A stretch of DNA of 32,120 nt from Pseudoflavonifractor sp. 60 (lineage in GTDB: Bacteria > Bacillota > Clostridia > Oscillospirales > Oscillospiraceae). This document shows positions 1 to 32,120 of this stretch, in pieces. Position 1 is the first letter of the stretch. The number at the start of each line of letters is the position of its first letter. The position numbers were made by a program, and so were the translations under genes. The DNA is taken from assembly GCF_009911645.1 (NCBI RefSeq), contig NZ_QWKI01000157.1, forward strand, positions 1 to 32,120, written 5' to 3'. A model generated the notes under the pieces. It searched no databases and was not told the origin of the DNA. It saw nothing but the letters and a program-made list of their open reading frames with translations.

Positions 1-212
1 TTGGTCACATCACGACAGCCCACGCTTGCCTTATCCTTGACGTTCCAAAATCCTATATCTCCCTCGATTTTTCCCTTGCCAGCTCCCGCGAAGCCCTTAA
101 AAGGGGGCAGGACCGGACAACAGGGATTGAGTTATTGACTTGCTTAAATCCTTTTGTTTTCAATGGGTTCGGAGGATTTAATAATATCCTATAAAAGTTC
201 CTGATGGCTGAC

Positions 213-668
213 AAGATGTCCATTGGCCCCACCAGAAGGCCCATATCCAGTATCCCTTTTTCCAGACGATCCTTGATCTCATCGGCAGTAGCACTGTAAA
301 TATTGTACTGCACCAGCGGATTTTCCTGACGAAATGTTGCGATCCATTGAGAGAGCGTGTGCATACTCAGGATTTCGCCGCTGCCAATGGACAGCTCACC
401 GGTGAGGGAACCTTCGGTTTTCACAAACTCCCGCTCTGTTTTGCCGGCCAGGTCGATCAGCTCCTGCGCCCGCCGCTTCAACAGTATCCCGTCATCCGTC
501 AGGGTGATGCTGTGTTGCCCACGATGAAAGAGCTTTGTTCCCAGTTCCTGCTCCAACTGTATGAACTGCCGGGAAAGGGTGGGCTGGGTGACATGAAGCA
601 GTTCCGCCGCTCTGGTGATATTTTCTTCTCTGGCTGCCAATAAAAATAGCGCAAACACGAAGTTCCAT
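213..668 (-). pseudogene. LysR-family regulator, frameshifted and 3'-truncated
   Basis: The reading frame shows a LysR winged helix-turn-helix (ENITRAAELLHVTQPTLSRQ) and the first part of the effector domain, ending at LLVGPMDI near 213. What follows no longer resembles LysR, so about 100 C-terminal residues are missing. The natural start is probably the ATG at 668-666, which has a GGGGG ribosome-binding site and begins MELRV. It lies in a different frame from the helix-turn-helix. Adding one T to each of two T-runs (near 652-655 and 642-646) would restore MELRVLRYFLLAAREENIT, the usual start of this clostridial LysR type. I read it as a dead gene with two small deletions plus a 3' break. Sequencing error in the homopolymers is the alternative for the frameshifts but not for the truncation. 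Confidence 0.75.
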
Positions 669-732
669 AGAAATCCCCCTTTGTTCACCCACTGCACAGC
701 TAAATATAATAGATAGCCGTACCTTGCGAGCA

Positions 733-762
733 TCGGACATATTAAAGCCGTGGCTCTATAAT
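733..762 (+). promoter_or_regulatory. Possible sigma-A promoter before the MerR fragment
   Basis: A perfect TATAAT lies at 757-762. A weak -35 (CGGACA, 734-739) sits 17 bp upstream. Transcription would enter the long inverted repeat at 761-816 before reaching the MerR fragment. Confidence 0.4.
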
Positions 763-823
763 ACAAGCATGGTTCAAAAAGTTGGTGAACAGCCAAGTTT
801 TTGACAATGCTTGTATTTTTTTG
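761..823 (+). terminator. Long imperfect inverted repeat followed by a T-run
   Basis: The arms at 761-785 and 793-816 pair over about 24 bases with few mismatches around a 7-base loop, and are followed by about seven T residues. The shape is that of an intrinsic terminator or attenuator, though the stem is AT-rich. It lies between a promoter-like TATAAT and the MerR fragment, so it could attenuate that gene. It could also be a mobile-element end. Confidence 0.45.
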
Positions 824-1028
824 TGAGGTGGAGGTGCAAATGACACGAACGGAGGTGAGCCGCGATTTCAGCGTCAGTGAATCTCTGCTCAGCAGCTATG
901 AAGCGTCCGGATTGATTTGGTGTCCCCATGGTACGGATGGTGAACCGATCGATCAGGAGCAGGAAGTTCGGTCGGTAGGACTGATTCGTTCCCTGCTGGA
1001 CACCGGGATGGAACAGGATGCTTTGCAA

Positions 1029-1054
1029 ATGACCGCAGTTATTTTTGCGGTCAT
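1029..1054. repeat. 9-bp inverted repeat at the MerR break point
   Basis: ATGACCGCA (1029-1037) and TGCGGTCAT (1046-1054) are perfect inverted copies around an 8-base loop. The MerR similarity ends here and mobile-element-like sequence starts on the other strand, so this marks a junction. Confidence 0.6.
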
Positions 1055-1137
1055 GCGGGACAACAAACTCTACAAGCCGGTTTTGCCTGCCGCTCCTTCA
1101 ATTCGCACACACATTTGCGAACAGTGTTGGCGCTCAT
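1051..1137 (-). pseudogene. Replication-initiator-like helix-turn-helix fragment
   Basis: A 28-codon frame from the ATG at 1137 contains NTVRKCVCELKERQ. This resembles the recognition-helix region of replication initiator/replisome-organiser proteins on clostridial integrative elements (pattern NTVRKCVRELEEKQL). The similarity is lost after about 17 residues. It is a scrap of a mobile-element gene, too short for a firm assignment. Confidence 0.35.
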
Positions 1138-1147
1138 CTATACTGCT

Positions 1148-1400
1148 CTACTGATGGTCTTGTAGCTGGGCCAGCATTGGCAGGTGCTTCGATTCTCACA
1201 GTAGATCGAGGTAGCTGTGGATCAGTTTGTCACTCCGCAGAACATCGATCTTTCCCATGTTCGCTAGCGTGGTGAGCTGGTTGGGGTTACGGACCTGGGC
1301 ATTCAACTCGGAGAGAATATCATCCAGACCACCTGCTTGTACAATCTCCTGACCCAGAACGCAGATGTACAGGTAGTCTGTGTCGGTTCCGTTGCCGGAG
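1148..1400 (-). pseudogene. MobC-like mobilisation (relaxosome) protein remnant
   Basis: On the minus strand the frame reads YICVLGQEIVQAGGLDDILS and then NQLTTLANMGKIDVLRSD. This matches the C-terminal half of MobC-type relaxosome proteins, whose hallmark is an N-x-NQLxxLANxG segment. The N-terminal DNA-binding part is missing or unrecognisable upstream of about 1400. An in-frame TGA at 1198-1196 interrupts the frame. After it the same frame continues with ESKHLPMLAQLQDHQ to a TAG at 1150-1148, as expected for the natural C-terminus, so the TGA looks like a CGA-to-TGA nonsense change. The remnant shows that a mobilisable or conjugative element once sat here. Confidence 0.6.
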
Positions 1401-1430
1401 CACAACGATTCGGGAAAGGAGAAGGACATC

Positions 1431-1496
1431 TCAAAGGGCACCCGCAAGCGGAGTGCCGCAATGGGGGCAGAGTTTGGAGACGTCTTTTTCAGCCAT
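1431..1496 (-). CDS. Tiny zinc-ribbon ORF (21 residues)
   Basis: An ATG at 1496 stands behind a good ribosome-binding site (AAGGAG, about 1506-1511), 18 bases after the stop of the beta-helix gene. It opens MAEKDVSKLCPHCGTPLAG and stops at 1431. CPHCG is half of a zinc ribbon like those starting the beta-helix protein and the LRR kinase here. A TGAGATG junction follows, the same arrangement as between the kinase and beta-helix genes, so this may be the 5' end of a further operon gene cut off by the MobC-bearing scar. No function can be assigned to the peptide alone. Confidence 0.4.
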   Translation of the reverse strand: MAEKDVSKLCPHCGTPLAGAL

Positions 1497-1514
1497 TTTT
1501 CTGTGCTCCTTCTT

Positions 1515-2762
1515 TCACTCAAAAATCGCGTTGGCGATGCTCACCTCGTGGCCGCAGCGGTTGTCGATGTCGGTGCTGTTGCGGGAGAAGCGGGTGCCGT
1601 CAAAATACAGGGCCTGGTCGCTGGGGACACTCTCCAGCAGCACGGCGGTCTCGTTGCCCTGAAACAGGTTGCCGCTGTACATGTGGTCGTTTGGGTTGTC
1701 GCTGACGGAGTTGAAGTGGAAACCCACGGCGTTGTTCTCAAAGACGCAATTTTTGGCATTAACCCAGGAGTCGCCATAGCACAGCACCCCAGTGCGCCAC
1801 CCGGACAGGCGGCAGTCGGTAAAGTTGATCCGGGCGGAGGCGGATACCCCAACGCCCTCTCCGCCACCCACAAAGTCGATGCCGTTGAACTGGCAGATGT
1901 AGCCCTTCTGGGCAGTGGCCTGGAGGGTGTCGGTGAAGGTGGTCCGGCTCCCGTCCGGGCTTTCGCTTCCCACCAGGTTCATGGACCGCCCCTCCAGCAC
2001 TAAGCTCCCCTCGTAGGTGAGGGCGGGCAGGTGGAGGTAGACGATGATATTGGCGGGAATAGTCTCGTTGACCTCATCTACCAGGAACTGAAGGTCCTCC
2101 ATAGTGTCCATCGGTGCGTCCTCTGGGTAAAAGTGCCGGGTGGGGACCACCCCCAGCACCATCCGCTGGTACAGGTGGATGGTGTCGCCGTTCTGCATAC
2201 GGATAGTCCAGCGCAGCTCCATATCGCCGCTGTGGCCGGTGTAGGTGAGGATGCTGGCACGGGCGGCCTCCGGGGCGAAGTCGTAGACCTGAGGGGGCGT
2301 ATACTGCCAGGGCTCGGGGCCGTCGCTCCCCTGAAGAAGCTCCACGGTGATATCTTCCACCTTGCGCAGGAAGGCCTCCTTGGCGTTGACTCCGGTGTCC
2401 ACATGGTTGACGAACAGGCGGGAGGGCTTGTTGGCGGTGGTCCCCTCCTCCAACTCCTCCGAGTAGTCGGTCATGGGCTGGAATCGGTCGCCGAAATAGT
2501 TGAGGAGGAGCTGATAGGAGCCGCCGCTGTCGGTGTAGATCACTTCAGCGGTGCCGTTGTCGTAGACCTTGGGCCGGGTATAGAGCCAGGCCGTCAGCAC
2601 CGCAGCCAGGACAAGGAGGACCATCAGGGCGCTCTGGAGCGCCCGCCCAGGCAGCCGCCTGGGCGGATGAATTTCCCGGCGGTCGTTGACGCTCCGGGCG
2701 CAATGAGGACAAAAGGACGCCTCCTTGTGGATGGAGGCGGAGCAGTGAGGACAGGATTTCAT
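1515..2762 (-). CDS. Zinc-ribbon, single-TM protein with extracellular beta-helix
   Basis: A 415-residue protein. Residues 1-21 form a zinc ribbon with two CPHC pairs (C4, C7, C18, C21). Residues 43-61 are one transmembrane helix (ALMVLLVLAAVLTAWL), and the rest should be outside. Residues 230-415 carry short repeating turns rich in N, G and F (INFTDCRLSGW, NCVFENNAVGFHF, NLFQGNETAVLL), typical of right-handed parallel beta-helix folds of the pectate-lyase/NosD type. No carbohydrate-active residues are evident. The ATG is one base after the stop of the Ser/Thr kinase gene, so the two are co-translated. The protein is probably a membrane partner or substrate of that kinase, with the beta-helix as an outside binding or sensing module. 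The zinc ribbon resembles that of the LRR kinase at 4024. Confidence 0.75.
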   Translation of the reverse strand: MKSCPHCSASIHKEASFCPHCARSVNDRREIHPPRRLPGRALQSALMVLLVLAAVLTAWLYTRPKVYDNGTAEVIYTDSGGSYQLLLNYFGDRFQPMTDYSEELEEGTTANKPSRLFVNHVDTGVNAKEAFLRKVEDITVELLQGSDGPEPWQYTPPQVYDFAPEAARASILTYTGHSGDMELRWTIRMQNGDTIHLYQRMVLGVVPTRHFYPEDAPMDTMEDLQFLVDEVNETIPANIIVYLHLPALTYEGSLVLEGRSMNLVGSESPDGSRTTFTDTLQATAQKGYICQFNGIDFVGGGEGVGVSASARINFTDCRLSGWRTGVLCYGDSWVNAKNCVFENNAVGFHFNSVSDNPNDHMYSGNLFQGNETAVLLESVPSDQALYFDGTRFSRNSTDIDNRCGHEVSIANAIFE

Positions 2763-2763
2763 C

Positions 2764-3471
2764 TCAAATCGCCTCCATCAGGTGCAGCACATCCTTGTAC
2801 CGCTTGGCCGGATTGACCTGGGTACACCGCTGGATCACCCGGCCCATCCGGCCCTCGGCCAGCCGCTTGGAGGGGTGCTGGCCGGTGAGCATCACATTCA
2901 TCAGCACCCCCAGGGAGTATATGTCCGTCCGGGTGTCCGACTGGCCCAGACCGTACTGCTCCGGGGCGGCAAAGCCGGTGGTGCCCAGAATCTGGGTGTC
3001 CGCCTCCGCCTCTGGCTTGTGGAGGCGGGCGGCGTCGAAGTCAATGAGCACCGCATCCCCTCCGCGCAGAATCACGTTCTCCGGCTTGATATCCCGATGG
3101 ACGGCGGCCATGGAGTGCAGCACCCACAGCCCCTGACACAGCTGCCGGATAACTCTCCTGGTCTCAGCGAGGGTGAACAGGGCCCCCTCCAGCAAAAAGT
3201 CCAAGGTGTCCCCCTGGATGAATTCCTCAATTACAATATTTTCCCCACTTTGCTCCGCCACCTCATAGACGGTGGGCAGATAGGGGCAGGAGCAGTCCAG
3301 CAGCCGTTGGTAGACCTCCCCATTGCCGGTAAAACGGCGGAGGATGAACTGCCGGACGGTGGCCCGATGCTGGATCAGCCGCACGCTGCCCCGGGGACTC
3401 TCTTTTAAAAGGCGGACCTCCTCAAATTCGGTCCGCAGTTGTTCTGACAGCCAGGAATAAATGACGATCAC
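2764..3471 (-). CDS. Small Ser/Thr protein kinase with altered ATP-site residues
   Basis: A 235-residue protein, essentially only a kinase domain and without a transmembrane helix. Visible motifs are HRDIKPEN (catalytic loop, residues 125-132), DFD at 144-146 in place of DFG, AAPEQY (168-173) and RTDIYSLG (181-188). The usual beta-3 lysine appears replaced by arginine (FILRRF, 42-47), and no clear glycine-rich loop is seen. The catalytic Asp is kept, so weak or unusual activity, or a regulatory pseudokinase, are both possible. The assigned start is a GTG at 3471, whose ribosome-binding site is poorly placed; a nearby non-standard start is conceivable. It is transcribed divergently from the XRE-kinase-FHA-PP2C operon, so it probably belongs to the same signalling system. 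Confidence 0.85.
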   Translation of the reverse strand: MIVIYSWLSEQLRTEFEEVRLLKESPRGSVRLIQHRATVRQFILRRFTGNGEVYQRLLDCSCPYLPTVYEVAEQSGENIVIEEFIQGDTLDFLLEGALFTLAETRRVIRQLCQGLWVLHSMAAVHRDIKPENVILRGGDAVLIDFDAARLHKPEAEADTQILGTTGFAAPEQYGLGQSDTRTDIYSLGVLMNVMLTGQHPSKRLAEGRMGRVIQRCTQVNPAKRYKDVLHLMEAI

Positions 3472-3583
3472 CCCAAAATTAAAACACTATGCAGCCAGCA
3501 TATTGTATCTGACGGCAGAGTTTTGTACAATTGTGACTATATTATATCTGCTTCTCTGAGAGAAGTAAAGGGGATGACGGGAT
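3472..3583. promoter_or_regulatory. Divergent promoter region with TTGTACAA palindrome
   Basis: These 112 bases separate the two signalling operons. For the minus strand, a -10 box TACAAT (3507-3502) lies 17 bp from a weak -35 inside the palindrome TTGTACAA (3523-3530). For the plus strand, AT-rich -10 candidates occur at 3538-3547 (TATATT/TATTAT) without a good -35. A palindrome between divergent operons is a natural operator, perhaps for the XRE protein encoded next door. Confidence 0.4.
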
Positions 3584-4009
3584 ATGAAGGAGAAGTCCAC
3601 CGGAGATTTGAGTCAGGAGCTGATGAACCAGCCCAACCTGGACCAGTATATCACAGAAAACGAGGCGTACTTCGCGGATGTGGACGTATCCACGTTTCTG
3701 ACAAATCTTTATGAGAAATGCGGCCTGTCCAAGGCGGAGCTGGCCCGGCGGGCGGAGATGAGCGAGGTCTACCTCCACCAGGTTTTTTCCGGGCGGCGCA
3801 GGCCATCCCGGGACCGGCTGCTGTGCCTGTGTGTCAGCATGGAGGTCAGTCTGGAGGATACTCAGCGGCTTCTGAAACAGGTGGGCTATGCCCCCATCTA
3901 TCTCAAACTGAAACGGGATGCCATCATTGGCCACGGCATTCTCCATCGCACGCCTCTGACGGAGGTCAACGACAAGCTGTTTTCCGAGAATGAAAAGACG
4001 CTGTTTTAA
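3584..4009 (+). CDS. XRE-type helix-turn-helix protein
   Basis: A 141-residue protein. After an acidic N-terminus (about residues 1-35) comes an XRE/Cro-like helix-turn-helix: LSKAELARRAEMSEVYLHQV (47-66), then a GRRRPSRDRLL segment. The C-terminal half (SLEDTQRLLKQVGYAPIYLK) is of a kind often found in XRE proteins of Clostridia. The ATG has an AAAGGGG ribosome-binding site. The stop is 14 bases before the LRR kinase gene, so it leads that operon and probably controls it and the divergent one through the intergenic palindrome. It has several Thr and Ser near the N-terminus, so it could be a phosphorylation target of the neighbouring kinases; that is only inference. Confidence 0.75.
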   Translation: MKEKSTGDLSQELMNQPNLDQYITENEAYFADVDVSTFLTNLYEKCGLSKAELARRAEMSEVYLHQVFSGRRRPSRDRLLCLCVSMEVSLEDTQRLLKQVGYAPIYLKLKRDAIIGHGILHRTPLTEVNDKLFSENEKTLF

Positions 4010-4023
4010 AGGAGGAGACCGCC

Positions 4024-6042
4024 ATGTCAGCCACCACTCAAACCCTCTGCTATAACTGTTTCCGGTCGATAGCCGACCCAGCCGCCCCCTGCCCCCACTG
4101 CGGCTTTGACCTGGAGGAGAACCGCCAAAAATTCCCGGTAGCCCTGCGGGCGGGAACCGTCTTAAATAACCGCTATATTGTGGGCCGGGTGCTGGGTCAG
4201 GGCGGCTTCGGCATCACCTATGTAGCCTTCGACACCCAGCTCCAGGCGAGAGTGGCAATCAAGGAGTATATGCCTAACGAGATCGCCACCCGTATCGAGG
4301 GCACCACCGTCTCAGTGGCTATGGACACCCGGGCGGACGACTTCACCTATGGCGCGGAGCGTTTCCAGGAGGAGGCCCGGACCCTGGCCAAGTTCATCGG
4401 CCACCCCAACATCGCGGGCGTGTCCAGCTACTTCGACCAGAACGATACCTCCTACTTCGTCATGGACTACATCGAGGGCGTGAGCTTCAAGAGCTACATC
4501 GCCAACAACGGCGGGAAGGTCAGCGTGGACGAGACGCTGAACGTGATGATCCCCGTCCTGCGGGCGCTGACAGCCGTCCACGCCGAGGGCTTCATCCACC
4601 GGGACGTGACCCCGGACAACATCTACATATCCAAGGACGGCAACGTGAAGCTGCTGGACTTCGGCTCGGCCCGGTACAGTATCGGGGACAAAAGCAAGAG
4701 CCTGGACGTGATCTTGAAGGTGGGCTACGCCCCCAAGGAGCAGTACATCCGCCGGGGCCGTCAGGGGCCCTACACCGACGTGTACTCCTGCGCCGCCTGC
4801 TTCTACGCCGCTTTGACGGGCTACTTGCCCCCGGAGTCTCTGGAGCGGCTGGACCACGACGAGCTGGTGCCCGTCTCCCAGGCGGGGGTGGACATCCCCG
4901 AGTGGCTGGACAAGGCGATTTTGAAGGGCCTGGCCGTCCAGCCGGAGGACCGGTTCCAGTCCGCCGCCGAGTTTTTGGACGCCATCGAGAACCAGCTGGT
5001 GGTGGACGTGCCCGCCGCCGGACAGACCGCCCCCGCCCCGCAGAAAAAACCCAAAACCGCCCTCATTGCCGGGGTCGCCGCGGCGCTGGTGGTGGTTGTG
5101 GGCGTGGGAGCCTTTCTGGCAGGCCGGGGCGGCGGGGGGATGTCCCCCGATTCCAGTGCCCCCGGGACCGGAGGCGGAGGGGGCGGCGGACTTATCCCCA
5201 TGATAGATATGCTGGGGCCCAAGGTCACCATTGCCGGACGAGAGTACAGCGCTAACGTGGAGGAGCTGGATCTGAACGATCTGGGCAGGATCAGCTTTAC
5301 CGAAGAGGACCTGCAAACCATTCAGGGTATGGCAAATCTGAAGCGCCTGAGAATGTATTCCAATTCAATGACGGATTTGCAGTGGGTATCGCAGATGACC
5401 CAACTGGAACAATTGGAGATCAGCGGAGAAAATGCGATCTATGAAAATCTGGATTTTCTGTCCGGGCTGACCGGGCTGGAGGTTCTGCGTCTGCCAATCA
5501 CGGCTCAGGGAATGGGGTCCTATGATATCTCCGCTTTGGCAAATCTGACAGAACTGACTACCATCAGTATCCCGCACAGCGTCAAGGACCTGACGCCGCT
5601 GCAAAACTTGACCAAGCTGGAATCCCTATCTCTGGAAGACGGCTATATGTCTATGGAGAGAGACTCCTTTACCTCTTTGGAGCCGTTGAAAAATCTGGTC
5701 AATCTCAAAAGGCTGTACATCCGTGTGACCAGCAATATCGGCAAGGAACCGGTAGACCTGATGCCTTTGGCGGGGCTGACGAATATGGAGGACCTTTCCA
5801 TCAATGTAGACAACTATGTCCAGGAGAATGGCGTAATCTATTGTTCCATCTCCAGTCTGTCTGCGCTGTCTGAAATGCAAAAGCTGCAATCACTGACGCT
5901 GCGAGTTGGGGGATTGACGGATATCTCCCCCTTGCGAGAGCTGAAAAACTTAGATACTCTGATAATCAGCGATGTGAGTGGGGCGAAAATTACCGATTGG
6001 TCCCCGGTGGACCATGTGGCAACCGTTGTCGGAAGAGATTAA
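4024..6042 (+). CDS. Transmembrane Ser/Thr kinase: zinc ribbon, kinase, TM, extracellular LRR
   Basis: A 672-residue protein. Residues 9-26 form a zinc ribbon (CYNC and CPHC pairs). The kinase domain (about 50-320) has a glycine loop LGQGGFG (58-64), VAIK with Lys80, HRDVTPDN (192-199) and DFG (212-214). Thr in place of the catalytic-loop Lys is a variant seen in this bacterial kinase group, so activity is expected. A linker (QTAPAPQKK) leads to a transmembrane helix at 345-366, then a glycine-rich stretch. From about 410 to 672 come leucine-rich repeats (LANLTELTTISIP, LAGLTNMEDLSI, LRELKNLDTLII). The topology implies cytoplasmic kinase and extracellular LRR receptor. The LRR part is visibly lower in GC than the kinase part, suggesting domain acquisition or relaxed codon use. 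The AAGGAGG site precedes the ATG by a few bases. Confidence 0.93.
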   Translation: MSATTQTLCYNCFRSIADPAAPCPHCGFDLEENRQKFPVALRAGTVLNNRYIVGRVLGQGGFGITYVAFDTQLQARVAIKEYMPNEIATRIEGTTVSVAMDTRADDFTYGAERFQEEARTLAKFIGHPNIAGVSSYFDQNDTSYFVMDYIEGVSFKSYIANNGGKVSVDETLNVMIPVLRALTAVHAEGFIHRDVTPDNIYISKDGNVKLLDFGSARYSIGDKSKSLDVILKVGYAPKEQYIRRGRQGPYTDVYSCAACFYAALTGYLPPESLERLDHDELVPVSQAGVDIPEWLDKAILKGLAVQPEDRFQSAAEFLDAIENQLVVDVPAAGQTAPAPQKKPKTALIAGVAAALVVVVGVGAFLAGRGGGGMSPDSSAPGTGGGGGGGLIPMIDMLGPKVTIAGREYSANVEELDLNDLGRISFTEEDLQTIQGMANLKRLRMYSNSMTDLQWVSQMTQLEQLEISGENAIYENLDFLSGLTGLEVLRLPITAQGMGSYDISALANLTELTTISIPHSVKDLTPLQNLTKLESLSLEDGYMSMERDSFTSLEPLKNLVNLKRLYIRVTSNIGKEPVDLMPLAGLTNMEDLSINVDNYVQENGVIYCSISSLSALSEMQKLQSLTLRVGGLTDISPLRELKNLDTLIISDVSGAKITDWSPVDHVATVVGRD

Positions 6043-6059
6043 AAAGGAGGGATTTTACC

Positions 6060-6824
6060 ATGGCACAGATCGAATGCGGCCGGGGCCACCTCTACGACCC
6101 GGACAAGTACCCCGCCTGCCCCTACTGCAACGGCGGGCAGAAAATCACGGCGGTCTCCGCCGGACGGACCGCCCCCATTGGCCGCTCGGTGCTCTCGCCC
6201 AACCGGACCGCGCCGGTGGGCGGCACCGCTGTGACCGCGCCCAGTAAGACCGCGCCGGTGGGCGGGCTATCGGTGACCGCACCCCAGAAAACCGCCCCCC
6301 TGTCCGGGGCCATTCCGGTCACCGCCGCCCAGAAGACCGCCCCGCCCCGGGGCTACGGCGTCCCCCAGCCGGAGCCGGCCCAGACCGCTCCCCCGCCGGG
6401 CTTCGGCGTCAGCGTGACGGCGGCGGGCAAGACAGTAGGCATGATGCAGTCCCAGATGGGATTCGACCCGGTGGTGGGTTGGCTGGCCTGTGTGGCCGGC
6501 CCCAGCCGGGGCAAGAGCTACACCATCCGGGGCGGGATGAACTCCATTGGCCGCAGTGAGCGGATGGACATTGTAATCACCGGCGACCTGAAAATATCCA
6601 GCGAGAACCACGCCAAAATCAGCTACAGCGACAAGAAAAATCGCTTCAACATTCTCCCCGGCGAGGGACGGAACATCGTCTACCTCAACGACGAGGAGGT
6701 ATTCACCCCCATGCCGCTGAAGGCTTACGACCTCATCGACTTCGGGGAAACCAAGCTGCTGTTTGTCCCCCTGTGCGGCGAGCGATTCACCTGGAGGATG
6801 GAGGAGACGGATGGGACTGTTTAA
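6060..6824 (+). CDS. Soluble FHA-domain protein with tandem TAP threonine repeats
   Basis: A 254-residue protein starting at the ATG at 6060 behind AAAAAGGAGG. An upstream in-frame codon lies inside the kinase gene and is not a likely start. The N-terminus has C6, H10, C20 and C23, a possible small zinc site. Residues 36-126 carry a repeated motif: RTAPIG, RTAPVGG, KTAPVGG, KTAPLSG, KTAPPRG, QTAPPPG, KTVG, with Thr at 37, 50, 64, 78, 93, 109 and 125. Residues 140-240 form an FHA domain (GRSE at 164, SSENH at 180-184, YLND at 208), which binds phosphothreonine peptides. The repeats look like phospho-acceptor sites for the adjacent kinase, as in GarA-type proteins with an N-terminal phosphothreonine that binds the protein's own FHA. 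Its end overlaps the next gene by 14 bases. Confidence 0.9.
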   Translation: MAQIECGRGHLYDPDKYPACPYCNGGQKITAVSAGRTAPIGRSVLSPNRTAPVGGTAVTAPSKTAPVGGLSVTAPQKTAPLSGAIPVTAAQKTAPPRGYGVPQPEPAQTAPPPGFGVSVTAAGKTVGMMQSQMGFDPVVGWLACVAGPSRGKSYTIRGGMNSIGRSERMDIVITGDLKISSENHAKISYSDKKNRFNILPGEGRNIVYLNDEEVFTPMPLKAYDLIDFGETKLLFVPLCGERFTWRMEETDGTV

Positions 6825-7653
6825 GCTGTTTTCCCGGGAAAAGGCCAGGCCGCCGGAGTCTGAGCCACCGGCGGAGGAGTCGCCGGCCATCCGTGTGGCC
6901 AACGTCCAGGGCCAGGGGGAGCGGGAGCGACAGGAGGACTCCTTCGCCATTGTCAACGCCGCTGACCTGGAACTCCAGGAGACCCAGGGGCTGCTGGCCC
7001 TGGTGGCCGACGGCATGGGCGGCATGGAGGACGGCAAAGCCGCCAGCCAGTGGGCGGCGGAGTGCTTTCTCCAGCTGTTCCAGAAGCGGGAGTCAGAGGA
7101 CATCCCTGACTGGTTTTACCGCAGCGTCCACACTGTCAGCGACAGCGTGTTCCAGTGTTTTGGCGGCCGCAGCGGGACCACTCTGGTGGCCGTCCACATC
7201 CGGAAGGGGCTCCTCCATTGGCTCAGTGTGGGGGACAGCGGGATTTTTCTCATGCGAAACGGCGGGGTCTTCCAGCTCAACCGGGAGCACACCTGCCTCA
7301 ATCAGCTTCTCTCCCAGGAGCTGGAGCGGGAGCCTATGGACAAACAGCGGGCCCTGTCCGACCCGGACGCCCCCCGGCTGACCTCCTTTGTGGGCATTGA
7401 CCGGCTGGCCGAGGTGGACCTGAGCCTGCGGCCCATGGAGCTGCAAAGAGGAGACGTACTCCTGCTGTGTTCCGACGGCATCAGCGGCGTACTCACCCCG
7501 CCCGAGCTGATGGAGTGTATGTCCCTGAAGCCGGAGGAGGGCTGTGCCCTGCTGGAGCAGATGGTTTTGGAAAAAGGCGTGTTAGGGCAGGACAATTACA
7601 CCGGTGTTTTGATCGCGTATCAATCATCAGAAAGAATGGAGAGCTGTAAATGA
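6811..7653 (+). CDS. PP2C-family Ser/Thr protein phosphatase (first copy)
   Basis: A 280-residue metal-dependent phosphatase of the PP2C/PPM type. The start at 6811 has a GGAGGA site and overlaps the FHA gene by 14 bases; earlier in-frame starts give a basic tail read from FHA coding sequence. Motifs are RQEDS (40-44), VADGMGG (65-71), RSGTT (120-124), VGDSG (140-144), CSDGIS (220-225) and DNYTG (261-265), which together provide the aspartates that hold the two metal ions (D67, D222, D261). There is no transmembrane segment, so it is cytoplasmic and probably reverses phosphorylation by the neighbouring kinases. Its stop codon overlaps the protease start (ATGA), indicating translational coupling. 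Confidence 0.92.
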   Translation: MGLFKLFSREKARPPESEPPAEESPAIRVANVQGQGERERQEDSFAIVNAADLELQETQGLLALVADGMGGMEDGKAASQWAAECFLQLFQKRESEDIPDWFYRSVHTVSDSVFQCFGGRSGTTLVAVHIRKGLLHWLSVGDSGIFLMRNGGVFQLNREHTCLNQLLSQELEREPMDKQRALSDPDAPRLTSFVGIDRLAEVDLSLRPMELQRGDVLLLCSDGISGVLTPPELMECMSLKPEEGCALLEQMVLEKGVLGQDNYTGVLIAYQSSERMESCK

Positions 7654-8855
7654 AGCGGATTCATCATTTTGCCGTGGCGCTGCTGGCTGTGCTGGTCCTC
7701 AGCATAAGTGCCCTGCCAGCGTTTGCTGACTTTAACCAGGGTTCTTTGGACGGTATTGTCATGATTACCACCGGCGCGCCCGACCGGGACGGAACCATGA
7801 ATTATTGGCGGGGTACCGGCTTCTTTGTGGGAAAGGCAGGGGAAGATCCCCAGTACATCGTCACCAACTGCCATGTGGTGGAGGAGTTCATCCTGGCGGG
7901 CAAGGCGCTGGGGGGCGGGGAGCTCCACGTCCGCTTTGACAAGGACGACGAGGCGGAGGCCTACCTGGTGGACTACGATGCGGAGAAGGATGTGGCCATC
8001 CTCCGGCTGGCGGACGTCACAGACAAGCGGGTTTCGTTGCAGATGCGGGTCCCTCCCGAGGACAGTCTGGGCAGCGAAGCCTACGCCGTGGGCTACCCCG
8101 CCGCCGCCGACCTGACCGTTCAGGCGGTGAACTCCTTCAGCCAGAAGGACGCCACCGTCACCACTGGCAGCATCAGCCGCTTCCTCACCGAGAGCGGCAC
8201 CGGCCGCAAGCTGATCCAGACCGACGCATCCTTGGGGGGCGGCAACTCCGGCGGTCCCCTCATTGACGGCACTGGGGCGGTGATCGGCATCAACACCGCC
8301 GGCTCCAAGCTGGACTCCAACCTGTTCTACGCCGTCAGCGTGGCGGAGGTCCTGCCCCTGCTGGACAAGAACAGCATCCCCTATACCCTGACCGCTGAGG
8401 CCAAATCCGGCGGCAATACCATGCTCTATATGGGCATCGGCGCGGCGGTTGTGGCGGTGATTGTGATTGTGGCTGTAGTGCTGAGCAGAAAGAAGAAGCC
8501 CGTCCAGAGCGACCCGGAACAGAAGACGGAGAAGGGAGGGACCCCCGTCCTGCGCTCCATGGCCCCCCAGCACGGGGGGATGGTGGTCCAGCTCCACGGC
8601 CAGCCGGTGCAGATCGGCCGGGACGCGGCGGTCTGCCGCCTGGTCTATCAGGACGGCACCCCCGGTGTGAGCAATAAGCACTGTCAGGTGTACTTCGACC
8701 AGGGTCAGTTTGTGGTTACCGACCTGAACTCCACCTACGGCACCTTCCTGTCCAACGGACAGCGCATTGCCCCCAACACCCCGGTAAAGCTGCCGCCCAA
8801 GAGCTCCTTCTATCTGGGAGAGGCGGACAACACCGTCTATGTGGATCTGGAGTAA
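7650..8855 (+). CDS. Membrane trypsin-like serine protease with C-terminal FHA domain
   Basis: A 401-residue protein. Residues 1-26 are a signal peptide (cleavage near AFA-D). A trypsin/HtrA-like protease domain spans about 30-245 with His75 (TNCHVV), Asp114 (KDVAIL) and Ser200 (GGGNSGGPL), a complete triad. There is no PDZ domain. A transmembrane helix at 258-279 is followed by basic residues (SRKKK), placing the rest inside. Residues 308-401 form an FHA domain (IGRD at 322, VSNKHC at 340-345, NSTYGTFLSNG at 360-370). An outside protease thus carries an inside phosphothreonine reader, so cytoplasmic kinase activity could control protease clustering or activity, or the protease could report outside damage. 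Fifth gene of the operon, overlapping the previous gene by 4 bases. Confidence 0.92.
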   Translation: MKRIHHFAVALLAVLVLSISALPAFADFNQGSLDGIVMITTGAPDRDGTMNYWRGTGFFVGKAGEDPQYIVTNCHVVEEFILAGKALGGGELHVRFDKDDEAEAYLVDYDAEKDVAILRLADVTDKRVSLQMRVPPEDSLGSEAYAVGYPAAADLTVQAVNSFSQKDATVTTGSISRFLTESGTGRKLIQTDASLGGGNSGGPLIDGTGAVIGINTAGSKLDSNLFYAVSVAEVLPLLDKNSIPYTLTAEAKSGGNTMLYMGIGAAVVAVIVIVAVVLSRKKKPVQSDPEQKTEKGGTPVLRSMAPQHGGMVVQLHGQPVQIGRDAAVCRLVYQDGTPGVSNKHCQVYFDQGQFVVTDLNSTYGTFLSNGQRIAPNTPVKLPPKSSFYLGEADNTVYVDLE

Positions 8856-8858
8856 GCC

Positions 8859-9578
8859 ATGAGAATTTCAGCCTATTGCTTTACCAACCGGGGAGGCCGG
8901 GACCACAACGAGGACAGCGTGCGCTGCTTTGCCGGGGAGGGCTGGGGTGTCTTTGTGGTGGCCGACGGCCTGGGGGGGCACGGAAAGGGCGAGGTGGCCT
9001 CCGCCCTGGCGGCGGACATCCTCTTTCAGGGCTGCTTGGACAGCACCCCCGGCCATGAGGACCTGCTGGAGTTGTTCCAGCGAGCCAACGAGACGGTTAT
9101 GTCAGGACAGGGGGAGCCTGGCCAGGAGGAGATGAAGACCACCGCCGTGGTCCTGTCCATCGGCGGAGACCGGGCAGTATGGGGGCACATCGGAGATTCC
9201 CGGCTCTACCGCTTCTCCGGCGGGACGCTGACCCAGGAGACCCGGGACCACTCGGTCACCTTTATGAAGTATCTGGGCGGTGAGATCTCCTATATGGACA
9301 TCTGCCACGACGACGACCGGTCCAGTCTGCTGCGGGCACTGGGAAAACTGCCCTGCAAGCCCGAGGCGGGCCAGGCGGACCTGTTGCCCGGGGACGCCTT
9401 TCTGCTGTGCTCCGACGGCTTTTGGGAGTACGTCTACCGGGAGGAGATGCTGGCTGATCTGCTGAAATCGGAGACGCCGGAGCAGTGGGCACGGAATATG
9501 CTGCTGCGCCAAATCCGGCGCACACCGGAGAGGAACGACAATTTTTCCCTGATTTGCGTATTTGTGGAGGAGCTATGA
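8859..9578 (+). CDS. PP2C-family Ser/Thr protein phosphatase (second copy)
   Basis: A 239-residue PP2C phosphatase, close to the minimal size for the family. Motifs are RDHNEDS (14-20), VVADGLGGHGKGE (33-45), GHIGDSRLYRF, RDHS, CSDGFWEY and NDNFSLI. The sequence differs clearly from the first PP2C in the operon (no N-terminal extension, classic GGHG motif), so the two are old paralogues or separate acquisitions rather than a recent duplication. It is soluble. It starts 3 bases after the protease stop and its own stop overlaps the vWA gene start (ATGA). Two phosphatases with two kinases suggest paired opposing activities. Confidence 0.93.
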   Translation: MRISAYCFTNRGGRDHNEDSVRCFAGEGWGVFVVADGLGGHGKGEVASALAADILFQGCLDSTPGHEDLLELFQRANETVMSGQGEPGQEEMKTTAVVLSIGGDRAVWGHIGDSRLYRFSGGTLTQETRDHSVTFMKYLGGEISYMDICHDDDRSSLLRALGKLPCKPEAGQADLLPGDAFLLCSDGFWEYVYREEMLADLLKSETPEQWARNMLLRQIRRTPERNDNFSLICVFVEEL

Positions 9579-10990
9579 AAAAATTTGCATCCCTGGCCCT
9601 TTCCTTGGGGCTGGCCGTTGCGCTGTGCGTCAATGCCCTGGCCGCCGGCAGCGCGGAGATTGTCCGGGCCTTTGTCTGCGAGGGGACGCTGTACACCTAT
9701 GTGTCCATGGACGGGATGGAGAAGCCCGTCACCAAGGCGGAGGCCAAGGTGGGCGGGCAGACCTTCTCCGCCACCGGCCGGTTGGAGACCGTCCGTCAGG
9801 CGGGGGCTCCGGTGACCTGGCTGCTGCTGGTGGACAACTCTACCTCTATGCCCGCCTTTCGTGAGGAGACCGAGACCTTTGTCCAGGCGCTGTCCCAGTC
9901 CGGGGGGGAGAACACCCGCTTCATCTTGGCCACCTTCGGAGACGCTTTCAACGTTGTGGAGGAGGATGTCCCCGCCGGGGAGTTGGCGGAGCGGGTGGGG
10001 ACGCTCCCCTTCGACGAGAGAGTCACCCGGCTCCACACCGCCATCAGCCAGGCGCTGGACTATTTTGAGGAGACGCCCCGGGAGCGGAACGAGCTGCGGT
10101 GCATGGTGATTTTGTCCGACGCGGTGCAGTACGACCCCCAGGGAGGCGTGCCCTACGGGGAGCTGCTGGAGCGGGTGGAGCACTCCGATGTGATGCTCCA
10201 TTCGGTGGGGCTGGGGAAAGACCGGGTGTCATTGGACAGTTTGGGACGGTTGGCCTCCGCATCAGGCGGTATTCATCAGGAGGCGGATATCCGGACGGCG
10301 GAGGAGGCCGCTGTCCGGCTGGCTGAGAGCAGCGGCGGACTGTATGTCACCGGCTTTGACCTGTCGGGCTATCCCTCTGAGGGGGGCACAGAGCAGATAT
10401 CTGTCACCTTCGCCTCCGGCGGGGAACTGATTTGCCGGGCGGAGACAGAGGTGGAGATACCGGAACTGACGGACGCGCAGCCCGCCGTCGAGCCCTCGGA
10501 GCATCAGGAACCACCGGCCCAGACGCCCGGCGGCGGGGCCGGCCCGTCCGCCCCTGCCGCCGCCCAAAAGAGGCTGCCGGTTGGACTGATTGCAGGGATT
10601 GCTGCTGCGGTGCTGGCTGTTATAACTGCGGGAGCTGTACTTCTGCGGAAGAAACCCGCTGTTCCGAACAGCTCTGTCTGGCCGTCAGGGATCTATATGC
10701 GCCTGGAGCTGGTCCGGGGAGAACTGGACAGCGGACAGAACCAACAGGAACTGGAGCTGCTGGACGAACTGATAATCGGTGCCGATCCGAACTGCGATAT
10801 TGCGGTAAAAAGCGAAAATACCGCCCCCCGGCATGTTCGGCTGTTCTCTGTGGAGGGTGCGGTGTATGCAGAGGCGCTGAATACCTCCAGCGAGACACGG
10901 GTCAACGGGGAGGAAATTCAGAAGAGCCGGAGATTGCGCAGCGGGGATGAGATCACGGTAGGCAGTGCCGTAATTCGTCTGAAATTTTAA
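9575..10990 (+). CDS. Membrane vWA-domain protein with C-terminal FHA domain
   Basis: A 471-residue protein; the ATG at 9575 overlaps the previous stop and begins a clear signal peptide (MKKFASLALSLGLAVALC, cleaved near ALA-A). Residues 80-262 form a von Willebrand factor A domain with a metal-binding DNSTS site (87-91) and an aspartate after the fourth strand (LSDAV, 180-184). A Pro/Gly-rich linker (300-332) leads to a transmembrane helix at 335-357 and RKK, so the C-terminus is inside. Residues 398-468 read as an FHA domain (IIGADPNCDI, TAPRHVRLF, TRVNGEEI), more divergent than the other two. The architecture mirrors the protease: outside module, TM, inside phosphopeptide reader. Last gene of the operon; a T-run follows at about 11019, but no strong terminator stem is visible. 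Confidence 0.9.
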   Translation: MKKFASLALSLGLAVALCVNALAAGSAEIVRAFVCEGTLYTYVSMDGMEKPVTKAEAKVGGQTFSATGRLETVRQAGAPVTWLLLVDNSTSMPAFREETETFVQALSQSGGENTRFILATFGDAFNVVEEDVPAGELAERVGTLPFDERVTRLHTAISQALDYFEETPRERNELRCMVILSDAVQYDPQGGVPYGELLERVEHSDVMLHSVGLGKDRVSLDSLGRLASASGGIHQEADIRTAEEAAVRLAESSGGLYVTGFDLSGYPSEGGTEQISVTFASGGELICRAETEVEIPELTDAQPAVEPSEHQEPPAQTPGGGAGPSAPAAAQKRLPVGLIAGIAAAVLAVITAGAVLLRKKPAVPNSSVWPSGIYMRLELVRGELDSGQNQQELELLDELIIGADPNCDIAVKSENTAPRHVRLFSVEGAVYAEALNTSSETRVNGEEIQKSRRLRSGDEITVGSAVIRLKF

Positions 10991-11036
10991 CAGGGAACGG
11001 TGGTCTTGTTTACAACGGTTTTTTCTTTTCTGCTGC

Positions 11037-11065
11037 TGGGCAGATAGTAATTTTTGTGATATAAT
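11037..11065 (+). promoter_or_regulatory. Extended -10 promoter of the AraC gene
   Basis: TATAAT at 11060-11065 is preceded by TGA to form TGnTATAAT, an extended -10. A partial -35 (TGGGCA, 11037-11042) lies 17 bp upstream. The ribosome-binding site AGGAGG follows at 11080-11085. Confidence 0.6.
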
Positions 11066-11094
11066 TTAGAAAACAATGCAGGAGGCAACCATTT

Positions 11095-12000
11095 GTGATT
11101 GAAAAAATCCCCAAAATGGGGGACACTATCCGGTCATTTACAAATTCTTTTGATTCCTTCCAGACGAAGGTCCCCTATCTTACACTATATAGGCAGACGG
11201 CAAATCCAATCAAAATGCCAGACAGCAGTATACCGTATCTGTATCTTTTGATTGCTGGCTCAATGAGGCTTTATACGCCATCAGGCATTATGGATTATGT
11301 AGCAGGACAGTATTCTATTTCTGCCATTGATACACCGACCTCTGGTTACGCACTGGCCTTTTCGGAACAAGAGGATTTCCTTGCGCTATCAATCAATTTC
11401 ACTTTGGATGATGTAGTTTCTATCGCTTTGGAAATAGAGGGGGATTTAGTCGAAAGAGTTATGGCAGAAAAGGTGCTTCCGCAGAGTATGGAAAACTCTG
11501 ATGCTCATATCATTGATGCTGTCTCTCGATTACTGTCTATGCTTGGGGAAAATGACCAGCTTTCATATATGGCAAAGCATCTCAAGCGAGAGATCATTTT
11601 TTACGCGCTCTGCGGCACTTGTGGAAAACAATTTTTACAAAGTATGATTGGTATTCAGCAGGCCGGGGAGATATATGAAGCAAATAGTTGGATAAAGCAA
11701 AACTATAAAGAAGTTTTTACCGTTGAAGAATTGGCTGCCCGAAAAAACATGAGTGTTTCGGCATTTCACCAAAAATTCAAAAGTGTAGTAGGAATGGGGC
11801 CTTTACAATGCCAAAAGCGATTAAGGCTTACCGAAGCCAGACGGTTGATGCTGAACGAAAATGCAAGTGTTACTGAGGCATCCACAGAAGTTGGCTATGA
11901 GAGTGTTTCTCAGTTTATTCGAGACTACAAAAAGATGTTCCATACTCCGCCAAAAGGAGATGTGCAAAATCTTCGCCATCAAATGAAACCAAGGGCATGA
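11095..12000 (+). CDS. AraC-family transcriptional regulator
   Basis: A 301-residue protein starting with GTG at 11095, nine bases after AGGAGG. The N-terminal part (about 20-180) is a ligand-binding region with little recognisable detail. The C-terminal 100 residues hold the double helix-turn-helix of AraC/XylS proteins: FTVEELAARKNMSVSAFHQK, then the second motif with ASVTEASTEVGYESVSQFIR and the closing FHTPP. AraC proteins of this N-terminal type often control oxidoreductase or hydrolase genes. Its likely targets are unclear: on the plus strand the next genes are the hydrolase and alcohol dehydrogenase at 12433-14615, with a degraded GlcG-like gene between. GC content is lower than in the preceding operon. 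Confidence 0.88.
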   Translation: MIEKIPKMGDTIRSFTNSFDSFQTKVPYLTLYRQTANPIKMPDSSIPYLYLLIAGSMRLYTPSGIMDYVAGQYSISAIDTPTSGYALAFSEQEDFLALSINFTLDDVVSIALEIEGDLVERVMAEKVLPQSMENSDAHIIDAVSRLLSMLGENDQLSYMAKHLKREIIFYALCGTCGKQFLQSMIGIQQAGEIYEANSWIKQNYKEVFTVEELAARKNMSVSAFHQKFKSVVGMGPLQCQKRLRLTEARRLMLNENASVTEASTEVGYESVSQFIRDYKKMFHTPPKGDVQNLRHQMKPRA

Positions 12001-12039
12001 CCCAACCTGTGCGGATCATGCCTTTGGAGCAAATCAAAC

Positions 12040-12296
12040 TTACTTTGTCAGTTCTTCAAAGACCGATACCACATACTCAGCGATTTCACAATCCTCCCGC
12101 TCAGAACCGCCGCCGACGCCAATTCCGCCAACGATTTTTCCGTTGCAAAACAGCGGATACCCACCGGCAACCAACGTAATCTTGGGGTCATTGGTTTGGA
12201 TTGCCATAAGGGACGCGCCTTCGGCGGCAGCGGCGGCTACATCCTTCGTCTTACACTGCGTAACAGCGGCAGTATATGGAAAGCCACTATGCGGCG
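12040..12296 (-). pseudogene. GlcG/HbpS-like (DUF336) protein, C-terminal remnant
   Basis: The minus strand encodes about 85 residues ending at a TAA at 12042-12040. They include KTKDVAAAAAEGASLMAIQT, LVAGGYPLFCNGKIVGGIGV and a GGGSEREDCEIAEY stretch. This is the C-terminal half of the GlcG/HbpS family, usually about 140 residues and linked to haem or corrinoid binding. Just upstream (about 12297) an in-frame stop appears and the N-terminal half is absent. It faces the AraC gene convergently. I call it a broken gene; a frameshift restoring a distant start was not found. Confidence 0.65.
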
Positions 12297-12372
12297 CAGG
12301 TCAGCCATGATCTCTATCGCGAGCAAACAACAGCCCGGGACTCTTAACTCAAGGGTTTATACAGTGATAACT

Positions 12373-12410
12373 AATTGGAACTTCTCAGGGGGTTCCAATT
12401 CTTTTATAAT
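12373..12410 (+). promoter_or_regulatory. Promoter with 9-bp GGAAC dyad before the hydrolase-ADH operon
   Basis: AATTGGAAC (12373-12381) and GTTCCAATT (12392-12400) are perfect inverted copies separated by 10 bases. TATAAT follows at 12405-12410, with a partial -35 (TTCTCA, 12382-12387) at 17 bp between the dyad arms. A dimeric regulator binding here would cover the core promoter. Confidence 0.6.
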
Positions 12411-12432
12411 AGGGGCAAAGGAGGAGATTCCG

Positions 12433-13431
12433 ATGCAGAGCATTCCTGTTTATCTGCTGGCCGCGCTGGCCAGCCTGTGTCTGTTCGGATGCGGCGGACG
12501 GACAGCGGCGTCTGAGGATATTCCGCCGCCAGCCATATCTGAAACTGAGGAGGAGTCCGTCGTGACAGTCAACACCAAAATTACGGATGTGATAGCTGAC
12601 CCGGTTTTCGGGGACTATGGCCGCTTGCTCTTCCCAGTGCAGGACGATTACTACAGGGGCGAGACGCTGGGAGAGCTGAGCCTCACCTACTACAGCCACA
12701 TTGACCCGGACAAAACGGTGGAGATTGTCAACAGCCTGAAAGCCCGCGCCGGAGCCGGGGAAAACCTTTTTTACGATATCTACACCGACGCGGAGAAAGC
12801 CGCTGACCCGGCCAAGGCGGACACCGGCCTGTTTTTCTTCAAAGGGGAGGAGGGCGCGCCTTTCGCTATCTGCAATGCTGGTGGGGCTTTTGCCTATGTG
12901 GGGGCCATGCATGACAGCTTTCCCCACGCGCTGGAGCTGTCCAAGCGGGGATACAACGCCTTCGCTCTGATCTACCGTCCCGGGGCCCAGACGGCCTGTG
13001 AGGACCTGGCCCGGGCTATCAGCTTTGTGTTCGCCAACGGGTCGGAGCTGGGCGTGTCCACCGACTGCTACTCCCTGTGGGGCGGCTCGGCGGGGGCGCG
13101 GATGGCGGCCTATCTGGGCTCCTTGGGCCCGGCGGCCTTCGGCGGGGACGACCTGCCCCGGCCCGGTACGGTGGTCATGCAGTACACCGGACACAGTGAG
13201 TACAACCCCAACGGGGAGCCGCCCACCTTCGCCTGCGTGGGGGACAGCGACGGCATTGCCAGCTGGCGGACCATGGAGCGGCGGATTGAGGCGCTGTCCG
13301 CCATGGGGGTGGACACCGAGTTCCACCACTACCCCGGCCTGGGACACGGCTTCGGCCTGGGGACCGGGACGGCGGCGGAGGGCTGGTTTGATGATGCGGT
13401 TGCATTTTGGGAAAAACAAATCAATCCCTAA
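12433..13431 (+). CDS. Lipoprotein alpha/beta hydrolase (esterase-like)
   Basis: A 332-residue protein. The ATG at 12433 has an AAAGGAGGAG site. Residues 1-20 form a lipoprotein signal ending in a lipobox-like LFGC with Cys20. The body is an alpha/beta-hydrolase of the esterase/lipase (BD-FAE-like) type: an oxyanion-type NAGGAF segment near 155, nucleophile Ser219 in GGSAG, candidate acid Asp271 or Asp273 (GDSDG), and His305 in GLGHGFG. It would be anchored outside the membrane and hydrolyse an ester of unknown identity. The alcohol dehydrogenase gene begins 14 bases after its stop, so the pair may release and then reduce or oxidise a small product. A GGAAC dyad covers its promoter. Confidence 0.85.
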   Translation: MQSIPVYLLAALASLCLFGCGGRTAASEDIPPPAISETEEESVVTVNTKITDVIADPVFGDYGRLLFPVQDDYYRGETLGELSLTYYSHIDPDKTVEIVNSLKARAGAGENLFYDIYTDAEKAADPAKADTGLFFFKGEEGAPFAICNAGGAFAYVGAMHDSFPHALELSKRGYNAFALIYRPGAQTACEDLARAISFVFANGSELGVSTDCYSLWGGSAGARMAAYLGSLGPAAFGGDDLPRPGTVVMQYTGHSEYNPNGEPPTFACVGDSDGIASWRTMERRIEALSAMGVDTEFHHYPGLGHGFGLGTGTAAEGWFDDAVAFWEKQINP

Positions 13432-13445
13432 AAGGAGTGTCAACT

Positions 13446-14615
13446 ATGAACAACTTTATCTTTGAGAACAGCACCAAGGTGATCTTCGGCAAAGGCTGCG
13501 TGAAGGAGTTCCTGGCCAGTCTGGTGGACGGCTTCGGCGACACCGTCATGCTGGCCTACGGCGGCGGCTCCATCAAGAAAAACGGCGTCTACGACCAGAT
13601 CATGGAGACTCTGGTGAAGGCCGGGAAAAACGTGGTGGAATTTTCCGGGATCATGCCCAACCCTACCTACGCCAAAGTGCAGGAGGGAGCAAAGCTGGCC
13701 CGGGACAACCGGGTTGGCGGCATCCTGGCGGTGGGCGGCGGCTCGGTGATGGACTGCTGCAAGGCGGTGTCCCTGGCCGCGGTCTATAAGGGGGACATCT
13801 GGACCGACTTCTGGGCCAAGCCCGGCGTCATTGACTTCGACCCCCTCCCCCTGGGGATGGTGGTCACGGTGGCCGGCACCGGCAGTGAGTGCAACGGCGG
13901 CGCGGTCATTACCAATGAGGAGCTGAAGGTGAAAACCGGTCGGGACTATCCCAGGTGCAACGCCCGCTTCGCCCTCATGGACCCCACCTACACCTTTACT
14001 GTGCCCAAGTCCCAGATGATCTCCGGGGGGTTTGACACCCTCAGCCACATCATGGAGATTTATTTCAGCGGCCCGGACGCGGAAAACGTCTCCGACGATC
14101 TGGCCGAGGCCCTCATGCGGGGAACCATCCGGGACCTGCGAGCGGCGGTGCAAAATCCCGAGGATTACGACGCCCGGAGCAACCTTATGTGGGAATCCAC
14201 CATGGCGGAGAACCGCATTCTTAAGCTGAACAAGCAGACCGACTTCCAGTGCCACATGATGGAGCATCAGCTGGCAGCCTATGTGGACTGCAACCACGGC
14301 GCGGGGCTGGCCGTCCTGCACCCAGCCTACTACCGGGCCATCTGCGAGAAGGGAGCGGCCAAGTTCGCCCGCTTCGCCGCCCGGGTGTGGGGCATCTCCA
14401 ACCAGGGCAAGAGCGAAAAGGCCCTGGCCCGGGCGGGCGTGGATGCCCTGACCGCGTTCATCCGGGAGCTGGGCCTGCCCTCCACCCTGCGGGAGCTGGG
14501 GGTCACCGAGGAAACATCTCTGGAGGAGATCGCCAACACCGTTCCCCTGGCCCCCGGCGGCTACGGCAAACTGACCCACAAGGATGTGCTGAACATTTTT
14601 AAGGAGTGCTTCTGA
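13446..14615 (+). CDS. Iron-containing alcohol dehydrogenase (YqhD/BdhA type)
   Basis: A 389-residue group III alcohol dehydrogenase. The ATG at 13446 follows AAAAGGAGTG; an upstream in-frame ATG lies within the hydrolase gene. Cofactor-binding GGGS is at 97-100. The metal ligands are Asp197 and His201 (FDTLSHIME), His270 (FQCHMMEHQ) and His284 (NHGAGLAV). These sit exactly three residues later than the ligands of E. coli YqhD (D194, H198, H267, H281), so the site is complete. It should interconvert aldehydes and alcohols with NAD(P)H in the cytoplasm; the substrate cannot be told. It forms an operon with the hydrolase at 12433 and ends at a strong terminator. Confidence 0.93.
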   Translation: MNNFIFENSTKVIFGKGCVKEFLASLVDGFGDTVMLAYGGGSIKKNGVYDQIMETLVKAGKNVVEFSGIMPNPTYAKVQEGAKLARDNRVGGILAVGGGSVMDCCKAVSLAAVYKGDIWTDFWAKPGVIDFDPLPLGMVVTVAGTGSECNGGAVITNEELKVKTGRDYPRCNARFALMDPTYTFTVPKSQMISGGFDTLSHIMEIYFSGPDAENVSDDLAEALMRGTIRDLRAAVQNPEDYDARSNLMWESTMAENRILKLNKQTDFQCHMMEHQLAAYVDCNHGAGLAVLHPAYYRAICEKGAAKFARFAARVWGISNQGKSEKALARAGVDALTAFIRELGLPSTLRELGVTEETSLEEIANTVPLAPGGYGKLTHKDVLNIFKECF

Positions 14616-14646
14616 TCGAAAAGCCTTTTCTCAATACAAGAAATAC

Positions 14647-14680
14647 AAGGCGGTTAGTATTGTTAATACTAACCGCCTTT
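14647..14680. terminator. Bidirectional intrinsic terminator
   Basis: A perfect 15-bp stem (AAGGCGGTTAGTATT, 14647-14661, with 14665-14679) closes a GTT loop. T and A residues flank it, so it can serve both the alcohol dehydrogenase (plus) and the lipoprotein gene at 14684 (minus). Confidence 0.9.
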
Positions 14681-14683
14681 ATA

Positions 14684-15172
14684 TCAATTAGGAGCGAATG
14701 TTCCACTTATCTCTTTTATCATGTATTCAATATCATAATCATCTAAATTATATGATAAACTTGAGCCAACAGTATGAACCTCAGAAAATTCGCCATTTGC
14801 AGGTAAACGAACAGTAAGGGTTAAGGTAGTTTCGTTGTTTTCATCATAAGCATCATCTGATTCCGCTACCGTAAACAATTCAACTGAGCTTCCAAGTGTT
14901 GGAAGCGGAATTTCAAAAGTAATTTGAACATTGTTAAAACTGCCGCCCTGAACAGCATAGGCACTGATTGTAATATCTTGCAGACTACCAAAGTTAGTGC
15001 CGAGTATATTATGGGCTCTAAGGTTTGAAGTCTCAAGGCTTAATGATAGATAATCTTCAATATTGTCCGCAGTCAATTCTACCTCTTTTCTTCCCCCATC
15101 TCCACCACCGCCACAGGCCACCAGAGAGAGGGCCAGAGCCGCCGCAAGGATAAATGCTAGTAGTTTTTTCAT
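14684..15172 (-). CDS. Small lipoprotein of unknown function
   Basis: A 162-residue protein with a textbook lipoprotein signal (MKKLLAFILAAALALSLVAC, lipid anchor on Cys20) followed by a Gly-rich linker. The mature part (about 30-162) alternates polar and hydrophobic residues (ITISAYAVQGG, VQITFEIPLP, TTLTLTVRLP), as expected of a beta-sandwich. I do not recognise a family. The coding sequence is much more AT-rich than its neighbours, as is the divergent XRE gene, suggesting the pair was acquired together. It shares a bidirectional terminator with the alcohol dehydrogenase gene. Confidence 0.75.
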   Translation of the reverse strand: MKKLLAFILAAALALSLVACGGGGDGGRKEVELTADNIEDYLSLSLETSNLRAHNILGTNFGSLQDITISAYAVQGGSFNNVQITFEIPLPTLGSSVELFTVAESDDAYDENNETTLTLTVRLPANGEFSEVHTVGSSLSYNLDDYDIEYMIKEISGTFAPN

Positions 15173-15218
15173 TGTGTCAACCTCCGTCTAATTTTGTTGT
15201 GCGATTATCGCCAGGGAA

Positions 15219-15257
15219 AGAGTAACACATAAGTATTCAAATGTCAACATATGTGTT
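15219..15257 (-). promoter_or_regulatory. Promoter of the lipoprotein gene with overlapping dyad
   Basis: On the minus strand TTGACA (15247-15242) is followed after 17 bp by a weak -10 TACTCT (15224-15219). The perfect inverted repeat AACACATA (15224-15231) / TATGTGTT (15250-15257) brackets this promoter. It is a plausible operator for the XRE protein encoded divergently at 15305. Confidence 0.55.
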
Positions 15258-15304
15258 CATAGATAAGCCCACTCTAGCTTACTATGTTTGCTAGAGGTGA
15301 TGAA

Positions 15305-15550
15305 ATGAGCGAAATGCAGCTAGACCCTGTAATTGTTGGAGGAGTAATAGCAAGGTACAGAACAAAAAGAGGATTGACACAAGAAGTATTAAGCGGATTA
15401 GCAGATATAGGAAGGACGCATTTAAGCGCAATAGAACGTGGAGAACGAAAGCCAACATTAGAAACTCTTTATAGAATAAGTCTTGCATTAGAAGTAAAAA
15501 TGAGTACGCTTGTTGTGGCCATTGAAAAAGAATTAGATAAAGACTGTTAA
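15305..15550 (+). CDS. Small XRE-family transcriptional regulator
   Basis: An 81-residue protein, almost only a Cro/cI-type helix-turn-helix: IARYRTKRGLTQEVLSGLAD, followed by GRTHLSAIERGERKPTLETL. I prefer the ATG at 15305, which has a GAGGTGATGAA site, over the ATG at 15284 (seven residues longer, no good site). Such short XRE proteins usually repress a neighbouring gene. The divergent lipoprotein gene, with a dyad over its promoter, is the obvious target. Codon use is AT-rich compared with the flanking redox genes. Confidence 0.85.
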   Translation: MSEMQLDPVIVGGVIARYRTKRGLTQEVLSGLADIGRTHLSAIERGERKPTLETLYRISLALEVKMSTLVVAIEKELDKDC

Positions 15551-15602
15551 AGCAGCTATCTGTATACCTCTACAGATACGCTCCCCCGAAGCAGTCCAAA
15601 AA

Positions 15603-15628
15603 CCACGCCAGCGGCGTGGCCTTTTTTA
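15603..15628 (+). terminator. Intrinsic terminator after the XRE gene
   Basis: CCACGCC (15603-15609) pairs with GGCGTGG (15613-15619) around an AGC loop, followed by CC and six T residues. It insulates the next promoter, which starts three bases later. Confidence 0.85.
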
Positions 15629-15630
15629 TT

Positions 15631-15697
15631 CCAACCTTATGGTATGACCAGGTAACGCTATTTTGTTCTTCCATACCCGGCAGTTCTTCGATAAAAT
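15631..15697 (+). promoter_or_regulatory. 42-bp regulatory element, copy 1, with promoter
   Basis: The element (15631-15672) reads CCAACC, four variable bases, GGTATGACC, one base, then GGTAACGCTATTTTGTTC and TTCC. A weak -35 (TTCCAT, 15669-15674) overlaps its end and a -10 (TAAAAT, 15692-15697) follows after 17 bp. The poor -35 and the upstream conserved site fit a promoter that needs an activator. Copies 2 and 3 (17480, 21202) have identical length and spacing. Confidence 0.8.
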
Positions 15698-15732
15698 AGG
15701 ACTGAAATCTGATACGAATCAGGGGGAACATA

Positions 15733-16734
15733 ATGAAAACACGCATATTAGGTAAAGACCTGGAGGTCTCCGCCATCGGGCTGGGCTGCATGGGCTTCTC
15801 CCACGCCTACGGTGCGTCCACGGAGCGGAGCGAGGCCGTCCGCGCCATTCAGCAGGCGGCGGACATGGGCTACACCTTCTTTGACACCGCCGAGGTCTAC
15901 GGCACCCCCCAGGACCCCAGCCAGAACGAAGAGCTGGTGGGGGCGGCCTTAAAATCCCGTCGGGATCAGGTGGTCATCGCCACCAAGTTCGGAATCCACT
16001 TCGACATGACCTCCAGCCAGGTCAACCACCCCCTGATCCCCGACTCCCGCCCCCGGGTTATCCGCCGGAGCGTGGAACAGTCCCTGCGGCGGCTGAACAC
16101 CGACCACATCGAACTGTACTATCAGCACCGAGGGGACCCCAACGTCCCGGTGGAGGAGGTAGCCGGGGTGATGGCCGGCTTGATTCAAGAGGGGAAAATC
16201 ACCCACTGGGGCCTGTCCGAGACGGACGGGGACACCCTCCGCCGGGCCCACGCCGTCTGCCCGGTGACGGCGGTGCAAAACCGCTACTCCATGATGGCCC
16301 GCTGGCACGAGGCCCTGTTTCCCGTCTTGGAGGAGCTGAACGTGGGCTTTGTGGCCTTCTCCCCCATGGCGAACGGTCTGCTCAGCGGGAAGTACGACCA
16401 AACCTCCCGCTTTGAGCCGGGGACGGACTACCGGAGCGTGATGCCCCAGTTCACTCCGGAGGCCTTTGAGAAAAACCGGGCGCTCCTGGAGCTGATTCAG
16501 GACACCGCCCAGAGTAAAAACGCCACCCCGGCCCAGATTTCCCTGGTCTGGATGCTGTGCAAAAAGCCGTGGATCGTACCCATTCCCGGCAGCAGGAAAG
16601 TGGAACGCCTGCGGGAGAACGCCGGGGCGGCTGAGGTCGAGTTGTCTGCCGCCGAGGTGGAGGAGCTGGACCGGGCCCTGGACGGCATGGAGATGTCCCA
16701 GGTGTTCGGCGGCTCCCAAATTGTGAGAAAATAG
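15733..16734 (+). CDS. Aldo/keto reductase (first)
   Basis: A 333-residue TIM-barrel NAD(P)H-dependent oxidoreductase. The catalytic tetrad is complete: Asp51 and Tyr56 (FDTAEVYG), Lys85 (ATKFG) and His132 (QHRGDP). The C-terminal cofactor segment is visible (PIPGSRKVERLREN). Its length fits the AKR13-like group that includes many bacterial reductases of aldehydes and ketones. The substrate is unknown. It starts 36 bases after a -10 box controlled by 42-bp element copy 1. The next gene, an FMN-reductase-like flavoprotein, follows after 68 bases and is probably co-transcribed, so the pair may respond to the same reactive-carbonyl or redox signal. Confidence 0.93.
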   Translation: MKTRILGKDLEVSAIGLGCMGFSHAYGASTERSEAVRAIQQAADMGYTFFDTAEVYGTPQDPSQNEELVGAALKSRRDQVVIATKFGIHFDMTSSQVNHPLIPDSRPRVIRRSVEQSLRRLNTDHIELYYQHRGDPNVPVEEVAGVMAGLIQEGKITHWGLSETDGDTLRRAHAVCPVTAVQNRYSMMARWHEALFPVLEELNVGFVAFSPMANGLLSGKYDQTSRFEPGTDYRSVMPQFTPEAFEKNRALLELIQDTAQSKNATPAQISLVWMLCKKPWIVPIPGSRKVERLRENAGAAEVELSAAEVEELDRALDGMEMSQVFGGSQIVRK

Positions 16735-16736
16735 GC

Positions 16737-16777
16737 AGTTTTTGTTTCTAAATCCGAAGGGGGTGGAAACAAAAACT
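16737..16777. repeat. 12-bp inverted repeat between two operon genes
   Basis: AGTTTTTGTTTC (16737-16748) and GAAACAAAAACT (16766-16777) are perfect inverted copies with a 17-base loop. No T-run follows, so it is not a standard terminator. It may be an mRNA hairpin that sets the ratio of the flanking gene products, or a protein-binding dyad. Confidence 0.6.
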
Positions 16778-16802
16778 CAAGGATTGGAAAGGTGTGTCAA
16801 AT

Positions 16803-17438
16803 ATGAAAGTATTGTTGGTCAACGGAAGCCCTCATAAGGAGGGCTGCACCTACACCGCCCTGACTGCGGTGGCCGATTCCCTGGCCGCTGAGGGCATCGA
16901 GACCCAAATGTTCTGGATTGGGACCAAGCCCCTGCCCGGCTGCATCGCCTGCAAGACCTGTGTGCAGAAGAAGCTGTGCGCCTTTGACGACAAGGTAAAC
17001 GATTTTTTGAACATTGCCGGGGACTTCGACGGCTTTGTGTTTGGCACCCCCGTCCACTGGGCGGCGGCAGGCGGAGCCATCACCTCCTTCCTGGACCGGG
17101 CCTTTTACGCTGACGTGTGCGGCGGCGGAAACCGCTTCCTCCTGAAGCCCGCCGCGGCTATTTGCTCCGCCCGCCGGGCGGGCACCACCGCCACCTGGGA
17201 CCAGCTGAACAAGTATTTTGGCCTGATGCAGATGCCCATTATTACCTCCCGGTACTGGAACATGGTCCACGGGGCCACTCCAGACCAGGTAAAACAGGAT
17301 CTGGAGGGGATGCAGGTTATGCGTATCCTGGGCAAAAACATGGCCTGGTTCCTCAAGTGCAGGGAGGCCGGGGAAAAAGCCGGGATCGCCCCGCCCAAGC
17401 AGGAAGCGGTCTCCTTCACCAATTTCATTCGGGAGTAA
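16803..17438 (+). CDS. NADPH-dependent FMN-reductase/iron-sulfur flavoprotein-like protein
   Basis: A 211-residue flavoprotein. The ATG at 16803 is chosen over a GTG nine bases upstream because the GGAAAGG site is correctly spaced only for the ATG. The FMN phosphate loop is visible (NGSPHKEGCT, 7-16), as is the flavin-contacting GTPVHWAAAGG. Cysteines 47, 50, 53 and 59 form CX2CX2CX5C, within the CX2CX2CX4-7C pattern of archaeal-type iron-sulfur flavoproteins, so a [4Fe-4S] cluster is possible though not proven. It would move electrons between NAD(P)H or a reduced carrier and an unknown acceptor. It follows the aldo/keto reductase. Confidence 0.85.
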   Translation: MKVLLVNGSPHKEGCTYTALTAVADSLAAEGIETQMFWIGTKPLPGCIACKTCVQKKLCAFDDKVNDFLNIAGDFDGFVFGTPVHWAAAGGAITSFLDRAFYADVCGGGNRFLLKPAAAICSARRAGTTATWDQLNKYFGLMQMPIITSRYWNMVHGATPDQVKQDLEGMQVMRILGKNMAWFLKCREAGEKAGIAPPKQEAVSFTNFIRE

Positions 17439-17479
17439 TATTTGTGCCCTGGTCATTGGACCGGGGCATTGCTTATGCT

Positions 17480-17546
17480 CCAACCTCTCGGTGTGACCGG
17501 GTAACGCTATTTTGTCCTTCCACATCCGGAAGATTTTCGATAGAAT
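17480..17546 (+). promoter_or_regulatory. 42-bp regulatory element, copy 2, with promoter
   Basis: The element spans 17480-17521: CCAACC, four bases, GGTGTGACC (17490-17498), one base, GGTAACGCTATTTTGTCC and TTCC. The -35 is TTCCAC (17518-17523) and, after 17 bp, the -10 is TAGAAT (17541-17546). It matches copy 1 at most positions while the surrounding sequence is unrelated. Confidence 0.8.
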
Positions 17547-17581
17547 AAAGCCAATATATTTTAGATTTGGAGGAACGAAAC

Positions 17582-18436
17582 ATGAACACGCAACTGACCA
17601 TCAAACTGAACAACGGCGCAGAAATGCCCATGGCGGGGATCGGAACCTTCCTGCTGACGCCGGACGAGGCCGAAGCCTCCTGCGTCAGCGCGCTGTCCTG
17701 CGGCTGCCGGCTCATTGATACCGCCAACGCCTATGTCAACGAGCGGGCCGTGGGGCGGGCCATGAAGAAGTCCGGCCTGAAACGGGAGGAAATCTTTCTG
17801 GAGACCAAGCTGTGGCCCTCGTTTTACGAGCAGGCTGACGCGGTGGAAAAGACCCTCGCCCGGCTGGATACGGACTACATCGACCTGCTGCTGATCCATC
17901 AGCCCGCCGGAAATTTTGCGGCTGGATACAGACGGATGGAGAAAGCGTACAAGGAGGGGAAGGTCCGCGCCATTGGGCTGTCCAACTTCAATATGGAGCA
18001 AATCAAGGAAATTTTGTCCATCTGCGGGATAAAGCCTGCCATTCTCCAGACGGAGGTCCACCCCTACTACCAGGAGAAGGAGCTGAAACAATTCCTGTCC
18101 TCGGAAGGGATCGTGACTCAGGCCTGGTATCCCCTGGGCCATGGGGACAAGGCCCTGCTGGAGGAACCGCTGTTCACAGAGCTGGCCCGGAAGTACAACA
18201 AGAGCAGCGCCCAGATCATCCTGCGCTGGCACATTCAGACGGGAAACATTGTGATCCCGGGTTCCAAGAACCCGGCGCACATCAAGGATAATTTTGCTCT
18301 TTTCGATTTCGAGCTGACCGAGGCTGAGATGTCCGACATTGCCGCATTGGATAAGGGCATCCGCTACTACACCAGCACGCCGGAGCTGCTGAACCGTTAT
18401 GCGGCCATGGTGCCCCCGGTGGATGAGCAGAAATAA
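17582..18436 (+). CDS. Aldo/keto reductase (second)
   Basis: A 284-residue aldo/keto reductase of the shorter 2,5-diketogluconate-reductase-like group. The tetrad is Asp46 and Tyr51 (LIDTANAYVNE), Lys76 (ETKLW) and His106 (LLIHQP). Further family marks are GLSNFNMEQI and VIPGSKNP. The ATG at 17582 has a GGAGGAACG site; an in-frame TTG at 17567 is less likely because the site would overlap it. It differs clearly from the first aldo/keto reductase, so the two probably serve different carbonyl substrates. It is driven by 42-bp element copy 2, and the two-domain esterase lipoprotein follows after 11 bases in the same operon. Confidence 0.92.
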   Translation: MNTQLTIKLNNGAEMPMAGIGTFLLTPDEAEASCVSALSCGCRLIDTANAYVNERAVGRAMKKSGLKREEIFLETKLWPSFYEQADAVEKTLARLDTDYIDLLLIHQPAGNFAAGYRRMEKAYKEGKVRAIGLSNFNMEQIKEILSICGIKPAILQTEVHPYYQEKELKQFLSSEGIVTQAWYPLGHGDKALLEEPLFTELARKYNKSSAQIILRWHIQTGNIVIPGSKNPAHIKDNFALFDFELTEAEMSDIAALDKGIRYYTSTPELLNRYAAMVPPVDEQK

Positions 18437-18447
18437 CGGAGATTGCT

Positions 18448-20211
18448 ATGAAGAAATTGATCCATATTTGTATGCTGCCCGTTCTCTCCATCCTGATGTT
18501 GAGCGCCTGCGGCAGCGCTGCTCAGACGATTGCCGCTGCGAGTCCGGAGGCGCTGGCAAGCGGCATAAATCACTCCATACAGAGTGCAGACGATTCTTTT
18601 GTCACCTTCAGTACAGAAACCTACTGGGGATTCACCATTGACAATGTACTCCACGCCGGAGAAGCCGGCGATATCCACTACAACGTCTATATCCCGGAAA
18701 GCTACGACAGCAGCGAGCCCTACGCCCTGTTTTTCACCCTGCCGGGCTATGAGGGGCTGTATTTCCAGGGTGTTGCGGCCAATCTCCAGTCAGAGGAGTT
18801 TGGCTTTGAGGCCCAAAAGTACCACGAGGATATGATCGTCGTTGCGCCCCAGCTCAGCGACTGGCGGGAGACCTCTGCCAATCAGACCATCGCCCTGGCG
18901 GAGTATTTTTTGAAACATTATAACATCGACCCGTCCCGTGTCTACGCCAACGGCTACTCCGGCGGCGGAGAGACCATGTCCATCGTGATGGGCAAGCGTC
19001 CGGAGCTGTTCACAGCATATCTGCATTGCAGCTCCCAGTGGGACGGGGACCTGAAGGTACTGGCGGAGAGCCGGACGCCGGTCTATCTGGTGGTTGGCCG
19101 GGAGGACGAGTATTACGGCTCCGGACCCTCGCAAAAGGCTTGCGATACGCTCCACCAGCTCTACCAGGAACAGGGGCTGACCGATGAGGAAATCAGCGGG
19201 CTGCTGGTTCTGGACATCAAGGAGCGGTCCTATTTCACGGAAAAGGGCCTGAACAATGAGCATGGCGGGGGCAATCTGTTCGCCGCGGACGAGGACATTA
19301 TGGACTGGCTGTTCAGCAAAACAAAACGCACCGTCTTGAGCGGGACCATCCCGGCGGAGCTGGAGTACATCCCCGAGGGCTACACCACTCCGGCAGAGCA
19401 TCCAGGAACGCTGGAGCGGTTGGACTATCAGACCTGGGAATCTCTCTCCTACGAGGACCACACCCGGCAGCTGACCAAAACAGCCTGGGTCTACCTGCCC
19501 TATGGATATACTCCGGACCGGAAGTATAACGTCATGTACCTCAGCCACGGCGGCCGGAGCAATGAGGCTTCCATGATGGGTACGTCTGACGATCCCCACG
19601 AGTTCAAGCACATCATGGACCACGCCATTGAGGATGGAAAAATTCAGCCGCTGATTATTGTTCTGCCCACCTACAACAACACCAGCGAATCGGACAGCGG
19701 CAATTACTCCCTGTCCCTGCGGCTCACTGGCAACTTCCACAATGAGCTGGTCAATGACCTGATCCCCGCTGTGGAGTTCAGGTACAGCACCTATGCGGAG
19801 AGTACCGATTTGGCAGGTCTGACGGCCTCCCGGGATCATCGGGGCTTCGGCGGGTTTTCCATGGGTTCCATGAACACCTGGCACACCTTTGAATACTGCC
19901 TGGACTACTTCCGCTACTTTGCTCCCTCCAGCGGCGGCCCCATTGGAAACGGGGCCTATATGGCGGATATCGTGAACCGCTCCAGCCAGAGCCCGGAGGA
20001 CTTCTTTATTTTCACGGCCTCGGGGACCAATGACTTTGCCTACTCCGGCTTCAAGAGCGGGGTGACGGCGATGGGAGAGACGGATGTTTTCACCTTCGCC
20101 GACAGCGAGGTGGAGGGCAATCTCTCCTTCCGGGAGCGGGAGGGCTACTCGCACGACGGGAACGCGGCCAACGAGTATATGTATAATGCGCTGCGATTTT
20201 TTTGGAATTGA
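18448..20211 (+). CDS. Lipoprotein with two fused alpha/beta-hydrolase (esterase) domains
   Basis: A 587-residue lipoprotein (lipobox LSAC, anchor Cys21). The first hydrolase domain (about 60-290) has a nucleophile-elbow GYSGGGE with Ser171. The second (about 330-587) resembles the esterase-D/ferulic-acid-esterase family: VYLPYGYTPDRKYNVMYLSH, nucleophile Ser471 in GGFSMGS, and a probable His near the end (YSHDGNAANEY). Both elbows look intact, so it may carry two active sites. It is displayed outside the cell, where it could strip acyl or feruloyl groups from plant polysaccharide or another ester. Placement in an aldo/keto-reductase operon under the 42-bp element suggests that a released carbonyl or aromatic product is handled inside; that is inference. 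Confidence 0.87.
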   Translation: MKKLIHICMLPVLSILMLSACGSAAQTIAAASPEALASGINHSIQSADDSFVTFSTETYWGFTIDNVLHAGEAGDIHYNVYIPESYDSSEPYALFFTLPGYEGLYFQGVAANLQSEEFGFEAQKYHEDMIVVAPQLSDWRETSANQTIALAEYFLKHYNIDPSRVYANGYSGGGETMSIVMGKRPELFTAYLHCSSQWDGDLKVLAESRTPVYLVVGREDEYYGSGPSQKACDTLHQLYQEQGLTDEEISGLLVLDIKERSYFTEKGLNNEHGGGNLFAADEDIMDWLFSKTKRTVLSGTIPAELEYIPEGYTTPAEHPGTLERLDYQTWESLSYEDHTRQLTKTAWVYLPYGYTPDRKYNVMYLSHGGRSNEASMMGTSDDPHEFKHIMDHAIEDGKIQPLIIVLPTYNNTSESDSGNYSLSLRLTGNFHNELVNDLIPAVEFRYSTYAESTDLAGLTASRDHRGFGGFSMGSMNTWHTFEYCLDYFRYFAPSSGGPIGNGAYMADIVNRSSQSPEDFFIFTASGTNDFAYSGFKSGVTAMGETDVFTFADSEVEGNLSFREREGYSHDGNAANEYMYNALRFFWN

Positions 20212-20253
20212 GCAAAAAACACTTGACTTAAAGTCTACTTCAAACGATACACT

Positions 20254-20288
20254 AAACCACGCCCCGGTTTACCGCCGAGGCGTGGTTT
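20254..20288. terminator. Terminator hairpin between convergent genes
   Basis: AAACCACGCC (20254-20263) pairs with GGCGTGGTTT (20279-20288), extended by CGG/CCG after one mismatch, with a 7-base loop. The T and A flanks are short. It separates the esterase gene (plus) from the LysR gene (minus). Confidence 0.75.
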
Positions 20289-20291
20289 CTT

Positions 20292-21182
20292 CTAGTCTGC
20301 CCCCACCTGTCCCACCGCCATGATGAATTGCAGGACCTCCTGGGGCGGGTCTTTGGCGTAGATCAGGCCGTAGGGCAGGGTATAGCCGCATTCCAGGGGG
20401 ATGGTAGCCAGCAGCGGGTGGACGCCGCTCCAGCACTGGGCGGACAGCAGCAACTCCGTGGAGGAGGCCAGCTGATTAAAGGTACTGGTGTCGATGTAAT
20501 CCACCCCTTTTAATGTAATCTCAGGGTGGTCTCTCTCAATTTCCGCCCGCAGGGGGTCCAGAGGCGGCTTGTTCCCGGGGTTGGCGCAGATCAGCGTCTC
20601 CCCATGGAGATCGTCCAGGGTGAGCCGTTCCCGCTTGGCCAGCGGGTGGGTCTTGGCGCAGGTGATGCACAGGGGCAGGTCCCACAGGTGGAAGGAGTTG
20701 TACCGGTCCCCCCAGTAGGTGCTCTGATAGGGGCAGGAAATGATGTCGATTTTCTCCCCCAGGTGGTCCAGTATGTCGTTAAAGACGGGGACGCTGTCCT
20801 CAAAGGGGACCACCTCCGGCCGCAGGTTGGGAAACCGCTCCGACGCGTTCGCCCACCGCTCCAGCAGATTACTGGCCGGGTTCATCAGGGACACGCCGAT
20901 GCGGATGGTGTACTCCTTGGGCTTCTCCAACTCCCGGGCCTTGCGGACGATGAGGTTGGAGTGGCGAATGAGCTTTTTCGCCTCGCCGTAGATCAGTTTG
21001 CCCGCCTCGGTCAGCGCCAGCCCCTGGGAGCTGCGGACGAACAGCTTCACCCCCAGGTGTTCCTCCAGCAGATTGATCTGCTTGGTGACGGCGTTGGCAG
21101 AGATGTACATCCGCTCCGACGCCTTGAGAAAGCTTCCGGCGTCCGCCGTTTGAAGAAAGGTGTCCAGATGTCGATTGTACAT
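20292..21182 (-). CDS. LysR-family regulator, divergent from flavodoxin operon
   Basis: A 296-residue LysR protein. The N-terminal winged helix-turn-helix reads FLQTADAGSFLKASERMYIS and NAVTKQINLLEEHLG. The rest is the two-lobe effector domain; LysR proteins bind as tetramers to a site near -65 and another near -35. The ATG at 21182 has an AAGGAGG site. It is transcribed away from the flavodoxin operon, the classic LysR layout, and the shared intergenic region holds 42-bp element copy 3. I infer that this protein recognises the element and activates the flavodoxin operon and both aldo/keto-reductase operons. It is a paralogue of the LysR at 24700. Confidence 0.93.
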   Translation of the reverse strand: MYNRHLDTFLQTADAGSFLKASERMYISANAVTKQINLLEEHLGVKLFVRSSQGLALTEAGKLIYGEAKKLIRHSNLIVRKARELEKPKEYTIRIGVSLMNPASNLLERWANASERFPNLRPEVVPFEDSVPVFNDILDHLGEKIDIISCPYQSTYWGDRYNSFHLWDLPLCITCAKTHPLAKRERLTLDDLHGETLICANPGNKPPLDPLRAEIERDHPEITLKGVDYIDTSTFNQLASSTELLLSAQCWSGVHPLLATIPLECGYTLPYGLIYAKDPPQEVLQFIMAVGQVGAD

Positions 21183-21201
21183 AAAAGCCTCCTTCTGCGC
21201 T

Positions 21202-21268
21202 CCAACCCTTTGGTGTGACCCATTATAGCTATTTTCTCCTTCCCATGCAAGTGAATTTTTTGTAAAAT
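21202..21268. promoter_or_regulatory. 42-bp regulatory element, copy 3, with two divergent promoters
   Basis: The element spans 21202-21243 with CCAACC, four bases, GGTGTGACC (21212-21220), then GCTATTTT (21228-21235) and CTCCTTCC. For the plus strand the -35 is TTCCCA (21240-21245) and, after 17 bp, the -10 is TAAAAT (21263-21268). Just where this copy departs from the other two (21221-21227) the opposite strand gains TATAAT (21227-21222), 17 bp from TTGCAT (21250-21245), giving a promoter for the LysR gene. Regulator bound here would therefore also cover its own promoter. Confidence 0.8.
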
Positions 21269-21297
21269 GTAGCTGTGATCGGGGAGGTGAATCGAAA

Positions 21298-21837
21298 TTG
21301 ACCCCAAAACTGATCGTCTACTACTCCCGGCGGGGAGAGAACTATGTGGACGGCCGCATTCAGAACCTGGCCGTGGGCAGCACGGAGATCGCGGCGGGTC
21401 TGGTGCGGATGCTGACCCAGGCGGACCTCTTCCGCATTGAGCCGGTGCAGGAATATTCTCCCAATTACTGCACCTGCATCGACCAGGCCCGGCAGGACCT
21501 GTACCACAACGTCCGGCTGGAGCTGAAGGGATTCCCGGACCGCTTCGGGGAGTATGAGACGGTCTACCTGGGCTACCCCAACCACTGGAACACCCTGCCG
21601 GTGGCGGTGATCTCCTTTGTGGAGCAGCTGGATTTCTCCGGAAAGACAATTTTCCCCTTCTGCATCCACGAGGGGGACGGCATGGGCCGCAGCGAAGCCG
21701 ACCTGCGCCGGCTGTGCCCCGGAGCCCGTATCCTTCCCGGCCTGCCCATCCGAAGCGCGGACGTGAAATACAGCATGGACGTGCTGGAGGATTGGCTGAA
21801 CAACACGAAATTGGAAAACCAGGAGGAATTGATATGA
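21298..21837 (+). CDS. Flavodoxin-like protein
   Basis: A 179-residue flavodoxin-family protein. It starts with TTG at 21298, seven bases after a very strong GGGGAGGTGA site. The N-terminal strand and loop (KLIVYYSRRGENYVDGR) are in the FMN-phosphate position. YLGYPNHWNTLP and TIFPFCIHEGDGMGRS are the two flavin-contacting loops of the flavodoxin_4 type. It is cytoplasmic and should carry one- or two-electron traffic through FMN. It is the first gene of an operon under 42-bp element copy 3. Its stop overlaps the next start (ATGA), coupling it to a lipoprotein that carries a second flavodoxin domain. Confidence 0.88.
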   Translation: MTPKLIVYYSRRGENYVDGRIQNLAVGSTEIAAGLVRMLTQADLFRIEPVQEYSPNYCTCIDQARQDLYHNVRLELKGFPDRFGEYETVYLGYPNHWNTLPVAVISFVEQLDFSGKTIFPFCIHEGDGMGRSEADLRRLCPGARILPGLPIRSADVKYSMDVLEDWLNNTKLENQEELI

Positions 21838-23522
21838 AACTCAAGAAATGGCTTTCTCTGGCCCTGGCGGGGGCAATGTCCCTGTCTCTGCTGGCCGGGT
21901 GTGATACGCCCCCCAATGACGGCACACCGGCACAAACGCCCGGTGGCCCCCAGGGTGAGGCGCAGCAGGAGGCGGTGTTGCCCGATGGCGCACTAGTCAT
22001 CAAGGAGCAGGGGATGTTCTCCGCAGGCGGCACGGTGCTGACCTCGGACGGCACCTTTGATGTCTCCAACTACTATATGTCCCGGGAGGGTTCCACCTCC
22101 CATGTGGACCACGCCAACGTGTTTTACCAGATCCCGGCGGAGGAGACCGGCCTGCCCATGGTGTTCCTCCACGGCTACGGCCAGTCCCGCATGGGCTGGA
22201 TGACAACCCCCGACGGCCGGGAGGGCTGGTCCGACCTGTTCCTGAAAATGGGCCACAGCGTATTTCTAATCGACCAGCCCCGGCGGGGTGAGGCGGGCCA
22301 GACCTCTGTGGCCGGGACCATCACCACCGAGCCCTCCGATCAGACCTGGTACACCCAGTTCCGCATCGGCACCTACCTGGACGGCCAGTTTACCCGCAAC
22401 GAGGGCTCCCAGTTTCCCGAGGGTGAGGAGGTCCTGGACCAGTTTTTCCGCCAGATGACCCCGGACACCGCCATGGACGCCGCCAACGGCGACCAGAACA
22501 TTGACGTGACCGTGGTAGCTCAGGCGGTTGCCGCCACCATTGACGAGGTCTATGAGCGCACCGGAAAAGGCTCCATCCTGGTGACCCACTCCCAGGGTGG
22601 GATGCCTGGCTGGGAGACCGCCCGGTACACCGACCACATCGCCGCCATTGTGGCCATCGAGCCGGGCATGGCCCCCATGGTGGACAGCGAGGATTACAAT
22701 GCCCTGCTGGCGAAAAACATTCCCGTCACCTTCTACTACGGCGACTATATCGGCCCGGAGTTCACCGGCGTTCCGGCGGCGGGGATGTGGGGGATGATGT
22801 CCTCTACCGCCGACGCCTTCACCGCGGCCTACACCGCAGCGGGCGGACACAGCACCATCGTCCGTCTGCCCGAGGAGGGCATTACCGGCAACGACCACTT
22901 TATGTTCCAGGACCTGAACAACGATGTGATTGCCAACCATGTGGAGGCCTGGATTCAGGCCAACGTGAGCTCCGACGGCGGCAGCGGTGCGGTGGTGTCC
23001 AGCCCCGCCCCCGCTGAGCCCTCCAACAGCGAGGGCGGCAAGACCCTGGTGGCCTACTACTCCGCCACCGGCAGCACCCAGGCGGTGGCCCAGACCATCG
23101 CCGACACCACCGGCGGCGACCTCTTCGAGATCGTCCCCGCCGAGCCCTACACCTCCGCCGACCTGGACTGGACGGACAGCGACAGCCGGGTCAGCCAGGA
23201 GCATGACGACCCCGCCCTGCGCAGCGTGGCGCTCACCGCTGATACGGTGGACAACTGGGACGACTACGACACGGTGTTCATCGGCTATCCCATCTGGTGG
23301 GGCATCGCCGCCTGGCCCACGGACAGCTTCGTCAAGGCCAACGACTTCACCGGCAAGACGGTGATTCCCTTCTGCACGTCCTCTTCCTCCGGCCTTGGGG
23401 AGAGCGGTGAGCTGCTGGCCCAGCTGGCCGGCGCCGGAAATTGGCTGGAGGGCCAGCGGTTCCGCAGCAGCGTCAGCGCGTCGGACGTGACCGATTGGGT
23501 CAACGGACTGGGCCTTTCCTAA
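21834..23522 (+). CDS. Lipoprotein fusing an alpha/beta hydrolase to a flavodoxin domain
   Basis: A 562-residue protein with a lipoprotein signal (SLLAGC, anchor Cys23). Residues about 60-385 form an alpha/beta hydrolase: FLHGYGQSRMGW is the oxyanion segment, THSQGG holds nucleophile Ser253, and a His occurs near GNDHFMF. Residues 402-560 form a flavodoxin domain (TLVAYYSATGSTQ, FIGYPIWWGIAAWP, PFCTSSSSGLGESG). The signal puts both domains outside the membrane, where a flavin carrier is unusual for a flavodoxin. The flavodoxin half is nearly the same at DNA level as the C-terminal half of the next gene. The hydrolase may act on a bulky ester and the flavodoxin on a redox-active product, possibly in extracellular electron transfer; that is inference. 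Confidence 0.87.
   Translation: MKLKKWLSLALAGAMSLSLLAGCDTPPNDGTPAQTPGGPQGEAQQEAVLPDGALVIKEQGMFSAGGTVLTSDGTFDVSNYYMSREGSTSHVDHANVFYQIPAEETGLPMVFLHGYGQSRMGWMTTPDGREGWSDLFLKMGHSVFLIDQPRRGEAGQTSVAGTITTEPSDQTWYTQFRIGTYLDGQFTRNEGSQFPEGEEVLDQFFRQMTPDTAMDAANGDQNIDVTVVAQAVAATIDEVYERTGKGSILVTHSQGGMPGWETARYTDHIAAIVAIEPGMAPMVDSEDYNALLAKNIPVTFYYGDYIGPEFTGVPAAGMWGMMSSTADAFTAAYTAAGGHSTIVRLPEEGITGNDHFMFQDLNNDVIANHVEAWIQANVSSDGGSGAVVSSPAPAEPSNSEGGKTLVAYYSATGSTQAVAQTIADTTGGDLFEIVPAEPYTSADLDWTDSDSRVSQEHDDPALRSVALTADTVDNWDDYDTVFIGYPIWWGIAAWPTDSFVKANDFTGKTVIPFCTSSSSGLGESGELLAQLAGAGNWLEGQRFRSSVSASDVTDWVNGLGLS
23040..23510 (+). repeat. Duplicated flavodoxin-domain DNA, copy A
   Basis: This stretch aligns without net insertion or deletion to 24179-24649, at a constant offset of 1139 bases. 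Long runs are identical or differ only at third codon positions, for instance around GTGGGGCATCGCCGCCTGG. Confidence 0.8.
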
Positions 23523-23548
23523 AAAACAAACAAAAGGGAGCGATTCAA

Positions 23549-24655
23549 ATGAAAAATGTAAAACGGTTTTTGTCCCTGCTGCTGTCGGCAGTTATGCTGC
23601 TGGCTGTGGCCCCTGCCGCCCTGGCGGCGGAGTTCACCGACGTGAGTGCCGATGTCTGGTACGCCGACGCGGTGAACTATGTCACCGAACACAACCTGAT
23701 GGACCCTGCCGGCAGTACGAGCTTTGCCCCTGACGCCGAGGCCAGCCGGGCCGCGCTGGCGGTGGCCCTCTACCGGGCCGCCGGAAGCCCCGCTGTTGGG
23801 GCGGCGGACTTTACTGATATCCCCGCCAACAGCCCCTACGCCAGCGCCGCCGCCTGGGCCAAGGCCAACGGTGTGATTGCCAGTTACGCTGACGACCGCT
23901 TTGGCGGCGAGGACCCCATAACCCGGGAACAGATCGTCACCATCCTCTGGCGGTACTCCGGAAGCCCCGCGGCGGAGCAGGGACAGGATTTTACTGATGA
24001 GTCCGCTATCTCCTCCTACGCATCCCAGGCGGTGGACTGGTCCCGGGCCAACGGGATCGTCAGCGGCTACACCGATGGACGGTTTGACCCCCAGGGGCAC
24101 ACCACTCGCGCTCAGCTGGCGGTGATTCTCCGGGGATACCTCACCGCCAATCAGCCCAGCACCCCCAACACCGGCTCCCGTACCCTGGTGGTCTACTACT
24201 CCGCCACTGGCAGCACAGAGCGGGTGGGCGGCTACATCGCCGACGCCCTCAACGCGGATACCTTCGAGCTGATCCCCGTCACCCCCTACACCTCCGCCGA
24301 CCTGAACTGGACCGACCCCTCCAGCCGGGTCAACGACGAGCATGACGACCTGTCCCTGCGGGATATCGCCCTGGTCTCCACGGCCCCGGACAACTGGGCG
24401 GACTACGACACGGTATTCATCGGCTACCCCATCTGGTGGGGCATCGCCGCCTGGCCGGTGGACAATTTCGTCAAAAACAACGACTTCACCGGCAAGACGG
24501 TGATCCCCTTCTGCACTTCCTCTTCCTCCGGGCTGGGTCAGAGCGGTGAGCTGCTGGCCGAGATGGCCGGTACCGGAACCTGGCTGGAGGGCCAGCGGTT
24601 CTCCAGCGGCGCTCCCCAGAGCCAGGTGACCGACTGGGTTAACAGCATCCGATAA
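23549..24655 (+). CDS. Surface protein: three SLH domains plus flavodoxin domain
   Basis: A 368-residue secreted protein starting at the ATG at 23549 (AAAAGGGAG site). The signal peptide is residues 1-27. Three S-layer-homology repeats follow at about 29-77, 87-140 and 147-199 (FTDVSADVWYADAVNYVTEH, FTDIPANSPYASAAAWAKAN, VSGYTDGRFDPQGHTTRAQL), which bind pyruvylated cell-wall polymers. Residues 212-368 are a flavodoxin domain with the YYSATGSTE phosphate loop and GYPIWWGIAAWP. A flavodoxin attached to the cell wall is not a standard architecture and suggests extracellular redox work. It follows the hydrolase-flavodoxin gene by 26 bases and probably shares its promoter. Its flavodoxin half arose by duplication of the previous gene's, or the reverse. 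Confidence 0.9.
   Translation: MKNVKRFLSLLLSAVMLLAVAPAALAAEFTDVSADVWYADAVNYVTEHNLMDPAGSTSFAPDAEASRAALAVALYRAAGSPAVGAADFTDIPANSPYASAAAWAKANGVIASYADDRFGGEDPITREQIVTILWRYSGSPAAEQGQDFTDESAISSYASQAVDWSRANGIVSGYTDGRFDPQGHTTRAQLAVILRGYLTANQPSTPNTGSRTLVVYYSATGSTERVGGYIADALNADTFELIPVTPYTSADLNWTDPSSRVNDEHDDLSLRDIALVSTAPDNWADYDTVFIGYPIWWGIAAWPVDNFVKNNDFTGKTVIPFCTSSSSGLGQSGELLAEMAGTGTWLEGQRFSSGAPQSQVTDWVNSIR
24179..24649 (+). repeat. Duplicated flavodoxin-domain DNA, copy B
   Basis: Partner of 23040-23510. Copy B is fused to SLH repeats instead of a hydrolase, so the duplication shuffled one domain onto two different anchors. Confidence 0.8.
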
Positions 24656-24699
24656 GCAACAAGCAGAAAACCCTCCCCGGTTTGAAAGGAATGATCTCC

Positions 24700-25593
24700 A
24701 TGATGTACAACCCCCAGCTGGACACCTTTCTCCGGGTTGCGGAGGCGGGGAGCTTCAGCAAAGCGGCGGAGGAGATGTTCATCACCCCGCCGGCGGTCAT
24801 CAAGCAGATCAATCTGCTGGAGGACGGCTTGGGCGTGAAGCTCTTCACCCGCACCCACCGGGGCCTGCTTCTCACCGAGGCGGGGAAGTCCATGTACGGC
24901 GATACCAAGCGCATTATTCAGGACTGCAACGAGGCGGTGGTGCGGGCCAAGAACGCCATGCAGGACAGCGGAAACGTGGTCCGCATCGGCACCTCCCCCA
25001 TGACGCCGGGGCAGTTTGTCCTCAAGCTATGGCCCGCCATCCAGGAGCAGTGCCCGGATATCAAATTCCAGCTGGTCCCCTTTGAAAACTCCCCGCAGAA
25101 CGCCCGGAACATCCTGCGCAGCCTGGGCCAGAACATCGACATTGTGGCCGGAGCCTTTGACCAGAACTTTTTGCAGTCCCGCAAGTGCGCCGGGCTGGAG
25201 CTGCTCCAGGCCCCCATCCGCTGCGCCGCGTCCATCTATCACCACCTGGCGGAGAAAAACAGCCTGACCGTCCAGGACCTCTACGGCGAGGAGCTGATGC
25301 TGATCCAGCGGGGCTGGAACCAGAGCATGGACATCCTGCGGGACGACCTGTGGCAGCTCCACCCCAGCGTGAACATTGTGGATTTCGACTTTTTCAGCCT
25401 GGAGGTCTACAACCAGTGCGAGAACAGCAGTGCGGTGCTGACCACCATCGACCCCTGGGCGGGGATTCACCCGCTGCTGAAGGTCCTGCCGGTGGACTGG
25501 GACCACAAAATATCCTTCGGCTTGCTCCATTCCCCCAAGCCGTCCCCGGCGGTGCGCCGGTTACTGGACGCGTTTCAGGCGGTGTATCAGTAA
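24700..25593 (+). CDS. LysR-family regulator (paralogue)
   Basis: A 297-residue LysR protein. The start is placed at the first of two adjacent ATGs (24700), spaced correctly from GAAAGGA; a TTG 18 bases earlier is possible but less well placed. The helix-turn-helix reads FLRVAEAGSFSKAAEEMFIT and PAVIKQINLLEDGLG, closely similar to the LysR at 20292 (shared MYN-x-x-LDTFL start and KQINLLE). The effector domain differs more. It lies 45 bases after the SLH-flavodoxin gene in the same direction, so it may be the last gene of that operon and give feedback. Which of the two paralogues binds the 42-bp element cannot be told from sequence. A strong terminator follows. Confidence 0.92.
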   Translation: MMYNPQLDTFLRVAEAGSFSKAAEEMFITPPAVIKQINLLEDGLGVKLFTRTHRGLLLTEAGKSMYGDTKRIIQDCNEAVVRAKNAMQDSGNVVRIGTSPMTPGQFVLKLWPAIQEQCPDIKFQLVPFENSPQNARNILRSLGQNIDIVAGAFDQNFLQSRKCAGLELLQAPIRCAASIYHHLAEKNSLTVQDLYGEELMLIQRGWNQSMDILRDDLWQLHPSVNIVDFDFFSLEVYNQCENSSAVLTTIDPWAGIHPLLKVLPVDWDHKISFGLLHSPKPSPAVRRLLDAFQAVYQ

Positions 25594-25602
25594 ATTGCAA
25601 TG

Positions 25603-25637
25603 AAAAATCGGAGAGGATTTATCCTCTCCGATTTTTT
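25603..25637. terminator. Intrinsic terminator after the LysR gene
   Basis: A 16-bp perfect stem (AAAAATCGGAGAGGAT, 25603-25618, with 25621-25636) has a TT loop and ends in six T residues. A-rich and T-rich flanks make it bidirectional. Confidence 0.92.
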
Positions 25638-25816
25638 ATTCCCCTTCTTCAATCGTAATCGTGCCGTCGTAGTCAAGGAGCAGCTTGATTGCGCGTCGGT
25701 ATTTTTTTATGGTTATCCTTCTTTCCTTTCAGCTGCCTTTTATTGCAGAGCAAAATACGGCTGCGGAGAAGTTCCAAAAGGGTTATGCAGTTTCAACCCT
25801 TATCTGCACCGGACCC

Positions 25817-26415
25817 ATGTTCACCCTTCTGGCCCTGATTTCCGGCACCGGGACCCTGACCCAGGAGACCTCCGACGCCGCCGTCCTCCGGGTGGAGGAG
25901 ATCGCCGACGAGGGCATCGTCCTTCTGGAGAACCAGCAAAACCCGCTGTCTCTGGCTCCCAGCTCCAACATCAACGTGTTCGGCTGGGCCTCCACCAACC
26001 CGGTCTACGGCGGCACCGGCTCCGGTGCGCTGAACGACGCCTACCACATCGTCTCTCTGCTGGAGGGCCTGCAAAACGCCGGCTTGAAGACCAACACTGA
26101 GCTGAGCAGCTTCTACACCAGCTACCGGGCGGACCGTCCCGCCGTGGCCATGTTCGAGCAGGACTGGACCCTCCCTGAGCCCGCCGCCGCCGAAGGGTTT
26201 ATCGACTATGAGCAGATGGTCCAGTACCCCTTCGGCCACGGCCTGAGCTACACCACCTTCAGCTAGGAAAAGGGCCCCATCTCCGAACGCAATGGGACCA
26301 TTACGTTCGACGTTACCGTCACCAACACCGGCAGCGTGGCAGGTAAGGACGTGGTGGAGGTCTACTACAATCCGCCCTACACCAACGGCGGCATTGAGAA
26401 AGCCAGCGCCAACCT
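25817..26415 (+). pseudogene. GH3 beta-glucosidase remnant with internal deletion and stop
   Basis: The frame first shows the N-terminal part of a glycoside hydrolase family 3 protein (ADEGIVLLENQQNPLSL, GWASTNPVYGGTGSGAL, TSYRADRPAVAMFEQDWTLP). At about 26183 it jumps in frame to the C-terminal region (AAAEGFIDYEQMVQYPFGHG and LSYTTFS). A TAG at 26264-26266 interrupts, after which the same frame continues with the fibronectin-III-like C-terminal domain (FDVTVTNTGSVAGKDVVEVY). Roughly 500 central residues with the catalytic Asp are missing, so no active enzyme can be made. Full members are usually over 700 residues. Near 26415 the sequence switches to a beta-phosphoglucomutase fragment. Confidence 0.8.
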
Positions 26416-26542
26416 CAAACTGTCCATCGGCTCATCCAGCAAGAACACCAAGTCCATCCTGGAACGGATCGGCCCGGGGGACTTCTTTGACGCCATCGCC
26501 GACGGCGCCGACATCACCCACTCCAAGCCCGACCCAGACTAA
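26416..26542 (+). pseudogene. Beta-phosphoglucomutase fragment
   Basis: About 41 residues, in frame with the preceding GH3 piece, read GSSSKNTKSILERIG, then DFFDAIADGADITHSKPDPD and a TAA at 26540. This is the central part of beta-phosphoglucomutase (HAD superfamily): the GSSSKN motif with the phosphate-binding Ser, and the HSKPDP loop with the conserved Lys. The N-terminal nucleophile Asp and the C-terminus are absent. The enzyme converts beta-glucose 1-phosphate to glucose 6-phosphate and usually accompanies GH65 phosphorylases, a piece of which follows. Confidence 0.75.
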
Positions 26543-26545
26543 TAC

Positions 26546-26722
26546 ATGCTTGATTTCAGCAAGGCCAACGAGTGGAAGATCATCGAAACCGATTTTGACC
26601 CCACCGCCCCAGGCAAAGTGGAGGCCAATTTCTGTCTGGGCAACGGCTACCTGGGACTGCACTCCGCCACTGAGGAGAAGTATCTGGGCGCGACCCGGTT
26701 CTATAATAATGTCAATCAATAA
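26546..26722 (+). pseudogene. GH65 disaccharide phosphorylase, N-terminal fragment
   Basis: From the ATG at 26546, about 50 residues match the start of family 65 maltose/kojibiose/trehalose phosphorylases: EWKIIETDFDP, then NFCLGNGYLGLHSATEEKYL. After about 26697 the frame runs into unrelated AT-rich sequence and stops at 26720, where the transposase remnant region begins. A normal enzyme has about 750 residues, so more than 90 percent is gone. Substrate specificity cannot be read from this part. Confidence 0.75.
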
Positions 26723-26739
26723 TAGAAAACCAAAGAAAT

Positions 26740-27120
26740 GGCAATAAAAGCAAGGGCAGCAAAGATATGAAAGAGCAGACCGTTTGCGCGGAACAAGTAT
26801 ATCAATATTCCATTCTCTGAGCGGCTCAGAGGTCACACAAGGATACCTGACTGACCTGAGACATAATCGAACAGACAGCTTTCCAGGCCGAAGCATGGCG
26901 ATTATGTGCAGCTTCACCCCATGGTACCACTCTTTTCGAGTGGAATTGAAGCATTTATTGTATAGTGGCCGCCCTACCTTTGCACCAGTACTGTTGGAAC
27001 GTTGGGCAAGCATGACCGGCATGGAATCTACCACATACTCATGAGTATCCGGGGATTTTTCCAGTATTTTCTCTCCGATTTTCTCTACTTTACGAATGAA
27101 AGAGAAAAATATTTTGGGGC
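26740..27120 (-). pseudogene. DDE transposase remnant (IS982/IS4-like)
   Basis: The minus-strand frame carries EYVVDSMPVMLAQRSN and FNSTRKEWYHGVKLHIIAM, typical of the core of a DDE transposase, with the Asp of VDSMP as a catalytic residue. The frame can be followed upstream to about 27120 (FIRKVEKIGEKILEKSPDTH). After PGKL (about 26890) a frameshift is needed to follow the similarity (VSQVSLCDL, AAQRM), and stops appear. The N-terminal and C-terminal parts are missing and no clear terminal inverted repeats were found. It is a dead insertion sequence that probably cut the GH65 gene. Confidence 0.65.
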
Positions 27121-27165
27121 TTGACAGAAGCGGGATTTTGTATTATTATATTATTCACCTAATAC
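27121..27165 (+). promoter_or_regulatory. Promoter and likely operator of the GntR-ABC operon
   Basis: A perfect TTGACA (27121-27126) and TATTAT (27144-27149) are separated by 17 bp. GTATTA (27140-27145) and TAATAC (27160-27165) form an inverted repeat over the -10 and start region, as expected for autorepression by the YtrA-type GntR protein. The promoter lies right at the edge of the transposase remnant. Confidence 0.8.
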
Positions 27166-27187
27166 AATCATACAAGGAGGGACGCCC

Positions 27188-27547
27188 ATGGCCTGGAAGC
27201 TGGAGGATGACCGGCCCATCTGGCTTCAGCTCAGCCAGCAGCTGGCCCGGCGGATCATCACCGGGACTTATCCCCCCGGCAGCCGCCTGCCCTCGGTGCG
27301 GGAGCTGGCGGCGGAGGCGGGGGTCAATCCCAACACCATGCAGCGGGCTCTGGCCCAGCTGGAGCAGGAGGGCCTGGCCCGGGCCGACCGCACCGCAGGC
27401 CGTCTGGTAACTCAAGATGTGGCGGCGCTGGAGGCGGCCCGCCTGCGGGAGGCGGAGGCGGTGCTCCAAACATGTTTCGCCTCCATGGCCGCCCTGGGCT
27501 ACAGCCGGGAGCAGACCATGGAGCTGTTAAAGGAGGAATTTCAGTGA
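27188..27547 (+). CDS. YtrA-type GntR transcriptional regulator
   Basis: A 119-residue protein with the N-terminal winged helix-turn-helix of GntR (PIWLQLSQQLARRIITGTYP, PPGSRLPSVRELAAEAGVN, NTMQRALAQLEQEGL). Only a short helical tail follows (about 75-119), the mark of the YtrA subfamily, which lacks a ligand domain. The ATG at 27188 has an AAGGAGGGA site. Such proteins repress their own ABC-transporter operon and are released by cell-envelope stress or certain antibiotics. Its stop overlaps the GTG start of the ATPase gene (GTGA), so the two are coupled. Confidence 0.93.
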   Translation: MAWKLEDDRPIWLQLSQQLARRIITGTYPPGSRLPSVRELAAEAGVNPNTMQRALAQLEQEGLARADRTAGRLVTQDVAALEAARLREAEAVLQTCFASMAALGYSREQTMELLKEEFQ

Positions 27548-28278
27548 GCGACTATTTGATTCAGTGCCGGGGGCTGTACAAGACCTACGGCCTGCGCCCC
27601 GCCCTGTCGGATGTGAATCTGGAGGTGGGGCCGGGGCGGATCGTGGGGCTGCTGGGGCCCAACGGCAGCGGCAAGACGACCCTGATCAAGCTGCTGTGCG
27701 GCCTGATCCAGCCCACCACCGGGACCCTGGCGGTGGACGGCTCCGCCATCGGCACCTATACCAAGTCCGTCATCAGCTACCTGCCCGACCGGATGTACTT
27801 TGCCGACTGGATGAGGGCGGTGGACCTGTTCGACCTGTTCCGGGATTTTTACGGCGACTTTGACTATGAAAAGGCCATTGCCATGTGCGCCAGCCTGGGG
27901 ATCGAGCCCCGGGACCGGCTGAAAACCCTGTCCAAGGGCACCAAGGAGAAAGTACAGCTGGTGCTGGTCATGGCCCGGGCGGCCAAGCTCTATCTGCTGG
28001 ATGAGCCCATTGCCGGCGTGGACCCGGCGGCCCGGGACTTCATCCTGCGCACCATTTTGACCAACTACAACGAGGAGGGCACCGTCCTGCTCTCCACCCA
28101 CCTGATCTCTGACATTGAGAAGGTGCTGGACGAGGCCATTTTCCTGAAGCAGGGCAGGGTGATGCTCCACGAGACGGTGGACACCCTGCGGGAGAAGGAG
28201 GGCAAGAGCGTGGACGCCCTCTTCCGTGAGCTGTTCCGGACGGAGCCCATGTTTGACGGGGAAAAGGAGGGATTCTGA
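27544..28278 (+). CDS. ABC transporter ATP-binding protein
   Basis: A 244-residue ATPase starting with GTG at 27544 behind AAAGGAGGAAT; the longer frame from 27472 runs through the GntR gene and is not used. Walker A is GPNGSGKTT (near 38-46) and Walker B is LYLLDEPIAGVDP. The signature loop reads LSKGTKEK instead of LSGGQ, a variant common in YtrB-type exporters. A His switch is present (LSTHLI). With the permease it should form a homodimeric or two-subunit ABC-2 transporter powered by ATP. Substrate unknown; family members are linked to envelope stress and peptide-antibiotic resistance. The stop overlaps the next ATG by one base. Confidence 0.95.
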   Translation: MSDYLIQCRGLYKTYGLRPALSDVNLEVGPGRIVGLLGPNGSGKTTLIKLLCGLIQPTTGTLAVDGSAIGTYTKSVISYLPDRMYFADWMRAVDLFDLFRDFYGDFDYEKAIAMCASLGIEPRDRLKTLSKGTKEKVQLVLVMARAAKLYLLDEPIAGVDPAARDFILRTILTNYNEEGTVLLSTHLISDIEKVLDEAIFLKQGRVMLHETVDTLREKEGKSVDALFRELFRTEPMFDGEKEGF

Positions 28279-29051
28279 TGCTGCTCAAGCTGTTAAAGTA
28301 CGACTTTCGGGCCATGTGGAAGCAGTTTTCCCTGGTGTGGGGGGCGGCCCTAGTCATGTCGCTGGTCAACCGGTACACCCTGGATGACCGGTACGCCGCC
28401 AAGCTGGTGGGTGAGACCGGCTCAGGTCTGCTGTTTTTTGTGCTGGTGGCGGTTTGTACGGCCATGTTCATTATCTCCATCCTGTTTGTCATCCAGCGCT
28501 TCTCCCGGGGGTTGCTGGGCAGCGAGGGCTACCTGATGCACACCCTTCCCGTCCGCCCCTGGCATCTGGTGATCTCCAAGCTGATCTGTGCCCTGACCGC
28601 CTGCGTCGGCAGCACGGCGGTGGCGCTGATCTCCCCCCTCATCATGTCCCGCATCCGCTGGAGCGACCTGGTACAGTTCCCCTGGTGGAGGCTGTTCTGG
28701 GGGCTGTTCAAGCACCTCGACGCCCTGGTCCTGCTGGGGGAGTTCTGCCTGCTACTGCTCTCCCTGATAACGGTCAACATCGCCATCCTCTACCTGTCCA
28801 TCTCCCTGGGCCACCTGTTCCCCCGCCGCCGGAAGCTGGCCAGCGCGGCCGCCTTTATCGGGCTGTATGTGCTGCTGTTCAACGTCTATGGCCGGTTCTT
28901 CTCTCTGCACATCGCCAGGCAGCTGATGGGGATGGCCACAGAGAACATTTACGGCTCTATGCTCACCGCCAGCGTCATTATGCTGCTTCCCGCCGGCGTG
29001 TGTCTGGCCGCCGTATGCTGGATTTTAGAGCACAAGCTGAATCTGGAGTAA
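28278..29051 (+). CDS. ABC-2-type transporter permease
   Basis: A 257-residue integral membrane protein with about six hydrophobic segments, including FFVLVAVCTAMFIISILFVI, LVISKLICALTACVGSTAVA, EFCLLLLSLITVNIAILYLS, AAAFIGLYVLLFNVYG and MLLPAGVCLAAVCWIL. It opens MLLKLLKYDFRAMWKQF, typical of these clostridial permeases. It is the membrane partner of the ATPase encoded just before it, with a one-base overlap. The direction is most likely export or membrane extraction. A terminator follows 5 bases after the stop, so the operon contains three genes. Confidence 0.92.
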   Translation: MLLKLLKYDFRAMWKQFSLVWGAALVMSLVNRYTLDDRYAAKLVGETGSGLLFFVLVAVCTAMFIISILFVIQRFSRGLLGSEGYLMHTLPVRPWHLVISKLICALTACVGSTAVALISPLIMSRIRWSDLVQFPWWRLFWGLFKHLDALVLLGEFCLLLLSLITVNIAILYLSISLGHLFPRRRKLASAAAFIGLYVLLFNVYGRFFSLHIARQLMGMATENIYGSMLTASVIMLLPAGVCLAAVCWILEHKLNLE

Positions 29052-29055
29052 AGAA

Positions 29056-29092
29056 AACTGCCTGGAGCGAGACGATCCAGGCAGTTGTTTTT
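29056..29092 (+). terminator. Intrinsic terminator of the ABC operon
   Basis: AACTGCCTGGA (29056-29066) pairs with TCCAGGCAGTT (29076-29086) around a 9-base loop, followed by G and five T residues. Confidence 0.92.
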
Positions 29093-29120
29093 ATGGAAGG
29101 AATGGGCGGGGTCCTGCGCG

Positions 29121-30062
29121 CTACACGCCCGCCTCCAGGTCTTTGACCAGCGGCGGAATTTGAGAGATCATGTTGTCCATGTCCTCAAACATGGCGCTCT
29201 TTGTGGTGCCCAGCCGGCTGGTGGAGTCAATGTGCTTGACCACCTCCTGATACTGATTCTTGATCTGGTCAAAGAACTGGCACAGGGTCTGCAATTCCTG
29301 GCGGGAGGCCTCGATGACGGCAGAGATCCCGCTCTGTACCGACACAGCTCCCTCCGCCGCCGCAGTGATCTGCTCAAAGCTGCCCTCCGCCTGGGACATA
29401 ATGCCCACATTCTGGTTCAGGGTCTCCCGGGAGGTGGAGATGCTCTCGCTCAGCTCATTGGCGCGGGCCTCCACCTCGCTCACTCCGCTGTCCACCTCAC
29501 CTGCCAGCGACTGGATTTCTCCCGACAGCTGCTTCACCTGGGCGGCCACCACGGCGAAGCTCCGCCCCTCGGCACCCGCCCTGGCGGCCTCGATGGAGGC
29601 GTTAATGGCCAGAATATTAGTCTCCTCCGCAATGGAGACAATTTTGCTCATGGACTGCTGAATTTCCTTAATTGCCTTCGCCAGCTGGGAGAATGTCTCC
29701 GCCATGGTGTCGTAGGACTGCTGCACCTGCATAGAGGTCTGTCCCAGCTCCGACATCCGCCCTCTGGCCTCGGACACCGCCTGCCCGATTTCCCCCCGCA
29801 CCTGGCTGAACTGCTCCGCCGTTTCGTTGATATTGGAGAAGGAGGCCCCCAGGTCCTGGAGCTTCGTCTGAAAGCGGTCCCCCTCCTTCAGCACGCCGCC
29901 GAAGGAGGCGCCGATCTGGCTCAGCTCCCACAGGGAGACCACCTCCTTTTTCACCAGCTCCTGCTGATATTTCTTTAAGCTGTCGGCAATGTACAGCACC
30001 GGATAGAGGCTCTTCTCCTGGGATGCCCGCTGAGGCTGCCCCTTCTTTTTTCGCAGAAACAT
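29121..30062 (-). CDS. Cytoplasmic methyl-accepting-chemotaxis-like signalling protein
   Basis: A 313-residue, largely coiled-coil protein with no transmembrane helix. Around residues 140-185 it has the hairpin tip of the MCP signalling domain (SIAEETNILAINASIEAARA, then GAEGRSFAVVAAQVKQLS), the part that contacts CheA and CheW. No PAS, Cache or HAMP domain is visible; residues 1-60 are basic and then helical. The gene lies 14 bases after the FIST-domain gene on the same strand and is surely co-transcribed, so FIST may sense and this protein may relay the signal. No che or flagellar genes are in the window. Confidence 0.88.
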   Translation of the reverse strand: MFLRKKKGQPQRASQEKSLYPVLYIADSLKKYQQELVKKEVVSLWELSQIGASFGGVLKEGDRFQTKLQDLGASFSNINETAEQFSQVRGEIGQAVSEARGRMSELGQTSMQVQQSYDTMAETFSQLAKAIKEIQQSMSKIVSIAEETNILAINASIEAARAGAEGRSFAVVAAQVKQLSGEIQSLAGEVDSGVSEVEARANELSESISTSRETLNQNVGIMSQAEGSFEQITAAAEGAVSVQSGISAVIEASRQELQTLCQFFDQIKNQYQEVVKHIDSTSRLGTTKSAMFEDMDNMISQIPPLVKDLEAGV

Positions 30063-30076
30063 CGCGCTTCACTCCT

Positions 30077-31132
30077 TTATTCAAAGACCACGCAGGTCAT
30101 GGACTGGTTGACAAAGCGGTTGTTGTAGTGCTCCCCATAGCCCACAAAGCCGGCGTGATTGCCCAGAGCCGCCATATCGCGCAGATAGCTCTGCATATAG
30201 CCCTGCTCTGAGAACAGCTTATAGCGAAACAGACAGTTTACCGAAAAAATGGCCGAGCGGTGGGGGAAATCGTGACAGATCTGCTGGATGGTGTCCTGTA
30301 CAATGGCCCGGTAGTCGCCCAGCTCCAGCAGGATGAGCACGTCGGAGTCGTTTACCTGGCGGAAGCAGGCCAGCGCGCTGCCCCGGACCTCCTTGATGGA
30401 GATGATGCAGGTGTCGTCTCCATTCAGCTTGCCGAAGGGATTTTGAAAGGTGCGGGTGAGGATCTCCTCGTCCGTCACATGGAGGATATCCTGGTAGACC
30501 TGCTTGGCGCTTTTTCCGTTCAGCGCCCCCAGGACATAGTTGGCCCGGTCGGTGTTGGAGGCCACAAAGCGGTAGTTCCCCAGCTGGTGATAAATGTTCT
30601 CCTTATAGGTCTTGACCCGGCCGCTCTGGTTGCGCACCAGGGCGTAAGCCACCGCGTCCTGGTAGACCTGCCCGTTTACCGACACCTGGCCCTGGTCGCC
30701 GGTGCCCCCCACCAGAGAGATGCCCCGCTTGCGCAGCGCGGTATCCACGGTGGTAAGCACGCAGGCGTCGTTGCCGGAGCAGAAATCAATGCAGACCGTG
30801 TCCCGGCTGGAGCCGCCCAGCGCCTGCATATCCCGCTCCATACGCTGTATGTATTTCACCGGCATGGTGGACGCCTCCTCCAGCACATTGGCAACGGCGG
30901 CAACCCCGTCGGTGAAGGCGATGATCCCGACCCCGTGCTCCACTACGTGGGTCTTATAGCACATTCCAATACAGCCAATGCTGGGGACCCCGGGGAAGCG
31001 CTGCTCCAGCGCCGCCACGTGTTCCTTAAACTGATCGCTGTTGGACAATAGCATAATGAACTGGGGATGGATGAGACCCTGCAGCGCCTCGTCCAGATTT
31101 CCGCGCTGACTCATTCCAAAAAACTGCTTCAT
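30077..31132 (-). CDS. FIST-domain sensory protein
   Basis: A 351-residue soluble protein with the N-terminal and C-terminal parts of the FIST sensory module. Marks include PSIGCIGMCYKTHV, GISLVGGTGDQGQ, YGEHYNN and the regular alternation of strands seen in the family, which is thought to bind small ligands such as amino acids. The ATG at 31132 has a GAGGAGG site. A consensus sigma-A promoter sits just upstream. FIST proteins are often encoded beside chemoreceptor, histidine kinase or GGDEF genes; here the partner is the MCP-like gene 14 bases downstream. The ligand is unknown. Confidence 0.87.
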   Translation of the reverse strand: MKQFFGMSQRGNLDEALQGLIHPQFIMLLSNSDQFKEHVAALEQRFPGVPSIGCIGMCYKTHVVEHGVGIIAFTDGVAAVANVLEEASTMPVKYIQRMERDMQALGGSSRDTVCIDFCSGNDACVLTTVDTALRKRGISLVGGTGDQGQVSVNGQVYQDAVAYALVRNQSGRVKTYKENIYHQLGNYRFVASNTDRANYVLGALNGKSAKQVYQDILHVTDEEILTRTFQNPFGKLNGDDTCIISIKEVRGSALACFRQVNDSDVLILLELGDYRAIVQDTIQQICHDFPHRSAIFSVNCLFRYKLFSEQGYMQSYLRDMAALGNHAGFVGYGEHYNNRFVNQSMTCVVFE

Positions 31133-31166
31133 GCCCTGCCTCCTCGTATATCATACTGAGTGTTTC

Positions 31167-31195
31167 ATTATATGGGAAAAATATCCGAATGTCAA
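31167..31195 (-). promoter_or_regulatory. Consensus promoter of the FIST-MCP operon
   Basis: On the minus strand TTGACA (31195-31190) and TATAAT (31172-31167) are both perfect and 17 bp apart. This is the strongest sigma-A promoter seen in the window. Confidence 0.9.
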
Positions 31196-31226
31196 TATAA
31201 AGCGAACTGAAATCGGGGGGCAGCGG

Positions 31227-31916
31227 CTAGTCCTGGGCGGGGGGATATTCGTTGCACAGCAGACGGTAAGGGGGCTCATCCTCCTCAATGGCGGGGAAGC
31301 GGCCCACCGGGGGATTGAAGCGGTTGTCGGTGTTGTCGTCGTTGCACTGGCTCACCTCGCCCAGCAGAACGGGGCCGGTGCCCTCCTCCACCGAGAAGTC
31401 GTGGTAGAGCAGCTGCTGGATGTGGATGCTCTCCCCGGGGGTCAGGCGGATCTGCGTGCCGGCGGGGACGGTGTAGGTCCGCCCGTCGGTGTGGACGGTG
31501 ACAGGGGAAGAATAGTCAATCTCCTCGTCCGGCAGGGAGTTGTAAACCCGAATGAGCACGTTGCCGCCCCCCCGGTTGATAATATCCTCCGTCTTGTACC
31601 AGTGGAAGTGGTTGGGGGCGTACTGGCCCTCTCGCAGGTAGAGCACCTTCTCCGCATACACCTTGGGGTACTTGTCCGGCATGGCCCGGTTTCCGTTGCG
31701 GAGGGTTATCAGGGAGAAGCCAAAGTGGTCAAAGTCCCCCTTGCCATAGTCGGTGATGTCCCAGCCCAGGGCGTTGTCCCGGATTTCATCGTACTCACGG
31801 CCCTTCTCCGCCCACTCCCCGGGGGTGAAGCCGAGGAAGGGGGGCAGGGCAAACCGGTACTCCCTCAGCATGGCCTCAAATTCCTTGATGACGGCGTTGA
31901 TCTCAGAGCGTTTCAC
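31227..31916 (-). CDS. D-lyxose ketol-isomerase (cupin)
   Basis: A 229-residue protein, matching the usual 225-230 residues of D-lyxose isomerase (EC 5.3.1.15), which interconverts D-lyxose and D-xylulose. It is a cupin: the metal-binding set begins with His103 and His105 (PNHFHWYKTEDI), with Glu110 close by and His165/His172 (SIHIQQLLYHDF) in the second motif. GEVSQCNDDNTDNRF is another family mark. The start is GTG at 31916, about ten bases after AAAGGA; no in-frame ATG is nearby. It stands alone, with its own promoter and no other pentose genes in the window. A relative acting on a similar sugar is possible. Confidence 0.88.
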   Translation of the reverse strand: MKRSEINAVIKEFEAMLREYRFALPPFLGFTPGEWAEKGREYDEIRDNALGWDITDYGKGDFDHFGFSLITLRNGNRAMPDKYPKVYAEKVLYLREGQYAPNHFHWYKTEDIINRGGGNVLIRVYNSLPDEEIDYSSPVTVHTDGRTYTVPAGTQIRLTPGESIHIQQLLYHDFSVEEGTGPVLLGEVSQCNDDNTDNRFNPPVGRFPAIEEDEPPYRLLCNEYPPAQD

Positions 31917-31952
31917 AATATCATCGTCCTTTCTGCAGGGCTTCTATCTTCC

Positions 31953-31981
31953 ATGCTATCACGGAGGATTTTCCTTGTCAA
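31953..31981 (-). promoter_or_regulatory. Promoter of the lyxose isomerase gene
   Basis: On the minus strand TTGACA (31981-31976) lies 17 bp from TAGCAT (31958-31953), about 36 bases before the GTG start. Confidence 0.65.
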
Positions 31982-32046
31982 CTGGAGATTTCCTATCCTT
32001 TGCGTCACGAAGCAGACAAATTTTGCAGAATGGACCAGGCCCACAC

Positions 32047-32084
32047 AAGCGGCGAAGCCGCTTGCCCCCTTTGGCAAAGGGGGC
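32047..32084. repeat. Two adjacent palindromes in the right-end intergenic region
   Basis: AAGCGGC-GAA-GCCGCTT (32047-32063) is directly followed by GCCCCCTTT-GGC-AAAGGGGGC (32064-32084). Both stems are perfect and have 3-base loops. No T-run follows. It resembles a dispersed intergenic repeat of this bacterial group rather than a single-gene terminator. Confidence 0.65.
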
Positions 32085-32120
32085 CGAAAGATTATCATAT
32101 GAAGTGCAACACAAGAAAAA

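What the first reader, a model, noticed from the sequence alone, without database searches (positions are those of the whole stretch)
1431..10990. Complete kinase-phosphatase-FHA system with four different outside modules
Two divergent, tightly coupled operons encode two Ser/Thr kinases, two PP2C phosphatases and three FHA domains. They also encode four single-span membrane proteins whose outside parts are a beta-helix, leucine-rich repeats, a trypsin-like protease and a vWA domain. Cytoplasmic parts are kinase, FHA or zinc ribbon. Seen: gene order, overlaps (ATGA, TGAGATG) and motifs. Known: FHA domains read phosphothreonine, PP2C removes it, and vWA-PP2C-kinase triads (TerY-P type) occur in bacteria. 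Inferred: one transmembrane surface-sensing or surface-proteolysis system steered by phosphothreonine. I know of no description of this exact set.
Basis: partly seen in the sequence, partly recalled or inferred. Interest (0 to 1): 0.85.

Follow-up and report, generated by a model that had tools for sequence, protein, structure and literature searches.

The report
Kinase-controlled tethered surface protease system
A conserved set of neighbouring genes in gut Clostridia appears to let receptor-like protein kinases control, from inside the cell and through phosphothreonine readers, a protease held on the outside of the membrane; the sensing parts look exchangeable, and no description of the set was found in the papers searched.

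Summary
Window 1515-10990 carries two divergent, tightly packed operons with the named domains, plus a missed HTH gene (3584-4009). Order C-D-E-F-G-H (receptor kinase, FHA, PP2C, trypsin-TM-FHA, PP2C, vWA-TM-FHA) is kept in 13 of 14 close loci as far as contigs reach; the A-B arm is narrower. Best reading: a transmembrane phosphothreonine circuit controlling a membrane-tethered envelope protease. Strongest evidence: in 6 of 101 loci with D, F's place holds an unrelated PrsW protease that also ends in FHA; a tree of the core forces at least 3 such changes among the first 4. All 47 protease loci of that tree lie on one side of a supported branch; 4 genomes on the other side have a T7SS ATPase nearby. 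Close C kinases are 93-98% identical while their ectodomains are mostly 35-44% and disagree with the kinases. Corrections: H's FHA lost its phosphothreonine Arg, B looks like a weak or pseudo-kinase, vWA here is extracellular, so this is not TerY-P. Against: the trypsin triad is dead in 4 loci, the Thr array is clade-specific, substrate and stimulus are unknown, nothing was assayed. A new variant of a known kind (kinase/PP2C/FHA control).

The parts
1515..2762 (-). A: zinc ribbon (cytoplasmic), TM 37-64, outside part with an all-beta (Ig/PKD-like) region and a C-terminal probable right-handed beta-helix
   Evidence: homologues L035, L036 and two copies in L101
2764..3471 (-). B: small cytoplasmic kinase-like protein; HRDIKPEN kept, DFD instead of DFG, no Gly-rich loop, Arg at the VAIK Lys (FILRRF in window, L035, L036, L101; the distant L108 has a Lys next to it)
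3472..3583 (.). divergent intergenic region; sigma-70-like matches on the - strand at 3569-3541 and 3529-3502
   Evidence: consensus matches only
3584..4009 (+).
4024..6042 (+). C: zinc ribbon - Ser/Thr kinase (HRDVTPDN) - TM 342-371 - leucine-rich-repeat ectodomain
6060..6824 (+). D: zinc ribbon - Thr-rich repeats - FHA, cytoplasmic hub
6138..6464 (+). D linker: eight T-x-P sites, four of them T-A-P-[I/L/V], candidate phosphothreonine array with aliphatic +3 residue
   Evidence: 4 matches to T-x-P-[LIVM] against 0.36 expected; 0 of 2000 shuffles reach it
6811..7653 (+). E: PP2C phosphatase, metal-binding Asp residues kept
7650..8855 (+). F: signal peptide - trypsin/HtrA-type protease with complete triad (TNCHV, DVAI, GNSGGP), no PDZ match - TM 254-283 - cytoplasmic FHA with R, S and H of the binding site
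8859..9578 (+). G: second PP2C phosphatase
9575..10990 (+). H: signal peptide - vWA (DNSTS, MIDAS-like by recall) - TM 332-359 - degenerate FHA (Arg replaced by Ala)

Best explanation
A transmembrane phosphothreonine circuit whose output is a membrane-tethered envelope protease. C senses something outside through its exchangeable LRR ectodomain and phosphorylates cytoplasmic threonines, in this clade chiefly the T-A-P-[I/L/V] array of the hub D. The FHA domain of F (and D's own) binds those phosphothreonines, gathering or switching the protease F whose catalytic domain lies outside; F then cuts a membrane-proximal target, plausibly a system ectodomain (A, H or C) or another surface protein, in the manner of a site-1 protease. 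PP2Cs E and G reset it. H (vWA) and A (beta-helix) are further outside modules; B and the HTH protein are regulators. Shown: gene set, order, domains, topology by hydropathy, residues, conservation, replacement of the protease, disagreement of ectodomains and kinases. Inferred: which threonines are phosphorylated, FHA-D binding, control of F by it, substrate and stimulus.
For: (1) Conserved unit: of 61 D loci, E in 60, G in 53, kinase in 52, trypsin- or PrsW-FHA slot in 47 (32 of the 46 found through D alone); in 40 further loci of the class and phylum sets, trypsin-FHA in 17 and PrsW-FHA in 2. (2) Slot kept while the fold changes: PrsW-FHA by Pfam in L108 and L113, by a profile built from these in L165, L169 and, with those two added to the profile, L235, L236; EExxK, FxxxE and GGH/GAH (motifs recalled) present on reading in all six. 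Tree of D+E+G, protease left out: PrsW label changes 4 times, at least 3 forced; L108 (PrsW) pairs with L164 (trypsin) at 98, L165 with L168 at 95. In L165 all three triad residues of the trypsin-FHA are replaced (read) and a PrsW-FHA gene is next to it. (3) Triad complete in 43 of 46 aligned trypsin domains and 14 of 17 further ones. (4) FHA domains of F and related proteins keep Arg in 58, Ser in 66, His in 66 of 66. (5) Thr array in 12 of 30 D linkers. (6) Kinases 93-98% identical, ectodomains mostly 35-44% and non-congruent. (7) PP2C metal Asp kept in 61-62 of 62 E and 55-59 of 59 G domains.
Against: Trypsin triad is dead in L165, L225, L249 and L255; only L165 has a PrsW neighbour, so proteolysis is not needed everywhere. 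The Thr array is absent or reduced to 0-2 motifs in 18 of 30 D linkers (one, L038, cut by its contig), so it cannot be the general switch. H's FHA keeps Arg in 8 of 17 and not in the window; D's FHA keeps Arg in 60 but His in 53 of 62. 14 of 61 D loci and 21 of 40 in the wider set have no tethered protease, several of them with kinases (for example L176, L187, L230, L250). 15 of the 61 loci were found through F, which inflates the protease share. No sigma/anti-sigma pair was recognised among the window proteins scanned. No substrate, stimulus, phosphorylation or binding was tested.
Confidence: 0.5

Rival explanations
1. It is a detached regulatory arm of a type VII secretion system: kinase, PP2C, FHA and vWA-FHA act on an EssC elsewhere in the genome.
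For: The same genome has a T7SS locus (EssC with FHA, WXG100-like protein, RHS protein) with its own vWA-TM-FHA and PP2C next to each other, 27% and 31% identical to H and G. Protease-less relatives lie within 15 kb of EssC in G151, G394, G489 and G285. Published T7SS variants carry kinases, PPM phosphatases and FHA proteins (PMC11217815, passages and section 8).
Against: Carriers of the close cluster G010, G027, G026 and G013 have no match to an EssC query at E 1e-30 (G010 and G027 are 98% complete). In one search (60 genomes) long matches to the C161 EssC are in G000, G016 and G037 only; other matches cover about 200 residues or fewer, mostly in SpoIIIE-sized frames, but two sit in frames of 1518-1585 aa (G024, and a second in G000) and were not resolved. 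Of 54 D genomes, none of the 41 with a protease locus has EssC on D's contig, against 4 of the 13 without; broken contigs limit this.
Confidence: 0.1
2. It is an anti-phage defence system in which phage sensing by the receptor ectodomain triggers protease-mediated killing.
For: Sporadic within the genus (close form in 8 of 37 genomes); exchangeable ectodomains; L037 flanked by a Type I restriction enzyme and a recombinase, L043 by a Type I methyltransferase and an AlbA/RecG-like protein that also matches an Argonaute-linked model. Single genes match PADLOC models: kinases PD-T4-6 and mad6, F RT-Protease_XI and LmuA, G PDC-M21C; kinases match NCBIfam MAD6 far under its cut-off.
Against: Those are single-domain matches; no PADLOC system is assembled. 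Of 10 flank proteins scanned from 6 loci, those from L036 (3), L044, L101 (2) and L102 matched nothing at 1e-10, L035 a DinG helicase model. Window flank proteins that matched a Pfam family are metabolic, regulatory or transport genes. No toxin or nuclease in the set.
Confidence: 0.15
3. It is an envelope-homeostasis or cell-wall signalling cluster like the PknB/PstP/FhaB arrangement, with the protease as a general HtrA-type quality-control enzyme. (This overlaps with the main reading.)
For: Kinase best NCBIfam model is PknB_PASTA, PP2C best model Stp1/IreP, F resembles HtrA/MarP models, all under their cut-offs; a third D arrangement (D, PP2C, 550-700-aa PP2C-like protein) is common in the wider set, 16 of 40 loci.
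Against: Accessory distribution (34 of 394 genomes of the order have D at E 1e-15); no PASTA match in C; no rodA or pbp recognised beside it among the proteins scanned; no PDZ in F; fast-changing ectodomains are unlike a housekeeping wall sensor.
Confidence: 0.2
4. The trypsin domain is mainly a scaffold or pseudo-protease sensor; the FHA protein acts by recruitment, not by cutting.
For: Dead triads persist in L165, L225, L249, L255; L235 and L236 carry further signal-peptide-TM-FHA proteins without a trypsin match.
Against: 57 of 63 aligned trypsin domains keep the triad (43 of 46; 14 of 17), and PrsW proteases replace it in 6 loci.
Confidence: 0.1

Closest known systems
T7SS variants c, e, f, j of Bacillota (kinase TsxD, PPM phosphatase TsxF, FHA protein TsxJ; PMC11217815, passages and section 8)
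   Same: Kinase with cytoplasmic N-terminal domain and TM, PPM phosphatase and FHA proteins in one cluster (the full trio not in every variant); control by phosphothreonine proposed there; sibling D-E-G-kinase clusters lie near EssC in 4 genomes
   Different: No EssC or WXG100 recognised in the window; TscE vWA is cytoplasmic whereas H's is outside; trypsin does not occur in the paper's main text; here the effector is an FHA-tethered protease
T6SS threonine phosphorylation pathway (PpkA, PppA, Fha; PMC5995506, passages)
   Same: Kinase, phosphatase and FHA reader form a post-translational switch; P. aeruginosa has a kinase fused to a vWA domain (PMC1262709, passages)
   Different: Gram-negative, output is the T6SS; here no T6SS gene was recognised and the vWA is on an FHA protein, not on the kinase
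Site-1 proteases DegS and PrsW of envelope-stress sigma systems (PMC4183432, passages)
   Same: The two proteases named there as starting regulated proteolysis in E. coli and B. subtilis belong to the two families that occupy the F slot
   Different: Neither is known with an FHA tail (recalled); no PDZ in F; no sigma/anti-sigma pair recognised here
Mycobacterial FhaA/FhaB/PstP/PknA/PknB cluster (recalled; PMC1262709 passages note FHA genes clustering with kinases and phosphatases)
   Same: Kinases, PP2C and FHA in one cluster; D, F and H FHA domains match the FhaB model under its cut-off
   Different: No rodA/pbpA recognised, no PASTA; extra protease, vWA and beta-helix
KKP (PfkA, PfkB, PfpC) kinase-kinase-phosphatase module (PMC11341870, passages)
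   Same: Two kinases and a PP2C, with an FHA domain involved
   Different: Gram-negative, mostly in prophages, FHA fused to a kinase; no protease or vWA part in the passages seen
Kinase-PP2C-vWA triads (TerY-P, recalled; also beside GAP1-N2 systems in PMC7159879, passages)
   Same: The three domain types occur together
   Different: There vWA is a stand-alone domain; here it is secreted, membrane-anchored and fused to FHA

Membership tests
Type VII secretion system (any variant) | Membrane ATPase EssC/EccC in the cluster | tested here: not met
   no EssC match in C252; G000's EssC is on C161; carriers G010, G027, G026, G013 lack one
Type VII secretion system (any variant) | WXG100 protein in the cluster | tested here: not met
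   a four-sequence WXG profile from C161 and G016 proteins gave no hit in window frames of 60 codons or more (search, tally); a small profile, so not exhaustive
T7SS kinase/PPM/FHA regulatory module | TM kinase, PPM phosphatase and FHA protein encoded together | tested here: met
T6SS TPP pathway | Kinase, PP2C and FHA protein together | tested here: met
T6SS TPP pathway | Controls a T6SS encoded nearby | tested here: not met
   no T6SS gene recognised among the window proteins scanned; F's FHA matches the TagH model at 1e-6, far under its cut-off
TerY-P / kinase-PP2C-vWA triad | Stand-alone cytoplasmic vWA protein (recalled) | tested here: not met
   H has signal peptide, TM and FHA tail
HtrA/DegS protease | Trypsin fold with Ser-His-Asp triad outside the membrane | tested here: met
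   outside position inferred from hydropathy
HtrA/DegS protease | C-terminal PDZ domain | tested here: not met
   no PDZ match in F; FHA there instead
FHA phosphothreonine readers | Conserved Arg, Ser, His of the binding site | tested here: inconclusive
   met in F; D keeps G-R (Arg 60 of 62) and mostly His (53 of 62) with Ser shifted by one residue in many; Arg not kept in the window's H
Hanks kinase, active | VAIK Lys, HRD Asp, DFG Asp | tested here: met
   C-type: Lys 83, HRD Asp 84, DFG Asp 84 of 86 aligned domains; the HRDxK lysine is S, T, A or C in 85. B fails the VAIK Lys in window, L035, L036, L101
Site-1 protease of a sigma/anti-sigma circuit | Cuts a membrane anti-sigma factor | not testable with these tools
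   no assay; substrate unknown

The most novel reading that the evidence does not exclude
A bacterial receptor-kinase recognition system with inside-out control of a surface protease: polymorphic ectodomains (LRR of C, beta-helix of A) are swapped between lineages on a fixed kinase/FHA/PP2C core, and one core drives interchangeable outputs, trypsin-FHA or PrsW-FHA protease in one branch and T7SS or Tad machinery in part of the other.
Probability: 0.3. Interest if true: 0.85.

Novelty: new variant of a known kind. Interest (0 to 1): 0.62.

Why it matters
If right, bacteria use eukaryotic-style phosphothreonine reading to switch proteolysis on the far side of the membrane, and a common gut lineage carries a modular receptor-kinase platform whose sensing and output parts can be replaced. 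The FHA-tethered protease, with two unrelated folds in one slot, gives a clear handle for work on what gut Clostridia sense and cut at their surface. It also suggests that the kinase/PP2C/FHA genes near some T7SS belong to a wider family not tied to secretion.

Tried and rejected
Chance adjacency: rejected by conserved order. Plasmid or phage origin: F has matches in 480 plasmid records, all under 60% identity, five of them covering 80% or more of F (rows seen at 26-29% identity); C has matches in 61 phage records, all under 60% and none covering 80%; no close copy, so no support for a mobile origin. T7SS coupling of the window's own system: disfavoured. Tad coupling: TadE lies on D's contig only in G065 among 54 genomes. 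PADLOC: single-domain matches only. AlphaFold model of A gave no convincing whole-protein match and the profile of A found nothing convincing in PDB sequences (one hit at E 0.86), so its beta-helix rests on Pfam hits of homologues. Flank clustering of 22 loci found no further gene shared by the window clade except the HTH gene; a 353-aa neighbour recurs in the other branch. Literature searches for the set listed 3, 4, 3, 15 (of 26,543), 0, 14, 0 and 0 papers; none listed was seen to describe it, but only passages of PMC11217815 (and its section 8), PMC7159879, PMC11341870, PMC1262709, PMC4183432 and PMC5995506 were read, and only open-licence PubMed Central is held.

Limits of counts: the 61 D loci are the window, 6 public contigs (of 7 found; L039 is left out because it holds no D, only F-G-H) and 54 stretches of 53 other genomes. 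The window, L035-L038, L040, L041 and 8 genus loci were found through F. 12 weakly matching family genomes were not fetched, nor two class loci (G919, G778). The D profile was built from protease-type loci and may miss others. Near-copies exist (L042/L043); many contigs are cut. Kinases and ectodomains were compared for 10 proteins of 9 loci only, L037 (two frames) and L042 (cut) left out. For A, paralogue sorting instead of exchange is not excluded, since L101 has two copies. The tree is a quick one with long branches (L115, L185, L187), 60 rows; L114 has no E and was dropped, L065 and L126 were not entered. In one search one VWA seed (L065) was cut out of frame and one query (F_try.2) was out of frame, stops set to X; neither feeds a count given here and that seed was left out when profiles were rebuilt. 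The regex triad check missed variants and was replaced by alignment.

Full report
Setting. The window is contig C252 of a 4.38-Mb assembly in 394 contigs. Close relatives of F lie in contigs titled Oscillospiraceae, Oscillibacter, Lawsonibacter and Firmicutes; that the class is Clostridia is inferred from these titles. The genome has four kinase matches, two of them here, and six FHA matches, three here and three on C161.

Anatomy. Leftward operon: B (kinase-like) then A (zinc ribbon, TM, outside part with a probable beta-helix). Domains; overlaps and hydropathy. vWA of H is below Pfam cut-off but the AlphaFold model finds integrin I-like domains. Beta-helix of A is below cut-off in the window protein and above it in two homologues; the model there is poor.

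Residues. F keeps the triad. Of 46 aligned trypsin domains 43 keep His, Asp and Ser; the others are a cut contig (L056), a partial second trypsin frame at the end of L107 and L165. Of 17 further ones 14 keep it; L225, L249 and L255 do not. FHA domains of F and related proteins keep Arg in 58, Ser in 66 and His in 66 of 66. D's FHA keeps Arg in 60 and His in 53 of 62. H's FHA keeps Arg in 8 of 17, not in the window. C-type kinases keep the VAIK Lys in 83 and HRD and DFG Asp in 84 of 86; the HRDxK lysine is S, T, A or C in 85. B has Arg at VAIK in the window, L035, L036 and L101 (FILRRF) and no Gly-rich loop; L108 has a Lys next to that position. PP2C metal Asp are kept in 61-62 of 62 E and 55-59 of 59 G domains (all).

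Conservation. Of 14 close loci (L035-L038, L040-L044, L052-L056) 13 keep the order as far as contigs reach; in L055 G is cut and H is missing. In the genus 8 of 37 genomes have the close form of F (70% identity or more, several cut by contig ends) and 5 of 37 a distant form. D was then searched in 150 genomes of the family (28 match at 0.001), 394 of the order (34 at 1e-15), 391 of the class (31) and 398 of the phylum (17). Stretches around D were fetched: 15 from the family, 31 from the order, 40 from class and phylum. In the 61 D loci (class and phylum not included) E is in 60, G in 53, a kinase in 52, a vWA protein in 17, trypsin in 44 and PrsW-FHA in 4 (L165 has both), together 47 with a protease slot and 14 without. 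15 of the 61 were found through F and so have it by construction; of the 46 found through D alone 32 have it. In the 40 class and phylum loci 17 have trypsin-FHA, 2 PrsW-FHA and 21 neither; 16 of those 21 show D, PP2C and a 550-700-aa PP2C-like protein.

The protease slot changes fold. In L108 and L113 the protein in F's place is a PrsW intramembrane protease followed by FHA (Pfam 3e-20 and 1e-19). L165 and L169, then L235 and L236, match a profile built from these and show the same motifs. In L165 a trypsin-FHA with all three triad residues replaced stands next to it. A tree of D-FHA, E and G, protease left out, puts all 47 protease loci on one side of a branch with support 97; the PrsW label changes four times, at least three forced. 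This is the main reason to think that a protease under FHA control is the selected function. The dead triads of L225, L249 and L255, without PrsW, speak against its being so everywhere. PrsW and DegS are the site-1 proteases of B. subtilis and E. coli envelope-stress circuits (PMC4183432, passages); the analogy is inference.

The other branch serves machines, at least in part. Of 54 D genomes 9 have an EssC match at 1e-30. It lies within 15 kb of D in G151, G394, G489 and G285, all without a protease; of 41 genomes with a protease locus none has EssC on D's contig, against 4 of 13 without (hand count; Fisher about 0.002 by hand, genomes not independent, contigs often short). G065 has TadE on D's contig, about 15 kb away, and L185 one Tad-like profile hit. 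For the other protease-less loci no machine was seen. The window's own genome holds, on C161, a T7SS with its own vWA-TM-FHA and PP2C, distant homologues of H and G (27%, 31%).

The sensors look exchanged. Among the window, L035, L036, L054 and L101, C kinase domains are 93-98% identical while ectodomains are 35-44%, except L035-L101 (66%). They also disagree: L036 has a kinase 98% like L054 and 85% like L044, but an ectodomain 38% like L054 and 65% like L044. A's outside part is 76% identical between the window and L101's first copy but 44% to L035, while its cytoplasmic and TM part is 57% and 60%; paralogue sorting is not excluded for A. Fast change and exchange of outside parts on a fixed inside core suggests recognition of variable ligands.

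Switch. D's linker in the window has four T-A-P-[I/L/V] motifs; FHA domains commonly select the residue three after phosphothreonine (recalled). 12 of 30 D linkers have three or more T-x-P-[LIVM], above shuffles (shuffle p at most 0.006, 2000 shuffles each); the other 18 have 0-2, one of them cut. So the array is a trait of the window's clade and L047, not of the family.

Novelty. Eight literature searches showed no description of the set among the papers listed; one search was too broad (15 of 26,543 shown). Nearest are the T7SS variants with kinase, PPM phosphatase and FHA components (PMC11217815, passages and section 8; trypsin is not in its main text), the T6SS threonine phosphorylation pathway (PMC5995506, passages), KKP (PMC11341870, passages) and kinase-PP2C-vWA neighbours in PMC7159879 (passages). 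I therefore call it a new variant of a known kind.

Noticed in passing
G000:C161, L065:2328-18093: T7SS locus of the same genome: EssC with FHA, a small FHA protein, WXG100-like protein (under Pfam cut-off), vWA-TM-FHA protein, PP2C and an RHS-repeat protein; G016 has an 81% identical EssC. T7SSc in PMC11217815 has a cytoplasmic vWA protein and a PPM phosphatase; a TM vWA-FHA fusion was not in the passages read.
   Followed up: partly
L111/L124 (G151), L177, L181, L182: Protease-less D-E-G-kinase-kinase clusters near an EssC ATPase; L110/L125 (G065) has the same cluster near Tad genes and a DUF6382-FHA protein.
   Followed up: partly
L108:7835-9139, L113:2374-3804, L165:12367-13683, L169:6336-7850, L235:5330-6769, L236:5575-7005: PrsW intramembrane protease fused to a C-terminal FHA domain.
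   Followed up: yes
L045:15035-16093 and relatives in L046, L047, L049, L104, L109: A 353-aa protein without Pfam match (L045 copy scanned) recurs next to the other branch of clusters.
   Followed up: no
L231, L237-L239, L241, L243, L246, L254, L256-L263; also L172, L173: A third arrangement, D - PP2C - 550-700-aa PP2C-like protein, without tethered protease.
   Followed up: no
L037:3734-8311: Gene B is cut to 41 residues beside a large serine recombinase gene; C and the HTH gene match in two frames; a Type I restriction subunit lies further out.
   Followed up: no
L055:1-531 (G022): Cluster remnant: end of F and a G cut after 124 residues, no H.
   Followed up: no
L101:16182-18720: Two tandem A paralogues, 44% identical to each other.
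   Followed up: partly
window 21298-24652: Flavodoxin domains fused to an alpha/beta hydrolase-like and to an S-layer homology protein in successive frames.
   Followed up: no
L049:4881-6933 and L102:13833-15769: A histidine-kinase-type protein (Pfam on the L049 copy) and a response-regulator-like protein recur beside two of the clusters.
   Followed up: no
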